Virus record (IMG/VR): IMGVR_UViG_3300024324_000009
Span: 107,041-171,040 of that record
Source of the DNA: a virus
DNA length: 64,000 nt
Strand: one strand, 5' to 3'
Positions 1 through 64,000 of the stretch are shown here, one piece after another; the first letter of the stretch is position 1; every line of letters begins with the position of its first letter. Under the pieces are notes generated by a model, which was given only the letters and a program-made list of their open reading frames with translations, did no database searches and was not told the origin of the DNA. The position numbers and the translations under genes were made by a program.

Positions 1-623
1 GCACATTCATAAGTTCTTAGCATTTTCCATCCGTTGAGTTCACACTTTAAGAAAAAATCCCAATCAGTGTATGAACCTGTTAAGGTAGGATATTCTATAT
101 CAAAACCTCCACAAGACATATAATTCAACCTACTCATATATATGGGATAGGTAGAGCCTGTGTCTTCAATCAGGTCTTTCCTTTGGGACTTTTCAAACTT
201 CCAAAAACCTTCTAGGTCAAATTTTGCTGGGTCTTTACCACAGTCCTTAATAATAAACTGACTAAACATACTGTTGTAAGGTTCAATCTGGTTAGGTGCT
301 ATGACTGAATTTGTGACATCTAGCTTTCCCAAAATAGTGTCCCATTCCTTGGGGAAAACATTGTCATCATTTGTAATAAGCACACGCTTATTTTTAGCTA
401 AAGACACTCCAAGGTTTTGTGCTCTGGTCATTCCAACATTGTTAGGTAGGACGACAGGGTGTATTTGGCTGTAGTATTTACTGAGAACATCTGTATTGAC
501 CTCAAGGGTTCCATCAACAACAACTAATATCTCGTTGAGTTTTTCCTGTCCTTCAATAACAGACCGTAAACATAAGTCTAATGCTTGAGGAGTCTTAAAT
601 GTTGGTATAATTACACTAATCAT
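1..623 (-). CDS. family 2 glycosyltransferase, C-terminus cut by window edge
   Basis: An open frame starts at the ATG at 623 and runs off the left edge, so the stop and C-terminus are missing. The protein begins with a MISVIIPTFK nucleotide-sugar-binding strand and has a DXD-like NDDN motif near residue 95, the metal/donor site of GT-A enzymes. It would transfer a sugar from a nucleotide donor. It overlaps the next gene by 8 bp and belongs to the glycosyltransferase cluster at the left end. Acceptor and sugar cannot be told. Confidence 0.75.
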   Translation of the reverse strand, partial: MISVIIPTFKTPQALDLCLRSVIEGQEKLNEILVVVDGTLEVNTDVLSKYYSQIHPVVLPNNVGMTRAQNLGVSLAKNKRVLITNDDNVFPKEWDTILGKLDVTNSVIAPNQIEPYNSMFSQFIIKDCGKDPAKFDLEGFWKFEKSQRKDLIEDTGSTYPIYMSRLNYMSCGGFDIEYPTLTGSYTDWDFFLKCELNGWKMLRTYEC

Positions 624-954
624 ATTGTCTGTAGTATTCTCCTGTGTCAATAGTTTTCTTAGAGACACTAAACTTCATTGACATACTGTCTGTGAAAGGT
701 ACGCAAAAAACAGATTCATTTTTAGTGTACCAGCCATATTCGCATTCTGTAGGCTCCCCTATTATAAATACAGGCTTAGAGTCTACCACTATTGCACCCA
801 GATATAAAGGCCTAACACAAACCTGTACAAAGTTGTCAAATAGTTCTATAAAATCTTCTGTGTCTGCCCAGTTGTTCAGAGATTCCTCCGACTTATATTC
901 TGAGGATTCTTTACAAAAGGGGAACATATGTATTATGTAGCGTAACTTATCCAT
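616..954 (-). CDS. hypothetical protein, 112 aa
   Basis: No family recognised. It is acidic with several Cys and Trp residues and has no signal peptide or membrane segment. It sits between two glycosyltransferases, overlapping both neighbours by a few bases (8 bp and 1 bp), so it is probably co-translated with them. Confidence 0.6.
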   Translation of the reverse strand: MDKLRYIIHMFPFCKESSEYKSEESLNNWADTEDFIELFDNFVQVCVRPLYLGAIVVDSKPVFIIGEPTECEYGWYTKNESVFCVPFTDSMSMKFSVSKKTIDTGEYYRQYD

Positions 955-1586
955 TATCTTTTAATGCTTTCATATAATTCGTTTTGTTGGCGTTGCTTAT
1001 TAATCTCTTTACTATGTATTAATGCACATTGTGGATTTTGCGGAAACCCTCCCATTTCTTTGTATCCTACAATTTGTTCGTGGACGTTACCTTCCCATCT
1101 AATGTTGCCGTTATTTTTAAATATTCTTGGCTGATAGTCAGGCCAGTTAATCCATCCGTTTTCATTGATGTTCCAGCTATATTTCTTAACGTCTTCTTCT
1201 GTGTGGCCTTCTACTGTATTGATACGAGGAACATATAACATGTCAACTTCTTCTGTTAGTTGACTTTTCCATATTTCGATTGTTTCCACAGAAGCGTATT
1301 CGTCTGCATCGAAATTTATAATCCAATCTTTATTAGCTAATCCATTGGTAAAATTTTTCATTTCAGCAAACCTTTTATCAAAATGATACCTCATGTATGT
1401 ATCTGCTACTTGCTGTGAGTATTGACGGATATCTACATCTAAGTTTGTCTGTTTTTCTTTTTCTTCTCTAAAAGTATGCACGATAATTATTTCATCATTA
1501 TGTGACCTAACCTGTTTGAGAAGTGGAAGGAGAGTCTTTAGTTCTTTTAACTCGTTATAAACTGTTACAGTGTACGATATGCTCAT
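954..1586 (-). CDS. GT-A type glycosyltransferase, paralogue of next gene
   Basis: 210 aa. The N-terminus MSISYTVTVYNE followed by a DADEY (DXD) motif near residue 94 indicates a GT-A fold transferase. The block WINWPDYQPRIFK near residue 145 is shared with the adjacent upstream protein (WINWPDNQPRIIK), showing a tandem duplication. It overlaps its neighbours by 1 and 4 bp (ATGA). It is short for family 2, so it may be a minimal catalytic domain. Likely role: sugar addition to a virion or host surface glycan (inference). Confidence 0.7.
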   Translation of the reverse strand: MSISYTVTVYNELKELKTLLPLLKQVRSHNDEIIIVHTFREEKEKQTNLDVDIRQYSQQVADTYMRYHFDKRFAEMKNFTNGLANKDWIINFDADEYASVETIEIWKSQLTEEVDMLYVPRINTVEGHTEEDVKKYSWNINENGWINWPDYQPRIFKNNGNIRWEGNVHEQIVGYKEMGGFPQNPQCALIHSKEINKQRQQNELYESIKR

Positions 1587-2185
1587 TGATTCCTCTTATG
1601 GTTTACGGTAGCTAATCTTGGGTCTGGCGTTAAAGCCCCTGACTTTTTAGCCCCTTTAATTGAGATGCCACTTTCCTGCTGCTCCCAGATAAGACCAGAA
1701 CTTTTTTTAATAATTCTAGGCTGATTATCAGGCCAGTTGATCCACCCCTTTTCATTAAGTCTTAATCCGTATCGTTCTTCTTTTTCTTTTTGACTAATTG
1801 TATCATCAATATTTACTCTGGGAGTCCAAAATATATCGTATTCGGGCTCATTCTTGATTACATTGTTCCATAGGGCAAGTGTCTGTGCAGTTAAAAATTC
1901 ATTGGCATCTAACAAGAAAACATAATCTTTAGTAGCTAAGTCACAAACATAGTTTTTTAAGTGAGTTATATCATTTTTATTTTTATAGTTACAATATGTG
2001 TCAAAATTATCCATCAGATATTCTTTGATCTCTACATGGACAGAATCATTCATTTCGTGGTCTTCACGGTAAAGATGCACAGCTATAGTCTCATCTTGAA
2101 CCTTTTTGCAGACTTCTAAAGTATAGTGAAGTCTTTTGACATCATTCAACTCATCTTGTACAACTACAGTATATGATATGGACAT
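1583..2185 (-). CDS. GT-A type glycosyltransferase, tandem paralogue
   Basis: 200 aa, first gene after the promoter at 2216-2243. It starts MSISYTVVVQDE, like its downstream copy, and has LLDANEF in place of the DADEY metal motif (Asp then Asn instead of a second acid). The shared WINWPD-QPRI block confirms paralogy. The changed acidic motif and an altered C-terminus suggest different substrate or weaker activity (inference). Confidence 0.65.
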   Translation of the reverse strand: MSISYTVVVQDELNDVKRLHYTLEVCKKVQDETIAVHLYREDHEMNDSVHVEIKEYLMDNFDTYCNYKNKNDITHLKNYVCDLATKDYVFLLDANEFLTAQTLALWNNVIKNEPEYDIFWTPRVNIDDTISQKEKEERYGLRLNEKGWINWPDNQPRIIKKSSGLIWEQQESGISIKGAKKSGALTPDPRLATVNHKRNQ

Positions 2186-2215
2186 TGGCTTATTTCCTTG
2201 ATAGTAGATATACTT

Positions 2216-2243
2216 ATAATAGGCTTATTCTGCTGTTTGTCAA
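2216..2243 (-). promoter_or_regulatory. promoter TTGACA-16-TATTAT
   Basis: On the minus strand TTGACA (2243-2238) and TATTAT (2221-2216) are 16 bp apart, about 30 bp before the start of the paired glycosyltransferase genes. One of only three such promoters seen left of 25 kb. Confidence 0.6.
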
Positions 2244-2248
2244 GTATT

Positions 2249-3910
2249 TTAAGGCTCAGGAAAAGGTGGTAAATCAGGGCTATAATAACCTGAAATTACA
2301 GACCCCGGGTTGCCTTCACCGGGAAGTTCACCGTACCATTCATCTACCTCTATAATACAGTCAGTGACAACGATAGTATCATAAGCATATACCTTGTTGA
2401 TTTTACCGTTTGCTCTTAGAAATGTCCCATCAGCTTTTTCATACAGTGTTCCTATTCGGAAAGCATCCTGATCTCTGATATCACAGTTGCCGATAAAGGT
2501 GCCAAAATTTACCGTATTATTACTGAAAAGTTCACACTTACCACGAAAAGTTCCTATGTTAATACTGGAGAATATAGTATATAATGTGTTATCTAAATAT
2601 AAATTTAAAGAATCAGCCTTAATATTGGAGTACCTAGCGGTAATAGTGCCTCCCACAATAAGATCATTATTAGCGTTTTCTACATTTAAAGTTGAGCTCA
2701 CTAAGTTACATCCATTATAAATCAGGCCTCCTAGGCCTCCTACAGTAATTGTACTGTCGTGACATTCTATGTTTTGACAAACAAGTTCACCACAAGACAA
2801 TGCTGATATTTCGTTCATAACGATGTCATCATCCACATAAATAGTTTGAGGTGCGGAGACTTTGGTATCATACAATTCAAGACTTGGGAAAACTAGATAT
2901 CCTGCACCTCCTGCTGGTAGATCATAAGCCTTTATGTTGCTGTGGCTATACACGCAGTTTGTACTCATGCTGTCGTAATCAAACACTGGCTCCTGTAGAT
3001 CAGGCCTTTTTACGGGTGGTGCAGACAACTTGGGCCGGTCCTGAGTACCGACCTTGTCATAGGAAACTAAATCCATTTTATAAACTTCAAGGTCTTGAAA
3101 TGTAAGCCTGTACGCTAGCGGTTGTACAAAGTATGCGTGATACCATTGTTCTTCAGCAGTCAAGGTGTTATTAATAAATCTAATTTTTTGGTTCATTACT
3201 GTTTGCTCTACAGGAATACCATCTTCTCTATTTGGTATTTTACTTCTGTCTTGACCATCAATTATTAAATAGCATCCATAGTTTCGTGATTCCATAGGGT
3301 TTTCAAAGCTAGCAAAAAAAGCGGCATCCTCTTCTTCTACTGGAGGTGGAGAATCCAAGTTGATTGCAAAAAAGTTCATATTATTACAAAGTATAGTCCC
3401 TCCATTCACCCAAGAACATATATATGCTTCTCCTTTAGGTAGACCATAAAAACTTATTTCGCATTCATCTAGGATGTTAGTGTAAGATATGTTGTTATTT
3501 ATGGCGTTCACAGCGTCCCAATATTCATAAGACTTGCTGTCTTCATAGTCTGATGCAGGTTCCCACTCACTACTTGTCTGTACTTCTCCTAAAGTCTCTG
3601 GGTCTGAAATACCAAACAACGTACTTGCTTGTGCCTCTGTTCTTAATTCTTTAGGAGTGTCTGATTCTTCTCCGTTTTCATCTTCTTCATAAACACATGA
3701 TGGTACTGGAAACAACTTTTCCATAAAAGTTACACATGCTTGACTATTAGAAAGCCTATATTTGTCTGTAAACGTAACAGACCCTCCTTGTATAAAACAC
3801 CTATTTAAGTCTACAAGATCAAACTCTGATTTTACAGGAAGTGAGAAAGTGCAGTCCTGATCTACCAAGTCTGTAACTGTGGTAAAATTTTCTACTTCAA
3901 ATCTATCCAT
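2249..3910 (-). CDS. beta-rich spike-like structural protein
   Basis: 553 aa counting from the ATG at 3910, which overlaps the upstream stop as TAATG; an ATG at 3919 is also possible. The C-terminal 200 residues alternate short strands and Asn/Gly turns (for example YNGCNLVSSTLNV and YSNIKADSLNLYL) in the way a right-handed beta-helix does, as in phage tail spikes. The N-terminal half is acidic. No catalytic motif is visible. It is coupled to the papain-like protein upstream, so it is probably a virion or surface component (inference). Confidence 0.55.
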   Translation of the reverse strand: MDRFEVENFTTVTDLVDQDCTFSLPVKSEFDLVDLNRCFIQGGSVTFTDKYRLSNSQACVTFMEKLFPVPSCVYEEDENGEESDTPKELRTEAQASTLFGISDPETLGEVQTSSEWEPASDYEDSKSYEYWDAVNAINNNISYTNILDECEISFYGLPKGEAYICSWVNGGTILCNNMNFFAINLDSPPPVEEEDAAFFASFENPMESRNYGCYLIIDGQDRSKIPNREDGIPVEQTVMNQKIRFINNTLTAEEQWYHAYFVQPLAYRLTFQDLEVYKMDLVSYDKVGTQDRPKLSAPPVKRPDLQEPVFDYDSMSTNCVYSHSNIKAYDLPAGGAGYLVFPSLELYDTKVSAPQTIYVDDDIVMNEISALSCGELVCQNIECHDSTITVGGLGGLIYNGCNLVSSTLNVENANNDLIVGGTITARYSNIKADSLNLYLDNTLYTIFSSINIGTFRGKCELFSNNTVNFGTFIGNCDIRDQDAFRIGTLYEKADGTFLRANGKINKVYAYDTIVVTDCIIEVDEWYGELPGEGNPGSVISGYYSPDLPPFPEP

Positions 3911-6009
3911 TAAAAACACCCTTTTCCTTCTAAGTGAATTATGTGATATCCCGGTGGTTTTGCCACATTAACTTTAAGATAACCTAGATATGGTTCCCAT
4001 TGTATATTTATGGTCGCGTTGTTCTCCGAGTCCAGACAGTTTATTGGTATGGCAGATGTCTCTATGTCTTGATGTGCCGTTGCATGTTTATGTGCTCTTT
4101 TCTTAAATGCTCTGTCCTTGTACATATTACCTTCAAGACGATCTAGTTCTCCTTCATTATTAAAGGCTTTACCCCAACCCCATATAAATTCTAAATCTAA
4201 AGGTAGATAGCAGTCTCCTTCAAAGTCCTCGGCCTCACATTCATCGTCTCGTTCATGAGAAGGTATTTTGCAATAAGCCTTACTCTCTGAAAGCAAATCT
4301 GCTGTAACATGAGTAGGGATATTTTGAGAATAGTGCAACAAATCATCTCCCTTGTTACTTTGGGTGAAACGAGGATTAAGAGAGAGAGCAAATAACATAC
4401 CGAAAGCACTTTGTCTTTCAGCACAAAAGTAAGGTAGACAGTTGGGATAAATAGGAACTCCTTGACATCCCTCATACTCTAGTATAACAAAAGGATCAGT
4501 ACAGTCTATTCCTTCGTTGGCTGGGCAAACAGTTTGCCTACAGGCATAATAGTCGCTACCATTCATGTATCTAATCATGTCTTTCAAAACGGTTTCGGTA
4601 ACTAAAAACGAACCGTCTGGTAATGGCCCCCAGTTTGGTTCACCTCCAGTAATCCAATTTCCTAATGGACATTGTAGAACATACACACATTCGTCAAACT
4701 CTAGTCTTCTATCGTCATAGCCTATAATGCTATACATGGTATACCATATTCTATCTGGATATGCTAAACCTTGACTATCTCTTCTATTGGGAAAACCTAC
4801 GTTAGTAAACAAAGCTACGCCTTCTCCGTTCCAGAGTAGTTGCTTTATTGTTCTAAGATATGCTTCGTAGTCACTGGATGAACTTGGCATTCCTGCTTTG
4901 CCGTTTACGCTTACATCTAGCATAAGAGGTACTGTAGCCCTTATTCTTTCTATCTTTTCTTCTTGTTTTAAGTTGGGACTATCAGGATCAGTAGTCTTTG
5001 GCTTCATTGTTTGATAGTTCCAGCCGTTGCGTTCCTGTAGCCATTCAAAGAATAGGCCTTTATCAATAGTGTTTAATCTATCTGCTTGATTGTTTCTGAG
5101 GTTGCATATACCTGAATATTCTCTTCTTTCTAAAACTCCTATGTGATACATTTTTTCATCTTGTCTACCTGATAATAAGTCTCCTCTCTGCGAACCGTCT
5201 TGAGAAGGAACCCAGTATGCGAACTGTATATATCTACCCTCAAATGTAGCAGTTCTATCAAACCCACAACACTCACTATAGTATTCTGGAGTTCCGGGTT
5301 TACAGCAAGGGTCATTTTCAGGAGGTGGGTCTATTGGTGGGCAGCAGCCACACGATCTACACTTTGGCTGGTCTTCACCAGCACATGTTACGCATGAATG
5401 TGCGGCTCCCGGCACACCTTGGGCTCCGGGCCAACAACTCATTACTCCTACTGTAGGAGACCTTACTTCAAGTACGTCTTGTGGTTCTAGAGTTTGTCCT
5501 ACTTCTTCTGCTGATATTAAATCTGGCCCCATCATCAACATATTGTCTGGTATGCTGTTCCATCCCCAGTATGTCATGTATTCAGTAGCCATTCTGTGAA
5601 AACTTTTTGAGAAATTGTTATCTCCTACATAGTGACAAGCCCTCATAGTGTCCGCAGAGTTCCTGAAAGCATGTGCTACTGCGGCTTGTGGGATTGAGCA
5701 ACATTCTTTATAAGCCCCGCCATCTAATTGTTCTAAAAATTTAAATGGCAATACTAATTGGTATTCATGGTCATTATTAGTTGCACTGTATAGTGTAGAA
5801 TCTGCTGCGGCACTAAAGCAAGGATATTTTAAAATAGATACTGCATCAACAATTCTAGCTAGCCAGTAAGCAGCAGAAACTCCCTGTGGATAAGTACCGA
5901 ATACTTCAGAGTTGCTGTTGTCTGCAAAGTAATCAATTTTTCTAGGCGATGTTGGGCTAGGATCACAAGGGTTTCTTGTAAGTGCCTCATATAGTTCATC
6001 TGGAGTCAT
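3910..6009 (-). CDS. papain-like protein with lost catalytic triad
   Basis: 699 aa, paralogous to the intact papain-like peptidase at 8847-9773. Both start with an xPD-[ED]-LY motif, and residues about 405-470 align without gaps to residues 209-270 of the paralogue (GFPNRRDSQGLAY against GFSNKRDSKGFAR; GG-P-WGP-PDGSF shared). The catalytic Cys falls at Ser45/Ala46, the His is Thr424 and the Asn is Cys447, so it should be inactive. A Cys/Pro-rich insertion at residues 190-250 and about 230 C-terminal residues are absent from the paralogue. Probably a structural or binding role in the virion. Confidence 0.7.
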   Translation of the reverse strand: MTPDELYEALTRNPCDPSPTSPRKIDYFADNSNSEVFGTYPQGVSAAYWLARIVDAVSILKYPCFSAAADSTLYSATNNDHEYQLVLPFKFLEQLDGGAYKECCSIPQAAVAHAFRNSADTMRACHYVGDNNFSKSFHRMATEYMTYWGWNSIPDNMLMMGPDLISAEEVGQTLEPQDVLEVRSPTVGVMSCWPGAQGVPGAAHSCVTCAGEDQPKCRSCGCCPPIDPPPENDPCCKPGTPEYYSECCGFDRTATFEGRYIQFAYWVPSQDGSQRGDLLSGRQDEKMYHIGVLERREYSGICNLRNNQADRLNTIDKGLFFEWLQERNGWNYQTMKPKTTDPDSPNLKQEEKIERIRATVPLMLDVSVNGKAGMPSSSSDYEAYLRTIKQLLWNGEGVALFTNVGFPNRRDSQGLAYPDRIWYTMYSIIGYDDRRLEFDECVYVLQCPLGNWITGGEPNWGPLPDGSFLVTETVLKDMIRYMNGSDYYACRQTVCPANEGIDCTDPFVILEYEGCQGVPIYPNCLPYFCAERQSAFGMLFALSLNPRFTQSNKGDDLLHYSQNIPTHVTADLLSESKAYCKIPSHERDDECEAEDFEGDCYLPLDLEFIWGWGKAFNNEGELDRLEGNMYKDRAFKKRAHKHATAHQDIETSAIPINCLDSENNATINIQWEPYLGYLKVNVAKPPGYHIIHLEGKGCF

Positions 6010-6922
6010 TCGTAACCTTTGTTATTGTGTTCTCAGAAGTCTTTTTGTATATCTCTTTTTTTCTAGGTCTTTTATGTTTCCATATGATAGCCAACTGATC
6101 CAAATTTTCTTCTACTATATTGCCACAGATTGAACTGTCGCTATGACAATAAACTTCATTATTTTTAGTAACCACTATTTGTTTAGGAGAATTAATTCCG
6201 TTCACGGTAATAGTAGACATAGTTATAGGATATAGGTTTCCTAAATAGCCAAAAATTCTTTCTAAAGCATGAATATAAGTTGCTACACAAAGACCATGAA
6301 CATCCTGATCTTTGACTGTTCGACCAAGCTCTTTATTATCTATCATAAGCCCTTCTATATAATCTACAACCTCTTTATTAAAATATTTTAAATATGTTTC
6401 AGAACAGCCTGCAAACATAGTGCCTCCAACAAAATGACTATAATTATCGAAAGGTATGCCTAGTTCATCCATGAGGAAGTGTATATAGGGTTTGTGGCAT
6501 CTATCGTGGTTCATCAGCATGGAAAGAGGGCCTATACTATCTATAAAAGGATTATCCAACAATAGACAGTTTTGTCTTAGTATTTTTGGACTACCTAATA
6601 GTTCATATACTAATATTTCTTTCCAGTGGCAGAATCTATGGAGTAGGCTTTTTTTACTATGTATTTTAAAGAAATACTTATAATGCGATGCATATTTTAC
6701 TAGACTTCTTAGAAAGGGCAATATGTCTCCACCGACATTATCTACGTAATCAATCTGAGGATTCAAGTCACTTAACATGGTTACTGTAACATCACAGTCT
6801 ACTGAATCAGGCAGTGTGATATATATATCTACCATGTCTTTAATAGGGAAGAGGTAGTCGTAAAAATATTTTGCTTGATCTTGATGATACAGATGTAAAA
6901 ATACTGCTGTTTTATTTCTCAT
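5996..6922 (-). CDS. RgpF-like glycan synthesis protein
   Basis: 308 aa. An N-terminal FLHLYHQD, then VGGDILPFLRSL and YFFKIHSKKS, match the pattern of rhamnan synthesis F (RgpF) proteins, which take part in surface polysaccharide assembly. No signal peptide. It overlaps both neighbours (14 and 11 bp). A related protein with a HSKGV motif is at 41405-42178. Confidence 0.7.
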   Translation of the reverse strand: MRNKTAVFLHLYHQDQAKYFYDYLFPIKDMVDIYITLPDSVDCDVTVTMLSDLNPQIDYVDNVGGDILPFLRSLVKYASHYKYFFKIHSKKSLLHRFCHWKEILVYELLGSPKILRQNCLLLDNPFIDSIGPLSMLMNHDRCHKPYIHFLMDELGIPFDNYSHFVGGTMFAGCSETYLKYFNKEVVDYIEGLMIDNKELGRTVKDQDVHGLCVATYIHALERIFGYLGNLYPITMSTITVNGINSPKQIVVTKNNEVYCHSDSSICGNIVEENLDQLAIIWKHKRPRKKEIYKKTSENTITKVTNDSR

Positions 6923-7160
6923 TTAATTTATTATACAGTACTAACGCTAGTACACTACCTGCTACACCAGCAAAAATACCTGCTGGTTCTATGACAGAAT
7001 ATGATCCTAGCATATATAATCCTGCTCCTCCCATATATGATCCTATGACTCCTAAAGCTACAGTTTTAATAAATCCAAAGTTTTCTTCGCCGGGAACTAT
7101 AGTTTTAGCTATTGATCCTACAAAAATACCGTATACCGCCCATATAAATAAACTAAACAT
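6912..7160 (-). CDS. GlsB/YeaQ/YmgE-family small membrane protein
   Basis: 82 aa from the ATG at 7160. Three hydrophobic Gly-rich helices with IVGSIAKTIVPG-type spacing match the transglycosylase-associated protein family, a small inner-membrane family of unclear function common in bacteria and unusual in phages. The longer frame to 7181 is less likely because it would overlap the upstream gene further. Confidence 0.65.
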   Translation of the reverse strand: MFSLFIWAVYGIFVGSIAKTIVPGEENFGFIKTVALGVIGSYMGGAGLYMLGSYSVIEPAGIFAGVAGSVLALVLYNKLNEK

Positions 7161-7536
7161 TTGAGGCCTCCAGTAAAGCAATAAGGTCTTCCTCTTTCAT
7201 AGTTGCTGCTTCATCCAATATAGCATTAACTAGAGAAGCTGAATTTTTTTTATAATCTTCAGGCTTGAGTTCTCTCCTTAGTACTCGTTTAATTTTCATC
7301 TTTGTAAACCAGCCTCGTCTCACACTAAAGTTTCTGACACGATTGGCATAAAACATTTTATCTTTATCTTTATTGCACTCTTGTATAATTCTAATAAGAG
7401 TAAGCATCACGCTAATAACCATGATTACAGCTATTACGCTACCATGTTCATCAGACTCTACATTATCATCGGATTGATAGTTCGCCTTTTCTAAAACACG
7501 GGCAGCGATTTCTTTAAGTTTTTCTTGATTTTCCAT
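7153..7536 (-). CDS. hypothetical membrane protein
   Basis: 127 aa from the ATG at 7536, which follows an AGAGAA ribosome site 20 bp after the previous stop; upstream in-frame starts would overlap the preceding gene by up to 70 bp. One transmembrane helix (VIAVIMVISVMLTLI) separates an acidic N-terminus from a basic cytoplasmic domain. Family not recognised. Confidence 0.6.
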   Translation of the reverse strand: MENQEKLKEIAARVLEKANYQSDDNVESDEHGSVIAVIMVISVMLTLIRIIQECNKDKDKMFYANRVRNFSVRRGWFTKMKIKRVLRRELKPEDYKKNSASLVNAILDEAATMKEEDLIALLEASNV

Positions 7537-7555
7537 TATGTTCTCTATACTGGGT

Positions 7556-7789
7556 TTAAGGTTCACAATACTGACAGTTAATTTTTGCAATTCCATCACC
7601 GCTCCAGTACCAGCCTTTGCCCTCACAAACGGGACAATCTTTTCTTTTGTATTTTTCAGCTATCTCTATTGATTGAGAAGCCTTTATAACGGCACCTACT
7701 AATGTAGTAACCGCAGTTGTGCTGTATTTGGGTAGTGTAGATACTGCAACCATAGAAGCAAGTACACCGCATAAAATAACTCTACTCAT
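7556..7789 (-). CDS. small membrane protein with DnaJ-type zinc motif
   Basis: 77 aa. A hydrophobic N-terminus is followed by CPVCEGKGW and CQYC near the C-terminus, resembling a DnaJ CxxCxGxG zinc knuckle paired with a second CxxC. It begins 30 bp after a strongly structured leader (7819-7929), so its translation may be controlled by RNA folding. Function unknown. Confidence 0.6.
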   Translation of the reverse strand: MSRVILCGVLASMVAVSTLPKYSTTAVTTLVGAVIKASQSIEIAEKYKRKDCPVCEGKGWYWSGDGIAKINCQYCEP

Positions 7790-7818
7790 TTGTTCATCCT
7801 ATCTTTCTTGTTAAATAA

Positions 7819-7929
7819 AATAACGCCACTCCCTGAACTTTGTATCAGTTTTGATAATGTCGGGAGGTATGATCCACCTTAATATAAGGACAAAATTATT
7901 TGTGAACCAGACTGTTTAGTGACGTTATT
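7819..7929 (-). ncRNA. candidate structured leader RNA, 111 nt
   Basis: On the transcribed strand AATAACGTCACT (7929-7918) can pair with AGTGGCGTTATT (7830-7819): 12 bp with one G-U. Between the arms are smaller hairpins, ACAAA-TAAT-TTTGT and CCTTA-TAT-TAAGG. The closing stem is followed by a T-rich run (TTATTT) and then the ribosome site of the zinc-motif gene. Possible cis-regulatory element or terminator/antiterminator; no known riboswitch class recognised. Rest of the 7790-7924 gap is otherwise empty. Confidence 0.4.
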
Positions 7930-8086
7930 CTTTCTTAAAAATATTTTTTAGTTTGTCTATAATTGGTCTTTTTTTCTCAGGTTTTGTTATGTCGTCATTA
8001 GGCTGAAACATTTTTAGCAAAGCCAATATAAAGTCGCCAATAATTTTAATTAATCTATTCATAGCAATTTTATCTATGATACTCAT
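7925..8086 (-). CDS. small cationic protein, 53 aa
   Basis: The ATG at 8086 overlaps the upstream stop (TAATG), giving tight translational coupling to the fibre-like gene. The peptide has a hydrophobic middle (IIGDFILALLKMF) and a lysine-rich tail ending LKNIFKKE, an amphipathic membrane-active look. Its stop lies inside the closing stem of the structured leader at 7819-7929. Confidence 0.55.
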   Translation of the reverse strand: MSIIDKIAMNRLIKIIGDFILALLKMFQPNDDITKPEKKRPIIDKLKNIFKKE

Positions 8087-8835
8087 TAGGTCACCTTTGT
8101 ATAAGTTACGGAACTTCCTGTTAAAAGAGCAATGCTGTCATTTCCAACAAAATTATGATTTGTAACTATCTCTAGTTGTAGAGTTAAGTCTCCACCAGAA
8201 TCATTCTTTACATAGAACTGTTGTTGTGAAGTGACTGTGCATGGTACATTAAATATAGAAGACGGATTATTTCCAAAACTAACCCAAGTACCAGTATTTG
8301 CAATTTGCTGAGTAGCGTCCTGATGGAGTTCTAGGTGCTCTTTTGATATTGCTTCATAATGCACCCAGTTTCCTCTTGTAATAAATTGGTCACTATCAAG
8401 TCCTCCACTTATAGCAGATTGTTGAGTACTAGTCAAACCGTTTCCTATATTAAAAACAAAATGAGTGCTTACCATATACTGAGTACCATCAGCAATGGTT
8501 TGTGCTAATTCTAGTGGCGTAATAATGGTATTCTGTGCAAGAGAGTAGTTTTGTGTGGCTACCTTGATAGGAAATATGTCTTGACCAATGGTGTCCGTAG
8601 CAGCAGATATAGTTACTGTCTCAGGACTGTCTGCATCTGGTGCAGCATTTGTTGTCAAAGTTACACCGTCTCCTTGTACCAGTAAGTCACTTGGTTTGAC
8701 TGACTGTGCAACAAAACGATTGACATCAACCTTCATAGTTTCTGGTACATCACTAACTCCTGTTACTACACAGAGCAAGTCATCTGTAGCTATAGTAGGT
8801 GCTTCAGGCAATTCTGTAATCTTAGCGTCTGCCAT
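8086..8835 (-). CDS. tail- or head-fibre-like protein
   Basis: 249 aa. The N-terminus MADAKITELPEAPTIATDDL is the attachment-domain pattern of phage fibres (ITELP...). The rest is rich in Thr, Ser, Asn and Gln with many short strands, ending GSSVTYTKVT. No enzymatic motif. It lies directly after the papain-like peptidase and is probably a virion appendage involved in host contact. Confidence 0.65.
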   Translation of the reverse strand: MADAKITELPEAPTIATDDLLCVVTGVSDVPETMKVDVNRFVAQSVKPSDLLVQGDGVTLTTNAAPDADSPETVTISAATDTIGQDIFPIKVATQNYSLAQNTIITPLELAQTIADGTQYMVSTHFVFNIGNGLTSTQQSAISGGLDSDQFITRGNWVHYEAISKEHLELHQDATQQIANTGTWVSFGNNPSSIFNVPCTVTSQQQFYVKNDSGGDLTLQLEIVTNHNFVGNDSIALLTGSSVTYTKVT

Positions 8836-8846
8836 AATTTATCCCT

Positions 8847-9773
8847 TTATAGATATGTGTCAAAACCGTAATCTGGTAATTCTTGTGGTGGAAAGCCGTT
8901 AAAGGAACTGAAAGCATAAGCACCATTACCTCTAAGCATTCCTGCTGCAATGTCAGCATGTATCAGGAATGAACCGTCTGGTATCGGACCCCATTCAGGA
9001 TGACCTCCGCTGTTAAATTTCCCCCAACTATTTTGTACAAGAAATGCTGGCTCGTTACCTGTGTCGTCACAAGCCGTCCATGCCATTGCGTGATTCCAGC
9101 CTCCACTTTTTCGGGCGAACCCCTTGCTATCTCTTTTGTTAGAAAATCCATAGCCACTACACACACTTAAACCATACCCATTGGCTAGTGCATCTCTTGC
9201 CTCTTCTACAGTTTTAACAAGTGAGACTGTTTTAATTTTGTGTTTTTCTGCTTCGTCAATTACTTTATCTGGAAGGCCTCTGCTTCCCCATCTTGCTCCC
9301 ATGCTTCCATTGTATTTACTAAAGTCAGCAACACCGGGATAGTTTTTACGAACAAGAACACCACCGCTTTGACTGACAAATGTTGCAGCACGACTACAAC
9401 TCATACCTTGTCCACCATGACCTCTGCATCCATATATTGCTTCCGTCGCTCCTCTAGCAACCCAGCTTTCGGGTTCTCCTTCTACATGCATTTCAACTGC
9501 TCTGGTTACATCAACAGCATTCCTAGTAGAATGTGAGACACAATCTCCAGTGGTTTGCCTTTCGATATAGCAGTTCTTATCAAAACTTAGAGCAGAACGA
9601 AACGGAGTAGATAACTTCCCTTTCCCACTATTCTTAATTTTTTTTGCACCATCTTTAAAATATGCATACTTAGAACTTTCTATGAGTTCTTCAAACACAT
9701 GATTCTCCCAAAGTGTTCCGGGCATACCTTCACGATACAATCTATAAAGATCATCAGGGGTTAACCTTGGCAT
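8847..9773 (-). CDS. papain-like (C1-type) cysteine peptidase
   Basis: 308 aa. Catalytic residues are visible: oxyanion Gln73, Cys78 in TGDCVSH, His228 in GGWNHAMAW and Asn248 in QNSWG. There is no signal peptide, no long propeptide and the first 10 residues (MPRLTPDDLY) are shared with the dead paralogue at 3910-6009. Placed among fibre and membrane proteins, it may be a virion-associated protease acting on host surface protein, which planctomycete envelopes are rich in (inference). It could instead mature virion proteins. Confidence 0.85.
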   Translation of the reverse strand: MPRLTPDDLYRLYREGMPGTLWENHVFEELIESSKYAYFKDGAKKIKNSGKGKLSTPFRSALSFDKNCYIERQTTGDCVSHSTRNAVDVTRAVEMHVEGEPESWVARGATEAIYGCRGHGGQGMSCSRAATFVSQSGGVLVRKNYPGVADFSKYNGSMGARWGSRGLPDKVIDEAEKHKIKTVSLVKTVEEARDALANGYGLSVCSGYGFSNKRDSKGFARKSGGWNHAMAWTACDDTGNEPAFLVQNSWGKFNSGGHPEWGPIPDGSFLIHADIAAGMLRGNGAYAFSSFNGFPPQELPDYGFDTYL

Positions 9774-10276
9774 TACTTGCTCCCTTCATAAAAAGCCCAT
9801 GACAATGCATTAAAGGCTTCGACACTTTTGGCTCTGAGGTCATCATCCAGTACTACTTCATCTTTGCCTATGCTTGACGCAACAAGATCACCGGCAGCTT
9901 CTGCAAGACCATCGTACTTGCCTTCAATATCAAGTTTAAGCATTTTGCCTGCAAGGACATTAGCCTCTCTGATACTAGCAGTATCTTTAATGACTCCTTC
10001 TTTACCGTCTAAGCTAATAAGAACTCCCATGTCTTTGTATAAAGAAGAAAGTTTGAGACAGTCTTCTCTTTTACCAGAAGCATTTGACTCACGCAACAAA
10101 TCTACAATAACAGTACCTTTTTCAAGAAGCACTTCATCTTCTGGTGCGTCAACTGTTGGTACAGTAACTACTATATCCGGTCTTCCTATGCTAGGAATTA
10201 GACTACCAAGATCAGGCTGAAAGAGTCCGAACAAAATTAATATGGCTCCTATTGCTAGTGCAACTTTTTCTTTCAT
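9773..10276 (-). CDS. membrane-anchored hypothetical protein
   Basis: 167 aa. One N-terminal hydrophobic segment (VALAIGAILILFGLF) could be an anchor or uncleaved signal; the remainder is soluble, helical and acidic. Overlaps the peptidase start by 1 bp, suggesting a shared function. No family recognised. Confidence 0.6.
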   Translation of the reverse strand: MKEKVALAIGAILILFGLFQPDLGSLIPSIGRPDIVVTVPTVDAPEDEVLLEKGTVIVDLLRESNASGKREDCLKLSSLYKDMGVLISLDGKEGVIKDTASIREANVLAGKMLKLDIEGKYDGLAEAAGDLVASSIGKDEVVLDDDLRAKSVEAFNALSWAFYEGSK

Positions 10277-10285
10277 TGTATTCTC

Positions 10286-10699
10286 CTAGTGTAATGTACT
10301 GACTGAGGCTGTTGTTACTGGCGAAGGGGTTTCTTCGTCACATACTGTTGGGCTTAGGTAAGGAAACATTTGATCTGCAACCTCTACGGCTTTATCGCAA
10401 CCGCTTTGAACTGCAAGGTCTCTTGTTTGTTTCCAAGACACAACTAGATCAAAGAAAATATCTTCGTCATTTCCTGATACTTCTTTGCGACTAGGAACGG
10501 GTCTGACTACTACAGTCTTGTCCCCTACTTTGCCAAGTAGCTGTTTAACCTGATCTACAAATTGTAAAACAAGTTTTTGTACTGGACTAAGTTTGTCTTT
10601 AAATAAAACCCAAAGGACAATACCTATTCCTGCGTATAAAGCCAAGTCTGTTGGCCCTACGCTACTGCTAAACTCATTGAATGTCTGAGTGTAATCCAT
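10286..10699 (-). CDS. membrane-anchored hypothetical protein
   Basis: 137 aa with a single transmembrane helix (LALYAGIGIVLWVLF) after a short exposed N-terminus, then a helical cytoplasmic region and a Thr/Ser-rich tail. Part of a run of small membrane proteins (9.7-11.4 kb) next to the peptidase; a lysis or envelope-attachment module is possible but unproven. Confidence 0.55.
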   Translation of the reverse strand: MDYTQTFNEFSSSVGPTDLALYAGIGIVLWVLFKDKLSPVQKLVLQFVDQVKQLLGKVGDKTVVVRPVPSRKEVSGNDEDIFFDLVVSWKQTRDLAVQSGCDKAVEVADQMFPYLSPTVCDEETPSPVTTASVSTLH

Positions 10700-10714
10700 T
10701 TTTGACCGCCTCTC

Positions 10715-11149
10715 TTATTTAACGTATGATACTTCTAGTGTTTCGGGACTGTATGGGTTTGAGTCTACTTTATTTTTTAGGAAGACTCCGATTTCTCTGA
10801 ATGTAGTTACAATGGCATCAATGCCAGCACTGGCAAGACCCATTACAAACTTTTTGACGTAAGAATGAAATAATGGTTCAAACACGTTAGGAATAAAAGG
10901 CAGATCGACAGCCTTGAAAACACTATCATAAAATCCTGATAGTAGATTCATAGCCAGTTCTTTCTTTTCTGTACTAGACAAGTCTGTTCCTATTTTTTCG
11001 ATTAACATTACTAACTCACCGATAACAACCTGCATGACTTTCCATGCTTCTTTAATTGCTAATCTTTTTACTTCTCCGAGGCTTGCGAGTACGTCCTCTT
11101 TTACCTTGTCGAACTCTACGCCTATCTGATCTTTCGTTGCTTCGCTCAT
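10715..11149 (-). CDS. helical hypothetical protein, overlaps upstream gene by 98 bp
   Basis: 144 aa, alpha-helical. The start at 11149 has a strong AAGGAAG ribosome site 8 bases upstream, although it lies 98 bp inside the preceding gene in another frame. This is one of the longest overlaps in the window. Family unknown; context suggests a partner of the holin-like protein it overlaps. Confidence 0.6.
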   Translation of the reverse strand: MSEATKDQIGVEFDKVKEDVLASLGEVKRLAIKEAWKVMQVVIGELVMLIEKIGTDLSSTEKKELAMNLLSGFYDSVFKAVDLPFIPNVFEPLFHSYVKKFVMGLASAGIDAIVTTFREIGVFLKNKVDSNPYSPETLEVSYVK

Positions 11150-11438
11150 TGGTATCTTCCTTTATGGGTTGTTGTTCAGGTTCTGGTTCTGGTTCATTCA
11201 ATGGTTCTGGAGGTGTAGGCTCCGCTACAGGCTCAGGTTTTCTAGTCTTTAAATATCTTGATAAAATTCCAAATTGTCCGGCTATAAGTATAATAGATTC
11301 AACTGCGTGGGTGACAACACTGGTTAGTTCGTCTTTCTGATCAATGTCTCCTATAATCCCTGCTAGGAAAAGTCCGCTAAAAATGAAACTGACTAATGTG
11401 AACCAAAATTCACTTGTTTTATATCCGGGTTTTTGCAT
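11052..11438 (-). CDS. holin-like membrane protein with basic tail
   Basis: 128 aa. The N-terminus (KPGYKTSEFWFTLVSFIF) followed by two transmembrane helices resembles small phage holin-like proteins. A Pro/Glu-rich linker (residues 72-96) leads to a very basic Arg/Lys tail, which is encoded in the region shared with the start of the next gene. Lysis role is inference; no endolysin was recognised next to it. Confidence 0.55.
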   Translation of the reverse strand: MQKPGYKTSEFWFTLVSFIFSGLFLAGIIGDIDQKDELTSVVTHAVESIILIAGQFGILSRYLKTRKPEPVAEPTPPEPLNEPEPEPEQQPIKEDTNERSNERSDRRRVRQGKRGRTRKPRRSKKISN

Positions 11439-11506
11439 AATGTCACCTACTTATATTTACACCTAAAAGTCAGAAGAAAATCTAAAATCTTGATAAAATG
11501 GCTATT

Positions 11507-12322
11507 TTAGTATGTTTCTAGCCTTTTGTGGTTTGTGGGGCTGGCTACTTGATACAAAGTGCTGTTTTTATTGTACATTACCTGTCTAGCAACACTACTG
11601 TTCCAACTGGTACTGATATCCCAGTTTGTGTCTTTATAAAGTGTTGGTCTCACATTCCATATATATGAAGTCAAAGTTTGAGAACCTGATCCATGATTAG
11701 CATACATTTGAAAAGCAAATCCTCCCCAGTATAAATCATTGTTTTTTACATAATTAGCGTCTGATGCTTTTATCTGATAGCATGTCCAGTAGTTTGTGCT
11801 TTGACTGCTTCCAGCGGTTCCTATAGTAAGACCAAAAACCTTTTGATTGGCTTCTATCCTGTAAGTTCTTCCACTAGCATTTGCATAAAGCAAAATACAC
11901 CTCTGAGGATAAGATGATTTGCTTGCACTGTGAGCACCACTAGAAGAATAATTCCAGCATAAACCATTAACATTAGAAGGCCAACAACCGTCAGACGATG
12001 TACCAGTACTTGTACTACTTAGCATATTAAAACTATATGTGCAAGCAACAATGTATGTACTGCTATATTTTCCTGACCTGCCAGAATACAGCCCATTGCC
12101 TCTGCTGTTGGCGTAAGGATTTCCACTGAAGCCGATATCATCACCTGCTCTACCATCAGTAGTAATGTTATTGCCATTTCTTATGCTGTAACTGGCGTTT
12201 TTAGGAGCACTATGAAGTGTAGTGTCACTGTATGCGATATTATCATGACCTAAGTTAGCCAAATCAGTTGTTTGTGAACTGCCAGCATAGTTAGGTGGGA
12301 TAGTTATTAATTTCTTTGCCAT
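11507..12322 (-). CDS. Ser/Asn/Tyr-rich virion surface protein
   Basis: 271 aa starting MAKKLITIPPNYAG, extremely rich in Ser, Asn, Tyr and Gly, with Trp and Cys scattered through it. Composition and position directly downstream of the long fibre (1 bp overlap) suggest a fibre tip, receptor-binding or chaperone-like protein. No lectin fold could be assigned with confidence, and no reverse transcriptase is present that would indicate hypervariation. Confidence 0.5.
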   Translation of the reverse strand: MAKKLITIPPNYAGSSQTTDLANLGHDNIAYSDTTLHSAPKNASYSIRNGNNITTDGRAGDDIGFSGNPYANSRGNGLYSGRSGKYSSTYIVACTYSFNMLSSTSTGTSSDGCWPSNVNGLCWNYSSSGAHSASKSSYPQRCILLYANASGRTYRIEANQKVFGLTIGTAGSSQSTNYWTCYQIKASDANYVKNNDLYWGGFAFQMYANHGSGSQTLTSYIWNVRPTLYKDTNWDISTSWNSSVARQVMYNKNSTLYQVASPTNHKRLETY

Positions 12323-13974
12323 TATGGAACCCAGTATAAGGTGCTGCCACTTTTGTAAAAACTGCCAGAAGTACTACTTGTACTACTTTTAACTACTTGA
12401 TCACCCGGACTGAAACTTGAACCAGCCGATGGAGTTTTCCATGCAGGTGCTCCCGTTGTTCCATTGCTTGTTAAAACTTGTCCAGAGGAGCCGCTCGATC
12501 CACTAATTTGAAGGCGACCCGTCATATTCATTGATACGCTATTCGTAAATTTTGTTGTACTACTAAATGTCTTTTCGCCAGCAACAGTCTCGTCCCCGGT
12601 AAGGCCAACGTAATTAGTTGAGGCATTTGCATTTATAAGAGATATCACAGAAACTTTGGTTTGTATAGATGAACTATCGTCTGTTCTACCTAAGTATTGG
12701 ATAAAACTATTATTGTTTGAACCACCGTTGTAATGATAGTCTTTAAAAATAATCTGATTTTCACCATCCGCAGTCTTACCCCTAAGTATAAATGAGTTAA
12801 AGTTGTTTGAACGCTGGGTACGGTCCACTGTAGTATTAAAATAACCTGCGTCTTTAATATTATATCCACGACAATCTATCTCAGGAATTACATCAACACC
12901 ATTATAATCTGTACCTTGATACAGTTTAAACTGAGAGTTCATCTGAACAACGGTATTACCCCATTTCATCCTAACGCCATTGGAGGTATCATTTGTGCCG
13001 TATGCTAGTGTTCCATTTGCACCGAACTCAGCAGTAATTCTACGATCACCGTTTATAATAATATGATCTTGAAATGTATTCTTTGCAGTAAATGTATTAG
13101 CACTACCCCTTAAAGCACAGAGATCAAACAGTTGATCTACATACGCTATATCTGCTTTATCACTAACGTCTACATCAGGAAAAACAAGACAGTCATATAC
13201 GTCTCCGTCGTCTACTGTACCATTGCTTATAGCACTTTGCATAGTTACATCTAACTTCACCCCACTGGCTAATTGATTGACTGTTTCTATCTGAAATCTG
13301 ACAGAAACATCCTCATCGTTTTCTTCTCTAAAATTAAATGTGTCACCAGAGGCAAGAGAAACAAAGTTGTGTAATAGTCCGTTTTTATCTACAAAACTAA
13401 GAAAGATTTCGTTGATTGTTACAGGGTTGTTTGTAACAGTACCATTAAAACCTACATAACATGCAGAAGGTGCAGGTGCATCACCATATACTTCACTGCC
13501 TTGAGGCGATCTAATAATATATTCAATATCAAAAGTTGATCTAGCCTCTAAGCCTGATACTTTAATATCTAGTATCTCAATGTCTTCTTCAACCTCATCC
13601 ATTCTGTCGTCTAGGTCGGCAATACCTGTCGCATTAGCATCTACACGACCATCTAGAGTAGTAAGGTCTGACTGTAGTGCAAGTCCTGTGGCAGATATTT
13701 CATAGACTCTTTCGCCAGAGAAATAAGTCATCTCTATACCAAAGCCCGGATCGAGAAACTCATCAAGTTTAGCAATTAAAGAATCGTCTGGATAAATAGC
13801 ATTTGCATAGGGTAGTGCGTCCCAAACTAAAGCACCATCGCCTATTTTAAAAGTGTTATAAGTAGTATCTAAACCGAGTTCACCGGAATACAAAACGGGA
13901 TTCTCTAAAGACCAGTTGGCTTCTGTGTCTCTACGTAGTTGCATTTTATAATATTTTGTTGAGTCGAGGCCCAT
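12322..13974 (-). CDS. long tail fibre
   Basis: 550 aa. The N-terminal 55 residues (KMQLRRDTEANW..., SGELGLDT, FKIGDG) match the attachment domain found in many phage fibres and in the major tropism determinant family. A coiled-coil-like segment with repeated LDGRVD/LDDRMDE follows at residues 100-140, and the C-terminus has the fibre signature GQVLTSNGTTGAPAW. Trimeric host-recognition fibre. Confidence 0.8.
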   Translation of the reverse strand: MGLDSTKYYKMQLRRDTEANWSLENPVLYSGELGLDTTYNTFKIGDGALVWDALPYANAIYPDDSLIAKLDEFLDPGFGIEMTYFSGERVYEISATGLALQSDLTTLDGRVDANATGIADLDDRMDEVEEDIEILDIKVSGLEARSTFDIEYIIRSPQGSEVYGDAPAPSACYVGFNGTVTNNPVTINEIFLSFVDKNGLLHNFVSLASGDTFNFREENDEDVSVRFQIETVNQLASGVKLDVTMQSAISNGTVDDGDVYDCLVFPDVDVSDKADIAYVDQLFDLCALRGSANTFTAKNTFQDHIIINGDRRITAEFGANGTLAYGTNDTSNGVRMKWGNTVVQMNSQFKLYQGTDYNGVDVIPEIDCRGYNIKDAGYFNTTVDRTQRSNNFNSFILRGKTADGENQIIFKDYHYNGGSNNNSFIQYLGRTDDSSSIQTKVSVISLINANASTNYVGLTGDETVAGEKTFSSTTKFTNSVSMNMTGRLQISGSSGSSGQVLTSNGTTGAPAWKTPSAGSSFSPGDQVVKSSTSSTSGSFYKSGSTLYWVP

Positions 13975-13997
13975 TGTTATTCTCCAAGAAGTTTAGA

Positions 13998-14342
13998 TTA
14001 AGGAATTGGTGTGCCGGGAATAGTGTCCGAAAACCCTCCATCAACTAAGTAACCTTCTGAAGAACCACCACCGCCACCACCATTACATGGTTCGCAGTTG
14101 TCAAAACGATTGCCTAATGTTTCATCAAATACTCCGCTGCCACCAGTAGGTGAAATAACTTCTGCATTAGGATTGTCTAAAGTGCTACCATAAGGATTAC
14201 AGCAACAGTCGGCTAAATCTAATTCAGGATGGTAGTTACAACCTCCACAATAATAACTTGTATAGCCTGTAACTTTTGTACTCATGGCTCCACAACCATT
14301 GAGTACTGGATTCCCTGATATTGCTGGGTGGATGACTGCCAT
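13998..14342 (-). CDS. Cys/Gly-rich small structural protein
   Basis: 114 aa with about nine Cys (YYCGGCNY, CCCNPYG, CEPCNGG) and a run of six Gly. The Cys pairs could bind metal or form disulfides. Its neighbours are fibre genes, so it may be a fibre-associated or baseplate accessory protein. No family recognised. Confidence 0.5.
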   Translation of the reverse strand: MAVIHPAISGNPVLNGCGAMSTKVTGYTSYYCGGCNYHPELDLADCCCNPYGSTLDNPNAEVISPTGGSGVFDETLGNRFDNCEPCNGGGGGGSSEGYLVDGGFSDTIPGTPIP

Positions 14343-14355
14343 TTTAAAACCTCAT

Positions 14356-14679
14356 TTATTGTTTGGGTAAGTGATCGATTCTCTCTTCTAGATTAGTTAA
14401 AGTATTGCCAAGAGTTGCAATTTGAATTTTTAATTCGTTCATTACTTCTGCATTTCTCCAAAGTGCTTTAGAGAACTGCTCTTGCATATCTTTATTCTCT
14501 TCTAGTCTTTGCATTATTAATGATCTATCTCTAGTATACTGACTTTGATTTTCTATAATATTAGCTACTTCTTGTTTAGTAACCATATGACGAATGAAAG
14601 TTGCCCAGAAACCAAGAAGAGTGATAATTATGCCCACTGAAGTTGATGCTACATGAGCCCAAAAATTTGTCGCTTCCAT
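14356..14679 (-). CDS. membrane protein with coiled coil, holin/XhlA-like layout
   Basis: 107 aa from the ATG at 14679, which has a GAGGTAAACAAT ribosome site; an upstream frame start at 14718 lies over the terminator and is unlikely. One transmembrane helix (SVGIIITLLGFWATFI) precedes a long coiled coil ending in NTLTNLEERIDHL. The layout resembles haemolysin-XhlA or holin-associated proteins. Confidence 0.55.
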   Translation of the reverse strand: MEATNFWAHVASTSVGIIITLLGFWATFIRHMVTKQEVANIIENQSQYTRDRSLIMQRLEENKDMQEQFSKALWRNAEVMNELKIQIATLGNTLTNLEERIDHLPKQ

Positions 14680-14716
14680 ATTGTTTACCTCGTTTGCAAA
14701 AAAAAGAAAACTAGTC

Positions 14717-14749
14717 AAAAAAAAGCCAGTGAAGCGAACTTCACCGGCT
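14717..14749 (-). terminator. Rho-independent terminator
   Basis: On the minus strand AGCCGGTGAAG-TTCG-CTTCACTGGCT (11-position stem, one mismatch, UUCG tetraloop, 14749-14724) is followed by eight T. It ends the transcript of 14788-15390 and is the clearest intrinsic terminator in the window. Confidence 0.9.
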
Positions 14750-14787
14750 CCTATATTAAATACACAATTTAGAATGAAAAGTGCAGA

Positions 14788-15390
14788 TTACCATACGGTT
14801 TTTGCATCATAGCATTCTGAAACTGGTAGTTTACCACCGGGGCCAAGATAGACCAACTTACCGGGACAGGCCTGCGTAGGCTGGGCTGCAACGTCCGTTG
14901 AAGTGGCACTAGAGCCATCAACTGGCGACCAGAATGGATCGTCAGAGACAGTGACCGCTGGATCAAACTCGCCTAGATAGGCATTCCACTGACCAGCACG
15001 AATTGCTGTTGCAATTTGATAAGTGTAAGTTTTCTCACGCTTTGCTGGGTTACGAATCCATGATGGATCGTCATTGATGTGTGTCAAGAAATCATTGGCT
15101 ACACCACCGATTGTGTCACTGACGCGAGCAGCAACCATCTTGTAGACACGACCTTCTGATTTGCCTTGACCCATATTGTAAGCAAATTCACCTGCTGAAA
15201 CTGCCTTATCAGCATTCTCACCTTCTACAACAGTCGAAGCAAAAACTCCGTTTTGTAGAGGACGCAAAGCTGAATTGACATTATCCAGAAGATAAACTTT
15301 TTCATTCAAAGGATTACCAAGATCAACAGCAGAACCGTGATTGTTCTGTACTGCTTCGCTTGATACTGCCTTTTCTGTAGTAACTATCAT
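14788..15390 (-). CDS. probable abundant virion protein
   Basis: 200 aa from the ATG at 15390, chosen for its GGAGAAAATT ribosome site; two upstream in-frame ATGs lack one. It is a soluble, balanced-composition protein with no recognised family. It is the only gene in the structural half with its own promoter (15418-15445) and a strong terminator (14717-14749), the arrangement expected for a head decoration or other high-copy virion protein (inference). Confidence 0.6.
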   Translation of the reverse strand: MIVTTEKAVSSEAVQNNHGSAVDLGNPLNEKVYLLDNVNSALRPLQNGVFASTVVEGENADKAVSAGEFAYNMGQGKSEGRVYKMVAARVSDTIGGVANDFLTHINDDPSWIRNPAKREKTYTYQIATAIRAGQWNAYLGEFDPAVTVSDDPFWSPVDGSSATSTDVAAQPTQACPGKLVYLGPGGKLPVSECYDAKTVW

Positions 15391-15417
15391 AATTTTCTCC
15401 ATGAAGTTAGGGAACTG

Positions 15418-15445
15418 TATATACAATCATTGTATACACCTACAA
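15418..15445 (-). promoter_or_regulatory. promoter TTGTAG-16-TATATA
   Basis: TTGTAG (15445-15440) and TATATA (15423-15418) with 16-bp spacing before the isolated virion gene. The -35 departs from the TTGACA seen elsewhere and the GGTGTATA core recurs upstream of other genes, so it could be a late-promoter variant. Confidence 0.45.
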
Positions 15446-15473
15446 AGGAGAAAATAAGCAAATTAAAATACGG

Positions 15474-16148
15474 CTATTTTGAGGATGAGGTGGATAGAAA
15501 ATTAACTATTTTTTCAAGAGAGTGCGGATTTGTACACTTATAACCTTTAATCTTATCTTTATTATTGAAAAGTATCTCTAGCTGCCTGTCTGTCCATGCT
15601 GGGCCACCAGCCATAATATCAATATTAGCCACTTTTTGATTGGTCAATATACAAGCAAGCATGTGATCTGCTATACAGTCTAGAAGATGGGACGTTGACA
15701 CATAAATAGTTTCTATATTAAATCCAGCTAGTATTTGAGCACACTTGTACATAAGTTCTGCACTCATAATTCTGTACTCTAATATATAGCGACACTCTAC
15801 CGCATTTTGATTACATATATTTCTACAGGCGTTTATATCCTGTCTAAACTTATCGTATTTCCTGTTGCCACACATAGTTAAAGGTGCTACAACTTCTATG
15901 ATATCGCAACCGTTATTAATACATGTTTCTACTTCGTTGACACGAGAATCAGTGCTAGACAAACCGAAAGGATAATCTATTACTGTACTAAGTTTAGTAC
16001 TATCAGGTATTAGATTTTTTACTCCCTTGATGTAATAAGGAAGCACTGATATTACATCTGGCTTTAAATGTTTTATATTTGCTATGTCTGCTTTAATTTC
16101 AGAGTCATTAGACCCTAAATCATAATTAGCGTATTCTATTTCACACAT
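15474..16148 (-). CDS. DeoC-like TIM-barrel protein lacking the Schiff-base lysine
   Basis: 224 aa. The order STVIDYPFG, then NGCDIIEVVAP, then ETIYVSTSH follows deoxyribose-phosphate aldolase (TVIGFPLG, EID-V, FVKTSTG). The catalytic Lys of the VKTSTG motif is Ser here (YVSTSH), and the second active-site Lys region reads NIDIMAGGP. So the usual aldol cleavage of deoxyribose 5-phosphate is unlikely; it may have a new activity or be non-catalytic. Confidence 0.6.
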   Translation of the reverse strand: MCEIEYANYDLGSNDSEIKADIANIKHLKPDVISVLPYYIKGVKNLIPDSTKLSTVIDYPFGLSSTDSRVNEVETCINNGCDIIEVVAPLTMCGNRKYDKFRQDINACRNICNQNAVECRYILEYRIMSAELMYKCAQILAGFNIETIYVSTSHLLDCIADHMLACILTNQKVANIDIMAGGPAWTDRQLEILFNNKDKIKGYKCTNPHSLEKIVNFLSTSSSK

Positions 16149-16152
16149 TTTA

Positions 16153-16836
16153 TTATCTCTTTTTTTTAGATTTACTAAGAGCAGATTTTATTGTGTCTAT
16201 GTTAGGAAACTGTCTACTACCAAGTACACCATCTGCGAATCCATAGTCAACACTTTCTTCTGGGTCTAAAATCCAATCGCTCTTGCTATCTAATTGAGAA
16301 ACAATGTGCCTTTTGACCATCATTTTTTTCCATTTTTTTGATTCTGCTAAAGGACTTCCCATACATTTGTCCGTAAATATATTTATCATTTTTTGTGATT
16401 CTCTTTGCGACCAAGCAAATGTAGCTATTGCCGCTTTATGTTCTGCTTCCAAAGCCAAAGAGCCGTAATGTATTAGCATGTTAGCATTAGGCATCATAAC
16501 TCTAAGAGGTGCAGATTGAAATAGTATTCCGCTAGCAGATTCCACTTTAGCATAGGCGAGAATAGCTATTGGTGCTTTACTGTATGTTACTGTATCATAT
16601 ATAGCCATACAGTCTTGCCAATCGCCGCCGGGAATATGCATATGCACTAAAATAGGTTCTAGAGACAAGTGATTAAGATGACGGACATTTTTTTCAAATG
16701 CTATAGCAGACCTGTACTCCACGCCACTTTCTTCATCGTAGTCTGTTGGTGAATGCAAAAATATTTCTCTGTTCTTTATGTCTATACCGTGGTTGTGTAA
16801 AGTGCTTACATCATGGTCGCTATTATTTCCCACCAT
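16153..16836 (-). CDS. ClpP-like serine protease, prohead protease candidate
   Basis: 227 aa. The fold order is visible: HIPGGDW, AYAKVESASG with the nucleophile near Ser102, MLIHYGS with His123, and DWILDPEESVDYG with Asp186. This fits the ClpP/crotonase-like proteases that phages use for head maturation. The tail is Lys/Ser rich. It overlaps the upstream acidic protein by 14 bp. Confidence 0.8.
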   Translation of the reverse strand: MVGNNSDHDVSTLHNHGIDIKNREIFLHSPTDYDEESGVEYRSAIAFEKNVRHLNHLSLEPILVHMHIPGGDWQDCMAIYDTVTYSKAPIAILAYAKVESASGILFQSAPLRVMMPNANMLIHYGSLALEAEHKAAIATFAWSQRESQKMINIFTDKCMGSPLAESKKWKKMMVKRHIVSQLDSKSDWILDPEESVDYGFADGVLGSRQFPNIDTIKSALSKSKKKR

Positions 16837-17347
16837 TATTAGAGTCTACCTCTTTGCTTTCTAAGTATGCTAAAATTCTATTGTTAATATCTGCCATGAC
16901 ATCTCGTTCTGTAAACAACTTACCTATCCCTACCCTGAAACGATAGCGTGTAAACACATCCAAGCATTCTGTGCCAGCACAATATTCTATTATGCTTGCT
17001 ATTGGTTCAGTAATGTTGAAGTTTGTATGACCTATCCAGAAATTAAAAATTTTACCTGAAGCAGTTTGTTCTGCATAGGGGATAATTCCCATAGGAGTGT
17101 TAATTGCTTTTATTGGAGCAGGAGAGAAAGTATCTTTAGGCATGTCTGGTTCTTCAACTTCTTCTTCATCGTCATCATTTTCAGCGGCCTCTTCTAAATG
17201 CTTACGAAAATGTTCAAAAGACTCAATTCCCATTTCTTCTAAAAATTGTTCTTCAGCATACTGTTGATTGTCCATGATCTCTTCTTTAAGATCGTCATCT
17301 CCAAAAGGATCACGCCACTTCTCCCATACTAGTTTGTGTTTATTCAT
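16823..17347 (-). CDS. acidic hypothetical protein
   Basis: 174 aa with a very acidic segment at residues 55-68 and a folded C-terminal half (FNFWIGHTNFNIT, FTRYRFRVGIGKLF). First gene of the operon driven from 17381-17408 and coupled to the ClpP-like protease. A scaffold or protease substrate role is possible; no family recognised. Confidence 0.55.
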   Translation of the reverse strand: MNKHKLVWEKWRDPFGDDDLKEEIMDNQQYAEEQFLEEMGIESFEHFRKHLEEAAENDDDEEEVEEPDMPKDTFSPAPIKAINTPMGIIPYAEQTASGKIFNFWIGHTNFNITEPIASIIEYCAGTECLDVFTRYRFRVGIGKLFTERDVMADINNRILAYLESKEVDSNNGGK

Positions 17348-17380
17348 AAGGGGTCTCTGGGTTATGTATGTGTACCTATT

Positions 17381-17408
17381 ATTATAGACGCAAGGTTCGT
17401 GAGGTCAA
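17381..17408 (-). promoter_or_regulatory. promoter TTGACC-16-TATAAT
   Basis: TTGACC (17408-17403) and TATAAT (17386-17381), 16 bp apart, about 35 bp before the start at 17347. Confidence 0.65.
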
Positions 17409-17410
17409 CC

Positions 17411-17803
17411 CTATTTGAAGGCTTCTCTGGGTTTTATAATAGGGGTATTTTGGCCTTTTAATTGATCTTGCATCATATTGTCCATATTTGCCCAAGCTCC
17501 TACAGTAGTATCCACAAACACCTTATCTGTAGTATTAAAACATTCATAGCTAATTAACGTATCTACCATATCTTTACTTAAAGCCCCGTTCGTTAATGTA
17601 AATAAAGCCTGAGCCAAACTAGTAGCAATTAATTTGGCTGACGCTTGATTATCCGGGGTCCAATCAGGCCAATCATATATTAGGTCTGTGGTATTGTCTA
17701 CGTTTACATTAATTGTAAAACTAGCCATTTTTTTGGCAGACATAAGATCATCTTCACTCAGAACTTTTTTCCTACTAAATAAAGACTTCAACTTTTCTAA
17801 CAT
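17411..17803 (-). CDS. hypothetical protein, 130 aa
   Basis: A basic N-terminal helix (LEKLKSLFSRKK) precedes a compact domain beginning ASFTINVNVDN. No membrane segment and no recognised family. Overlaps the upstream gene by 29 bp in another frame. Likely virion or assembly protein from its position. Confidence 0.5.
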   Translation of the reverse strand: MLEKLKSLFSRKKVLSEDDLMSAKKMASFTINVNVDNTTDLIYDWPDWTPDNQASAKLIATSLAQALFTLTNGALSKDMVDTLISYECFNTTDKVFVDTTVGAWANMDNMMQDQLKGQNTPIIKPREAFK

Positions 17804-18128
17804 ATTCTGACTCCCTTGCTATTGACTTTGGTATTAAGTAATATTTTTCTGGTGGATTAAAATCAGGAGATAATTTAATATAGAATATTATTTCTATACA
17901 GACTCCTGTTTTATTTAACCCACAGAACGATGAATGAAGTTGATTGGAATCCATATCCAACTTGCCCGATACGTACTGAGCCAGAGCAAATTTTAAGTTT
18001 ACGTCTGACTCTTGTAGCGTATAAGTAATAGGAGAAAGGAAGTTAGAAGTACCATCTGACAGAAAGTATTGTTGTACTTCATCAGTATTTAAAGTACTTA
18101 TAACTGCTTTTAGTTCAACCTTAAACAT
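17775..18128 (-). CDS. hypothetical protein, 117 aa
   Basis: Mostly beta by pattern, with no signal or membrane segment. It overlaps the sigma factor gene by 8 bp, so it is translated from the same message. Family not recognised. Confidence 0.5.
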   Translation of the reverse strand: MFKVELKAVISTLNTDEVQQYFLSDGTSNFLSPITYTLQESDVNLKFALAQYVSGKLDMDSNQLHSSFCGLNKTGVCIEIIFYIKLSPDFNPPEKYYLIPKSIARESEYVRKVEVFI

Positions 18129-18705
18129 AAGCCCTGATCCTCTTTAGTCCTTTCTGAATATTCTGACGAATAGCTTCTCTAGTAACGCCAAATATATTAC
18201 CTATTTCTAATAAAGTTTTATCTTCAAAGTAATACATCTTAATTTGCTGACGCTGCTTATCTGTCAACAGATCAGAAGAAATCAGACGGTTCATAATTGA
18301 CTTCAAATTATCTGACTGTTCTTTTTCTGATACCAATACATAAGGATCATTAGAACTATTATCATGTAGAGACTGTGCAAATGTACTGCCTTCGTCATCT
18401 GTAATGACACTATCTAAAGACAGGTTACAATTCTTCTTCTTATACTTTTGACTAATATAAGTCTTTATAGCCCAGATAGCACACTGGTTTCTGTATGAGT
18501 ATTTACTCTTACTTCTACCTTCATGGCCTTTACGGTTAGCGTCCCATTTCCAATCCGCTTGCATGATAGCATGAGCAACGTCCGATACTGCATCGTCATT
18601 GTTCAGCAGTTCCATTCGTAAGCCTGAATAAAACTGCGGAGCAAATTTAGAAATAGTCTTTTTAGCAAGACCTAAGTACACACTGAGATTCTCGTATTTT
18701 TCCAT
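18121..18705 (-). CDS. phage sigma-70-like factor
   Basis: 194 aa from the ATG at 18705, preceded by AGAGG at proper spacing. Residues 60-90 hold a region-2-like helix cluster (RNQCAIWAIKTYISQKY), and the C-terminus carries a region-4 helix-turn-helix (LEIGNIFGVTREAIRQNI). This would redirect host RNA polymerase, most likely to late structural genes, in keeping with the shortage of TTGACA/TATAAT promoters left of 25 kb. Confidence 0.85.
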   Translation of the reverse strand: MEKYENLSVYLGLAKKTISKFAPQFYSGLRMELLNNDDAVSDVAHAIMQADWKWDANRKGHEGRSKSKYSYRNQCAIWAIKTYISQKYKKKNCNLSLDSVITDDEGSTFAQSLHDNSSNDPYVLVSEKEQSDNLKSIMNRLISSDLLTDKQRQQIKMYYFEDKTLLEIGNIFGVTREAIRQNIQKGLKRIRAYV

Positions 18706-18754
18706 AATCATCCTCTTTCCTAAAAGTTAGTCGTCCAAAATCTAAAACTGTTAT

Positions 18755-19414
18755 TTACTTCTTTTTCTTCTTCTTATCTTCCGAAGGAGTCTGCGACTTC
18801 TTCAGAGCATCTTTAGTTGGCCTATCTGGGTCTCCCGGTTTGGCAGGTCGATAGTTTTTGCCTTCTCTTTCTTTCTTACGTCGAATGTTTTCCCACAAAC
18901 CGGGACGGTCTGCCCCTTCTGTAGTATCGTCATCTGACGGATTGTACATTACAAAATCATGAATGGTTTTCATGTAGTCTTCCGTTATAGCTATTTTACC
19001 CTGTAACCATGCTTCTGTCAAGTTCTCTTTTACATTTTTTTGACCTAAAGCATTAATTATTTCTTGAGATTTAGATGCAATAGCATTTAATGAACCGATA
19101 TTCATCTGAATAAAATCTTCTTTATATTCATTTTCGCTGGCTAAATTGGGGTTGTCATGTTCAAGTTGTACTTCTGTTTTTGTTATGGGTTGTCCGATAG
19201 TCCAATTATCTCCCGTGTTGCTTGCTTCGTATGTGACGACTTTGCCCATTTCATTAGGGAGGTATGAAACCCCTGTTACTGTGCCACGACTACCATAGTG
19301 TATACATTCAGGGTTTATATTCTTTACTCTGTCTCCTACGACAAAGGCTACTGTCTCTTCTTTCGTGCCTTGAATAGAGTCTTGCATACATGCGAACATC
19401 TTCTTATAATTCAT
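18755..19414 (-). CDS. conserved phage structural protein with KOW-like N-terminus
   Basis: 219 aa. Residues 20-70 look like a small beta-barrel (VGDRVKNINP, YGSRGTVTGV). The C-terminus GLWENIRRKKEREG followed by a Pro/Lys-rich tail is a signature seen in many large-phage virion proteins and ends in poly-Lys. Overlaps the PAP2 gene by 11 bp. Exact role unknown. Confidence 0.6.
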   Translation of the reverse strand: MNYKKMFACMQDSIQGTKEETVAFVVGDRVKNINPECIHYGSRGTVTGVSYLPNEMGKVVTYEASNTGDNWTIGQPITKTEVQLEHDNPNLASENEYKEDFIQMNIGSLNAIASKSQEIINALGQKNVKENLTEAWLQGKIAITEDYMKTIHDFVMYNPSDDDTTEGADRPGLWENIRRKKEREGKNYRPAKPGDPDRPTKDALKKSQTPSEDKKKKKK

Positions 19415-20105
19415 TAGTTTGCTCCTTGTAATATTCTTTTAATTTAGGATAAATAGATTTGATCAATTTCATAGAAGCAGAACTGTCCGAAGGATAGTGT
19501 ACTCCTTGATATTGTCTAGCCATTCCGACCTGATCTGCAAGGTCATTAAATATTTTAGTATGTTCTGGATACCTATCAGATAAAACAGCACTAGCCAGAG
19601 CAGCATAGCCGGTGTGTCCGCTAGGATATGCTGGGGTCTGATGTGTGCTAGTTACCATCACAGGAATCTCTAGATCATAATATTTCATTAACTGTGTAGG
19701 TCTAGGTCTGTTATAGTAATGTTTTAAGTGGTCGATAATGTCGTATACTGAATTATAATACAGCGACAAAAATTTACCTTCTGGAAACCTGATGCCTAGT
19801 CTGTCTAAAACTGGCTGATAAATAAACAATGGTTCTTTGTCAACTTTTTTAGTAAATTCTTTAAGTTTATCAGACTTGGACAATGCTGTTGTGTTAGAAA
19901 CTACCTCTCTCAACTCGGCTTCAGTTTCTTTGCTAGAGTTTTTGTATGGTTCAGGAATAATGGAAAATAAATCCAAGCCTTTTAATTCTGGGAAAGTTAC
20001 ATGACGATGTACAGACTGATTATAATCATAACCAGAAATGTAGCGAACATCATCAATGTTTTTCGCCTCGTTTAAATTTTTTCTAACAGCATTTATTAAA
20101 TCCAT
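19404..20105 (-). CDS. PAP2-family phosphatase
   Basis: 233 aa. All three motifs of the type 2 phosphatidic acid phosphatase superfamily are present: K128-x6-RP, PSGH at 161-164, and R197...H203...D207 (ARQYQGVHYPSD). No transmembrane helices, so it is the soluble vanadium-haloperoxidase-like form. Substrate could be a phosphorylated lipid, sugar or nucleotide. Unusual in a virion gene block; similar proteins occur in some large marine phages. Confidence 0.85.
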   Translation of the reverse strand: MDLINAVRKNLNEAKNIDDVRYISGYDYNQSVHRHVTFPELKGLDLFSIIPEPYKNSSKETEAELREVVSNTTALSKSDKLKEFTKKVDKEPLFIYQPVLDRLGIRFPEGKFLSLYYNSVYDIIDHLKHYYNRPRPTQLMKYYDLEIPVMVTSTHQTPAYPSGHTGYAALASAVLSDRYPEHTKIFNDLADQVGMARQYQGVHYPSDSSASMKLIKSIYPKLKEYYKEQTNEL

Positions 20106-20131
20106 AGTTTACCAAACGGGTTTGAGGAAAA

Positions 20132-20626
20132 TCACCATGCTCTACAACTCCAGTATCGTGCTTTCCAGCGTGGGCCGGGACTGCTACAATTATGTCTTGC
20201 TCTGAACGATTTGCGTCTTGCAGGATCGCTTTTTTTGATCTTCATATTGGGGTCTCCGAAATTGACCTTGACGACATTACCTTTGTCGTTTTTTACGTAT
20301 ACACTACGCTTCTTAGGCCCATCAGGAGTTAAGAAAGGTTTACCTAGCTGCACTTTTCTGCCTTGATATTCAGCAGCGTCAGTAAAATCATTTTCCTCCT
20401 CGTCCCAGTTTAAATTTTCTGGATCAAAAAAATCTTCAAAACAATCTGGCTTTATTAGGTTGTTGGTCACTCTCTCCAATAGAGAAAGACTATCTTCCCA
20501 TGCTGCTAGACATACAGGAAGACGCTTATTTGGTTCTGGATTTTCTTTTTTCAATGTAGGGTCAGCCATGCATCTTTTGACAAATGCTTGTTTACTTTCT
20601 CCGGGTTTTATTTTTGGTGAAGGCAT
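20132..20626 (-). CDS. conserved phage protein, DUF6321-like C-terminus
   Basis: 164 aa. The N-terminus has a PGESKQAFVKRCM motif typical of phage proteins, and the C-terminal 70 residues (GRKVQLGKPFLTPDGPKK, KSFRARHNCSSPGPRWKARYW) form a very conserved Cys/Trp-containing module that occurs alone or fused to prohead proteases in large phages. Probably head-assembly associated. Family number is from memory. Confidence 0.65.
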   Translation of the reverse strand: MPSPKIKPGESKQAFVKRCMADPTLKKENPEPNKRLPVCLAAWEDSLSLLERVTNNLIKPDCFEDFFDPENLNWDEEENDFTDAAEYQGRKVQLGKPFLTPDGPKKRSVYVKNDKGNVVKVNFGDPNMKIKKSDPARRKSFRARHNCSSPGPRWKARYWSCRAW

Positions 20627-20660
20627 GGTTATTCCCTATTGTTTTATATTTTGGTCTTAT

Positions 20661-21722
20661 TTACGACATACACCTTAAAAGATTTTCAGCGGTATTTTTC
20701 CATGAAAACTTCTTGGCTGTCTCAACGCCTGCTGGGTTGGTTTTTATGCCTGTATTATAAACCTCTTGCATATGGCTAATGAATTGGTCTTTTTGATTTT
20801 GACCGATTTTTCCCCAATTACTCTTACCAAAAAACCATTTTCCATCATATGCTGATTCTTTTTCAGTAACATCTATGAGTCTTGAATTTTTCTTAGTACA
20901 AAACTCTTCGTGTGCTGACCAATTAGTTGCTATCACTGGCTTGTCCATAGCCATATGTTCCAGCAATTCTAAATTCCATCCTTCTCCTCTAGATGGATAC
21001 AGTCCACAGTCAGAATACGACATCAGTTCTGCTATCTTTTCATGTGTTGGAAATCTTGGGAATAGCCTAATTTTATTCTTGAGAGGCGATGACTCTACTA
21101 GATTAGTCCACTTGCTGACTTCCTCTTGATTCAGGAACGGGTTGGATGTTGCCATCCATAATTCTACGTTGTCAGTTTCCTTAAATGCCTTACTAAAGCA
21201 TTCCAGTATTACGTCATGTCCTTTTCTTACTTCCCATTTTCCTACTGTTAAAAATATATAGTTAGGCTTATCTATAGTTACTTCTTGAGGACTAAACACC
21301 ATACTGTCTACTCCCATTGGTACGACAGTGGCACGTTTCTTAATGCCGTTTTCTTTTAGCACTCCTTTGGCCCACTTAGAGGGAACGATAAGATGGTCAG
21401 GAAAACCAAGGTGATGCTTTTCTCTCTCGTCTAAGGTATCAACTTCGTAAAATGGCAATGCAAAATACTTACCTTTTCCCGGTCTATTAAGCAAATCAAA
21501 TTGATGCCATATCTTTAATGTAGCTGCTTTATAGTCTACAGACACAGAATTATTAAGTGCTTCTTGCACATATTCAATATCTTTTGTGTTATCTAAATGA
21601 GGATTTCCTATCACAGATAGTGCAACATGTGTTTCTGGTAGCTGAGACAGACCTTTCAAAATATTAAGACTAGCAACGCCGTATCCAGTACCACCTATGG
21701 GTGAATTTATATGTATGTTCAT
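20661..21722 (-). CDS. family 4 (GT-B) glycosyltransferase
   Basis: 353 aa. N-terminal PIGGTGYGVA binding loop; C-terminal donor domain with FLTVGKWEVRKGHD and the EX7E motif in SRGEGWNLELLEHMA, the retaining GT-B signature. Overlaps GMP reductase by 4 bp (ATGA). Likely adds a sugar to a protein or glycan; acceptor unknown. Confidence 0.85.
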   Translation of the reverse strand: MNIHINSPIGGTGYGVASLNILKGLSQLPETHVALSVIGNPHLDNTKDIEYVQEALNNSVSVDYKAATLKIWHQFDLLNRPGKGKYFALPFYEVDTLDEREKHHLGFPDHLIVPSKWAKGVLKENGIKKRATVVPMGVDSMVFSPQEVTIDKPNYIFLTVGKWEVRKGHDVILECFSKAFKETDNVELWMATSNPFLNQEEVSKWTNLVESSPLKNKIRLFPRFPTHEKIAELMSYSDCGLYPSRGEGWNLELLEHMAMDKPVIATNWSAHEEFCTKKNSRLIDVTEKESAYDGKWFFGKSNWGKIGQNQKDQFISHMQEVYNTGIKTNPAGVETAKKFSWKNTAENLLRCMS

Positions 21723-22858
21723 TCGTATATCCTGTTATGAGTATTTTTAACCTTAATAAAAACTGTCTTCTTTCCAAAATCTTTAATGCAGTCAGCACCT
21801 ATGTAAGTTCCGCAACTTCTAATACCTCCACAAATATCTTGCATTATTTCTTCAGTTGTTCCTTTGTAGGATATCTCTACAGTTTTACCTTCACTGGTTC
21901 TATAATCTGAAATACCTCCGTTGTGTTTGTCTTGAGCAGACTTGCTACTCATTCCATAGAAGATTAATGTCTTTTTTCTTGTCTCGGTTTCATATCCGGG
22001 GTCTTCAGAAACCCATTCTTCTTTTACGGTGCCTTCTTTGATTGTTTTCTGATAGTATTCTTCTTTCCATTTGCCTTCACAACAGTCTGTTCCTGCTAGC
22101 ATACTGCCTAGCATAACAAAATCACTATTGCCTCCAAAGGCTTTGCATACATCAGCAGGGGTTTTGCAACCTCCGTCACTACATACGTGACCGCCTAGGC
22201 CATGTGCTGCATCTGCACACTCCATAACTGCTGATAGCTGTGGATAGCCAATACCTGTTTTTAATCTGGTTGTACAGACACTGCCTGAGCCTATGCCTAT
22301 CTTTACTATATCAACTTTGCCGTGTAGTATTAATTCTTCTGTCATCTCTGGCGATACTACATTGCCAGCCATAAGGACTGATTTTGGATATAATTCTCTA
22401 ATCTTTGCTAGATGCTCTACGAATCCTTCGCTGTATCCGTTGGCTACGTCTACACAAATATTAGGATACTTATCTAACCCAATAGTATCTTTTATCGCAT
22501 CGAATACATAGTTAAGTTTATCAAGGTCTTTATTTCCTGTTCCAAGAGAATAGAATACCAACTCTGATGGAACGCTCATGCTTTCAGCCTTGAGATAAAA
22601 GTTGACATACTCTTCTTTATTGTAATGCTTATGTAGTGCGGTCATTGCACCATTTCTACTAAGGGTTCGTGCCATCTCCATTGAGCCTGTAGTATCCATG
22701 TTTGCTGCAATTAAAGGTATGCAGTTGATTTTTCTTTGAGAATGTCTAAACACAAAGCATCTTTTCACATGGACGCTAGACCTACTAGTGAGACGAGACC
22801 TCTTAGGTTTAATTAGTACATCGTCAAAGTCTAATTTTAGTTCATTAATAATCTTCAT
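21719..22858 (-). CDS. guaC: GMP reductase
   Basis: 379 aa, IMPDH/GMPR barrel. Starts with DFDDVLIKPKRS, has Asn53-Met-Asp near AANMDTTG, the catalytic Cys195 in GIGSGSVCTTR, and the GMPR-type flap FYGMSSKSAQDKHNGG, which favours GMP reductase over IMP dehydrogenase; no CBS insert. It converts GMP to IMP with NADPH and would shift purine pools toward adenine nucleotides, plausible for an AT-rich genome. Slightly longer than the usual 345-350 aa. Confidence 0.9.
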   Translation of the reverse strand: MKIINELKLDFDDVLIKPKRSRLTSRSSVHVKRCFVFRHSQRKINCIPLIAANMDTTGSMEMARTLSRNGAMTALHKHYNKEEYVNFYLKAESMSVPSELVFYSLGTGNKDLDKLNYVFDAIKDTIGLDKYPNICVDVANGYSEGFVEHLAKIRELYPKSVLMAGNVVSPEMTEELILHGKVDIVKIGIGSGSVCTTRLKTGIGYPQLSAVMECADAAHGLGGHVCSDGGCKTPADVCKAFGGNSDFVMLGSMLAGTDCCEGKWKEEYYQKTIKEGTVKEEWVSEDPGYETETRKKTLIFYGMSSKSAQDKHNGGISDYRTSEGKTVEISYKGTTEEIMQDICGGIRSCGTYIGADCIKDFGKKTVFIKVKNTHNRIYE

Positions 22859-23334
22859 TTCTGACTACTTTCTATAGTCACCTTTTCAATTCCTGCCATT
22901 TCCCAAGGATAGTTATTACCATAGTGTACATAGACTTCTGTACCTTCTGGGATTGCATTAATTGCTTTTATTTCTGCATATAGCATATCCCAATGGACTC
23001 TGACAATAGCATTGTTAGTGTCTTGGTGGTTGTAAAACATTCCGTATCCTCCCTGCATATACATTTTCCATCCATGCTGCTTACACTCTTCGCAGGGACA
23101 AGTAGTATGTATCAGAGTAGAACTCAACAGCATAGGGTCTCCATGATACCTGACACGAAATGCCATAGGGACAATAGGGAACCTTTCTATTAATTCGTTC
23201 GCTAGGATAGTTTCTTTAGCAAAAACTCCACGACCGTGTACTCTAGACCTTTTGACTTTTACTCTTGAACCTTCATATTCAATGTCATCAAAAGACTTAA
23301 ATTCACTATCTGTTAATGTTATAAGACTATCCAT
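22855..23334 (-). CDS. SET-domain protein (putative lysine methyltransferase)
   Basis: 159 aa. SET motifs in order: HGRGVFA near residue 33, a MFYNHQD segment (the NH motif), and EGTEVYVHYGN near the C-terminus. Before the NH motif is a CPCEECKQHGW Cys cluster that could bind zinc. It would use SAM to methylate Lys in a host or phage protein. ATGA overlap with GMP reductase. SET proteins are uncommon in phages. Confidence 0.8.
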   Translation of the reverse strand: MDSLITLTDSEFKSFDDIEYEGSRVKVKRSRVHGRGVFAKETILANELIERFPIVPMAFRVRYHGDPMLLSSTLIHTTCPCEECKQHGWKMYMQGGYGMFYNHQDTNNAIVRVHWDMLYAEIKAINAIPEGTEVYVHYGNNYPWEMAGIEKVTIESSQK

Positions 23335-23347
23335 AATTTATTCATTC

Positions 23348-23878
23348 CTATATTGTAAAAAAGTACCATCTATTATAACTGTTGACATTCTCTGCTAGAT
23401 TCACATGTTCCAGATATCCATAAACATCATTCCAATCTGAGAAAATATGCTGGTGGGGTATCGTTCCGAACAGCCAATCAGGTGCATGTTCCTTGCCTTG
23501 TACCATGTGTATGATAATAGGCTTCTTCTGTCTGTTGGCCCAGAAAATTTCTTCATACGTACCACAAGGATGACCATTCAAATCCAAGTTGACAACCAAG
23601 AAATCACTTATATCAACCAATCTTAAATCCACTGATCTTATCGTTTTCATAAGATGAGCCATCTCGTCATATCTTTTAGATTGTTTTAGCTTGGTTTTAT
23701 GAGCATGTGTTTCTACGTCTTCCATTCCTACTTCTGTTGGTTTAGTCAACGGATTAAACACTGTGACCTCAAGGTTTTGTAGAAACGGAGTTATTTCATT
23801 TCTCCATCCTATACCTCTGTCCAATACTCTGTCCATAGCACCAGCTAAATATACTCTTTGTCCTTTAAGTCTAGACAT
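23348..23878 (-). CDS. nucleoside 2-deoxyribosyltransferase-like protein
   Basis: 176 aa from the ATG at 23878, chosen for its AAAGGA ribosome site and because a small gene ends at 23889. Pattern RVYLAGAMD, then VFNPLTKP, then DISDFLVVNLD and GTYEEIFWANRQKKP matches the nucleoside deoxyribosyltransferase/DUF4406-like family; the Glu in GTYEE would be the nucleophile. Could swap bases on nucleosides or cleave N-glycosidic bonds of nucleotides or NAD-type ligands. Confidence 0.75.
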   Translation of the reverse strand: MSRLKGQRVYLAGAMDRVLDRGIGWRNEITPFLQNLEVTVFNPLTKPTEVGMEDVETHAHKTKLKQSKRYDEMAHLMKTIRSVDLRLVDISDFLVVNLDLNGHPCGTYEEIFWANRQKKPIIIHMVQGKEHAPDWLFGTIPHQHIFSDWNDVYGYLEHVNLAENVNSYNRWYFFTI

Positions 23879-23888
23879 TTTATTCCTT

Positions 23889-24053
23889 TCAATCTTCGTG
23901 CATTGCAAAGTACATATACATAGACTCGTTTTGCTTATCGTAGTCTTTTACCTCTAGATTTCTACATGCACCAAGTTCTCTTGCTGTCTCAATCGATAGG
24001 CTTATAAAATAAACAATCATTAAAAAACAAACAATTCCCATTGAAATAGTCAT
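23889..24053 (-). CDS. small membrane protein, 54 aa
   Basis: ATG at 24053, two bases from the macro-domain stop. One N-terminal transmembrane helix (MGIVCFLMIVYFISL), then a charged, Tyr/Met-rich tail. No family; placement supports co-expression with the nucleotide genes. Confidence 0.5.
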   Translation of the reverse strand: MTISMGIVCFLMIVYFISLSIETARELGACRNLEVKDYDKQNESMYMYFAMHED

Positions 24054-24055
24054 AA

Positions 24056-24634
24056 TCAATCCTTTCCAAGAAATACACTAACGCTAAATTCTGACCAACA
24101 ATCATCAATCAAGTCCGCAATGAAATCCCAGTTGCCTCCTGCAAGACCGCTGCCAAACTTTGGAGCAAAAATCTTGAACTTGGTTTGGTCTTCATTGTAC
24201 ATCATCTTCTTAATCATCATTTTAACATCCATCATACAATATGTCAAGGCTCCATAATTAAGAGGACGCGAATTTGTTTCTGGGTGGTATATTCTATTTT
24301 GTGCTATCATATTAGCAAAGATTATTTTGTATTGATATTTTGGCTCAGTATAAACTGTGACGTATTGTACTTGTCCCATCTTGGCAGAACGTCCAAGTAA
24401 ATGAAAATTAGCTTTTACTTCGTAGTGTCTTTTAGCTACAGCACTAGCAAACCCTGCCCCGAACGCATTCACGTTGTTGCAGACATGCGGAATCATAATA
24501 CTTGTACCATGCTCTTTACCTGCAACTGCATTTTGAGCAGCGTCAAATATATCAGCAGACTTCTCCACAACAAACGAGTGTTGAGGAGTGTTTCTTCTGG
24601 TTGTTCGCTTTGTTATTTTGTTATTTTGTACCAT
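24056..24634 (-). CDS. macro-domain protein (ADP-ribose binding)
   Basis: About 192 aa from the ATG at 24634; an ATG at 24664 is also possible. The ligand loop is visible as HVCNNVNAFGAGFASAVA (macro NAxN and GAGxAxAI pattern), with a second glycine loop APKFGSGLAGGNWDFI near the C-terminus, as in ADP-ribose-1''-phosphatase/TARG-like macro domains. Likely removes or binds ADP-ribose; a counter to host ADP-ribosylation defence is possible but unproven. Confidence 0.75.
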   Translation of the reverse strand: MVQNNKITKRTTRRNTPQHSFVVEKSADIFDAAQNAVAGKEHGTSIMIPHVCNNVNAFGAGFASAVAKRHYEVKANFHLLGRSAKMGQVQYVTVYTEPKYQYKIIFANMIAQNRIYHPETNSRPLNYGALTYCMMDVKMMIKKMMYNEDQTKFKIFAPKFGSGLAGGNWDFIADLIDDCWSEFSVSVFLGKD

Positions 24635-24876
24635 TTGTCTACAGGACATTGTTGATCTGCCCATGCCAGTTTGTTCATAAAAATTTTCTTCTCACTCACA
24701 TTGCATCCACACTGGAGGCAACTGCTGTCTTCCTTATTATACCACTCACATTCATTTTTGCAAATGGAAAATCTGTAATTTATTTGCTCCTGTGTACACT
24801 TAGGTAATCCTGCCCCTATGTGAAACCATAGAGACTTAAAAAAGTTCTTTAATTTAATATGAAATGGTACGCTCAT
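24613..24876 (-). CDS. Cys-rich zinc-finger protein, DUF6171-like
   Basis: 87 aa. RFSICKNECEWY, SCLQCGC and QQCPVDKW follow the RxxIC-C...SCxxCGC...CPxxKW pattern of small phage and bacterial zinc proteins (DUF6171-like, from memory). Overlaps the macro-domain gene by about 20 bp. Confidence 0.6.
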   Translation of the reverse strand: MSVPFHIKLKNFFKSLWFHIGAGLPKCTQEQINYRFSICKNECEWYNKEDSSCLQCGCNVSEKKIFMNKLAWADQQCPVDKWYKITK

Positions 24877-25145
24877 TATGGAAACCTCTGTGGATTTACT
24901 TTTCTAATTGCTGCTTCTACTGAAAGTGGTGGTTCTTCCTTAACTAAAAGTATATTATTTTCTTCATCTCTATAATACAGGTCTTGAATCTGGCAGACAG
25001 AATCAGGCTTAAACCATTGTACCTGTCCAGTATTCAGAGAGACTGCCATCCTGCTACCGCTAGATTTAAAGTCTGCACTTATAATATATTTCTTCTTATC
25101 TATAACAAATAGTTCTCCAGCCTCTAGCTCTTCGATGTATTTCAT
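24876..25145 (-). CDS. hypothetical protein, 89 aa
   Basis: Starts at the ATG at 25145, overlapping the upstream stop by 4 bp. A small beta-barrel-like protein (LEAGELFVIDKKKYIISADF) typical of phage accessory genes. No function assigned. Confidence 0.55.
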   Translation of the reverse strand: MKYIEELEAGELFVIDKKKYIISADFKSSGSRMAVSLNTGQVQWFKPDSVCQIQDLYYRDEENNILLVKEEPPLSVEAAIRKVNPQRFP

Positions 25146-25756
25146 TTGAAAAATGCTCCCGATACACTTGCGTAACGTATCCAATCATCATCTTGAATAA
25201 CAACACCTTGTTTATTACCCATATATTTAATTGGACGATAATCAGTAAACTCATCCATCATGCAGGCAAAGTTGTTCGCCAGCATAAGACTCCATACAAT
25301 CTTACCATCGGCACAAGCCTTGTCAAGTCTTGAGAGATGTGTTTCAATATTATGATTTCCTTTAGGCTTTCTTAAATCTATACTACGATCAATGTTTTGA
25401 ATGATATACAGCCCTGAGCCTTCTTTGAGATAGCAGTCAACGTCTGCTTTTTTAAGAGTGATTCTGCCGGGAGATGAAACCCACTTTACTTCTATGCCGT
25501 GAGCGAATGACTGATCAAATACCCAGCCACTAGCGTAGTAGTCAGCACCGCCCGTGTTAGTCCCGGTTTTTAGATAGCGACCATCATTAGCACAACCGTT
25601 GCTAAAATGATGACTGAAGCCAAAGCCATTACAACGCTCTGCTTCCACCAGCAATTTGTCCCACCAATACGATTCAACTGCTGTCCCAAAGTATATATCC
25701 TTCTTGAAGGCATCCTTACTTCGGTTGTCAAATCTTTTATCTTTTTTGGTTTCCAT
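25142..25756 (-). CDS. PD-(D/E)XK nuclease candidate
   Basis: 204 aa. Asp72 in GGADYYAS and E89-V-K91 in HGIEVKW are spaced as in the PD-(D/E)XK superfamily; further conserved-looking residues follow (KKADVDCYL). A nuclease for host or foreign DNA, or recombination, is likely. Family-level match not established. Confidence 0.55.
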   Translation of the reverse strand: METKKDKRFDNRSKDAFKKDIYFGTAVESYWWDKLLVEAERCNGFGFSHHFSNGCANDGRYLKTGTNTGGADYYASGWVFDQSFAHGIEVKWVSSPGRITLKKADVDCYLKEGSGLYIIQNIDRSIDLRKPKGNHNIETHLSRLDKACADGKIVWSLMLANNFACMMDEFTDYRPIKYMGNKQGVVIQDDDWIRYASVSGAFFK

Positions 25757-25757
25757 T

Positions 25758-25961
25758 TTAATTATATTCTTGTTTCCAATTTTCCCATTGCTCTTCTTGT
25801 TCTAAATCCACTTTACTTTGCTTAAATTGTCGCTGAAGTTTTTTTTGTGTCTTCTTAACATCGTTGCCGCGAACTTCTGGTTTTACATGAGTCTTCTTGC
25901 TATTAATGTGCTCACGCCTAATATCCTTACGGTCCTCTAAATCTTCATTAAACATCTTCAC
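25758..25961 (-). CDS. small charged helical protein
   Basis: 67 aa, almost entirely Lys, Arg, Glu, Gln and Asp in one long helix. First gene after the promoter at 25988-26015 and just upstream of the nuclease candidate. Could bind nucleic acid or protein; no family. Confidence 0.5.
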   Translation of the reverse strand: MKMFNEDLEDRKDIRREHINSKKTHVKPEVRGNDVKKTQKKLQRQFKQSKVDLEQEEQWENWKQEYN

Positions 25962-25987
25962 CCTTTCTTTATTAGTGAATACATACT

Positions 25988-26015
25988 ATTATATACGCCT
26001 CTTGCTTGTTGTCAA
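25988..26015 (-). promoter_or_regulatory. promoter TTGACA-16-TATAAT
   Basis: Perfect TTGACA (26015-26010) and TATAAT (25993-25988) with 16-bp spacing, about 30 bp before the start at 25961. Confidence 0.8.
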
Positions 26016-26068
26016 GTCTTTTTTTTATAAGTAGTTTTTTTAAGTAGGTAAAATAAGAATTTGAAAAC

Positions 26069-26097
26069 TTGACAAGTAGGCCTAAAAAGTTTATGAT
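26069..26097 (+). promoter_or_regulatory. possible plus-strand promoter TTGACA-17-TATGAT
   Basis: TTGACA at 26069-26074 and TATGAT at 26092-26097 point right into the 3' end of the subtilisin-like gene. No plus-strand gene follows, so it would make an antisense RNA. The rest of 26016-26138 holds T-rich sequence without a gene or clear hairpin. Confidence 0.3.
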
Positions 26098-26138
26098 GTT
26101 ACATCGGGTGTAAATAATTGCTTACTGATCTCTAAGAG

Positions 26139-27056
26139 TTATTCAAAGACAGGTGAAGGAATACCATTTCCTTGGTAATTAGGACTACGGTGTTTTATGT
26201 TAGGTAAGTCTTGGCAGTTTTTGCTAAGAAGTACTACCCAATCGTCAGAAGTTTTAGGCAAAGGTTTACTCATGCCCTTGAGATATGACAAAGTTAAAGC
26301 AGCAATACCAACTACATAAGGAGTAGCCATTGAAGTACCACTTAATCTAGCATAACCTTCGGGGACGCAAGAGATTATGTCTTCGCCCGGAGCAACAAAA
26401 TCTAAAGTTTCTCCTGTGCAACTAAAATTAGAGACATTCAATTTTCTACCTACTGAACCAACAGCCACCGTATACCTAGAACTAGCAGGATAATTAACTT
26501 TATTGTGATTACCACTATTACCAGCAGCACAGAATATTCCTATTCCATGATCATGAGCATATTTTAATGCTGATTCTAATCTAGGAGAATGATGAGGAGA
26601 ACCTAATGACATAGTAATTAAATCTGCATCTAATTGTACTGCTGTTCTAACTCCATCAGCAACATGATTATTATTACCCATACCATTATCACCTAATACT
26701 TTTATTGGTATAATTTTAACTTTAGGTGCAACTCCTACTACTCCGTATTTATTGGCAACAGCACCAATAGTGCCTGCAACATGACTTCCGTGACCATTAT
26801 GGTCAGACGGATACGTTCCGGGTTCTATGGCACAATATCCGGGTAAAGCTAGATTCTCATGCAGATCGGGGTGTTCAAGATCACATCCAGTGTCTATAAC
26901 TGCGACTCGTACACCACCTCCTTCAGTCACATTCCAACAAGATGGTATATCAAATTCATTTAATGCCCACGGAATCAACTGTGCAGAACCTAAATTAAGA
27001 CCATAGATATCTTCTCTAATATATGGTAATAGACCACAATCATTTCTTCTTCTCAC
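26139..27056 (-). CDS. subtilisin-like (S8) serine protease
   Basis: 305 aa with the complete triad: Asp55 (AVIDTGCD), His89 (NGHGSHVAG), Ser242 (SGTSMATP) and oxyanion Asn180 (AAGNSG). No signal peptide and only about 45 residues before the catalytic domain, so there is no inhibitor prodomain; either a cytoplasmic protease or one released by lysis. Overlaps the trypsin-like gene by 17 bp, so both are made together. Confidence 0.9.
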   Translation of the reverse strand: MRRRNDCGLLPYIREDIYGLNLGSAQLIPWALNEFDIPSCWNVTEGGGVRVAVIDTGCDLEHPDLHENLALPGYCAIEPGTYPSDHNGHGSHVAGTIGAVANKYGVVGVAPKVKIIPIKVLGDNGMGNNNHVADGVRTAVQLDADLITMSLGSPHHSPRLESALKYAHDHGIGIFCAAGNSGNHNKVNYPASSRYTVAVGSVGRKLNVSNFSCTGETLDFVAPGEDIISCVPEGYARLSGTSMATPYVVGIAALTLSYLKGMSKPLPKTSDDWVVLLSKNCQDLPNIKHRSPNYQGNGIPSPVFE

Positions 27057-27882
27057 TTTTCACTCTCTCTTTCTGTATTTTTTGTATTGTTGCAATTTGT
27101 TCAGGTGTTAATTTATCTATAATCTCTATTTGTTCTTTTACTGCTTTGATCCAAGGAATAAATTTACTAATTCTAGTAAAGCAAGCATCGTCACCATAGT
27201 CTGAATCTCCCTTGCCATCTGTAGCCATTATAAAAGAATTTATACCAGCCAGCTTTTGGTCTATAAACATCCCACCACCACTGTCTCCGGGTGCTATTAA
27301 AAATTCTAGGCTAGTATGTGCATCATCTGATTTAACAAGCAGACAGTCTTTATACATTTCAGCAACAAGGTTAGAACCTGCTCTCCTCTTGTTGTCAAAT
27401 GGTTTCCAGCCGGTTTTAAATGTACCGTGATGTCCATACCCTGCCATGCTGCAAACTTTACTCATCTCATCTGATTCAGTATATAGTTCGGGATAAAAAT
27501 CTAAGTTTATTGGCTTGCTTAATTTACCAACTGCTATATCAGCTATTCCTGTCTTATCGTATTTCCAATCTGAATGTATAGCAATTATGCTGACGGGGAC
27601 TACTTTATTATTGAAGATCACATTCTGTGACAAACTTCCTGCCACTACGTGGGCAGCGGTTATTATATATTTAGGAGAGATTAAAATACAAGAACCTCTA
27701 AAGGTACTATTAAGATCATTAGACATTATACCTTGAATAGGTAAAACACACTGGTGTTTCTTTCCATATTCTAAATATTTTGAATCAGGAACACTAGGGA
27801 GTCTTGTTCCTGCGATACTGTCAGTCGGGGTCGTTATCTGAACTGTTATAAACAGCAGCAGAATACCAATCAAAAGTCTCAT
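27040..27882 (-). CDS. secreted trypsin-like (S1) serine protease
   Basis: 280 aa. N-terminal signal peptide (LLIGILLLFITVQI), then His78 (TAAHVV), Asp115 (GIADIAVGKL) and Ser201 (APGDSGGGMF), a full chymotrypsin-fold triad. The C-terminal 35 residues are a Lys/Glu helix. Its start lies 62 bp inside the HNH gene in another frame. Exported protease genes are rare in phages; role may be in envelope breakdown, superinfection exclusion or host fitness. Confidence 0.9.
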   Translation of the reverse strand: MRLLIGILLLFITVQITTPTDSIAGTRLPSVPDSKYLEYGKKHQCVLPIQGIMSNDLNSTFRGSCILISPKYIITAAHVVAGSLSQNVIFNNKVVPVSIIAIHSDWKYDKTGIADIAVGKLSKPINLDFYPELYTESDEMSKVCSMAGYGHHGTFKTGWKPFDNKRRAGSNLVAEMYKDCLLVKSDDAHTSLEFLIAPGDSGGGMFIDQKLAGINSFIMATDGKGDSDYGDDACFTRISKFIPWIKAVKEQIEIIDKLTPEQIATIQKIQKERVKSEKKK

Positions 27883-28207
27883 AGTTGTTACCCTCCTTTG
27901 TTTTATATGGACGAGTAGTTATCTTATTAAGATACATACGAGCATCCCTTACTACGTCTTTATTCCAACTTCGATAGTTTAGTAAATGTCCAAAAACAAA
28001 GTGACACCACTTATCACAAAGAGTAATTAGGTTAGAAGGGTCTAGTTCACGAGATGGATCGAGATGGACGGGAACGATATGGTGGACTTCTGGTTTCCTA
28101 TCTGAACCACAAGCCTGACATACTGGCTGTTCTTTTAAATGTTCTTTACGTAACGCAGGCCATTTTGAAGAACGTGCTGCGTATCTCAATTCTCGCTTAA
28201 ATAGCAT
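27821..28207 (-). CDS. HNH endonuclease
   Basis: 128 aa. CQACGSDRKPEVHHIVPV, then NLITLCDKWCHF form the zinc-ribbed HNH motif with HH and the final His in FGH. N-terminal region is a short basic helix. It is preceded by a long structured leader (28255-28354). Could be a homing or packaging-associated nuclease. Confidence 0.8.
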   Translation of the reverse strand: MLFKRELRYAARSSKWPALRKEHLKEQPVCQACGSDRKPEVHHIVPVHLDPSRELDPSNLITLCDKWCHFVFGHLLNYRSWNKDVVRDARMYLNKITTRPYKTKEGNNYETFDWYSAAVYNSSDNDPD

Positions 28208-28254
28208 AGTATTAAACCCAAAAGTAAATTAATCTAACTAGAGATACACCAAAA

Positions 28255-28354
28255 ACGGCAGACCCGTTATAAAATCTCACTCACAACAACAGGGTTTATT
28301 AAACCCAACCAACTGGGAAATAATGAGTCTGATATAACAACAGGGGTCTACCGT
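28255..28354 (-). ncRNA. candidate structured leader RNA with switch-like repeat
   Basis: ACGGTAGACCC (28354-28344) pairs with GGGTCTGCCGT (28265-28255), 11 bp with one G-U, and GTTATA/TATAAC extends it inside; a local GGGTTTAATAAACCC hairpin sits in the loop. The closing stem is followed by TTTTT, like a terminator. An 11-nt copy of TGGGTTTAATA recurs at 28220-28210, just before the HNH start, so AAACCC could pair with either copy. A weak -10 (TATAAT, 28379-28374) lies upstream. The remainder of 28208-28489 has no gene. Confidence 0.4.
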
Positions 28355-28489
28355 CATAGATGTTTGTTATATTATTATATACACCTTGATTGCCGGAACT
28401 ATAGTAGCTGTGGATAAAGAAATAATTTTGCCGGTGTAAATAATGATAGCGTTTATTTTTTTTTGGAAAATTTTTGAGAGGTTATTTAT

Positions 28490-29071
28490 ATGTCTAAGCC
28501 TAATAAGATACTTATTACTGGAACAGGCCGTTGCGGTACTACTTTTCTCATGAGACTGTTTGCTCATTTGGAAATGCCTAACGGAGTTAATGCTGACTCT
28601 AGTGAAAGAGGTGTTTTTGGTAACTGTAATTCAGGACTAGAGTTAGATGTGCATCTTACTAATGTAGCAAGAAGCCCATACATACTCAAGTGTCCTAGCT
28701 ACATTGATAAACTACATGAAGCTGTCCAGAAGGTAGAAATTGATTGGTTGATCTTGCCAATTCGTGAATACCAAGAAGCAGCACAAAGTAGAGCAGATCA
28801 TGGCAGAGCCGCTGGAGGTTATCTAAGAGGTTCTAACATGCAAAGTGAATTGTCTGGTGCGTACAAAGCCATAGCACATGGCATTAGAGTAATGACGCAG
28901 TATGATATCCCTTTTATTCTTTTAGATTTTGGTCGTATGGTTAGCGATCATAGATATCTTTATAATAAACTAGAGCCTATTATGAAGAAATATGCTATAG
29001 ACGGTAAAACCTTTGAGACTGCTTGGATTGCAGCATCAGCCAAAAGTAAAAAGAATACTAGGAGTAAATAA
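28490..29071 (+). CDS. sulfotransferase-like protein, only plus-strand gene
   Basis: 193 aa. The P-loop-like ILITGTGRCGTTFL (residues 7-20) is the PAPS 5'-phosphosulfate loop of sulfotransferases. A GAGAGG ribosome site lies 9 bases before the ATG. It is shorter than classic carbohydrate sulfotransferases (about 250-300 aa) and the 3'-phosphate loop is not obvious. Being isolated, reversed and flanked by a stem-loop, it looks like a moron gene acquired separately. Confidence 0.7.
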   Translation: MSKPNKILITGTGRCGTTFLMRLFAHLEMPNGVNADSSERGVFGNCNSGLELDVHLTNVARSPYILKCPSYIDKLHEAVQKVEIDWLILPIREYQEAAQSRADHGRAAGGYLRGSNMQSELSGAYKAIAHGIRVMTQYDIPFILLDFGRMVSDHRYLYNKLEPIMKKYAIDGKTFETAWIAASAKSKKNTRSK

Positions 29072-29076
29072 TTTTT

Positions 29077-29098
29077 AGGGGGTGCGAGAGCATCCCCT
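29077..29098. terminator. stem-loop between convergent genes
   Basis: AGGGGGTGC-GAGA-GCATCCCCT, 9 bp with one G-U, between the convergent stops at 29071 and 29097. The T-run after it is weak on both strands, so termination is likely but not certain. Confidence 0.5.
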
Positions 29099-29663
29099 AT
29101 ATTCTTCTCCTGTCTATGACAACACAAAAATCATCATAGCGTTTCTTTGCATCCCATCCGTCCCACACATAGGCTAATCCTTGAAGTGCATCAGGAACAC
29201 ACTTGATTATTTCCTTAGCATTATCATAACCATGAATATCTTCTGTGATCCAGACACCTTTATCTGACAACAGCGTTTGAGACAGACTAATTAAATACTT
29301 CTGTTGTTCTAACTTATGGGAACAGTCTTCTATAATAAGATCAAAGTCATTCCTAAAATTAGACTCAGCCCATTCTTTAAACTCTGGCTTTGAAACATCA
29401 CCGACATAGAACTCATCGAATAGTTCACACCAAGTTTTATTGGAAGGTACATGACCAGACACAATATCTTTCCTGAGATCAGCACCTACTAAAAACTCTC
29501 CTATATTATTATCTTTAAGAAATTTAGCAAACCCACAGGAAGATGTTCCTATCTCTAGGATTTTCCTGTGGGGTGTAAGGAAAAAGTTCTGATATAACAA
29601 TCTATAGTTATGATAAGAGCAAAACTTATCAGTTTCATCTCTACTGCTTTCATAGTCCAGCAT
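29097..29663 (-). CDS. class I SAM-dependent methyltransferase
   Basis: 188 aa. Motif I KILEIGTSSCGFAKFL, followed by VGADLRKD (motif II acid) and DFDLIIEDCSH (motif IV region with Asp/His), as in macrocin-type O-methyltransferases of sugars. Probably methylates a small molecule or sugar, in keeping with the glycan genes. Confidence 0.7.
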   Translation of the reverse strand: MLDYESSRDETDKFCSYHNYRLLYQNFFLTPHRKILEIGTSSCGFAKFLKDNNIGEFLVGADLRKDIVSGHVPSNKTWCELFDEFYVGDVSKPEFKEWAESNFRNDFDLIIEDCSHKLEQQKYLISLSQTLLSDKGVWITEDIHGYDNAKEIIKCVPDALQGLAYVWDGWDAKKRYDDFCVVIDRRRI

Positions 29664-29683
29664 AATGTCCTCTTCTTTCTATT

Positions 29684-30688
29684 TTAATCCAGTAAACTCG
29701 CTGCAATTAAGCATCCTTTAGAAACAGAATGTAATGGGTCGTCTGCATGTTTTACAACCTCAATACCAAGAGGAAACCCTGACTCTTTCAATTTTTCCTC
29801 TAGTTTTTCTACATAACCTTCAGCCCTTGATGTGCCACCAGCAACAACAATCTTGATGTCATCTTTAAACTTAGGTAAAGATTTGTGACCATCTAACGCT
29901 GCGGATAATTGTTTAGCAGTATAATCAATAAGTCTTTCATAGTAAGAAGCAACAGCACTTAAAACCGGATTGTCATTAGCTTCACCGACTTTAAAACCAC
30001 CGCTTTCTTTTTCTACCTGTACAACACTATCAGCTTCACCTGTGGCAACTGCACTCATGCGGTCAACCCAATCACCTGACTTTGTGGTACTGAAGACTAC
30101 TGTTGGTTCGCCGTTGAGCATAACACAAACATTGGTCATACCTGCACCACAACTAATGCCAATGCCAGTATAGTCTGTGTCTTCTAACTCAGCGTAACAC
30201 AACGCTTCTGCTTCGTTCACTGACCTTGCATCATATCCTACTTCTGCAAGGATAGCTTGTACTGTATCTTCGTGGAAGCCTACGTCAAAGTCTTCATCTT
30301 CTTGATCCACTGGTTGTGCAGGAACACAGTATACCAGTTTCTCACCTTCAGTTTCAGCCTGACCGACCACCTCTTTTAAAATGTAAGCCAATACACGTTT
30401 AGCTTCTTTTTCTTTTACGGAGATTACACCTCTGTGCATAGGACGACGAGCAGTTTCATTTCTTTCGACTGCCTTCTCAATAGCATCAGAACCGAGAAGA
30501 ATAAAAGAGCCATCTTCATCTTTGACAAACACTTTTCCTGCCAAACCTTTTTCAATCATTTTATTCGCTATAGGGGTGGATGGTTTAATAATATAAAACG
30601 CATCTCTAAAATCTTTGAATTTAATATTGTCGCCCTCATACTGTGACATTACAATAAAACTCGTGCCTACGTCAAGTCCGATTCCCAT
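29684..30688 (-). CDS. actin-like ATPase (ParM/MreB superfamily)
   Basis: 334 aa. Actin/Hsp70 fold motifs: phosphate-1 GIGLDVGTSF (residues 2-11), phosphate-2 GIGISCGAGMTNV and adenosine motif IVVAGGTSRAEG. Similar lengths occur in plasmid ParM/StbA and phage actins. It may form filaments that position or segregate phage DNA. No ParR-like gene was recognised; the adjacent membrane protein at 30691 could be the partner. Confidence 0.75.
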   Translation of the reverse strand: MGIGLDVGTSFIVMSQYEGDNIKFKDFRDAFYIIKPSTPIANKMIEKGLAGKVFVKDEDGSFILLGSDAIEKAVERNETARRPMHRGVISVKEKEAKRVLAYILKEVVGQAETEGEKLVYCVPAQPVDQEDEDFDVGFHEDTVQAILAEVGYDARSVNEAEALCYAELEDTDYTGIGISCGAGMTNVCVMLNGEPTVVFSTTKSGDWVDRMSAVATGEADSVVQVEKESGGFKVGEANDNPVLSAVASYYERLIDYTAKQLSAALDGHKSLPKFKDDIKIVVAGGTSRAEGYVEKLEEKLKESGFPLGIEVVKHADDPLHSVSKGCLIAASLLD

Positions 30689-30690
30689 AA

Positions 30691-30996
30691 TTATTTACCT
30701 TTCATATTTTTTAGTTTACTAATTGCTGACTGCGTGTTGTCTTTTGATGTCTTGGTTTTACCAAGAGAATCAAATTTCTTTTCTAAACTATCTGTAGCTA
30801 TATGCTTATCTAATACAACTTTAGTATCGTCGATATTAATTGCATTATGCTTTCTTTCTTGCTCAATTTCTTTTTGTTTGTCGAAAAAACTTCTGGGCTT
30901 ATCCGATGAGGCATTTGTTTTAGTGACATAAACGCCCCCAACAAAACCCATAGTAAACACAAACAAATAAGATATAACATATATTGGTACTTCCAT
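30691..30996 (-). CDS. single-pass membrane protein with charged tail
   Basis: 101 aa: an N-terminal transmembrane helix (VISYLFVFTMGFVGGVYV), then a Lys/Asp-rich, probably helical tail. It is 2 bp from both neighbours, so co-expressed with the actin-like and thioredoxin-like proteins. Confidence 0.55.
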   Translation of the reverse strand: MEVPIYVISYLFVFTMGFVGGVYVTKTNASSDKPRSFFDKQKEIEQERKHNAINIDDTKVVLDKHIATDSLEKKFDSLGKTKTSKDNTQSAISKLKNMKGK

Positions 30997-30997
30997 A

Positions 30998-31384
30998 TCA
31001 CCTATTAGATTTAAGCCACTTTAAATAGTTGCTTAGATCGTTATACCCCTTTCGTCGAGATTTAATTTTGTTTTTCGATAAGTATACTGAATCAGGAATT
31101 GAGGATACACTGTATTCTTTTTTTATTTTAGTATTCTCGTCTACGTTTATTGTACAGATTATAAGGTCTTTGAGTTCGTCTTTACTGACACTGGCAGACA
31201 AATCTTTTTTAAGCATCTTACAATATTTGCACCAATCTGCTGAGAAGACTAACAGTATATCTATACCTAGATCGTTGCTAACTTTTACAGCACTCTCATA
31301 ATTATTCATAAACACTGGCGGTCTAGCATATGCTGTGCCACCAATCAAACAAGCCAGTACAAAGGCTATAGTTTTCTTTATCAT
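30998..31384 (-). CDS. exported thioredoxin-like protein
   Basis: 128 aa. Signal peptide ending near AYA20, thioredoxin fold with ADWCKYCKM (Cys52/Cys55) and the cis-Pro loop SSIPDSVYL. It would act as a disulfide reductase or isomerase in the periplasm. It may serve the exported, Cys-rich proteins encoded nearby. Confidence 0.85.
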   Translation of the reverse strand: MIKKTIAFVLACLIGGTAYARPPVFMNNYESAVKVSNDLGIDILLVFSADWCKYCKMLKKDLSASVSKDELKDLIICTINVDENTKIKKEYSVSSIPDSVYLSKNKIKSRRKGYNDLSNYLKWLKSNR

Positions 31385-31429
31385 ACATCACCTCCTGTTC
31401 GTATGACTATATACACCCTGACAAGGTTT

Positions 31430-32320
31430 TTACCTGATTTTGCCTAACACCCGTCCTTTAGGCGTTCTAACAACAAAACCCATTCTAATCATATACGGTT
31501 CAATGCTATTTGATATAGTATCCTCAGAGATGCCGCACATCGTAGCAATACTTTTGATACCCATAGGTTGACCTATCTTCTTCTGTAACACATCAATGTA
31601 CTTACGATCATTAACATCAAACCCATTCTTATCAATACCTTGCTTATTGAATATTGCCTCAACATCGTCTTTACGCTGATGGAACTGCACGTAACTCTTA
31701 TACCATTGAAGTCTAGCATTTAGAACTCTAGGAGTACCCTTGCTACGTTTAGCAATATCCAGCAACTCATCATCAGTTAGTTCGTCAAGTCCCATCTTCT
31801 TTACATTCAACCTAGCTAGATTAGCTAACTCACTAGGCGTATAGAACTGTAGATGTTCTTTGATTACAAATCTGTCATAAAATGGTTGGGTTAGACTGCC
31901 ACCATTAGTTGTTGCACCGATCATGCAAAACGGAGGGATGTCAATGCCTTCGTCTTCATTCTCCTGCATGAGATCAAGCCTGAAGTCTTCCATCACTGGA
32001 TACAGGAACTCTTCTACAAGAGTAGGCAGACGATGAATCTCATCAATGAATACGATACTACCACGCTCTACGCTCATGAGGTAAGGTATGATACTCTTAA
32101 TATTTCTAATCGTAGCAGCATTTAGAGTATGGATTTTTACACCTAACTCATTAGCGATAGCATTAGACATAGTAGTCTTGCCTAAGCCCGGTGGGCCATC
32201 AAGTAATGTATGAGGCATAACGTCTCCGTCCTTGCATCCTGCAATCATAATACTCAGACGTTCTTTAACATCTGTTTGTCCAATTACATCTTCAAAAGTT
32301 GTTGGTCGTAGATTATTCAT
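31430..32320 (-). CDS. RuvB-like Holliday-junction helicase
   Basis: 296 aa. Walker A GPPGLGKTT (42-50), Walker B IVFIDEIHR (89-97), sensor GATTNGG and the winged-helix end MGFVVRTPKGR align along the full length of bacterial RuvB (about 335 aa). Forms a hexameric ATP-driven branch-migration motor. No RuvC or complete RuvA is in the window; the preceding gene carries a RuvA-domain-III-like end and overlaps by 8 bp. Confidence 0.9.
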   Translation of the reverse strand: MNNLRPTTFEDVIGQTDVKERLSIMIAGCKDGDVMPHTLLDGPPGLGKTTMSNAIANELGVKIHTLNAATIRNIKSIIPYLMSVERGSIVFIDEIHRLPTLVEEFLYPVMEDFRLDLMQENEDEGIDIPPFCMIGATTNGGSLTQPFYDRFVIKEHLQFYTPSELANLARLNVKKMGLDELTDDELLDIAKRSKGTPRVLNARLQWYKSYVQFHQRKDDVEAIFNKQGIDKNGFDVNDRKYIDVLQKKIGQPMGIKSIATMCGISEDTISNSIEPYMIRMGFVVRTPKGRVLGKIR

Positions 32321-32915
32321 TTAGTTTTGCTCCTTCTTTTCTGAGAACCAGTTCAATCAGTTTCTTCCTGTCAATCGTTAGGTCAGCACAGTTCTCTCTC
32401 ATACAATCAGAAGCTAGCTTGCTCGCTGTTCCTGCATTGTAACCGTACTTCTTTAAAACCTTCACTGCCTCAGTTATAGCATACATCTGCTCATCTGTCA
32501 AGACATTAATTGCAAAAGTGTTTTCTACTGGAGCAAACTTAGATTCTTGCATATATCCATGATCAGGGATTATCTTATTGTTATCAAAATTAAAATCTTT
32601 TAATACAGGATCATTGGACTCAGGGTCAGGAGTAGGAGTAGGAGTAGACTCAGGAGTAGACTCAGGAGTATTAAATACTGGTTGAGTTTGTTTTGGTACA
32701 GGAGGAACCTTCTTATCATCATAGTAGACTTTCATTTTAGTAACGAACTGAGGTCGCAATATAGAGTTGCAATCAGGACAAACAATCATAAAGCCTTCTG
32801 TCATGGCTTCTGACAAGGTTATATAATTATCACACTCACATTCAGGACATTCGTATACTAAGTGTCCTTCAAACTTTTTAGGTTTCTGTTCGTTAAATGT
32901 TTTCCTGTTCTTCAT
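32313..32915 (-). CDS. zinc-ribbon protein with RuvA domain III-like C-terminus
   Basis: 200 aa from the ATG at 32915 (AAAGGA upstream). A zinc ribbon (YECPECECDNYI ... IVCPDCNS) is followed by a Pro/Glu/Ser/Thr linker encoded by GACTCAGGAGTA-type repeats. The last 60 residues (EAVKVLKKYGYN, TASKLAS, KKLIELVLRK) resemble the mobile domain III with which RuvA binds RuvB. The overlap with ruvB supports a loader role (inference). Confidence 0.6.
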   Translation of the reverse strand: MKNRKTFNEQKPKKFEGHLVYECPECECDNYITLSEAMTEGFMIVCPDCNSILRPQFVTKMKVYYDDKKVPPVPKQTQPVFNTPESTPESTPTPTPDPESNDPVLKDFNFDNNKIIPDHGYMQESKFAPVENTFAINVLTDEQMYAITEAVKVLKKYGYNAGTASKLASDCMRENCADLTIDRKKLIELVLRKEGAKLNE

Positions 32916-33321
32916 CTTGTCCATCCTTTTCTGGTTTCCAAAAAATAAAGTCTTGCTTTTCATCGTCGAAAGCACACTCAAGCTGTCCCTTGGCGACTAG
33001 GCCATTCATCAAATTACTGACTAACCTGCCAGTGATATCTTGTACCAACTTTTCGTATTCATGTACTCCAATTATAAACCGTTTATCCTTTTTGTCAAAT
33101 CGAATGTAGTCTTTTGATATAGTAGTTACTTCTTTTAAAGTTAGGTATTCATTTATTTCTTGTTTTTCCTCTTCGTCAAGATCATCATACTTATATTTAA
33201 GTAGTTCACTAGAGTCTTTATCGTGCATGGCACCAAATATTCCATATACCCAAACTCTAGTTGCTTGTAAAAAGTCTCCAAGTTTATCAATAACAAATTG
33301 TTCTTCATGATCATCCGACAT
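32893..33321 (-). CDS. hypothetical acidic protein
   Basis: 142 aa, helical, acidic, no recognised domain. Overlaps the zinc-ribbon gene by 23 bp and is part of the RuvB transcript. Confidence 0.55.
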   Translation of the reverse strand: MSDDHEEQFVIDKLGDFLQATRVWVYGIFGAMHDKDSSELLKYKYDDLDEEEKQEINEYLTLKEVTTISKDYIRFDKKDKRFIIGVHEYEKLVQDITGRLVSNLMNGLVAKGQLECAFDDEKQDFIFWKPEKDGQDEEQENI

Positions 33322-33328
33322 AATTACC

Positions 33329-33727
33329 TCAATTCATAATCTCGTAAAGATTTCTATAGTACTCAGGTTCTTTTAAAATATATTTAGCGTGTTCTATCAT
33401 ATGTCTCTGCCATTCACTGTAGAGTCCCCAATCTTTAAACCAAAAGTTCTTCCATAATGGTTCTCCGTTATGACCCACTCCAAGGTACAGAGGAGGTTGA
33501 TCCTCTGCACCATTGGGTGAATCACTCACAGGAAACTTCGGATTGAATGTGATGGCCTCGCCATCCACAAGTAGTTCATCTAATACGTTTTCTATCCAAT
33601 CATTCCACTTCTGGTTCATTTCTTCAGGAGTCATTTTGCCAAACTCTTTAAAGAAATCATCATAGCCTTCATGTGGATAGTAGTTGTATTCATCGTCATC
33701 AAACTCATTATGTTCTGGGTCTTTCAT
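33329..33727 (-). CDS. hypothetical acidic protein
   Basis: 132 aa from the ATG at 33727; an earlier in-frame ATG at 33772 would run through the tRNA-like fold. N-terminus rich in Asp, Glu and Tyr, C-terminus with many aromatic residues. No family recognised. Confidence 0.55.
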   Translation of the reverse strand: MKDPEHNEFDDDEYNYYPHEGYDDFFKEFGKMTPEEMNQKWNDWIENVLDELLVDGEAITFNPKFPVSDSPNGAEDQPPLYLGVGHNGEPLWKNFWFKDWGLYSEWQRHMIEHAKYILKEPEYYRNLYEIMN

Positions 33728-33747
33728 AATAATTCTACCTTTCTTAA

Positions 33748-33796
33748 AAGTACAGGTGGGAATCGAACCCACCCTGCTTCACCAGAATGTACATTG
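33748..33796 (-). ncRNA. tRNA-like T-arm and acceptor fold, truncated
   Basis: Reading the minus strand, GGTGGG-TTCGATT-CCCACC (33773-33755) is a perfect T-arm with canonical loop. TGTACA (33793-33788) can pair with TGTACT (33754-33749) as an acceptor stem. D and anticodon arms are missing, so it is not a functional standard tRNA; it may be a tRNA remnant, a processing signal or a mimic. Confidence 0.4.
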
Positions 33797-33801
33797 CTTC
33801 T

Positions 33802-34680
33802 TTAGAAGCAGTCGTCATCATCATAATCTTCGTCGTCTTCGTCGTCTTCGTCGTACTCATCAAACGAATCCCAGTAAGCAGGAGAGTACCATCTTGGATC
33901 GCCATTTGCGTTAATATCCTCTTCATCATGGTATTCGTCCTCCTCAAATTCAGCCTTATACAAAGGTTTCGGCAGTTCGCCTTGGTATTCACCAACAACC
34001 TCGTATTTGCAGGTTCTTAGTTTCTCGCAGTTGCAATCACTAGGAACACTTACAACGTCTGCTGGGTTTATCTTAACGATAACGATTCGATCATTGTTAT
34101 CTACGCTGCCATAGTTTGCAACATAGTTCAATGCTCCAGCGTGTAGTCCTTGCGAACAGCCGACACTTCTATTGTCGTCTACTTTTGCTCTCGGCATCTC
34201 ACAAACACTACCTACTTGATTATCAAAGACTCCACGCCATTTATCTTTGAAGTCTTTGTTTACTGCCTTGTATGCCAGAAAACAACCGTCTTCTGTAATT
34301 GGCAGATTCTCATGCTCCAAGAAATCGTAGAGTTCTCTTTGACTCTGCATACTTGGATTTTCCATTGCATTATTTAAAAAGTTTACAAGAGGCTCAAACG
34401 GCAGACCTTTACTCATAAACTCTAGGATTCGCTTGGATACACTTCCATGCACTTCTTCACCTGCATGTAGCACTCTGCCATCCTTAATTACTACCTGACC
34501 AGAAGAGTAGGCTTCAACCGATGCTTCTAGATCAACCAGTATCACCAACTCATCTTCCGTTGCAGTTGGCAGAACTTCTAAAATGTTCTCATAGTTAACG
34601 TGATCTGGAAGAACCTGATAGGCTTTGCCCTTCAGCATTACTGTCAAATTTCCATCAACAAACATAAAAGGTACACTCAT
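33802..34680 (-). CDS. rIIB: rIIB-like protein
   Basis: 292 aa from the ATG at 34680 (AGGAG upstream; ATG at 34686 also possible). FLAYKAVNKDFKDKW, MPRAKVDDNR, CSQGLHAGALNYV and VVSVPSDCNCEKLR are the hallmark segments of T4 rIIB-family proteins. The C-terminus is a run of Asp/Glu encoded by repeated TCGTCGTCT triplets (33829-33853). Acts with rIIA, in T4 for membrane/exclusion phenotypes; lies 20 bp after rIIA. Confidence 0.9.
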   Translation of the reverse strand: MSVPFMFVDGNLTVMLKGKAYQVLPDHVNYENILEVLPTATEDELVILVDLEASVEAYSSGQVVIKDGRVLHAGEEVHGSVSKRILEFMSKGLPFEPLVNFLNNAMENPSMQSQRELYDFLEHENLPITEDGCFLAYKAVNKDFKDKWRGVFDNQVGSVCEMPRAKVDDNRSVGCSQGLHAGALNYVANYGSVDNNDRIVIVKINPADVVSVPSDCNCEKLRTCKYEVVGEYQGELPKPLYKAEFEEDEYHDEEDINANGDPRWYSPAYWDSFDEYDEDDEDDEDYDDDDCF

Positions 34681-34700
34681 AATCATTTACTCCTGTGAAA

Positions 34701-37343
34701 TTAAAGTCCAAAACTATTCTTAATATCGTCCCGATCAACATTCTTAACACTTGAGAGCATTGAACCATATCGGTTGTCATCAGCCATTCGCATGATTGTG
34801 CCGTCTGGTTGTGCATCTTTCATCTCCAAATCTTGATCTCCTATACCCATAGTATACTTGAGCATTGGTGATCTGTCAAGCCCCTGTTTGAATTTCTTAC
34901 GAATATCATGGATACTCGGCAAGGCCTTCAAAATTGACTCACAATCGACTTGTTTTAAAAGATCGTCCATTGACACTATATCTCCAATACCAGCCCTTGT
35001 CAGTTCATTTCCGGCTTCTATAGCCTTGTTTAACCTAGACTTGATAGACGACAAACGCGATGGGTCAACTGGTGGCAGTCCACATTCGACCAGTTTATTC
35101 TCAATAATATCCAATACTTCTTGGTTAGTAAAAGGTTTAGCCAATGTAGACTGATTAAAATTGGATATAGCATATAGAGTGATATATGATTCTAGTGCTT
35201 CTACCAAGTCTTTATCATTAATTTCTTTAGCAAAATCCTTACCATAGATGTTTAACAGATGGGCAGACATTAGTTGTTCTGTCTTGTTGCATTTGCGGTA
35301 TCCATTGGTTCTGCTACCGTCCTCCATAGCTAGTTCAAGTATCGCAGCCTCCCTTATTTTACACCATACCGCAATATCTTTGATTTGCTTGGCATACACT
35401 TTAGTTGCTTTGCCCTTGAACCACTCACTGAACTTGACCAGTTTGTAACCATCTTTTTGCAGCTTTTTAACAGCATTTGTCTTGATAGCAAAGACTGTAT
35501 TTTTAGACAGTAGTTCCTTACCGAACTTCACATCCTCGTTGCCTGCTAGTCTACAGATACGATAGATACTAATCTGATCCATACTTTGGTATCGACTAAT
35601 TGGCACGTAAATAATCTTGCCATCATAAGTGCTAAGTTTATCTATCATGTCTTGGCTGAGTTCACGCAGGTAGCCTGACTCGTTCATGTCTTTCTTGCCA
35701 GTAAGTCCCTCAAGCCCTTCGTGACCACCAGTTTTAGCAACCACAAACATTTCGTTAACAGAAATGCTACCTTTAGCACCACCACTGCTGCTGCCGTTGC
35801 GGATCAAGTCTGCATAGTCACTGACTTTTAGTACTTCGCCACCAAACCATTTAATCAGTTCATCGAAACCGTTTAATGACATTTCATGAGGTCTGACTGT
35901 ATTAATCATGAGGTATGCCTGAGCATTATGAATCTCACAATATTCTAGTGCAATCTTCTTAGCACGTTCTACAGACTTAACATCACAGACGAATAGTTTA
36001 AGACTATTACGCTTGGTTTTGTCGTAGTACGAATCTGCCTTGCCTTCAAGTGTCTCACCATGCAGAGTGTCTGTCTGATAAACTTTTCTCTTGGAACGAT
36101 ATGTAGTCGTTTTCCAATTAAAAACATATAGCTGACTCTGTTTGTTCATCTCAACCTTCAGGTTTTTACCAGATGAGAGTTCGTGAGTTATGCCATCTGC
36201 ATCTGTCCACGCTGCACCAGCAGTGTATCCACCTGCAATATCATTCAGGTTATAGTAAGTTCTGTATGCTTCTACCAGACAGTTGGCTTCCTCCACCTTC
36301 TTAGAAACATTTTCTTTGAGTTGCATGTAGATAGCCTGAGTTTTCTCACGCAGTTTCATGACTGTAGCCTTGGTATACTGCAAACCTTCACGGCTAACGT
36401 CCATCTCAAGATCGCCAATGTTAAATTCAATCTCAAGATACAAACCTTGATTAAGAATGTCTGACACTAGGTTCTTCCAGTTAGCCAAGTCTACCTTGCC
36501 GAACACTTTGTTCCATGCTCGAATAGCATCACTTTCTTGGTCTTTTTCTTTACCGATAACTTGCTCTGCAACTACTGGGTATGCAATATTTCCCATGATA
36601 GCTATGATACCAGCACCGCAGTTGTTATACTGAGAGGGAAAGGTATCGTTTCGATGGTCAAGTCTTCCAACCTTCCAGCCTTCACCTGAGATAACTGTCT
36701 CATTGTTTCTGTATGTGCCGTCATTCAGGTTTTCAGAGACACCACCAACAATCGTAGGCTGATTCTTGAAATAATGAAAGACTCTCTTAGCCTTATCTGA
36801 AAACTCTTCAAAGTCTGACTGACTCACAGCAAAACTAATTTCAATACCATTAGGCTCATTCGTATCCGTAACACCGAACAGGCTCAAGCTAGGTACACCT
36901 GTTTCATCCATAGCAGCGATGTAGGTATAGCACTTACCATTAAAGAAAGAGGCAGTGGTAAAACTCTTGGTATAAGCAAATGGACTCTTAGAACCCAGAC
37001 CAAGACAACCAGTAAAATCATTACTATCATTCTTGTTGCTAGCACCATACGTTGTGTATAGTTCTTCCATGTCCTTCTGACTTAGACCTGTACCATAATC
37101 TCTGATAGTAAAGTTAGGATCGCCAGCATTAGGCAAAGTCACCTTAAATGGTCGCTGGTTTTTTGCTGAGACATGTGCATCGTTTGCATTCGTAGATAGT
37201 TCTCGAATGATTGCCATAATCTTATCAGAGTACAAAGAGTCTGACAAAATCTTGAACATCTTGCTCGTCTGAGCGATAGTGAATCCGTTAGTGCCTTGTA
37301 CTCCTGCACTGTGGTTCTCAACTGTTACATCTGCTAATTTCAT
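34701..37343 (-). CDS. rIIA: rIIA-like GHKL ATPase
   Basis: 880 aa. N-terminal GHKL ATP-binding fold: N-box IRELSTNANDAH (Glu48, Asn52/54, Asp55), G1 DYGTGLS (82-88) and G2 LGLGSKSPF (114-122), as in T4 rIIA. Forms a two-gene operon with rIIB under the promoter at 37387-37414 and has an extended ribosome site ACTTTGGAGGA. In T4 the pair counters lambda Rex exclusion; the function here may be similar anti-defence. Confidence 0.9.
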   Translation of the reverse strand: MKLADVTVENHSAGVQGTNGFTIAQTSKMFKILSDSLYSDKIMAIIRELSTNANDAHVSAKNQRPFKVTLPNAGDPNFTIRDYGTGLSQKDMEELYTTYGASNKNDSNDFTGCLGLGSKSPFAYTKSFTTASFFNGKCYTYIAAMDETGVPSLSLFGVTDTNEPNGIEISFAVSQSDFEEFSDKAKRVFHYFKNQPTIVGGVSENLNDGTYRNNETVISGEGWKVGRLDHRNDTFPSQYNNCGAGIIAIMGNIAYPVVAEQVIGKEKDQESDAIRAWNKVFGKVDLANWKNLVSDILNQGLYLEIEFNIGDLEMDVSREGLQYTKATVMKLREKTQAIYMQLKENVSKKVEEANCLVEAYRTYYNLNDIAGGYTAGAAWTDADGITHELSSGKNLKVEMNKQSQLYVFNWKTTTYRSKRKVYQTDTLHGETLEGKADSYYDKTKRNSLKLFVCDVKSVERAKKIALEYCEIHNAQAYLMINTVRPHEMSLNGFDELIKWFGGEVLKVSDYADLIRNGSSSGGAKGSISVNEMFVVAKTGGHEGLEGLTGKKDMNESGYLRELSQDMIDKLSTYDGKIIYVPISRYQSMDQISIYRICRLAGNEDVKFGKELLSKNTVFAIKTNAVKKLQKDGYKLVKFSEWFKGKATKVYAKQIKDIAVWCKIREAAILELAMEDGSRTNGYRKCNKTEQLMSAHLLNIYGKDFAKEINDKDLVEALESYITLYAISNFNQSTLAKPFTNQEVLDIIENKLVECGLPPVDPSRLSSIKSRLNKAIEAGNELTRAGIGDIVSMDDLLKQVDCESILKALPSIHDIRKKFKQGLDRSPMLKYTMGIGDQDLEMKDAQPDGTIMRMADDNRYGSMLSSVKNVDRDDIKNSFGL

Positions 37344-37386
37344 AATCGTCCTCCAAAGTTTGTGAAATCTGTCCTGTGATGCTCTG

Positions 37387-37414
37387 ATTATACATCGTCA
37401 TTTTGAGATGTCAA
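37387..37414 (-). promoter_or_regulatory. rIIA promoter TTGACA-16-TATAAT
   Basis: Perfect consensus hexamers TTGACA (37414-37409) and TATAAT (37392-37387), 16-bp spacer, with a 44-bp leader containing ACTTTGGAGGA. Confidence 0.85.
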
Positions 37415-37422
37415 GCATTAAT

Positions 37423-37509
37423 TTATTCAGGCCATATAGAATCGCAGCATGGCAGAAAAGGATATTCTAATTCTTCGTCAGGTAAGTCAAACCAGTCTTC
37501 ATCATCCAT
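37423..37509 (-). CDS. tiny acidic peptide, 28 aa
   Basis: ATG at 37509 with AGGATAT upstream, two bases after the previous stop. Very acidic, with a CC pair near the end. It ends before the rIIA promoter. Plausible but unproven gene. Confidence 0.4.
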   Translation of the reverse strand: MDDEDWFDLPDEELEYPFLPCCDSIWPE

Positions 37510-37511
37510 AG

Positions 37512-37766
37512 TTATATCCTGTAGATGTTATCTCTCATGTTTCTTACACAGTCTTCCTCATCGTCATTTTCTAAACGATCCATTATAGTCTCTGATTGGG
37601 CGTTAGTTATCTCTCGACCATCTGTAATTACTTCAGTAAGATAGCGTGTAGATATTTCATCTACATTGCCTGCTCTCAAGATATCGTAAGCATCGTTTAA
37701 TTGTTTTGATTCTATCATATATTTGTGACGGTATGTAGAAACTGTGTTGATTTCATAAAGTGGCAT
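37512..37766 (-). CDS. small hypothetical protein, 84 aa
   Basis: Begins MPLYEINTVSTYRHKYMIE, a beta-rich N-terminus like small phage DpnD/PcfM-type accessory proteins, followed by an acidic helix. Overlaps the upstream stop by 1 bp. Confidence 0.55.
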   Translation of the reverse strand: MPLYEINTVSTYRHKYMIESKQLNDAYDILRAGNVDEISTRYLTEVITDGREITNAQSETIMDRLENDDEEDCVRNMRDNIYRI

Positions 37767-38008
37767 TAGTATACACCTCCATCTTCATCTTCGTCGTCTT
37801 CTAAACTTGTTTCCCAAGAGTTACTTCCCCAAATATCATTATCTTCTTCTTTTGCCCTATTGTCCTGCAATGATTCTTCGATCATATCAGCGGCATCTAG
37901 AACAACTTCAAATTCACTAATTTTATCAATTAGTATATTTAATTTTTCATGAACATCTTTTAGTTCTTGTTTGATATGTTTAATATCTTCATGTAATTCT
38001 TGGCTCAT
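37766..38008 (-). CDS. coiled-coil protein, 80 aa
   Basis: Residues 5-50 form a heptad-type coiled coil (IKHIKQELKDVHEKLNILID), followed by an acidic tail. Oligomerising accessory protein of unknown role. Confidence 0.5.
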   Translation of the reverse strand: MSQELHEDIKHIKQELKDVHEKLNILIDKISEFEVVLDAADMIEESLQDNRAKEEDNDIWGSNSWETSLEDDEDEDGGVY

Positions 38009-38059
38009 ACACTACCTCTTAGAAAAATATAATATAAATCTAGTACACCTTAAATTAGC

Positions 38060-38353
38060 CTAATAACCTTTTATATCACCGTTTTCTATAATCTTCTCAT
38101 CTTCGTATGGTACTGCAATTCTGCGGTAATACTCTTGTTTAATGTTCTCTAATACTCCGGTTATAACTGCAATCTTTTTATAAGATACTGTACCCATACA
38201 ACCTGCAATAATCCTGCTAAAAGAGTAATTAATCTCCCCTGCGATCTGTAGCAACTCTTCAGGTGATAGTTCATTACCATGGGTAAGTTCCTCTATAAGT
38301 GCATCTACAGGCTTGTCCAGCATTCCTCTGGCGTTTTCATTTATATACGGCAT
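38060..38353 (-). CDS. hypothetical protein, 97 aa
   Basis: Helical, no membrane segment, no family recognised. Overlaps the kinase-fold gene by 17 bp. Confidence 0.5.
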   Translation of the reverse strand: MPYINENARGMLDKPVDALIEELTHGNELSPEELLQIAGEINYSFSRIIAGCMGTVSYKKIAVITGVLENIKQEYYRRIAVPYEDEKIIENGDIKGY

Positions 38354-38840
38354 GATATACCTCCCAATCTCGATAAAAACTTTCGTTACCAGTGTCGATA
38401 CAACAAAGCATCGCTACTTCATTCTCCAACACTCCTCTATAAATATAACCGATATTTTGAAAATGGCAATCCCAAAAATCCAAATCTGTGTGATATTTTA
38501 TTTTATGACACAGTTTCTCAATCCAGACGTTATCAATATCTTCGGTTAATAGTTCTGCTTTTTCTGTGAGATAGCCTAATTCAGTTGTTGTTACTTTAGG
38601 ATCATAATACCTAAGTAATTCTGGCTCATAAAAATAAGGTATTTTGCACAGCCCTCCGTAAACTCTTGGGGCTAGATTGTGTTTAGATAATTCAACCTGA
38701 TTGTTATATGCTTCCTTGGCTTTTAACTCATGGTTAAAACTCTTAAACAATAAAGAAGGATGATCCTTCACAGGCAAAACATCACAGTTCGCCCCTGAAA
38801 AACCATCCTCTAATTCAATTAAATAATCGTTATTAATCAA
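38337..38840 (-). CDS. small protein-kinase-fold protein
   Basis: 167 aa. Kinase landmarks appear in order: Lys33 in LLFKSF, hinge ELGYLTEKAE, catalytic-loop D124-x4-N129 in FWDCHFQNIGY, and metal Asp149 in CCIDTGN. It is far shorter than a normal kinase (about 250 aa), as in reduced phage and viral kinase-like proteins. Might phosphorylate a protein or small molecule, or be a pseudo-kinase. Overlaps the DUF1559 start by 8 bp. Confidence 0.6.
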   Translation of the reverse strand: MINNDYLIELEDGFSGANCDVLPVKDHPSLLFKSFNHELKAKEAYNNQVELSKHNLAPRVYGGLCKIPYFYEPELLRYYDPKVTTTELGYLTEKAELLTEDIDNVWIEKLCHKIKYHTDLDFWDCHFQNIGYIYRGVLENEVAMLCCIDTGNESFYRDWEVYHAVYK

Positions 38841-39819
38841 TACTTCCTACTTCCCCACCTGCTCTAGTAATTACGCCAGCAAAAACTCTCAGGTCTACGT
38901 TGTTATTAATAGTCCTAGTTGATCCATCAGCATAACATGCGTTCATAACTCCGGGGTGCATACTGAATGCCTCACCATCGTTAATTACGTTAAATGGTAC
39001 GTTGCCGGGACAGTTTTTACACTTGTCACCATTAGCATCAACTCCATGTAGTTTAAAAGGCCCAAGGCTGTCAGCCCAACCAAGACACTGGTTTGTGTCA
39101 CCTGTTGGAGTGCCACCTCTGTTTACACTAGCCTTATAAACATCAGGCCTACTTGAGCATTCAGCAATCATAAGAGTATTAGAAAAACCATCTCTAATTT
39201 GCTGCTCTTTAGTTACCTGATCTTTTACCAAGCACCCTTCTGTAATCGGGCCTTTTGCTGCATAAGGATCGCTACCAGCAGGAAAGATTTTATCCTTAAC
39301 ACCAGTAAACGTCTCATAATCTGTATGACCAAGACTGCTTGGACTTAGACTTGGTGCAGCACTATCTTCATCTCTGGTTGGCCCATCAATATCTGCATAC
39401 CCATCACCAGCAGGCAAAGCAGATGGACACAGAAATGTATTTACAGTTGTATTTACAGCCTGTGTATTCTCCCACCAATTTTTATTAAAATCATAAAGGT
39501 CTGCAACATTGCGTTGCTCTAAATTAGCAAGAGCAAATGCTCTCCAACTATGTTCTGTTCGTGATGGATTGCCAAGTGCAGATGGAGTCTCACTTAAATC
39601 TTTCGCCTCGATAGTCCATGCAGCAGCAGGAAAATACCTTCTTTGATCCATAGTTGTGTGCATAGCCAAACCTTGTTGTTTTAAATTGTTAGTGCAAGAA
39701 ACTCGTCTTGCTGCTTCTCTAGCCTGTTGTACAGCGGGAAGCAAAAGCCCCACTAATACTCCAATAATTGCGATTACCACTAATAATTCGATGAGTGTAA
39801 AGCCTTTACGTTGGTGCAT
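38833..39819 (-). CDS. DUF1559 prepilin-like protein (planctomycete type)
   Basis: 328 aa. N-terminal class III signal KGFTLIELLVVIAIIGVL with the type IV prepilin Phe and Glu5, then LLPAVQQAREAARR, and the C-terminal H-x9-DG motif (HPGVMNACYADG). This architecture is multicopy and almost restricted to Planctomycetes and relatives. It would be processed by the host prepilin peptidase and assembled or exported. Has its own promoter and leader hairpin. Confidence 0.9.
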   Translation of the reverse strand: MHQRKGFTLIELLVVIAIIGVLVGLLLPAVQQAREAARRVSCTNNLKQQGLAMHTTMDQRRYFPAAAWTIEAKDLSETPSALGNPSRTEHSWRAFALANLEQRNVADLYDFNKNWWENTQAVNTTVNTFLCPSALPAGDGYADIDGPTRDEDSAAPSLSPSSLGHTDYETFTGVKDKIFPAGSDPYAAKGPITEGCLVKDQVTKEQQIRDGFSNTLMIAECSSRPDVYKASVNRGGTPTGDTNQCLGWADSLGPFKLHGVDANGDKCKNCPGNVPFNVINDGEAFSMHPGVMNACYADGSTRTINNNVDLRVFAGVITRAGGEVGSID

Positions 39820-39857
39820 ATTTCTTCCTTTATATTGAAGTAAAATTAGGTTAGATA

Positions 39858-39874
39858 GGACGAAGAGTTCGTCC
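39858..39874 (-). promoter_or_regulatory. leader hairpin of DUF1559 gene
   Basis: GGACGAA-CTC-TTCGTCC, a perfect 7-bp stem about 40 bases before the start codon and just after the promoter. No T-run follows, so it is more likely an mRNA-stabilising or protein-binding element than a terminator. Confidence 0.5.
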
Positions 39875-39884
39875 TTAAAACCTT

Positions 39885-39912
39885 ATAATACCCATTCGGC
39901 AAAAAATAACAA
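39885..39912 (-). promoter_or_regulatory. promoter TTGTTA-16-TATTAT
   Basis: TTGTTA (39912-39907) and TATTAT (39890-39885), 16-bp spacer, for the DUF1559 gene. The flank 39820-39940 contains no gene. Confidence 0.5.
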
Positions 39913-39940
39913 CCATATAAGGTGTTAGGATTGTGTTAAT

Positions 39941-40261
39941 TTATCTGGAATAAATATCTATACTAGAACCCGTTAATTCACGCAGAAATTGACATGCGTC
40001 ATTAACATTATAAAAGTCTGCTATTACTCTATGTCCCTGAGTGTGACCTCCTCCATATATTGCAAAGACCCTATAAAACGGATCATCTAAAGCCTCATAA
40101 AGCAGATCAATATATTCGTCGCCATCTTCTACTGGCTCGATAAATGTGCCACCATCTGGATCGGCTAACTCCAAACAAGTTTGCAACCTGAAGCCTGCGT
40201 AAGCAGACTTCGGATTAGTATTGACAACATAGCAGTTACACAATGGATTCGATGATGTCAT
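39941..40261 (-). CDS. hypothetical protein, 106 aa
   Basis: Acidic, beta/alpha. The end (RVIADFYNVNDACQFLREL) resembles the short strand-helix unit repeated in small proteins at 60-61 kb. Function unknown. Overlaps the upstream gene by 26 bp. Confidence 0.5.
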   Translation of the reverse strand: MTSSNPLCNCYVVNTNPKSAYAGFRLQTCLELADPDGGTFIEPVEDGDEYIDLLYEALDDPFYRVFAIYGGGHTQGHRVIADFYNVNDACQFLRELTGSSIDIYSR

Positions 40262-40424
40262 CTTGTCCTTCCTTTTCTAGTTCTTCCTTATACTTCCTTA
40301 TTGCTCTTGCCCTACTTTCTTGCAAGAATTTATGATAACCAAGAAAAACTTGTGAAGTAATTATCCCAAATCCTGCAATCAAAGACACAACAAGACCGCA
40401 TACGAATAACGCAAGCTGATCCAT
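40236..40424 (-). CDS. single-pass membrane protein, 62 aa
   Basis: ATG at 40424 with AGAGG upstream. One transmembrane helix (LALFVCGLVVSLIAGFGII) followed by a charged coiled coil. Function unknown. Confidence 0.55.
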   Translation of the reverse strand: MDQLALFVCGLVVSLIAGFGIITSQVFLGYHKFLQESRARAIRKYKEELEKEGQDDIIESIV

Positions 40425-40438
40425 AATCTGACCTCTTT

Positions 40439-40603
40439 TCACTTACTGCTAAAGTAGTGTCCTAGTGAAAGAATGCTTGGAACCCAAAGCCCTACAAAGA
40501 TACCCTGTTGTTGGGCCACACTTTGATCGCCAAGGAACCAAATAGATACACTCAAAACAAAACTCGCAAACGCTGCTGCTAGAAAATAAACACTGTTCTT
40601 CAT
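40439..40603 (-). CDS. two-helix membrane protein, 54 aa
   Basis: ATG at 40603. Two hydrophobic segments (VYFLAAAFASFVLSVSIWFL and IFVGLWVPSILSL) around a short polar turn, the layout of small holins or phage membrane peptides. Confidence 0.5.
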   Translation of the reverse strand: MKNSVYFLAAAFASFVLSVSIWFLGDQSVAQQQGIFVGLWVPSILSLGHYFSSK

Positions 40604-40634
40604 ATCATCAATCCTCTTTTCTTAAAGTTAAAAA

Positions 40635-40886
40635 CTATTTACCGTACTGTAACTTTAGTTGAGTTACCATCTTCACTAGATTGTCGGTATTGTCCTCTTC
40701 AGATTTCTGCTTACGCTGCATAACGGGTAGTGAAACATTTTTTAGCTTTAGTGTCTTGTTAATCCTTAAGTATCTTGCAGCAGAGGTTTCTTCCGTTTGT
40801 CCTGTTTTTTCTGCAATCTCAGCATAGGTCGTGCTGGTAAACACGGCTTTTAAAAATGCTTCGTCGCTACAATGCTTACGCTTCAT
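40635..40886 (-). CDS. helix-turn-helix DNA-binding protein
   Basis: 83 aa from the ATG at 40886; the start at 40913 would lie at the predicted transcription start. TYAEIAEKTGQTEETSAARYL looks like a helix-turn-helix, then a basic tail. Likely a small transcription regulator of early genes. Confidence 0.55.
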   Translation of the reverse strand: MKRKHCSDEAFLKAVFTSTTYAEIAEKTGQTEETSAARYLRINKTLKLKNVSLPVMQRKQKSEEDNTDNLVKMVTQLKLQYGK

Positions 40887-40920
40887 AATTAGTCCTCCAA
40901 AAAATAAATCCAACTACTTA

Positions 40921-40948
40921 ATTATAACACAGGGTTTTTGTTTGTCAA
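40921..40948 (-). promoter_or_regulatory. promoter TTGACA-16-TATAAT
   Basis: Perfect hexamers (40948-40943 and 40926-40921) with 16-bp spacing; TTTTTTGGAGGA ribosome site follows. Confidence 0.85.
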
Positions 40949-40951
40949 GTG

Positions 40952-41143
40952 CTATTCTGGTTTAACCGGCAAAAATATAGCTAGGGCTAAATAAATCCAG
41001 AAAGTAATACTTAAACTAAAAAAGAAACCTGCAACCATTCCTATTCTAAGGATTGAAGTATCTATGCCTGTAAAGTCTGAAAGACCAGAACATACTCCAA
41101 ATATCATTCCTTCTTTTTTATTCTTGAATAATTGTTGTGCCAT
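40952..41143 (-). CDS. PspC-domain membrane protein
   Basis: 63 aa from the ATG at 41143. KEGMIFGVCSGLSDFTGIDTS then two hydrophobic segments: the canonical PspC domain (phage-shock protein C). In bacteria PspC senses envelope stress. A phage copy may damp the host's phage-shock response or stabilise the membrane (inference). Confidence 0.8.
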   Translation of the reverse strand: MAQQLFKNKKEGMIFGVCSGLSDFTGIDTSILRIGMVAGFFFSLSITFWIYLALAIFLPVKPE

Positions 41144-41231
41144 TATAAATCTCCGGTATTGTATTAGGATTATAACCAGCAATTAACATGGTCATATAAA
41201 CTCCATACACCGGGAAAAGTTCGTCTAACAT
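41118..41231 (-). CDS. small peptide, 37 aa, coupled to PspC
   Basis: ATG at 41231 has a perfect AAGGAG ribosome site; the frame ends 26 bp inside the PspC gene, so translation is probably coupled. Sequence begins MLDELFPVYGVYMTMLIAGY. Confidence 0.5.
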   Translation of the reverse strand: MLDELFPVYGVYMTMLIAGYNPNTIPEIYNGTTIIQE

Positions 41232-41233
41232 AT

Positions 41234-41338
41234 TTACTCCTTTGTTTTATTTACTCTCCACACGATCAACGCTCCTACTGACAATTCTACGGTCATTGCC
41301 ATGCTCCAGCCTATTAAAACTACATATAACTCTTGCAT
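41234..41338 (-). CDS. single-pass membrane peptide, 34 aa
   Basis: ATG at 41338 with AAGAGGG upstream; hydrophobic segments LYVVLIGWSMAM and LSVGALIVW. First cistron after the promoter at 41377-41404; its stop is 2 bp before the next start. Confidence 0.5.
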   Translation of the reverse strand: MQELYVVLIGWSMAMTVELSVGALIVWRVNKTKE

Positions 41339-41376
41339 GTTGCCCTCTTTGTGTAATAAAAGTAATCCATACCATC

Positions 41377-41404
41377 ATTATACTTAAGATACACCTTCTG
41401 TCAA
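41377..41404 (-). promoter_or_regulatory. promoter TTGACA-16-TATAAT
   Basis: Perfect hexamers (41404-41399 and 41382-41377), 16-bp spacer, for the tiny-peptide/PspC operon. It abuts the stop of the upstream glycan gene. Confidence 0.8.
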
Positions 41405-42178
41405 CTACAATGGCTCAAGATTTTCTCCATCTCTGTAGCTATCTCTTTCGATACGGTCATTATAAGGATTGTCTATAAATTTTGTTAGCGTAGGTTGATG
41501 CACACTATAAAAATGTTGCTTTCTCATAAACTTAAAATAATCTAGTTCTCCCATATGTGAGTTTCCTTTTGCATAAAGATCAGAAAGAAGCCACATTTCT
41601 ACTGTATCATCTATTGCTTCGTTTGGTTTATGTAGCATCTTAATATACTTACTATTAGCCCACCATACATTGCCACAATAATGTAATGGATGTCCACCAG
41701 TATGTTTAATAAAACAAGATGCAGTATGATGAGTATTTAAAGCATCTACACAGTCTTTCCATCTATACATTGTCCAGTATTCTAGGTACTCATTCCATAG
41801 GTCTACTTTGTCACACATTTCTGGTGGAGATATTGTTTTTCTCATAACTCCTTTACTATGATCATAAAATATTTGATGGTTATCTTCCAGACCATTGCAA
41901 AAATCCCACAACCATGTAGCTGTTTCAGTTTCCTGTCTAGCGTATTCCTTGCTGTATCTTATTTCTATCTTAGGATCATTCTCATATTCTGGAATTTCAA
42001 CTGTCATAAACTCTCTATCACAGTTTATTAAAAGATGTATCTTTTCTAGTTCATCATATAATCCAGATTTTTTGCATCTGCCAAATGACTCGTTTAATCT
42101 TTCTTTCCATAAAGGAGTTGATCCTTTTTTTGGATTGCGATTATATACAGTGCAGTGATAAAACATAAATTTACTCAT
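41405..42178 (-). CDS. glycosyltransferase-like protein (RgpF-related)
   Basis: 257 aa from the ATG at 42178, which has GGAGG upstream. YDHSKGVMRK, EYWTMYRWKDCVDAL and LHYCGNVWWANSKYI are segments typical of short glycosyltransferases related to the rhamnan-synthesis family. Overlaps FkbM by 8 bp. Confidence 0.65.
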   Translation of the reverse strand: MSKFMFYHCTVYNRNPKKGSTPLWKERLNESFGRCKKSGLYDELEKIHLLINCDREFMTVEIPEYENDPKIEIRYSKEYARQETETATWLWDFCNGLEDNHQIFYDHSKGVMRKTISPPEMCDKVDLWNEYLEYWTMYRWKDCVDALNTHHTASCFIKHTGGHPLHYCGNVWWANSKYIKMLHKPNEAIDDTVEMWLLSDLYAKGNSHMGELDYFKFMRKQHFYSVHQPTLTKFIDNPYNDRIERDSYRDGENLEPL

Positions 42179-42743
42179 CTTTCCATACCTCCGCATCTCT
42201 TCTATCGTGTTTGTGTCTGTATCCTAATTTCCCCATTTTTCTATAATACTCATTAATATTCATTTTTGTGTGTGCAGTTTCAAATCGTATCCATCTTATG
42301 TCATACTTTTCATAGTCTATGCTTTCTAGTATATGCAAATCATAGCCTTCAGTATCTACATATAATCTATCAATAGTTTTGAATCCTGTCATTCCAAATA
42401 ATTGATTTGCTGTACACGCAGGATGTTCTTTAGGATATATATTAAAATCTTCCCAACCCATCTTTTTTAAATGCTCTTTATTAAAACTTGTATGTTGCCC
42501 ATTTTTTTCTACGTCAGAATAATAAAGTTTTACTGTTTTTTGATGTGGGTCTGTGGTAATTGCTCTAGCCAGTATCTTTACTTCAACATCAAAGTGTTCA
42601 TAGACTTTTAAACAGTTGCTAAGTTTATCTATGTTTGGGTCTACACAAGTTAATCTATTAATTTTATTATGATTAGCTTTTACAAATTTAAAACAATCGT
42701 CACAGGTAAAGCAATCGTTGCTACCTATCTGTACTATATTCAT
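42171..42743 (-). CDS. FkbM-family methyltransferase
   Basis: 190 aa. VQIGSNDCFTCD replaces motif I, and the FkbM signature DRLYVDTEGYDLHILES is clear. FkbM enzymes O-methylate sugars or polyketides; together with the adjacent glycosyltransferase it suggests a methylated glycan. Overlaps the ferredoxin gene by 4 bp. Confidence 0.8.
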   Translation of the reverse strand: MNIVQIGSNDCFTCDDCFKFVKANHNKINRLTCVDPNIDKLSNCLKVYEHFDVEVKILARAITTDPHQKTVKLYYSDVEKNGQHTSFNKEHLKKMGWEDFNIYPKEHPACTANQLFGMTGFKTIDRLYVDTEGYDLHILESIDYEKYDIRWIRFETAHTKMNINEYYRKMGKLGYRHKHDRRDAEVWKDE

Positions 42744-43120
42744 TTCTTCTTACCTTTCAAGTCCGCTATGTTCTGTGCTATATCTACTAGCCTATCCCAA
42801 TTTTCATCTATGTATTTTTCTGGCCCACCCATATCAGCCTGTGCTTGTGCTATTTCTTCAGTGGGAACCATTTCAATAGCATCCCAAGGACAAACCTTAA
42901 CATCATATAACTTTCCTTTATTACCCGGAACATGGATACATTGTTCGCAACCTATACAAGTAGATAGATCAATCTCACACCATTGAGTTACTCCCTGTTT
43001 TATCTGGAATATACAATCAACAGGACACACTTCTAAACAAGCCTCGCAGCCCGTACAGTTGTCTGCCTGAATGATTGCTAATTCTTTGGGTATCTTTTTT
43101 CTTACTTTTTTATCTGCCAT
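42740..43120 (-). CDS. 2x[4Fe-4S] ferredoxin
   Basis: 126 aa. First cluster Cys22/25/28/32 (CTGCEACLEVCP), second Cys55/58/61 with Cys77 (CIGCEQC ... VCPWD), with a loop between Cys61 and Cys77 longer than in standard ferredoxins. The N-terminus (KKIPKELAII) and helical tail match planctomycete dicluster ferredoxins. An electron carrier, possibly for the heme-containing protein two genes upstream (inference). TAATG overlap with DUF1501. Confidence 0.85.
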   Translation of the reverse strand: MADKKVRKKIPKELAIIQADNCTGCEACLEVCPVDCIFQIKQGVTQWCEIDLSTCIGCEQCIHVPGNKGKLYDVKVCPWDAIEMVPTEEIAQAQADMGGPEKYIDENWDRLVDIAQNIADLKGKKK

Positions 43121-44421
43121 TAAGCTATAATATCGTGTTGGATATTTCCGAATACGTCTGTTAGTCTAAAGTCTCTACCACTATACCTATAAGTAAGTTT
43201 AGTATGATCTATTCCCATCAGATATAATATAGTAGCATGTAAATCATGTATGTCAAGCCCGTCTACTGCTTTGTGTCCAAAATCATCAGTAGTGCCGTAT
43301 CTCATGCCACCCTTTACGCCACCGCCTGCCATCCAGACAGTGAACCCACCATTATTATGGTCTCTTCCTGTAGCACCAGCCTTGATGCCCGGAGTACGAC
43401 CAAACTCACTACCGAATAAAACTATAGTGTCCTCAAACATGCCAGAATCTTTTAAATCTTGTAGCAACGCACCAATAGGCTGATCAATAGCAGTTCCCTT
43501 ACGCTGAATGTTGCCAGCGATGTCTTGGTGATTGTCCCAACCACCGAATCCGATCTCGACAAATCTCACGCCTGCTTCACTAAATTTCTTCGCTAACAAA
43601 CACTGCTTGCCAAACTTTTCTGTTGTCTTATTATTTATACCATATCTTTCTAGAGTTTCTTGTGACTCTTTTGATATGTCAATAGTTTGTGGAACACTTG
43701 TCTGCATTTTATAAGCCAGTTCATAACTTTCGATCAGGCCTTCCAATCTGCTATTCTCGCCTTTTAATTGCAGATGGTTTAGATCGCTAAGAAAATCTAA
43801 GTTCTCTCTTTGTTCAGCCATTCCTATTGGACTTTTTAAATTAGGTATTGCGTTTGCCATATTACCTGCATTAACTGCTGTGCCTTGATATATTGCAGGA
43901 AGAAATGCACTTCCGTAATTCTCTGGCCCAATACCAGCATCAATCGTTAGAAAACCGGGAAGTTCTTTGTTCTCAGTTCCTAAACCATACAGTAGCCAAC
44001 TACCCATACTGGGACGAGTAAACTGGAAATTGCCTGTGTGTAATAATTGTTTTGCTTGATTATGATTACCAGACTTTGATTTCATTCCATTAATTAAACA
44101 TAGGTCATCGGCATGTTTTCTCAAGTGAGGAAAATTTTCACTAATTTCAATACCACTTTCTCCTGCCGGTGTGAGTGGAACAGCAGGCTTGACAATCTTT
44201 CTGCCTTTGCTTACTGGATCGTCGATACCATCTTTCTCAACCATCAAAGGCTTGTAGTCAAAAGTATCGGTGTGACTCATCCCTCCACCCATATAGCAAA
44301 ATATAATCTTCTTTTTAATTGCTGTAGTTTCTTCTGCAAGTAGGCCTTTCAATGCCAACATGCCAAACCCAGCACTTGCTGTTTGTAATAAGTTTCGTCG
44401 ATTAAAATAGTTATTGTACAT
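43120..44421 (-). CDS. DUF1501 twin-arginine exported protein (alkaline phosphatase/sulfatase superfamily)
   Basis: 433 aa. Tat-type signal NRRNLLQTASAGFGMLAL, then GGMSHTDTFDYKP, GFGGWDNHQDI, LFGSEFGRTP and GATGRDHNNGG, the metal-site motifs of DUF1501. This family is multicopy in Planctomycetes and paired with DUF1549/DUF1553 proteins, as here (11 bp overlap). Presumed periplasmic hydrolase; substrate unknown. Confidence 0.9.
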   Translation of the reverse strand: MYNNYFNRRNLLQTASAGFGMLALKGLLAEETTAIKKKIIFCYMGGGMSHTDTFDYKPLMVEKDGIDDPVSKGRKIVKPAVPLTPAGESGIEISENFPHLRKHADDLCLINGMKSKSGNHNQAKQLLHTGNFQFTRPSMGSWLLYGLGTENKELPGFLTIDAGIGPENYGSAFLPAIYQGTAVNAGNMANAIPNLKSPIGMAEQRENLDFLSDLNHLQLKGENSRLEGLIESYELAYKMQTSVPQTIDISKESQETLERYGINNKTTEKFGKQCLLAKKFSEAGVRFVEIGFGGWDNHQDIAGNIQRKGTAIDQPIGALLQDLKDSGMFEDTIVLFGSEFGRTPGIKAGATGRDHNNGGFTVWMAGGGVKGGMRYGTTDDFGHKAVDGLDIHDLHATILYLMGIDHTKLTYRYSGRDFRLTDVFGNIQHDIIA

Positions 44422-46888
44422 TTCTAAATTCTCCTGTGCATATTAATATTTGGATTAGGTTTGCAAGATTCTTTTCCATAATCTCATTCTTTTTCTTGAT
44501 GTCTACTTTGCTTGTGTAGTCAACAAACTCTTCACCTTCTGGGGTCTTACCAACTCCTAAACCAATCTGTTCTGCTTGCTCTGTATCTTTTAGATAAAAA
44601 TCCATCGCTGCTTCAAATTCAACTTTAGATGGTGGCCTTCCAAGAATCTTTTGCCATATACTATGAAGATTATTATGGTGCAATAGCCTTGGCATGGTTC
44701 TACCCATCCTCATATTATTTTGCCATATCTCTTTTGCCATTTCTTTACACATGGCGATGATCTTTGGATTGTTCATTAAGAATAATGCTTGAGTACTAAC
44801 TGTTGTTACATTTCTTTCTGCTGCCAGCAGGCTATTGTCTGGACGATCAAACATATCAAGTATCTCAATCTTATTATCCCTTAACGATGGAATATAAATT
44901 GATCTAGCTTTAGTTTCCCCAATATATTTTCTTAATTCTTTTCCCGGTGCTTTAATTCCTGTTTGTATCTCACTTATGTTCTTATGCGACCCCTCTAGTT
45001 TGCCTGAGACAAATAACAGAGTGTCCCTAATTTGTTCAGCCTCTAATCTTTTCTCATTCATTCTCCAAACGTAAACATTGTCTGGGTCAATCTCAAAATT
45101 ATCTTTATTGAAGTTACTACTGCGTTTATATGCGTCACTCATAACGATAGTTTTAATTAGTCGCTTGTTTGACAATTTACCAGTAACAAACTTACTTGAA
45201 AGATAGTTCATTAGTTTAAGATTGCTTGGCTCACCACCAAGTATACCAAAATTATCAAAGCTGTCAAGTATACCTTTTCCAAAAAGATGTCGCCATACCC
45301 TGTTCACATGAACTCTGTAAGTCAGAGGATTAGTTTTATGTGCTATCCATTCTGCCAGTTCATAACGTCCACTGGTATTATCAAAGTTGAGAAATGGTCT
45401 GTCACTAAATATTTCAGGCAATCTTCTTGGCACTTCATCACCAAGATTATTAACTTCTCCCCTGATTGCAATTTTAATCTCAGTCATTTTAGTCTTGTCT
45501 TTTACAGACATTATAGGCTCAAGAAATTCTAGATAAGCTAAATCTTTTTCATTAAGTTTAGTCTTGGCCTCATCTAATCTCTTTTGTCTTTTATCTGTCT
45601 CTCTTTTAAGTTGTTCTGGAGTAACTCTTTTGCTCCAAGTTTTAATAGATTCTAATTGTGCTTCTAAGTTCTTGGTCTCACATAAAGCTAACCATCTCTC
45701 AATCTGTCTTTGCTTGTACAGGCTTTCAGTTTCTTTTGTGACTAAAAAATCGTAATCACCAAGATAGCCTGTATTATTATTACCTCTATATAATCCATCA
45801 AGGTTTTGTGTGTTACTAAATAAACCAGCAACACCATAGTAGTCTTCTTGGCTAAATGGATCAAACTTGTGATCATGGCATCTTGCACAACTCAGAGTCA
45901 TGCCAAGAAAACCTCTTGTAACTGCGTCTATTTGGTCGTCGTTGCGGTCTGCTTCAAACTGTCTAGTCTGTGCCTGTATATTTTTTGTACCTATTGTTAA
46001 AAAGCCTGTGGCAATTCTATTAATATTATATTCTTCATAGCTTTTATGTGGTAATAGATCGCCTGCAATTTGCTCTTTTATAAAATCATCGAATGGTTTG
46101 TCATTGTTAAAACTATCAATAACATAATCTCGATACCTCCAAGCATACGGACTAACCAAATTTCTGTCTGAACCAGATGATTCTCCATATCTGGCTACAT
46201 CTAACCAGTGTCTTCCCCATTTTTCTCCAAAGCCTTCGTCATCAAGTAAAGTATCGACTAAATTTTCATAACGATCTTCACTCTTATTCTGCATAAACTG
46301 CCTCATCTGTATTTCACTTGGGGGCAAACCAATAAGATCAAAATATAGTCTACGCATTATAGTATAGTCTTCTGCTAATTCACTAGGCTTTAAACCATGC
46401 TTATCTAAATCTAATTGCAGTATTGCATCTATCTCTGTACCATCGTCATACTTTGCTACAGGAGGACGCTGAACTTTTTTGAATGACCAGAACTGTCTAG
46501 CCTGCCTAAGTTCTATTGCTCTATTCTCATGCTTGTATCGTGGGTCAGGCATTCCCATTTTAATCCATTGTCGGAATAATTCAACAGTCTTTTCATCTAG
46601 TGGTTGATCAGGAGGCATGTCACCAGACTCTACATAGTCAAAAAGAGAACTCTCTTCTGGCTTACCCGGAACCACACTTGGCCCAGAATCACCACCGTTT
46701 AATATACCTTGCCTAGTATCTATGGCAAATCCACCTTTAGTTTTTTCTGAGGCAGATGAATGACATGAATAACATTGGGTTTGTAACACTGGTAAGATAT
46801 TATCATTAAAAAATTTGACACCACTTTTATCTTGACTATAAGCTATACTAGCAGATAGTGCAACAACAATAGCGATAACATATTTCAT
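44411..46888 (-). CDS. PSCyt1/DUF1549/DUF1553 cytochrome c protein
   Basis: 825 aa from the ATG at 46888 (TAATATG after ligase), which places the signal peptide at the N-terminus. Heme site Cys39-x2-Cys42-His43 (CYSCH), then a DUF1549 region with EKWGRHWLDVARYGES and a DUF1553 region with NPLTYRVHVNRVWRHLFG. Such proteins are typical of Planctomycetes and Verrucomicrobia; role thought to be periplasmic redox linked to polymer degradation. Complete in length, no frame damage. Confidence 0.9.
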   Translation of the reverse strand: MKYVIAIVVALSASIAYSQDKSGVKFFNDNILPVLQTQCYSCHSSASEKTKGGFAIDTRQGILNGGDSGPSVVPGKPEESSLFDYVESGDMPPDQPLDEKTVELFRQWIKMGMPDPRYKHENRAIELRQARQFWSFKKVQRPPVAKYDDGTEIDAILQLDLDKHGLKPSELAEDYTIMRRLYFDLIGLPPSEIQMRQFMQNKSEDRYENLVDTLLDDEGFGEKWGRHWLDVARYGESSGSDRNLVSPYAWRYRDYVIDSFNNDKPFDDFIKEQIAGDLLPHKSYEEYNINRIATGFLTIGTKNIQAQTRQFEADRNDDQIDAVTRGFLGMTLSCARCHDHKFDPFSQEDYYGVAGLFSNTQNLDGLYRGNNNTGYLGDYDFLVTKETESLYKQRQIERWLALCETKNLEAQLESIKTWSKRVTPEQLKRETDKRQKRLDEAKTKLNEKDLAYLEFLEPIMSVKDKTKMTEIKIAIRGEVNNLGDEVPRRLPEIFSDRPFLNFDNTSGRYELAEWIAHKTNPLTYRVHVNRVWRHLFGKGILDSFDNFGILGGEPSNLKLMNYLSSKFVTGKLSNKRLIKTIVMSDAYKRSSNFNKDNFEIDPDNVYVWRMNEKRLEAEQIRDTLLFVSGKLEGSHKNISEIQTGIKAPGKELRKYIGETKARSIYIPSLRDNKIEILDMFDRPDNSLLAAERNVTTVSTQALFLMNNPKIIAMCKEMAKEIWQNNMRMGRTMPRLLHHNNLHSIWQKILGRPPSKVEFEAAMDFYLKDTEQAEQIGLGVGKTPEGEEFVDYTSKVDIKKKNEIMEKNLANLIQILICTGEFRNVQ

Positions 46889-46889
46889 A

Positions 46890-48212
46890 TTAAACCTCTC
46901 TTGCTTTGCCATGTAGATGTTTGAAGGTTGGAAATCTTAGGCTTATCCCACCTTCCTGATTTGTAGTCTCCTCAAAATATTGTACCAAAATAACCATGCC
47001 CTTAATTAGGTCAGGATTATTGTAAAACTCCTGTCTTTGATCAATAGTGAATCCACTTCCAACTCGTACATGATGTCCTCTATGGGTAATATACACACAA
47101 CTGAGCATTTCTTCCTCACATTCTGCACCATCCTTGACATATCGAAATGGCCCCATTTCTACGTCATCTACGGTATATTCAGCATCCTGAAAGGTTTTAA
47201 CTTTTAACAGGTCTTTTGACCTTTTACCTTTATATGTCGTGTTCTTACGAAGCATTACGCCTTCCCAGCCGTATTTGTCAGCCTGTTTAGACCAGAACTG
47301 TAAACCTTCATCATCTTTGACAATACTCATTCTTAGGACACTGAGACAAGGACATTCGTTCTTCTCCATAGCCAAGGCTAATTCAGTCATTCTCATTTCC
47401 AGATTACTCTTGCTTGAGCCTTTTTGGAAGTCATTAAAGTCAATCATGTCAAAGATTTTAAATGACGGGTTTTTAATTGTATGGTCTTTCTTGCGAATCT
47501 GTTTCATTACACCTTGAAAATCCTCATTTCCATCATCATCAATCAGACACAACTCACCGTCTAAAACTTTGTTAGTAAGTTGTAGACCCTTAATGCCATC
47601 ATAAACAACACCAAGAGTAGTGATTTCTTTTCCTGTACGGGTATAGAAGTTAATGTCACCAAAAGCGTCAATAATAGCAACACATCTAACACCATCCAAT
47701 TTACGAGAAACATACCAACCCTCTCCCCATTCGTGTTTGTCAGGATTAAACTTATCCGCTAAAGCAACATTAAATTGTCTGATAAGACCGGGAACAGCCT
47801 TGTTGATGAGTTTAGCACCTGTCCTAGTTTTTAAATCTTTATCAAGAATTAGATACACCAGTTCCTCATCATGTGGAAACTTTTTGATATATGTATTGAT
47901 AATTCTAACAGCGTCATGTCCAGTATATCTACCAGTGCGTAAATCACTAAACAGTGATGCTAAACCATATCCGGGTTCACAATCACCAAAGGAGAGGTCA
48001 GGACGTTTCTTCACCTGCTTACTGGTAATATTGTACATACTGTACGGACAGTATGCCATGCTGAGTACGGTCTTTGCAAAGAGTTGATTGCCGTTCTGTT
48101 CCTCAACGCCGCCTGTGTATTCCAGCAAGATGTCCAATTTGTCATTGGTACTGCTGTTGTGTCGTAGTTCCTCGATCATGTCCATAACGTGTAGTGTAGC
48201 TTGTTTAGTCAT
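46890..48212 (-). CDS. ATP-dependent DNA ligase
   Basis: 440 aa. Motif I KLDGVR with nucleophile Lys171, FYTRTGKEI (motif III), VLDGELCLID (motif IV) and EGVMLRKN ... LLKVKTF (motifs IIIa-V), then an OB-fold end. Seals nicks in replicating phage DNA. Promoter at 48255-48282; the planctomycete-type cassette follows on the same message. Confidence 0.9.
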   Translation of the reverse strand: MTKQATLHVMDMIEELRHNSSTNDKLDILLEYTGGVEEQNGNQLFAKTVLSMAYCPYSMYNITSKQVKKRPDLSFGDCEPGYGLASLFSDLRTGRYTGHDAVRIINTYIKKFPHDEELVYLILDKDLKTRTGAKLINKAVPGLIRQFNVALADKFNPDKHEWGEGWYVSRKLDGVRCVAIIDAFGDINFYTRTGKEITTLGVVYDGIKGLQLTNKVLDGELCLIDDDGNEDFQGVMKQIRKKDHTIKNPSFKIFDMIDFNDFQKGSSKSNLEMRMTELALAMEKNECPCLSVLRMSIVKDDEGLQFWSKQADKYGWEGVMLRKNTTYKGKRSKDLLKVKTFQDAEYTVDDVEMGPFRYVKDGAECEEEMLSCVYITHRGHHVRVGSGFTIDQRQEFYNNPDLIKGMVILVQYFEETTNQEGGISLRFPTFKHLHGKAREV

Positions 48213-48254
48213 AATCCATCCTCCAAAATCCTGTGAAATAAGTCGTATGCTACA

Positions 48255-48282
48255 AGTATAACATTAGTTATCGGTTTGTCAA
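48255..48282 (-). promoter_or_regulatory. ligase promoter TTGACA-16-TATACT
   Basis: TTGACA (48282-48277), TATACT (48260-48255), 16-bp spacer; TTTTGGAGGA ribosome site before the start. Confidence 0.8.
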
Positions 48283-48292
48283 GCAGAAAACT

Positions 48293-48514
48293 TTATTCTT
48301 TTATTGCTTCTATCTGAGAACACAGAATTTGTTTTTCTATTTCAGCGGTATGTAGATCAGTTTTAAGATCATCTATATCCTGTTGGGCTATAGTGTTTTT
48401 AACTATATTATTAGCGTTTTCATACTTAGTAATTTTTTGTTCTAAGTTTTTAGATATTATTTTTTGTTGTTGGTATTTTAATTCTAGTATTTTTAATGTA
48501 GTTGATTCATCCAT
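48293..48514 (-). CDS. coiled-coil protein, 73 aa
   Basis: Nearly continuous heptad helix (LEQKITKYENAN, LKTDLHTAEIEKQIL). Overlaps the upstream gene by 8 bp. Function unknown. Confidence 0.5.
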   Translation of the reverse strand: MDESTTLKILELKYQQQKIISKNLEQKITKYENANNIVKNTIAQQDIDDLKTDLHTAEIEKQILCSQIEAIKE

Positions 48515-48719
48515 TGTCAGTAAAGTCTTTCTTTAACTTAGTTAACAAATTAGCACCTGCTGTTGGAAAGAAACAGGGAAATATAGAATGTGTTATTAAT
48601 TTAAATGCAGTGACAAGTACAGACACAGCATGTCCACCAGCAAATATAAAATGCTGAGACCAATTCATTTTATTATCATCCAAATGAGTATTCCACTCAG
48701 TAACCAAATAGTGTAGCAT
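48507..48719 (-). CDS. DUF6356-like small membrane protein
   Basis: 70 aa; ATG at 48719 has GGAGGTATTACT. HFIFAGGHAVSVLVTAFKL then HSIFPCFFPTAG follow the His/Pro pattern of DUF6356 proteins (from memory). One or two membrane helices. Confidence 0.55.
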   Translation of the reverse strand: MLHYLVTEWNTHLDDNKMNWSQHFIFAGGHAVSVLVTAFKLITHSIFPCFFPTAGANLLTKLKKDFTDNG

Positions 48720-48752
48720 AGTAATACCTCCATGCTACTTATTACACCAAAT

Positions 48753-49052
48753 TTAGTCAACTTTTTTATAAAGATGTGCGTTATGATGCTTTCTGTGACA
48801 GTTGCTACACAATACGACACACTTATCTATCTCTTCAATTATTCTTTCAAATTTTGTACCATTCTTTGTTGCCGTATTCATACTAAAAGACTTGGCACTT
48901 TCATCTACATGATGGAAGTCTAAAACTGCCGGATGATCTTCACCACATATAGCACATGGTATTTTATAGGAAGTTATTAAATCCTGAACTTTAGCCTTAC
49001 GTTCATTTGCTCTAGCATGAATTTTCTTCCATTCAAACTGTTGCTCCGACAT
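48753..49052 (-). CDS. HNH endonuclease
   Basis: 99 aa from the ATG at 49052, with TAGGAGA upstream. CAICGEDHPAVLDFHHVD and VVLCSNCHRKHH make a zinc-bound HNH motif. N-terminal basic helix. Isolated between unrelated small genes, it may be a free-standing homing endonuclease. Confidence 0.8.
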   Translation of the reverse strand: MSEQQFEWKKIHARANERKAKVQDLITSYKIPCAICGEDHPAVLDFHHVDESAKSFSMNTATKNGTKFERIIEEIDKCVVLCSNCHRKHHNAHLYKKVD

Positions 49053-49259
49053 GCCGTCTCCTAGTTGTATTAATGGGTGGGGAGGATTTTCGGTATCACC
49101 TCCAACTTTCAGGGCAAGATACGTCAGTATTTCCCTAGTCGCACCACCTTCCAAACATTCAGACATTTGCCCATCATGTAAGGTCAGTGTACCTTGTGGT
49201 CTCTTGCTTGCTCCCACATTTCAGTCACCACCCAGTAGCACAGGAGCGACCCGCACTAC
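49053..49259 (-). other. region upstream of HNH with hairpin and possible extended frame
   Basis: The HNH frame stays open up to a GTG at 49217 (MGASKRPQGTL...), with weak initiation signals. Next to it, AGTAGTGCGGG-TCGCT-CCTGTGCTACT (49260-49234) forms an 11-bp hairpin with wobble pairs at the end of the upstream gene. Either an N-terminal extension or a noncoding flank of a mobile HNH unit; I cannot tell which. Confidence 0.35.
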
Positions 49260-49544
49260 TTATATTGTTTCTAATTCTCTAGTTTCCTTTAAATCTAACC
49301 ATTGTAAGTCGTATACCCCACAGCAAAAGAACATCCAAATATTTAAATGTTGTTTACTCATGTGGTTTTCATCGACAAACTTAAATTCCTTTTCTATATT
49401 AATATGTATCATACTCTCATCATAATGAAAGTAACTAATTTTGTTTTTCCTGCCATCACAAACCCATTTGGTAATTGGATGGTAAATTATTTGTGCCGCT
49501 AAGTATGCTATACCTAAAACGGCACAAACTATAAATCTTTTCAT
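49260..49544 (-). CDS. membrane-anchored hypothetical protein
   Basis: 94 aa with an N-terminal signal/anchor (FIVCAVLGIAYLAAQII), then an acidic and aromatic domain with CC. Overlaps the next gene upstream by 4 bp. Confidence 0.5.
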   Translation of the reverse strand: MKRFIVCAVLGIAYLAAQIIYHPITKWVCDGRKNKISYFHYDESMIHINIEKEFKFVDENHMSKQHLNIWMFFCCGVYDLQWLDLKETRELETI

Positions 49545-49786
49545 TCTTCTTCTGCTGGGTCTGGTGCAGGCAAATCAGTTGGTACAGGTGTGATGCTTAT
49601 GAGACTGCTCAGGTCACAGTTAGCACTTTCTTCCCTGTTAGGAACTGCCTTAGTCGCCAGTATCTCACCAGTAGCCTTGTCAGTTATTGTGCAAAGGTGA
49701 ACACATTGTGTGTATCCATCGTTGCCTACGTTTGCTTCTACTAATTGGTAAGTTATTGATACGTTTGCGTCTCTGTTCTGCATCAT
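49541..49786 (-). CDS. hypothetical protein, 81 aa
   Basis: The start at 49786 is chosen because it has CAGGAGACA and because a TTGACA/TATAAT promoter lies within the longer frame upstream. Beta-rich domain (VSITYQLVEANVG) with a Pro/Glu tail. No family. Confidence 0.6.
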   Translation of the reverse strand: MMQNRDANVSITYQLVEANVGNDGYTQCVHLCTITDKATGEILATKAVPNREESANCDLSSLISITPVPTDLPAPDPAEEE

Positions 49787-49814
49787 TGTCTCCTGTTTGT
49801 TAGTTGTTATATCT

Positions 49815-49842
49815 ATTATACCGGCATCTTCTAAGTTGTCAA
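49815..49842 (-). promoter_or_regulatory. promoter TTGACA-16-TATAAT
   Basis: Perfect hexamers (49842-49837, 49820-49815) with 16-bp spacer; predicted start of transcription about 49808. Confidence 0.8.
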
Positions 49843-49853
49843 GTACACCATTC

Positions 49854-50336
49854 TTAATTTTTGTTTTCAAGTAAATTATACAGGATATTGGTCTGAACCC
49901 CTACATCAATAAAATCTGTGTCATTATAGACAAACCCTGCATCATTGACTACTTCTGTAATTAAATAAAATGATTCAGGAGTAAAGTAAGGGAGATTTGC
50001 CGGATCGTTTACTTCGTTACGAGCCTTAACAATCTCAAGCCTATTATACCCAGTATTATCATCCATGCCGGTGAGCCAATCTCTGGCATCATCTAAATCA
50101 AATGTACCGTCTTGAACATAAGAAGCAAATACCTCATCGTAAATATCTTGACCTGCTAATCCTGCTCTATTTATTTTAATGTTAGTCGGTGCTACTTCTG
50201 GCAATGACTCAGGTAGTTCGGGTAAGACTTGTCCCGGTCTTAGCAAAAGGATTGGTTCAGGATAAACGTGTCCTTCTGGGATAGGAGGCCCGTAAACATC
50301 TGCTGCCAATAGTCTTTTGTTTTCTAATTTTTCCAT
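49854..50336 (-). CDS. protein with planctomycete LExRxLLA-like N-terminal motif
   Basis: 160 aa. Residues 1-16 (EKLENKRLLAADVYG) match the LExRxLLAAD motif found at the N-termini of large exported planctomycete proteins, where it is a suspected sorting signal. The body contains calcium-loop-like Asp-rich segments (DGTFDLDDARDWL, DDNTGYN), in the manner of dockerin-like repeats. Small for that class; possible phage use of a host export route. Confidence 0.6.
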   Translation of the reverse strand: MEKLENKRLLAADVYGPPIPEGHVYPEPILLLRPGQVLPELPESLPEVAPTNIKINRAGLAGQDIYDEVFASYVQDGTFDLDDARDWLTGMDDNTGYNRLEIVKARNEVNDPANLPYFTPESFYLITEVVNDAGFVYNDTDFIDVGVQTNILYNLLENKN

Positions 50337-50416
50337 AATTTGTTTCCAATTTTTATTATAGCTTTAGCTAATAATACGCCACATGCTATTTCTAATATTC
50401 TTATTAAGTCTATCAC
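50324..50416 (-). CDS. membrane peptide, 30 aa, GTG start
   Basis: A GTG at 50416 overlaps the dehydrogenase stop (GTGA). Hydrophobic helix ILEIACGVLLAKAIIKI ending WKN. Overlaps the next gene by 13 bp. Plausible small membrane peptide. Confidence 0.4.
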   Translation of the reverse strand: MIDLIRILEIACGVLLAKAIIKIGNKLWKN

Positions 50417-51309
50417 TTGTCGCTCATCCCACGACCTGCACTTGGCCCAGCAGATGGATCAAATGTCTTTTCATAATCTTCTGTAACTGCTCGACCTATC
50501 TGTGATTCCCAATCTCTGTTGAGTCTCACTTCGTCGTTCTTCTTTATTGTACCATCTAAAACTGGCGTGTCAACTCCTAATTCATTTGCTACATACTTTA
50601 GTGCCGCAATATCTTTAGGAAAGCAATGACCACCATAACCGAAATCACCGTCAGGGCCGGGAACAGTCCAGTGGGAGTTACCCAGACGTTTATCATATTT
50701 TGCATATTCAACCACCTTATCATAGTCAATATCTAATTGTTTGCATATTTGATTTAGTTCATTAGCAAAAGATACCTTGGTTGCTAAAAAACAATTAGTA
50801 GCATACTTAACCATCTCTGCTACTCTTGCCCTAGTTTTAATTACAGTGGCTTCAGGGAATGCTTTATTAAATACAGTAATTACTGCACTAACATCTTTAT
50901 CATTTACTCCTAATACAACTCTTGTTTGATTCTTATAATCTGCTACAGCATTAGCCTCAGTTAAAAACTCAGGATTAAATATAATGTTTAGGTTGGTAAA
51001 CTTAGCAGCAAATCTATCTGTGGTTCCCGGTGGAATAGTAGACTTAATTAATACTGGTATTGGTTTATCGTAAGCATTAATTAGTTCTAATGTATTTTCT
51101 AAGTTTGTTGTGTCACATTCGCCTGATGTTTTCATGGGCGTAGGCAGACATACAAAAAGCATATCCGAATGATGAACAAGATTAGGCATACTAAGTGTAC
51201 ACTTACTAGCCACTAAATCAAATGTGTGTACTTTATAATAATCTTTAAAACCTTCCTTGACGCTGTTGCCGACAAAACCTTGTCCTATTATACCTATTGT
51301 TTCAATCAT
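50413..51309 (-). CDS. UDP-glucose/GDP-mannose 6-dehydrogenase family, truncated
   Basis: 298 aa. Rossmann GIIGQGFVG, then VCLPTPM, IKSTIPPGTT, FNPEFLTEANA and the catalytic Cys229 in GYGGHCFPKD. The C-terminal substrate domain present in the 400-450 aa family is absent; a short low-complexity tail (DPSAGPSAGRGMSDK) replaces it. Would oxidise a UDP-sugar to the uronate if the missing domain is dispensable; activity is uncertain. Confidence 0.85.
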   Translation of the reverse strand: MIETIGIIGQGFVGNSVKEGFKDYYKVHTFDLVASKCTLSMPNLVHHSDMLFVCLPTPMKTSGECDTTNLENTLELINAYDKPIPVLIKSTIPPGTTDRFAAKFTNLNIIFNPEFLTEANAVADYKNQTRVVLGVNDKDVSAVITVFNKAFPEATVIKTRARVAEMVKYATNCFLATKVSFANELNQICKQLDIDYDKVVEYAKYDKRLGNSHWTVPGPDGDFGYGGHCFPKDIAALKYVANELGVDTPVLDGTIKKNDEVRLNRDWESQIGRAVTEDYEKTFDPSAGPSAGRGMSDK

Positions 51310-51485
51310 ATTACTCTCTCGTCTGGTGCTTGGTCGAAAAATTCTATGTTTTGTCTGATTATTACTGGTGCTATCTCTTTCTCTAATTGTAGAATGTGTC
51401 TCTGTTGCACAAAGTTCATGACAATAGAGAGTATAAGTAGCATATATATAATATAAGTTGTTGGATGTATTTCGTAATATTTCAT
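51306..51485 (-). CDS. small membrane protein, 59 aa
   Basis: ATG at 51485; stop overlaps the dehydrogenase start (ATGA). One transmembrane helix (IIYMLLILSIVMNFV) and a charged tail. No clear ribosome site. Confidence 0.45.
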   Translation of the reverse strand: MKYYEIHPTTYIIYMLLILSIVMNFVQQRHILQLEKEIAPVIIRQNIEFFDQAPDERVI

Positions 51486-51494
51486 AATAGTATT

Positions 51495-51536
51495 AAAAAA
51501 CCACCAGCAGGAAAGGAGGTTATCCTGCTGATGGTG
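51495..51536 (-). terminator. Rho-independent terminator
   Basis: On the minus strand CAGCAGGA pairs with TCCTGCTG, continued by GGTG on the outer side, and is followed by six T (51500-51495). It ends the transcript of the helix-turn-helix gene at 51545-51763. Confidence 0.8.
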
Positions 51537-51544
51537 CTGCTTGA

Positions 51545-51763
51545 CTAGCGACGACTACGCTTGCCAGTACTTTCTAAACCATAACGAGTTTCACCTTTGC
51601 GACCCTTGACACGAGTCACAGAATATCCCTGCTTTCGCACCATTGGCTTGATGTCGCTGATGGTTGCCCTAAGATTGCCAACCTCAAACATTGAGTAGGC
51701 ACTGTCCTGAGACAAGGTTTTCCCTCTTGTCAAATAATTAATTACACGATCCTGCTTAGTCAT
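51545..51763 (-). CDS. small winged-helix protein
   Basis: 72 aa. LSQDSAYSMFEVGNLRATISDI is helix-turn-helix like, followed by a basic wing (RVKGRKGETRYG) and Arg-rich tail. Own promoter (51803-51830) and terminator make a single-gene transcription unit, suggesting high or tightly timed expression; likely an early DNA-binding regulator. Confidence 0.6.
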   Translation of the reverse strand: MTKQDRVINYLTRGKTLSQDSAYSMFEVGNLRATISDIKPMVRKQGYSVTRVKGRKGETRYGLESTGKRSRR

Positions 51764-51802
51764 AAATCAACTCCTCTGTTAAAAATTAAACTTCCTATAG
51801 CT

Positions 51803-51830
51803 ATTATACCATATAATAGTGTTTTGTCAA
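51803..51830 (-). promoter_or_regulatory. promoter TTGACA-16-TATAAT
   Basis: Perfect hexamers (51830-51825, 51808-51803), 16-bp spacer. Confidence 0.85.
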
Positions 51831-52309
51831 GTCGGCAAATGCAATTTATTGATCGGCATATTATAACAATCTGCTTTAACCCTAAAACCATTATCTCCGT
51901 CAATCTGTCCCTTTTGTAAAAACTTAGCATCTTTAAAGTATTGTTCTTTATCGTACTCTCCCAGAATCCATGCTTTACTATACTCATTGTTAGTATACAA
52001 AACCCTGACGAATATGTATTTATGACATTTCTGTCTTGTATTAAATGCCGCTACACTACATTCATAATAGTCTCTGGGTCTACTCGTACATCTCTTTGTC
52101 TTTACATCATATAAAACATTATCTTTTACAACATCATAATCATAAGTATTATTTATATTGCCTCCTATATAATCTTTAACTATGTCTTCTCCTATAATGC
52201 CTGCCAGATTTCCCTGACCAGATGTTATAGAGTTATTTAAGTGACCGATGTCATTAGCCCTATCAAGAGCATTCTCTACCATGTCGTTTGTAATATCTAT
52301 TTCAATCAT
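51827..52309 (-). CDS. PD-(D/E)XK nuclease candidate
   Basis: 160 aa from the ATG at 52309. Glu41 (GIIGEDIVKDYI), Asp57/59 (TYDYDVV) and D68-V-K70 (LYDVKTK) follow the PD-(D/E)XK order. Typical of phage endonucleases that degrade host DNA or process recombination. Overlaps the upstream gene by 8 bp. Confidence 0.6.
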   Translation of the reverse strand: MIEIDITNDMVENALDRANDIGHLNNSITSGQGNLAGIIGEDIVKDYIGGNINNTYDYDVVKDNVLYDVKTKRCTSRPRDYYECSVAAFNTRQKCHKYIFVRVLYTNNEYSKAWILGEYDKEQYFKDAKFLQKGQIDGDNGFRVKADCYNMPINKLHLPT

Positions 52310-52760
52310 CACTTTCCTCCTCCTCATCCTCATCGTCAAAACAATAATCTGCTAGACCTAATCCTAGTTCTTCACCAAGATGTCTGACATTTTTGTCATC
52401 GACCTTTTTCTTATACAGATGAAAGGATTCTGTCTGACTACTCCAGCATACTTCTATCATATCAGATGCCGCCATTTTAGATAACATAGACTGATAAATG
52501 TCGTCAGCTAAAATCCCAATAATCTCGTCTACAGCTGGATCAGCTATTCTAGCGTGACGTTTCTTTCCGGTCTTTTTATTTAACTTTGGCTTTTCATAAT
52601 AGTACAATACTAATTCATGAACTGCACTCAGTGTTACATATTCGTCTAACTCTTTTTCAGGCAGGTCGCAACCAAGTAGTTCGCATACAAGTGCGTTTGA
52701 CATATTTCTTATACCTTTACAGAAGTCTTTCATTCTATTTATTGTATAGTATTTAGCTTT
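52302..52760 (-). CDS. hypothetical protein with acidic tail
   Basis: 152 aa from the ATG at 52760, which has AAGGAAGG upstream. Helical body with an Asp/Glu-rich end. No recognised domain. Confidence 0.5.
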   Translation of the reverse strand, partial: KAKYYTINRMKDFCKGIRNMSNALVCELLGCDLPEKELDEYVTLSAVHELVLYYYEKPKLNKKTGKKRHARIADPAVDEIIGILADDIYQSMLSKMAASDMIEVCWSSQTESFHLYKKKVDDKNVRHLGEELGLGLADYCFDDEDEEEESDD

Positions 52761-52764
52761 CATA

Positions 52765-53172
52765 TCACTTGCCTTCCTTTGCCTTGAGTTTATGAACTCT
52801 ATGTTTGGTTTTAACGTATCGACTGCCGTTGTCGGAATAGTCTTTACCCATATATATGTGACAGAAGCCGTTGCCAGACTTTCCAATTCCCCAAGCTAGG
52901 ATACCCTTATTGTCGATACCTATAACTTGATGCTTACCTCTGCAACCCATAGAAAGTGTATCTCCATTTTCACTTAGATAGTATGGGCCTCCACTGGTTT
53001 TAATGATGTCACCCTTTTGTAAATCTCTCCAAGGAAAATTTCTAATGATCTTAGTACTTTTTCTTTCTCTTGATACAGGCTTGAAGGAGAACGTGTGTCC
53101 ACATTCTTTACATACCTTAGTCCTTGGGCCACAAGTCGTTCCGCACTGTTCACATTTTTTTTGTCCACGCAT
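52765..53172 (-). CDS. zinc-ribbon protein
   Basis: 135 aa. N-terminal CEQCGTTCG ... VCKECGHTF zinc ribbon, then a beta domain (KGDIIKTSGGPYYL, CRGKHQVIGID) resembling small SH3-like modules. Nucleic-acid or protein binding. First gene after the promoter at 53211-53238. Confidence 0.6.
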   Translation of the reverse strand: MRGQKKCEQCGTTCGPRTKVCKECGHTFSFKPVSRERKSTKIIRNFPWRDLQKGDIIKTSGGPYYLSENGDTLSMGCRGKHQVIGIDNKGILAWGIGKSGNGFCHIYMGKDYSDNGSRYVKTKHRVHKLKAKEGK

Positions 53173-53210
53173 AAGTATTACCTCCTAAAGTAAAAATTTG
53201 TCATACTACC

Positions 53211-53238
53211 ATTATACCAGATTAATTGTTTTTGTCAA
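53211..53238 (-). promoter_or_regulatory. promoter TTGACA-16-TATAAT
   Basis: Perfect hexamers (53238-53233, 53216-53211), 16-bp spacer; overlaps the end of the upstream glycosyltransferase. Confidence 0.85.
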
Positions 53239-53934
53239 GGCCACTTCTTTCCAGTTGGTTAGAGGTGCTAGCCATTGAAGTTCACCATGAGTCGCGTATC
53301 CCGGTATAGAACTGATAACATAACGATGATCCTGTCTCAATTCTGTAAACATATTAAAATCATGAGGATGAGTTTCTTTAGTCCACTTTCTAAGTATCGG
53401 TTCATCCTTCTGCAAATCTTTAACAGTACTTGCGAAGGTCATAGTAGTAGAATTTGTAATCTTCCAGTGACAACTTTTAGTTAAATAAACTTTAGAGTGT
53501 TCACCTCCATCTGATTCTATAAAAGGATTGCCTCCTTGATGTTTAGGTATGTATTTATCTATATGGTCATAGAGTGTGACATAAGGAAAGCCAAGACGAA
53601 TGCCTTGTTGCAAAACTTCCCAACTGTCATCTTTGTGTAGATAATCATTCTCTACAAAATATACATGATTTAAACTAGGTAATTCTAATGCCATGTCTAA
53701 TGCTAGATTAAAAGTTCCAGCACCATGACCTATAGAAACCTTTGTTATGTTTTCTTTGTCAACATATTTACAGATCATGTCGTATGTATCATCACACACA
53801 TTATCTGCTATCACGTTTATGGTTGACATATTAGCAAACTTTGTAACAAAGTTATTCAAACATGTTTCATTATTGATATAGTCTGGTTTTATCTTTTTAT
53901 AACCAGCGTCACTTATCCTGTAAAATACATCCAC
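53212..53934 (-). CDS. glycosyltransferase-like protein
   Basis: 240 aa. NVIADNVCDDTYDMI then LNHVYFVENDYLH gives a GT-A-like order with an END triad in place of DXD, and a C-terminal HGELQW segment. Distant relation to glycosyltransferases only; substrate unknown. Overlaps the upstream gene by 1 bp. Confidence 0.5.
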   Translation of the reverse strand: MDVFYRISDAGYKKIKPDYINNETCLNNFVTKFANMSTINVIADNVCDDTYDMICKYVDKENITKVSIGHGAGTFNLALDMALELPSLNHVYFVENDYLHKDDSWEVLQQGIRLGFPYVTLYDHIDKYIPKHQGGNPFIESDGGEHSKVYLTKSCHWKITNSTTMTFASTVKDLQKDEPILRKWTKETHPHDFNMFTELRQDHRYVISSIPGYATHGELQWLAPLTNWKEVALTKTINLV

Positions 53935-54245
53935 TACATTTTCCTTGCATAAAGATAGCCACCATTAAATGTACATTCTCTTTGTAGAGCCTCAATATCA
54001 TCTATCAAATGATAGTTACTGGTTTTGCTAGGTTTGGCCCAGCTAGCTGCTTTGTGTACTCTTTGAGTCTCGATATTAACAAACGCATGTACACTTTGAC
54101 CACCTGTTGGAGATCGTCTAACGATCTTGATGTATTTGTTTCCGTGCTTAGGAATATAGGTATAGCCTTCATCGTCCTTCTTTTCCAATGCACTGATCCA
54201 TATTTCCAAACATTCACCAATAGTAAGTTTTTCAGCAGTATTCAT
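53934..54245 (-). CDS. small conserved phage protein
   Basis: 103 aa. PTGGQSVHAFVNIETQRVHKAASW is a beta module seen in many phage accessory proteins. Role unknown. First gene after the promoter at 54278-54305. Confidence 0.55.
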   Translation of the reverse strand: MNTAEKLTIGECLEIWISALEKKDDEGYTYIPKHGNKYIKIVRRSPTGGQSVHAFVNIETQRVHKAASWAKPSKTSNYHLIDDIEALQRECTFNGGYLYARKM

Positions 54246-54257
54246 AAGTCCTCCAAG

Positions 54258-54524
54258 TTAAAGTTCTGATACTACCATCATACCATTGTCTCTTGCTGAG
54301 TCAAGTTTTATTTGTTCCATCAATTCTATCAATTCTGGATCGGTATACATGTCATAGATCATAGTCAGGTCTTTTTTTGACCATTGCCTTACGTCTTGAT
54401 GTTTACGATTTACTTTATAGTTTATATTGCTTTGGATACCCGGAGATAAAAAATACCCAAGTACACATAACACCAGATAAATTATAACGAAAGGTTTAAA
54501 ATTTGTCCAAGAAAAATTTCTCAT
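54258..54524 (-). CDS. single-pass membrane protein, 88 aa
   Basis: N-terminal hydrophobic segment (FVIIYLVLCVLGYFL), then charged helices. Overlaps the upstream gene by 29 bp; the next operon's promoter lies inside its 3' end. Confidence 0.5.
   Translation of the reverse strand: MRNFSWTNFKPFVIIYLVLCVLGYFLSPGIQSNINYKVNRKHQDVRQWSKKDLTMIYDMYTDPELIELMEQIKLDSARDNGMMVVSEL
54278..54305 (-). promoter_or_regulatory. promoter TTGACT-16-TATGAT
   Basis: TTGACT (54305-54300), TATGAT (54283-54278), 16-bp spacer. Confidence 0.6.
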
Positions 54525-54804
54525 GATTTTGATCCATTTGTACTATTAAATTCCAACTCCACCACACCAGCACCAACATTAATAATGTTAAAAGAATTGG
54601 TGCAATCCAATAATGAAGCAATATATTAGAACGTAAATGAATATCCCAGTAATCACTGATCGCGTTGTCAATTTCTCTTTCTGAATATCCCTCATTCTTT
54701 AACACCCATCTATATTGTGTTTCATTTAATTGGTCTTCCTCGTCCCAGTATCGTCTTGCCATTATCAGCAAGCGTTCATCACTATCAATATTTCTATAAC
54801 TCAT
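54496..54804 (-). CDS. membrane protein, 102 aa
   Basis: Start supported by GGAAGG upstream. Charged N-terminal half, then a strong transmembrane helix (YWIAPILLTLLMLVLVWW). Function unknown. Confidence 0.5.
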   Translation of the reverse strand: MSYRNIDSDERLLIMARRYWDEEDQLNETQYRWVLKNEGYSEREIDNAISDYWDIHLRSNILLHYWIAPILLTLLMLVLVWWSWNLIVQMDQNHEKFFLDKF

Positions 54805-54853
54805 AGCAGCAGTCCTTCCATGTTACTTGCCGCCTACAAGTAAAGTAATTAAA

Positions 54854-55033
54854 TTATTTACTAACCGCCTCAACGATCATCGCTAACTTGGCTTGAGCCA
54901 GTAGAGCAAATGTCTCGCTGTAATCCTCGTTATTCATTATAACAGCATCTTCCAATTCGTCAAGGTATGCTATCAAATTTTGAATATGTCCAACTACAGC
55001 AGACTTATCCCAAGTTTTTGGATCAGTTGGCAT
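54854..55033 (-). CDS. small helical protein, 59 aa
   Basis: ATG at 55033; overlaps the upstream stop by 11 bp. Acidic helices (IQNLIAYLDELED, ETFALLAQAKLAMI). Resembles the first part of the protein at 58831-59106 in size and pattern only. Confidence 0.5.
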   Translation of the reverse strand: MPTDPKTWDKSAVVGHIQNLIAYLDELEDAVIMNNEDYSETFALLAQAKLAMIVEAVSK

Positions 55034-55172
55034 TGGCTTCTCTCTTTTCCTTTAAATCTTTATGTTTAGCGATCAAATCGTAAATCTCATTTTCTAAACT
55101 CGGCATCGGAATCTTTTTGACCTTATCTGATACTGGTGTGTCTGTCAATGGTAGTCTATTTGGTTCATTCAT
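55023..55172 (-). CDS. small hypothetical protein, 49 aa
   Basis: From the ATG at 55172, just after AAGGAGATTATT. Pro-rich start, charged helical end. Confidence 0.5.
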   Translation of the reverse strand: MNEPNRLPLTDTPVSDKVKKIPMPSLENEIYDLIAKHKDLKEKREANAN

Positions 55173-55182
55173 AATAATCTCC

Positions 55183-55329
55183 TTATTTAGATGCCAGTAA
55201 ATATAGTCCAATGTTTGAAAAAGCATATCCAAAATAGGCTATTCCCATGCCGGGATTACCCTTGTATACTTGTTCTATACTTACATATAAATATATAAAA
55301 CCTGTTAAGGCAATTAACCATCCACTCAT
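55183..55329 (-). CDS. two-helix membrane peptide, 48 aa
   Basis: ATG at 55329 two bases before the UV-endonuclease stop, with GGAGTAGG upstream. Two hydrophobic segments (WLIALTGFIYLYV, IAYFGYAFSNIGLYLL). Confidence 0.55.
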   Translation of the reverse strand: MSGWLIALTGFIYLYVSIEQVYKGNPGMGIAYFGYAFSNIGLYLLASK

Positions 55330-55330
55330 A

Positions 55331-56233
55331 TTATACACCTACTCCTAGCCACTTGGCAATAGCGAAATCTTTTGCTTTTAACTCAAAGTCTACGTCGAAG
55401 TCGAGATCGTACAATGCAAAGTCTTCTTCTGCGTACTGTGCATGTTTACGAGGGTTATTGCCTTCTGCTGATTCGCTGTAGTGAAACAGAGGTCTAACGT
55501 CACCCCATGTAAGATGGCAAAACCTGAGAGCCTGATGCTCTGTCCAACCATCTGGATGGCAGGAATGGTGCAGATAGTCAAAAGTAATTGGTATTTTAGT
55601 CTTGGGATAAAAATCGGTCATAAGTTGTTTGACTGACCAGCAGTTAAGTTTGTCGTCATTTTCTATAACAAGTCTAGCCTGTACGTTGGGCTGTAGACGC
55701 TTGAAGTTGGTCATGAAACGCTCTGTGACCTCTGCATTTGTGCCGTCACGATTGTTGATGTGCATATTCATAGGAGAGTTGTAGTCCTGTGGACAACCTA
55801 TCATATCTAGGAAGTCTGCATAGAAGTTAAGTTCGCGTATGGTACGGTCTACGCTGTCTGCATTAATAGATGCTAATACATTAAACTCACTAGGATGACA
55901 TGATATGCGTACAGGATAGTCTTGTAGGGTCTGCTTGATTGCTGCTATCTCTTGTTGTATATCCTGATACTGTGGCAACTCAGATAAACTAATATCGGCA
56001 GCAGCATAAGTAATAAGAGGAAATAGATCGCTGCTGATACGATAGCACCAACTGTTGTTGTAACAGTGTAGAATTGTTTCATGTGTTACCTGCATATTAT
56101 TAAGGATACGCGAGCCTAGAATCTCTAGTGCCTCGTCGCGTGGGAGTGATGAGAAACGCTTGTAGGTCATAGTTTGAAACTTGTAACCTAGTTCTTTGAG
56201 TTCTTCTGAAATACAGCATAATCCTACGTGCAT
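55331..56233 (-). CDS. UV damage endonuclease (UvdE/UvsE)
   Basis: 300 aa from the ATG at 56233; the ATG at 56260 coincides with the predicted transcription start, whereas 56233 has GGAGAC at correct spacing. HVGLCCISEELKELGYKF, CYNNSWCYRISSDLFPLI, YPVRISCHPSEF and LVIENDDKLN are UVDE TIM-barrel segments with metal-binding His/Glu/Asp. It nicks 5' of UV photoproducts and abasic sites, aiding survival of virion DNA in sunlit water. Confidence 0.9.
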   Translation of the reverse strand: MHVGLCCISEELKELGYKFQTMTYKRFSSLPRDEALEILGSRILNNMQVTHETILHCYNNSWCYRISSDLFPLITYAAADISLSELPQYQDIQQEIAAIKQTLQDYPVRISCHPSEFNVLASINADSVDRTIRELNFYADFLDMIGCPQDYNSPMNMHINNRDGTNAEVTERFMTNFKRLQPNVQARLVIENDDKLNCWSVKQLMTDFYPKTKIPITFDYLHHSCHPDGWTEHQALRFCHLTWGDVRPLFHYSESAEGNNPRKHAQYAEEDFALYDLDFDVDFELKAKDFAIAKWLGVGV

Positions 56234-56266
56234 GATATTGTCTCCAAGTAAAGTAACCATCCCCCT

Positions 56267-56295
56267 ATTATAAGAGAGATGGCTACCTTTGTCAA
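56267..56295 (-). promoter_or_regulatory. promoter TTGACA-17-TATAAT
   Basis: TTGACA (56295-56290), TATAAT (56272-56267). The only spacing of 17 among the minus-strand set; a 16-bp reading gives TTATAA. Confidence 0.8.
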
Positions 56296-56303
56296 GTGTT
56301 ATT

Positions 56304-56795
56304 TTAATAACTGTAAACAGTCCATTCAGTTTCCGTTACGTTCTTGATGTTGAGTTGTTTTGAAACGGCCTGACCAGTTTTACTTAATTTCTGTTCAAAC
56401 AATTCTGACGAATCAAACATAAGATAAGGAACACCTACTTCAACTTCGTATCCTGAGTCTCTACTACTCTCGAATGATCGAATATCATACCGAGGCAACT
56501 TCTGAAGATCAACGCCTCCACCACCTGCAAGTATGTCTATCAGCCTACGGAGATAACTGTCGTTCTCTGGATAACCTTCGTTACCGTCTAAGTCTTCCTT
56601 GAATCGTTCTGTAAACCAATCTCGACAGAAACCAGAACCTTCTACCATAAGTTTGGCTTGTTCTTCTGTACACAATTCATCATGTACTAATGTTTCTGCA
56701 ATAGTCTTACGACTTTTCTTTAGCCTGCAAGTCAGTTGTACAAACTCATCGACTGTGACTGCTAATGCTTTCTCTGTGTAAATGTCTACTCCCAT
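56304..56795 (-). CDS. hypothetical protein, 163 aa
   Basis: Starts GVDIYTEKALAVTVDEFV. Soluble alpha/beta with Cys and acidic residues; a GGGGV loop near residue 94. No family. Promoter at 56834-56861 and ACTTTGGAGGA leader. Confidence 0.55.
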   Translation of the reverse strand: MGVDIYTEKALAVTVDEFVQLTCRLKKSRKTIAETLVHDELCTEEQAKLMVEGSGFCRDWFTERFKEDLDGNEGYPENDSYLRRLIDILAGGGGVDLQKLPRYDIRSFESSRDSGYEVEVGVPYLMFDSSELFEQKLSKTGQAVSKQLNIKNVTETEWTVYSY

Positions 56796-56833
56796 AATAA
56801 ATCCTCCAAAGTAAAATTAAATTGTCTGACGTA

Positions 56834-56861
56834 AGTATAACTTACTTATCGTCTTTGTCAA
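56834..56861 (-). promoter_or_regulatory. promoter TTGACA-16-TATACT
   Basis: TTGACA (56861-56856), TATACT (56839-56834), 16-bp spacer, inside the 3' end of the 52-aa gene. Confidence 0.75.
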
Positions 56862-57000
56862 TAGGTTTCTTAAATAATTTCCAGAAACAAAGATATGAAC
56901 CTGCCCAAACAGCCATTGCAGGCAACACACTTAAAATAGCGACTAAGTTAGAATGACAACAAGGACATAGACCAAGAGCATGAAAAATACTATTCAACAT
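56842..57000 (-). CDS. small Cys-containing membrane protein, 52 aa
   Basis: ATG at 57000, 11 bp inside thyX. GLCPCCHSNLVAILSVLPAMAVWAG combines a CPCCH metal-like motif with a membrane helix, then a Lys/Asp tail. Confidence 0.5.
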   Translation of the reverse strand: MLNSIFHALGLCPCCHSNLVAILSVLPAMAVWAGSYLCFWKLFKKPIDKDDK

Positions 57001-57631
57001 AATTTAAAGCCTTTGCAATAATAGGAAAATGGTAACTAAATATTTCTTTACACCTTTCCGCTATGTCTCTATGCTCTTTCTGCGTTCCATTGCCGGAACG
57101 TAGATCAATGTAGTGAATAAATGATCTGACGCTACCGCTCATATAAAGTCTCGTAGGAGTAGCCAAAGGTAGCACAAACCTAGCACATTCTTTAGCGACA
57201 CCTTCAGCCAACATCTCATTGTATAACTTTAGTGAGTCTTTAAAATGCTGTTGAATCTTATGTGTCCATACTCTTTTAGCACCAGAACTAATATCGTCTA
57301 TACTATTCTGTCTATTTTTATTGTCTTGGCTTCTTATGTCAAACATTGGTATCTCTTCGCCTAACAGATTAGTGTCAGCATATCTCTGACTAAATTCTTG
57401 AAAAGTAAAACTTCTGTGTCTTAATATTTGTGCAGCAAGTCCTCTAGTTGTATTAATTTCTACAGTCATAAATGCTTGCTCAAAAATACTCCAATGTTGA
57501 TGATCAATACAATATTTTAGTAATTTTGCAATGTTTTCATTATCTTGATTGTTTGGGTTGGACACTCTAGCACAATAAGCGATCTGAGTTTCTGCATCTG
57601 GAGTAACATTAACGCATTCAACCTTAGCCAT
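56990..57631 (-). CDS. thyX: flavin-dependent thymidylate synthase
   Basis: 213 aa from the ATG at 57631. The ThyX signature RHRSFTFQEFSQR (residues 71-83) and C-terminal SVRSFIHYIDLRSG ... AQKE-type substrate loop (GTQKEHRDIA) are present. Makes dTMP from dUMP with FAD, NADPH and methylene-THF, for phage DNA synthesis. Overlaps upstream gene by 8 bp. Confidence 0.95.
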   Translation of the reverse strand: MAKVECVNVTPDAETQIAYCARVSNPNNQDNENIAKLLKYCIDHQHWSIFEQAFMTVEINTTRGLAAQILRHRSFTFQEFSQRYADTNLLGEEIPMFDIRSQDNKNRQNSIDDISSGAKRVWTHKIQQHFKDSLKLYNEMLAEGVAKECARFVLPLATPTRLYMSGSVRSFIHYIDLRSGNGTQKEHRDIAERCKEIFSYHFPIIAKALNYVE

Positions 57632-58193
57632 AAATTTTACTTTCTGTTGTTGTCCATATTGGGTTATTTTTGTAAATGTTTTCAATATCCTTTTTACTTA
57701 GCATAAACTTAGGATATTTAAGTTTTTTAAATTTATGTGGTAGCTGATACGATTCTGTACTTCTTCCGTATAACGATTGTAACATATCATCAAAATCTTG
57801 CAACAGAGTTTCTTGTTTAATAGCAATAGTATTATTGAATACTATACATTTTAATTTCTCTCCAAATACTTCATCTACATAATACCACTTGCCGTTGTAT
57901 GTGACCTTTCCTGCTTTTGTGTTCTCTCTTATTGTTTTAAATTTATGAAAGTCTTTTGGGTCATATGTCTCAGAAATAAGTTCACTTAGATTATAAGACA
58001 TGAGCCAGCTAGGTAGTTTTCTGAAAGTTATAACATCCAATAATCCGTTGTCAAATTCTTTTGGAACTAACCATGAAAAAGTATCATTCTCATATACTAT
58101 TTCTTCAGTTAAATACATATGACAAAGTTCAGCGAATGCACTGCCGCCAGTTCTTGGTAAATGATAATGTACAAATTTATTCGTTACTATCAT
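57624..58193 (-). CDS. sulfotransferase-like protein
   Basis: 189 aa. KFVHYHLPRTGGSAF is a PAPS-binding 5'-phosphosulfate loop as in heparan or chondroitin-type and bacterial sulfotransferases. Other motifs are weak and the protein is short. It is the second such gene in the window, suggesting a sulfated product. Confidence 0.6.
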   Translation of the reverse strand: MIVTNKFVHYHLPRTGGSAFAELCHMYLTEEIVYENDTFSWLVPKEFDNGLLDVITFRKLPSWLMSYNLSELISETYDPKDFHKFKTIRENTKAGKVTYNGKWYYVDEVFGEKLKCIVFNNTIAIKQETLLQDFDDMLQSLYGRSTESYQLPHKFKKLKYPKFMLSKKDIENIYKNNPIWTTTESKIYG

Positions 58194-58350
58194 CTTTTGT
58201 TTTCCACCACTCTATTAAATTGTCCCATAACGGCTTAAAAAACCACAAAACAATATAGGCAACTACTGCTTCTAATGCTTTTCCGATTATTGTACTAATA
58301 GTAATTGATTGAGTTTTAATCTCTTCATCATTGCCATGTTCGGTTGTCAT
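58177..58350 (-). CDS. single-pass membrane protein, 57 aa
   Basis: ATG at 58350 with AGGAGGTATTTCAGC. Amphipathic/transmembrane helix (ALEAVVAYIVLWFFKPLW) then charged tail; overlaps both neighbours. Confidence 0.5.
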   Translation of the reverse strand: MTTEHGNDEEIKTQSITISTIIGKALEAVVAYIVLWFFKPLWDNLIEWWKTKDDSNE

Positions 58351-58594
58351 GCTGAAATACCTCCTGTGCCTTTTGTTCTTTGTATCGTTTCTGATAGTCA
58401 AGATGGGCATCGTTTGTGATATGGTTGTAAATAACAGTCGCTACTTTACTCAAACTATTAATTACACCGCATACTTCAGGATTATCGATCAGCAGCCACG
58501 TATAGATATAGGGGTTTGCTTCATCACCAGATTTTTCTCTGGTAATCTTATAGCCTTGCTCTTTAGCCCAACTTTTTATTATCGTCCACTTCAT
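58328..58594 (-). CDS. hypothetical protein, 88 aa
   Basis: Small alpha/beta domain beginning MKWTIIKSWAKEQGYKI, with a Trp/Tyr-rich centre (YIYTWLLIDNPE). Reads like a compact DNA- or protein-binding accessory protein. Confidence 0.5.
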   Translation of the reverse strand: MKWTIIKSWAKEQGYKITREKSGDEANPYIYTWLLIDNPEVCGVINSLSKVATVIYNHITNDAHLDYQKRYKEQKAQEVFQHDNRTWQ

Positions 58595-58829
58595 ATTGTT
58601 TCCATATCTCCAAATGTTTAACAGCGACTATTTGTAATTCTTGTTTTGTTGTTCGCTCTCGTTGCCAATCAATTAATTTATAAAGGTCATCTATGTGACC
58701 TCTTAGTTCTTCAGCATTGCCTATGCCGTCTAATATCTCAGAAACATGCTGCCGAACATCAGGATGAACAGCAGCATACTTCAAAGGAATTTTATCTTTT
58801 TTAGATAATTGTTTATATTCTTCAGACAT
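58563..58829 (-). CDS. hypothetical helical protein, 88 aa
   Basis: From the ATG at 58829, which follows the upstream stop at once. Helical and charged; no family. Confidence 0.5.
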   Translation of the reverse strand: MSEEYKQLSKKDKIPLKYAAVHPDVRQHVSEILDGIGNAEELRGHIDDLYKLIDWQRERTTKQELQIVAVKHLEIWKQYEVDDNKKLG

Positions 58830-58830
58830 G

Positions 58831-59106
58831 TTAGGCTTGTGCTTGTTTTTGGTCTTGTCCAAAGAATCGTTGTAGTGTCTCTAGCTTGCCTACAGCGTCA
58901 TCTAGTTTAGCTGTATAGTCTTTGAGTACACTAATGAAATCAGGATGCTCTCCTACTCCTACTGGACGAGTCAAGTACAATTCTAGTACTGCCAGAGCCT
59001 CATTTACATCTGCCTGATAGGACAACACCAGTGCGTCATAAAGACGATTAGGTGGTGCTTGTTGTTGTTGTTGTGCTGCTGGTTGTGGAGTCGTTTCCTC
59101 TGCCAT
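58831..59106 (-). CDS. helical protein with Gln tract
   Basis: 91 aa. N-terminal Ala/Pro/Gln-rich tract coded by a CAA repeat (59056-59075 region), then LYDALVLSYQADVNEALAVL and a coiled coil. Promoter at 59160-59187. Confidence 0.55.
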   Translation of the reverse strand: MAEETTPQPAAQQQQQAPPNRLYDALVLSYQADVNEALAVLELYLTRPVGVGEHPDFISVLKDYTAKLDDAVGKLETLQRFFGQDQKQAQA

Positions 59107-59159
59107 AATCATTATCTCCTAAGTTTGTAGTTAAAGTAAGATTTCGGTTGTCTATATCA

Positions 59160-59187
59160 ATTATAGTTTGATTTGGAGTATTGTCAA
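59160..59187 (-). promoter_or_regulatory. promoter TTGACA-16-TATAAT
   Basis: Perfect hexamers (59187-59182, 59165-59160), 16-bp spacer. Confidence 0.85.
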
Positions 59188-59201
59188 GTTGTATTTCCAT
59201 T

Positions 59202-59504
59202 TTAGTAACCATAATTATAAAAAGGATAGGCATAAGCAGGATACCTGTAATAAACAGGTTGCCGCCAAGTCAAAGGCCTAAACAGGCATGGACGCTGATA
59301 CACAGGCACAGTGTAGTACACAGGAACATATACTGGGGTTGGTGGTGGACAGTAAATAACTGTCGGCTGAACTGGTGGTGGTGCTGTAACCAAAGGAGTA
59401 GGACATTCTAGGCAAGGCCCAGCGATCCTCGGCACAACAGTCTGACCATTAGCCACACTACATAATCCTACCATTATTAAAATTGCTACAATTAAATATC
59501 TCAT
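59202..59504 (-). CDS. secreted Pro/Tyr-rich protein
   Basis: 100 aa. Signal peptide YLIVAILIMVGLCSVANG, then a segment of Pro, Tyr and Val (PVYVPVYYTVPVY) and CLECP. Similar low-complexity exported proteins are common in Planctomycetes. Extracellular or cell-surface role; no enzyme motif. Confidence 0.6.
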   Translation of the reverse strand: MRYLIVAILIMVGLCSVANGQTVVPRIAGPCLECPTPLVTAPPPVQPTVIYCPPPTPVYVPVYYTVPVYQRPCLFRPLTWRQPVYYRYPAYAYPFYNYGY

Positions 59505-59517
59505 TTAATTCTCTCTT

Positions 59518-60033
59518 TCATTTTTTTATATCTTTAAGTTCGTACATAAGTTTAAATGCTCTATCTGATTCTCTACTATTTAAAGTTCCCTCCTCAATAT
59601 ATTGTTTTAAATCTTTCTGAGTCCATGTCTCCATCGCGTCTTCTTCAAAATAATACTCCCAAGGTTTCCATCTGATTCTGTGTTTGTCAATATTTACATA
59701 CAGTTTTTCCTGATTTCCTACTGTATAACTATATTTAACCCAATACCATTCTTCTGCAAGCATAGCCTCTTCGATAACCTTAAAGTTATCTGGGTAGCCA
59801 TTAAATGCAAATATCTTAAATCTTCCTATTCCATATAGTTGTTCCAGAACACCGGGGTCTTCAAAATCTACAGGATGAAATATATTGTTATATGATTGTA
59901 TTACTACGTTGCTTTTCCATCCAACATACTCTGCGTTCAGTAAAAAACCTACAGTAAATGCTACGAATAAGAAAAAGAATTGATAAAATAAAGTTCTGAG
60001 TACACATATAAATAACTGAAAATGAAATGACAT
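59518..60033 (-). CDS. membrane-anchored hypothetical protein
   Basis: 171 aa. N-terminal helix (LFYQFFFLFVAFTVGFLL), then a soluble aromatic-rich domain (WYWVKYSYTVG, WKPWEYYFEED). No family. Confidence 0.5.
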   Translation of the reverse strand: MSFHFQLFICVLRTLFYQFFFLFVAFTVGFLLNAEYVGWKSNVVIQSYNNIFHPVDFEDPGVLEQLYGIGRFKIFAFNGYPDNFKVIEEAMLAEEWYWVKYSYTVGNQEKLYVNIDKHRIRWKPWEYYFEEDAMETWTQKDLKQYIEEGTLNSRESDRAFKLMYELKDIKK

Positions 60034-60206
60034 TATCCACCTTTAATGATTGATAGGATTTTTCTTGCCAGTGCCGCTTGTCCAACTATCCTACCGTCAT
60101 TATAGTCGTCACCATATCCTGCTGTGCTTTCATGGTCTCTTTGATCTCTGATTTTATTATTACAAGAATCTACTATTTTAGATATTTTCTTTTCAAAATG
60201 CTCCAT
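60033..60206 (-). CDS. small hypothetical protein, 57 aa
   Basis: From ATG 60206; overlaps the upstream gene by 14 bp. Contains a GYGDDYNDGRIVGQAAL segment common in small phage proteins of unknown function. Confidence 0.5.
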   Translation of the reverse strand: MEHFEKKISKIVDSCNNKIRDQRDHESTAGYGDDYNDGRIVGQAALARKILSIIKGG

Positions 60207-60432
60207 AGGGATTATATGCTTCCTTATAGTGTTTACGATATACTCTGACACATTCTCCCGCAGTATCAGGGATATTATTACCACCAAGATAATACATAGC
60301 TATATGCTGACGGATATCTAACTCTGTATCCGCTTTTAATTTGTTTTTCATTAGTTCACCATATTCCATAACAATGTAGCAGTATACATCTGTCATAAAA
60401 ACATCTACTAATTCTGATAGTTTGTTATTCAT
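60193..60432 (-). CDS. small hypothetical protein, 79 aa
   Basis: Helical with Cys and Tyr; no recognised family. Adjacent to the 60436 gene by 3 bp. Confidence 0.5.
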   Translation of the reverse strand: MNNKLSELVDVFMTDVYCYIVMEYGELMKNKLKADTELDIRQHIAMYYLGGNNIPDTAGECVRVYRKHYKEAYNPYGAF

Positions 60433-60435
60433 AAA

Positions 60436-60633
60436 TCACCACGGGAATTTTAATTGTAGGTCTTTGTCGCTAGCTATTGGAGAAGTTAAATTAGAAACAT
60501 CAATAATATAACTAAACACATGGTTGCATGAATCATTGATCCAATCTGTCGCCTCTTCTTTACTTGCAAATGGGCCATAGTTGACTGATTCAACATCATA
60601 GTCGATGTTGTCTTTGCAAGTAACTATAATCAT
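60436..60633 (-). CDS. small GPF-motif protein, 65 aa
   Basis: VNYGPFASKEEATDWINDSC is a strand-helix unit (GPFxSxxEAxxW) shared with the 61077 protein. A small SPOR-like module; function unknown. Confidence 0.55.
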   Translation of the reverse strand: MIIVTCKDNIDYDVESVNYGPFASKEEATDWINDSCNHVFSYIIDVSNLTSPIASDKDLQLKFPW

Positions 60634-60863
60634 GAGACTTTCTCCTTGGGAATTTCAGTTCCGTCTACGTTAAGGGTTGTTTTAGCACAGGCGTTGATCA
60701 TAAAATTAACTTCGTTAATTAAACTGCCTTCGTCTATAGCCTTGTATAGTTCTTCTGGATCAACTTGTGTAACTTCGTCATTTAAAAGTGATACAGAATG
60801 TACTGCAACGTAATTGTCATGTTGTACTACTCTGTATTCCCATCCCATCTTTCCTTCAAACAT
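60630..60863 (-). CDS. small hypothetical protein, 77 aa
   Basis: MGWEYRVVQHDNYVAVHSV beta start, acidic helix. First gene after the promoter at 60912-60939. Confidence 0.55.
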   Translation of the reverse strand: MFEGKMGWEYRVVQHDNYVAVHSVSLLNDEVTQVDPEELYKAIDEGSLINEVNFMINACAKTTLNVDGTEIPKEKVS

Positions 60864-60911
60864 ATATCAATCCTCTTTGTAGTAGGTTGGCTTTAGTAAT
60901 AGATACACTAT

Positions 60912-60939
60912 ATTATAACAGTATGACAGTAGTTGTCCA
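60912..60939 (-). promoter_or_regulatory. promoter TGGACA-16-TATAAT
   Basis: TGGACA (60939-60934), TATAAT (60917-60912), 16-bp spacer. Confidence 0.7.
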
Positions 60940-60946
60940 GTAAGTG

Positions 60947-61090
60947 TCATTGAGATTTTTTATTATTGTTTGGTTTGTCTTCGACCTTCTTTGTTTGGGT
61001 GGGACGTTTATAATTCCAAGGGCAATTTCTGCAAATATTCTCGCAGCAATAACCTCTAGCCAATAAAAACTCTCGACTAAGGGGCCTCAT
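60947..61090 (-). CDS. DUF5522-like Cys motif protein, 47 aa
   Basis: ATG at 61090. LLARGYCCENICRNCPW closely follows the RGYCCGNGCRHCPY motif of DUF5522, a small Cys-rich family of unknown function. Overlaps the preceding gene by 14 bp. Confidence 0.7.
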   Translation of the reverse strand: MRPLSREFLLARGYCCENICRNCPWNYKRPTQTKKVEDKPNNNKKSQ

Positions 61091-61277
61091 AGATCAAATG
61101 TCTTTCGGTAAAGTCACTGGTTTCCCTAACTTCCCAATATACATATCCACATTCTATATCTACCCATTCTTGAGCATCACTCTCAGTGTTAAACGGGCCT
61201 ATAAAGTGTATGTCTTTACCTGCTCGGTAATTATCTTTGTCTTTTATATCACAATTACCACAAACTACATGAAACAT
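61077..61277 (-). CDS. small GPF-motif protein, 66 aa
   Basis: ATG at 61277 with GAGAGG. Two Cys at the start (VVCGNCD) and FIGPFNTESDAQEWVD, related to the 60436 protein. Confidence 0.55.
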   Translation of the reverse strand: MFHVVCGNCDIKDKDNYRAGKDIHFIGPFNTESDAQEWVDIECGYVYWEVRETSDFTERHLIYEAP

Positions 61278-61278
61278 A

Positions 61279-61467
61279 TTAAAACCTCTCAAGACTTTCT
61301 TCGTCACTAAATATAGCAGCAATTAATTCCTCAATACATGCGTTTGCCTCTTCCTCTGTATCAAATTCCATATTCTTTTTAACTGTGAATTTACATAGCT
61401 TTTTGAGAGGTTTGTCACCCTTGGTGACGATGTACTTCCCATTCTCTAATTTTACTTGATATAACAT
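61279..61467 (-). CDS. small hypothetical protein, 62 aa
   Basis: Beta start (LYQVKLENGKYIV) and a helix FDTEEEANACIEEL that resembles the end of the GPF module. AGAGGA ribosome site. Confidence 0.5.
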   Translation of the reverse strand: MLYQVKLENGKYIVTKGDKPLKKLCKFTVKKNMEFDTEEEANACIEELIAAIFSDEESLERF

Positions 61468-61825
61468 TTCGTTCCTCTATAAAGTTCTCTATAATATTAG
61501 TAAAAAGTCCGGGTATCTCGTCACAATACTCCATCATTTTATCATCGCTGTCCTGAGTGTCAAGTGGCCCATACTCCGACAGTTTGTTTAGTGTCTCCCA
61601 AGCAGTATATTCAATACCGTTTTTCTCAAGGGTGACACAACCAATGCCACAAATTAATAACATATTCTTAATATATTCTTCGCCATCCTCTCGGAAGTGC
61701 TTCCAAATATCAAGAAACTTATTTTCCTCATTCTTAATAAAGCGATCAATATTAACATCGTCGCCTTGAATCATGTAGCACTTTATAACTTCTTTAACCA
61801 ATCTCTGATCCAAATTCATCTTCAT
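61415..61825 (-). CDS. hypothetical protein, 136 aa
   Basis: Strong GGAGGACGATTAT ribosome site. Helical, acidic; overlaps the next gene by 53 bp in another frame. No family. Confidence 0.5.
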   Translation of the reverse strand: MKMNLDQRLVKEVIKCYMIQGDDVNIDRFIKNEENKFLDIWKHFREDGEEYIKNMLLICGIGCVTLEKNGIEYTAWETLNKLSEYGPLDTQDSDDKMMEYCDEIPGLFTNIIENFIEERNVISSKIREWEVHRHQG

Positions 61826-61837
61826 ATAATCGTCCTC

Positions 61838-62248
61838 CTAATAAATACCAATTCCTGATGCCTTAATTTCAATGTCGCAATTATTCGTGAACACAATGCC
61901 TTTGCGTTTTGGTGCTGGCAGTGGTTCTTCAAATTTCTGAAAATCGCTGACTACCCAACCATGCTTATTTTTATCATCATTCCAACCATACAAAATATTT
62001 TCCTGTTCTACTAAATGTCTGTTATAGTCCCATTTCCAATCTGTCTCACTAAGGTATTCAAAACTGTGACTAAAAGTAATAGTACCAATAATCCTAGCCT
62101 TAAACTTACCATGCTTGCCGGGAGTTTCAATAACCGCTAACTCTTCACCAATATATTTCTCTGGTATACTGTATGTTCTAGTCTCTACACACTTATCACC
62201 ATCAAGTAGTTGATCTGCAAACGGTGCTTGAATATTAATACCGACCAT
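61838..62248 (-). CDS. ASCH-domain protein
   Basis: 136 aa from the ATG at 62248 (GGAGAAGACAAACT). GINIQAPFADQLLDGDKCVETRTY, then GEELAVIETPG and IIGTITFSHSF match the ASCH beta-barrel, an RNA-binding fold that in some members removes acyl groups from modified cytidine. Phage role unknown. Confidence 0.75.
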   Translation of the reverse strand: MVGINIQAPFADQLLDGDKCVETRTYSIPEKYIGEELAVIETPGKHGKFKARIIGTITFSHSFEYLSETDWKWDYNRHLVEQENILYGWNDDKNKHGWVVSDFQKFEEPLPAPKRKGIVFTNNCDIEIKASGIGIY

Positions 62249-62304
62249 AGTTTGTCTTCTCCGTAAGTAATAAAACCAGAGTATTACATACCCCGTGGTC
62301 AAAT

Positions 62305-62332
62305 TATAACGGTTAATTCTTCTTTGTCAAGG
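62305..62332 (-). promoter_or_regulatory. promoter TTGACA-16-TATAAT
   Basis: Perfect hexamers (62332-62327, 62310-62305), 16-bp spacer, inside the 3' end of the upstream gene. Confidence 0.85.
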
Positions 62333-62618
62333 GCATGTCTATAGGATCGACATATTTGCTATTTTTAGTGACCATATCAATAATTTCCTTAGTCTTGCTT
62401 TCCACCCTATCCTCAACAATAACGGCTAAATATTTCTTTAGTTTCTGATCTACAATCTTAGCATTTGTTGTAATTAAAGTGGCTATTGCGTTACAGCTAT
62501 CTTTATTATAAGGTTCTTGGCAATTATCTGCCACCATTTCTAATCGTTCACTTAAATGCTTGAACTCATCTAAATATTGATAGACTTGTTCCAATGCCTC
62601 TTTAGCGTCTGGTTTCAT
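62313..62618 (-). CDS. helical hypothetical protein, 101 aa
   Basis: Long helices (EALEQVYQYLDEFKHLSERL), no domain recognised. Overlap of the 62305 promoter with its end. Confidence 0.5.
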   Translation of the reverse strand: MKPDAKEALEQVYQYLDEFKHLSERLEMVADNCQEPYNKDSCNAIATLITTNAKIVDQKLKKYLAVIVEDRVESKTKEIIDMVTKNSKYVDPIDMPLTKKN

Positions 62619-62620
62619 AA

Positions 62621-62848
62621 TTATGTTTCCATTTCCATAGCGTATAATCGTTTCCAGCAATTATCACAGGTTGCTGTTAAAAGTAACTCACGTTCAGCAG
62701 AAGATAAATAGTCAAATATATCTTGAATGTACCTGCCTTTTCCGCTTTGCCACTCAATAAAATCATCAATATTAACAAGTACATTATGTATCTGACCACA
62801 CATTCTGCAATCTATATTTATGCTGTGTCCTCTAACTGCACTAACCAT
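62621..62848 (-). CDS. small zinc-finger protein, 75 aa
   Basis: ATG at 62848 with GGAGATGTAATA. CRMCGQIHNVLV and CDNCWKRLY supply four Cys for zinc; the WQSGKGRYIQDIFDYL core recurs in phage early proteins. Confidence 0.65.
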   Translation of the reverse strand: MVSAVRGHSINIDCRMCGQIHNVLVNIDDFIEWQSGKGRYIQDIFDYLSSAERELLLTATCDNCWKRLYAMEMET

Positions 62849-62933
62849 TATTACATCTCCATATAATGTATTCACATGTGCCAATAATCATAACCATAGG
62901 CAAAACTGTGCCAATCATAGTTTCTGCTACCAT
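62841..62933 (-). CDS. membrane peptide, 30 aa
   Basis: ATG at 62933 with AAGGGG; hydrophobic helix MIGTVLPMVMIIGT. Overlaps both neighbours by 7-8 bp. Confidence 0.45.
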   Translation of the reverse strand: MVAETMIGTVLPMVMIIGTCEYIIWRCNNG

Positions 62934-63016
62934 TTGATGTTCCCCTTATTCTGTATCATATTGCAAATAACTATTATTAAAATCACAGGCCATGCTGCTG
63001 CAAGTATCTCATCCAT
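62927..63016 (-). CDS. membrane peptide, 29 aa
   Basis: ATG at 63016 with GGGAGG; single helix ILAAAWPVILIIVICNM. Confidence 0.5.
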   Translation of the reverse strand: MDEILAAAWPVILIIVICNMIQNKGNIKW

Positions 63017-63017
63017 A

Positions 63018-63182
63018 TTAATATACCTCCCAATGTACGTCTACCTGATCGCCTTCTTCCTTTAAAAACTTTAATAACTTTTTAGCAGCATCCTGACGGA
63101 AACGATCATGATTCTCTTCCTTTTCTGCATCATAATCTACTTCCATTTCGATACCGCTGTCTAAATAAACTGCATATTTCAT
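63018..63182 (-). CDS. small charged protein, 54 aa
   Basis: ATG at 63182, TTTAGGAGGA upstream; KYAVYLDSGIEMEVDYD then basic helix. Promoter at 63234-63261. Confidence 0.55.
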   Translation of the reverse strand: MKYAVYLDSGIEMEVDYDAEKEENHDRFRQDAAKKLLKFLKEEGDQVDVHWEVY

Positions 63183-63298
63183 AAGTCGTTCCTCCTAAAT
63201 TGTAACCAAACAAACGCTGCTATCATTAGTAAAAGTATAACACTAAACGGCTGATTGTCAACCAAAAACTCATCCATAAAAGCCATTATTGTATACAT
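63179..63298 (-). CDS. membrane peptide, 39 aa
   Basis: ATG at 63298; helix FSVILLLMIAAFVWL and Arg-rich end. Stop overlaps the next start (ATGA). A promoter is embedded in its frame. Confidence 0.4.
   Translation of the reverse strand: MYTIMAFMDEFLVDNQPFSVILLLMIAAFVWLQFRRNDL
63234..63261 (-). promoter_or_regulatory. promoter TTGACA-16-TATACT
   Basis: TTGACA (63261-63256), TATACT (63239-63234), 16-bp spacer. Confidence 0.75.
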
Positions 63299-63445
63299 TT
63301 ATTCCTCATCTACGATTTTTTTCATCTTCTTTTCTGCACTGCTAAGTGTTTTTATAACAGTCACAGATAATTCGTAATCATTTTTATATGAAACAATAGC
63401 ATCCAAAATTCGCCATGCTTCTTGTGATGTAATATTTGTCTCCAT
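63299..63445 (-). CDS. small helical protein, 48 aa
   Basis: ATG at 63445; helical with a Lys-rich region. Directly adjacent to the next start (TAAATG). Confidence 0.5.
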   Translation of the reverse strand: METNITSQEAWRILDAIVSYKNDYELSVTVIKTLSSAEKKMKKIVDEE

Positions 63446-63616
63446 TTAATCAATCTCCTCATCAAATTTATTGTAAATTATTGCTGAAAGATCATCTACC
63501 ATAGTTTCCTTATCTTCACTTGTATAAGTAAACGGTGGTTGTAAATATCCCTCAAAGTATTGCTCAATAGCCTGTACAACTTCATCACACTGTTGTTTAT
63601 TCCATGTATTATTCAT
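63446..63616 (-). CDS. small acidic protein, 56 aa
   Basis: ATG at 63616 overlapping the upstream stop by 4 bp; ends DEEID. Helical/acidic, no family. Confidence 0.5.
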   Translation of the reverse strand: MNNTWNKQQCDEVVQAIEQYFEGYLQPPFTYTSEDKETMVDDLSAIIYNKFDEEID

Positions 63617-63987
63617 ACTACAATCCCTTCTAAAAGGTTCAAATGATCAACAACATCTTCCATTTCACACTCAAATTTATTGTCTGCTGGCTCCAAATCC
63701 CAGAACCAACTCATGACCATACCACCTTTGGGAAATACTGCCACCTGAAAATCAGTCAATAAAAATAGAGCCGCTGCTTGTAGTAATGTTGAAGCCTTGT
63801 CCAAGTCTATAGTTTCTCGCTGATTGTAGACTGCTCGTAATGCTAGTAGTTGTTCTTCTACGCTGACGTTAGCCCACTTCTCGCCTAGATACCACATGTT
63901 TAGCCACTCTTCTCTGTGTTCGCTATCAGAGTTCCAGTGTTCTAGGACTTCATCCATGACACCACTTTCATAGCCAAATTTTACCAT
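63613..63987 (-). CDS. hypothetical protein, 124 aa
   Basis: Soluble, Trp-rich (MWYLGEKWANVSVEEQLLALR), acidic end. No recognised family. It may continue an operon entering from beyond the right edge; bases 63988-64000 hold no feature. Confidence 0.5.
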   Translation of the reverse strand: MVKFGYESGVMDEVLEHWNSDSEHREEWLNMWYLGEKWANVSVEEQLLALRAVYNQRETIDLDKASTLLQAAALFLLTDFQVAVFPKGGMVMSWFWDLEPADNKFECEMEDVVDHLNLLEGIVV

Positions 63988-64000
63988 ACCAACGAATACT

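Follow-up and report, generated by a model that had tools for sequence, protein, structure and literature searches.

In bacterial RuvAB, the third domain of RuvA attaches to RuvB at helix alpha3 and at the presensor-1 hairpin (Wald et al. 2022, PMC9477746). Carried on a flexible tether, this domain acts as a nucleotide-exchange factor of RuvB and drives ADP exchange; the RuvA core holds the junction while domain III serves the motor (PMC9477746; PMC10272136). In E. coli RuvA, the substitutions L167A and L170A in this domain abolish RuvB activity in vivo (PMC2628435). For phages, a survey of 224 jumbo phages found no coupling between their RuvC-like resolvases and a RuvB-like ATPase (PMC7824862), so phages would be expected to rely on the RuvB of their host.

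In this work we analysed a window of 64,000 nucleotides, which comprises bases 107041-171040 of a 171,040-base IMG/VR virus record, a phage record of 171 kb. The region at positions 31430-32915 of this window consists of two minus-strand genes that overlap each other, a ruvB and a small upstream gene whose product we call the adaptor.

The phage RuvB and its locus

The gene at positions 31430-32320 (minus strand, 296 amino acids, P0001) encodes RuvB. A preliminary description of this DNA had followed RuvB along the full length of the product, and our searches agree. Both Pfam RuvB_N (3e-45) and RuvB_C (1.3e-18) score over their cut-offs, the protein reaches 292.9 bits against the NCBIfam RuvB equivalog NF000868 (cut-off 282), and residues 4-291 align with solved bacterial RuvB, with both ends trimmed. 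The AAA+ core, the RuvB lid (AAA_lid_4, 1.9e-5, under the Pfam cut-off) and the RuvB_C winged helix are thus found in a protein with an equivalog-level score. The alignments also locate the functional arginines. The arginine finger R150 is invariant in the viral alignment, and R285, K288 and R290 align with R314, R317 and R319 of P. aeruginosa RuvB, the DNA-contacting arginines of the CTD hairpin (PMC10071043), with arginine replaced by lysine at K288.

The presensor-1 hairpin (positions 31931-31981, minus strand) has 17 amino acids, compared with 21 in all but one of the 78 bacterial RuvBs where it is readable. Most of the phage RuvB clade shares this hairpin, which is four residues shorter than the bacterial one, and the other members have 22-24 amino acids. 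E. coli I150 is kept as I126, and E. coli I148 is replaced by E124 in the alignment. Given the changed length and the replacement of Ile148, the interface for RuvA domain III on the phage RuvB must be altered. The remodelling is common to the whole phage clade. Hairpin lengths are alike with and without an adaptor, and we therefore rejected hairpin length as an explanation for the presence of the adaptor.

The adaptor gene (32313-32915, minus strand, 200 amino acids, P0002) starts with ATG and lies upstream of ruvB. The overlap claimed in the preliminary description is 8 nt long, ATGAATAA (32313-32320, minus strand), and joins the adaptor stop to the ruvB start. The two genes overlap or abut in 38 of 56 distinct adaptor family members, and short gaps separate them in the remainder. 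Upstream of the adaptor follows a conserved neighbour of 142 amino acids with no assigned function (32893-33321, minus strand; alignment of 8 homologues), for which Pfam gave no match below E=0.05. This neighbour is kept with or without the adaptor and abuts ruvB directly where the adaptor is missing. In the relatives that we checked, its homologues of 130-157 amino acids precede the adaptor or ruvB and share a conserved C-terminal motif, AFDxEKxDFxFW. The encoded protein could be an additional RuvB partner.

Neither RuvA_N nor RuvA_C had a match at E<=10 in the 171-kb record, which is possibly incomplete; in the controls, RuvA_N was positive in 10 and RuvA_C in 12 of 14 genomes. RuvA_N was likewise not detected in another 14 large clade records, seven adaptor-less ones included, and RuvC (PF02075) had no match at E<=10 in the 171-kb record or in the 14 clade records. 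Within the adaptor we found no RuvA domain I (OB fold, RuvA_N) and no HhH family match that would represent domain II, and the N-terminal half is modelled as a zinc ribbon. The earlier claim that the RuvA DNA-binding domains are absent therefore stands for the adaptor and for the record at this threshold. As two of the three RuvA domains are missing, the adaptor is not a RuvA. The phage RuvB may still use the RuvA of the host, and a host RuvC could act in place of a phage-encoded one.

Several other genes of the record deserve mention. Upstream of the ruvB cluster lie rIIB-like and rIIA-like genes (33802-37343, minus strand), the former of which is syntenic in eight relatives (L004-L011) wherever the contig extends to this position. 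An actin-family protein (29684-30688, minus strand) matches Pfam Volactin, a haloarchaeal actin, at E 1.4e-67, and its gene stays near ruvB in the relatives L006 and L007. A subtilase gene (E 4e-48) adjoins a gene for a serine-protease-like secreted protein (26139-27882, minus strand), of which a relative is found near ruvB in L009. DNA polymerase III alpha is apparently divided: one ORF has PHP+NTPase, a second has finger+HhH, and a gene for a DnaQ-like exonuclease separates the two (record positions 84913-89394, L022). Two DUF1559/SBP_bac_10 proteins are encoded at 38833-39819 of the window (minus strand) and at record positions 90723-91796. The first matched an N-methylation (pilin-like) signal and the second starts similarly. 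They were not found in 14 large clade relatives and thus appear to be cargo specific to the lineage of this phage. Finally, positions 43120-46912 (minus strand) contain a DUF1501 gene (E 1e-128) together with one for PSCyt1-DUF1549-DUF1553 (E 2e-76 and 4e-69). We take these two genes to be a planctomycete hallmark pair, and their presence on a phage suggests a planctomycete host and an unusual cargo.

The adaptor and its relation to RuvA domain III

The adaptor is composed of two folded ends and a linker. The zinc ribbon (residues 11-66; 32718-32885, minus strand) has the pattern C-x2-C ... C-x2-C with C23, C26, C46 and C49. All four cysteines are invariant in 56/56 distinct family members and sit as two knuckles on modelled beta-ribbon strands, where zinc is predicted to bind. 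The N-terminal part is basic, with a median net charge of +7 in these members. A low-complexity linker rich in Pro, Thr and Glu follows (residues 67-138; 32502-32717, minus strand), recognised by its pLDDT, dN/dS and indels, and its length ranges from 10 to 68 amino acids across the family. The C-terminal domain (residues 141-199; 32319-32495, minus strand) has three helices, at 141-156, 161-175 and 183-199. An AlphaFold model built from 52 sequences has an overall pLDDT of 78.5, with 93-98 for residues 11-60, 82 for residues 61-70, mostly 45-62 in the linker and about 81-97 in the C-terminal helices; it supersedes an earlier model from two sequences with a pLDDT of 48. Between the phage of the window and its relative L003, dN/dS is 0.165 for residues 1-70 and 0.146 for domain III, against 0.64 for the linker; RuvB has 0.057. 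Both end domains evolve under purifying selection and the linker drifts, a contrast that indicates functional ends and an unconstrained linker.

Taken as a single sequence, the C-terminus of P0002 has no significant PDB or Pfam match. It scores 14 bits against a RuvA domain III profile, the best value among the 182 ORFs of the phage and 1000 shuffles, but an 86%-identical relative scores only 0.9 bits. We therefore regard the resemblance of the single sequence as a hint and let the family tests decide. When a profile of 52 adaptors was compared with 177,635 distinct PDB sequences, 1ixs_A came first with E=2.2e-5, followed by 1ixr_A. The former is domain III of T. thermophilus RuvA, solved in complex with RuvB. 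Lower matches of the profile (E 0.01-0.09) were more RuvA, two designed proteins and one match to the zinc-ribbon region. A 51-column HMM of the adaptor C-terminus ranked RuvAs as the top 38 (best E 1.9e-5) of 2,975 bacterial ORFs, that is the six-frame ORFs surrounding 80 bacterial ruvB genes. The reverse search with a RuvA domain III HMM placed adaptors as the top 30 of 4,066 phage ORFs (best 2.6e-5), and hhalign relates the two families with a probability of 91% (P=1.4e-7). RuvA_C is the most frequent Pfam family among the 52 members (12 matches, best 0.0016) and TIGR00084 ruvA the most frequent NCBIfam family (20 matches, best 1.2e-4).

The structural comparison points weakly in the same direction. 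A Foldseek search of the PDB with the P0002 model lists RuvA chains at ranks 30, 34, 38-40, 42, 43, 48 and 49, with a best rmsd of 0.9 A over 50 columns and E-values that are not significant, and the other top matches are mostly zinc ribbons. Where E. coli RuvA has L167, the adaptors have Leu in 53/56 and Met in 3/56 members; in place of L170 they have Tyr, Leu or Phe, and the Gly that follows is invariant in the 56 members. The corresponding residues of the adaptor are L154 and Y157. Judged from these family-level profiles, the C-terminal domain of the adaptor is a homologue of domain III of RuvA, and RuvB binding can be predicted for it. The preliminary description had seen a C-terminus like domain III on a flexible linker after a zinc ribbon. 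The family profiles and the AlphaFold model bear this out, and the profile check that it proposed succeeds at the level of the family, with 1ixs_A as the match. Its further proposal, a stripped-down loader in place of RuvA, is supported in part: binding to this RuvB, loading and replacement of RuvA are predicted, and the adaptor-less relatives and the remodelled hairpin call for caution.

The distribution of the adaptor was investigated with two scans. A scan of IMG/VR with a RuvB alignment gave 80 loci at 57-65% identity. Together with a first scan this makes 91 loci. The RuvB clade of this phage accounts for 88 of them, and in 62 of these 88 a 124-200-aa gene of adaptor build lies directly upstream of ruvB. 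An earlier impression from L004-L011, at about 60% identity, that the adaptor is not conserved was a sampling effect according to this wider scan. With the adaptor family as query, IMG/VR yielded 47 loci, and RuvB follows the adaptor directly in all 46 that extend far enough downstream, which ties the adaptor genetically to RuvB. P0002 as a single query found only near-identical relatives in IMG/VR and nothing in bacterial genomes, and we rejected a match in a Salmonella jumbo phage (E=0.3) as chance. Many full-length RuvB matches in the phage collection stem from unannotated or metagenomic records. One entry labelled Acinetobacter phage (L108, CAKLQF020000007.1) is, in the stretch that we examined, bacterial chromosome with purL, dgt, ruvAB and tolQ. 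Because its RuvB lies in bacterial DNA, we left the phage collection out of the RuvB counts, and the mislabelling calls for caution when RuvB is counted in such collections.

On the RuvB tree, an adjacent adaptor is absent for 24 of 78 distinct clade sequences and its presence requires at least 13 changes. A search elsewhere in 15 adaptor-less records, including ones of 113-229 kb, did not find it. As RuvB occurs without the adaptor, the adaptor is not obligatory, and together with the number of changes this means that the phage RuvB can function without it or that another protein can stand in. In the adaptor-less sister phages the motor has another way to work, possibly with host RuvA or with none. 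Across 56 pairs of RuvB and domain III, mutual information was not enriched at the hairpin, and this covariation result is uninformative.

Proposed mechanism and alternative explanations

Our preferred reading, to which we give a probability of roughly 0.68, is that the phage supplies its own RuvB as a dsDNA-translocating motor and that RuvA gives way to a small dedicated adaptor, which is co-translated with RuvB. By analogy with RuvA, domain III of the adaptor would tether and activate the phage RuvB. The basic zinc ribbon would, via the flexible linker, most likely anchor the motor to nucleic acid, such as intermediates of recombination or of the replication fork, or to a phage protein of replication or recombination, and so take over the targeting role of the junction-binding core of RuvA. 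The adaptor would thereby retain the motor-control half of RuvA, with the basic zinc ribbon substituting for the junction-recognition half. We infer the binding of the adaptor to RuvB, the activation, the target of the ribbon and the reaction performed (branch migration). A bolder version, which we put forward tentatively, is that these phages have a RuvAB branch without the junction-recognition core, in which the adaptor activates the RuvB hexamer, in the way that domain III of RuvA does through nucleotide exchange, and points it to a target other than junctions, for example replication forks. If this is true, RuvB would serve phages as a general dsDNA translocase whose targeting can be exchanged.

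The alternative that survives best is that the adaptor is a recruiter and not a junction loader: domain III would hold RuvB and the zinc ribbon would dock on a phage protein, for which the RecA-like protein, SSB, the primase/helicase and the polymerase are candidates. With such docking, the motor would act at phage replication forks and not at Holliday junctions. Zinc ribbons are common protein-docking modules, and the weak matches of this ribbon are to LysW, ribosomal proteins and IBR. A replication set is encoded by the phage itself, with DnaE in two ORFs, DnaB, primase, a RecA-like protein and an SSB-like ORF, and the records tested have neither a detected junction-binding domain nor RuvC. 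All of this would suit a recruiter. The basic charge of the ribbon, however, equally suits the binding of nucleic acid, and we see recruitment to a protein as a real possibility with less than an even chance.

The second alternative is an ordinary acquisition of a host ruvB beside an unrelated small gene, with the phage RuvB plugging into host RuvA. The bacterial RuvBs nearest to P0001 by identity are indeed mostly planctomycete (40-43%), and RuvA and RuvB are known to complement each other across species (PMC9477746). But a long, fully supported branch separates the phage RuvB clade from the bacterial set in the RuvB tree, the RuvA-binding hairpin is remodelled, and the relation of the adaptor to RuvA domain III means that there is no unrelated gene. 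We consider this explanation unlikely.

It is a little less likely again that the adaptor acts on host RuvAB, as a decoy or a modulator whose domain III competes with host RuvA for host RuvB, with the phage RuvB using host RuvA or none. Domain III by itself could compete at the RuvB interface, and one third of the clade has a phage RuvB without the adaptor. However, RuvB lies directly downstream of the adaptor in 46/46 loci of the adaptor scan with enough downstream sequence, often with translational overlap, and there would be no reason for a decoy to have such a tie to the phage motor gene. Least probable is a generic UBA-like bundle of three helices at the C-terminus whose likeness to RuvA domain III is convergent, because the matchless single sequence, the size of about 50 residues and the insignificant Foldseek E-values are outweighed by the PDB-wide profile match to RuvA with no UBA family among its 17 matches, by the clean runs of true matches in both reciprocal rankings, by the prevalence of RuvA in two libraries and by the adjoining RuvB.

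Comparison with known systems

Among other AAA+ proteins, T4-type clamp loaders (gp44/62) and related loaders come into question, as PHROGs files the nearest match of P0001 under phage clamp loaders. We rejected this identity: the PHROGs E-value is far weaker than the RuvB match, the RuvB equivalog score is far higher, and P0001 has the winged-helix RuvB_C. A DnaN-type clamp was not found in the phage record or in 7 relatives. For the adaptor, PHROGs holds no convincing family. The openly accessible journal literature on phage RuvB, RuvA and zinc ribbons that we searched does not describe the RuvB-adaptor pair; the adaptor would be a stripped-down RuvA substitute that is apparently undescribed so far.

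Like the jumbo phages with recombination systems, the phages studied here are large and carry their own recombination genes; unlike in that survey, RuvB is found here without RuvC (PMC7824862). Compared with the RuvB of RuvABC, P0001 keeps the AAA+ core, lid and winged helix and the catalytic and DNA-contact residues. It differs in its shorter ends, in the hairpin of 17 or 22-24 instead of 21 amino acids in its clade, and in belonging to a record in which neither RuvA nor RuvC was detected. A broad uncultured phage clade thus carries RuvB, and most of its members add what appears to be a natural separation-of-function RuvA, with a predicted motor-binding domain but without the junction-binding core. 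The pair makes it testable how much of the effect of RuvA on RuvB is due to domain III and how much to the junction-bound tetramer, and a dsDNA translocase made of just two genes would be compact enough to serve both as a model and as a tool.

With RuvA of E. coli and T. thermophilus the differences lie at the N-terminus: no OB-fold domain I or HhH of domain II was detected in the adaptor, which has an unrelated zinc ribbon instead, and a tetrameric junction-binding core is not apparent. The likeness lies in the flexibly linked C-terminal domain of three helices, in the conserved Leu (E. coli L167) with the Gly-aromatic turn, and in the location of the gene immediately before ruvB, an order shared with many bacterial ruvAB operons. 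Most likely, the adaptor works like the third domain of RuvA with a new address label.
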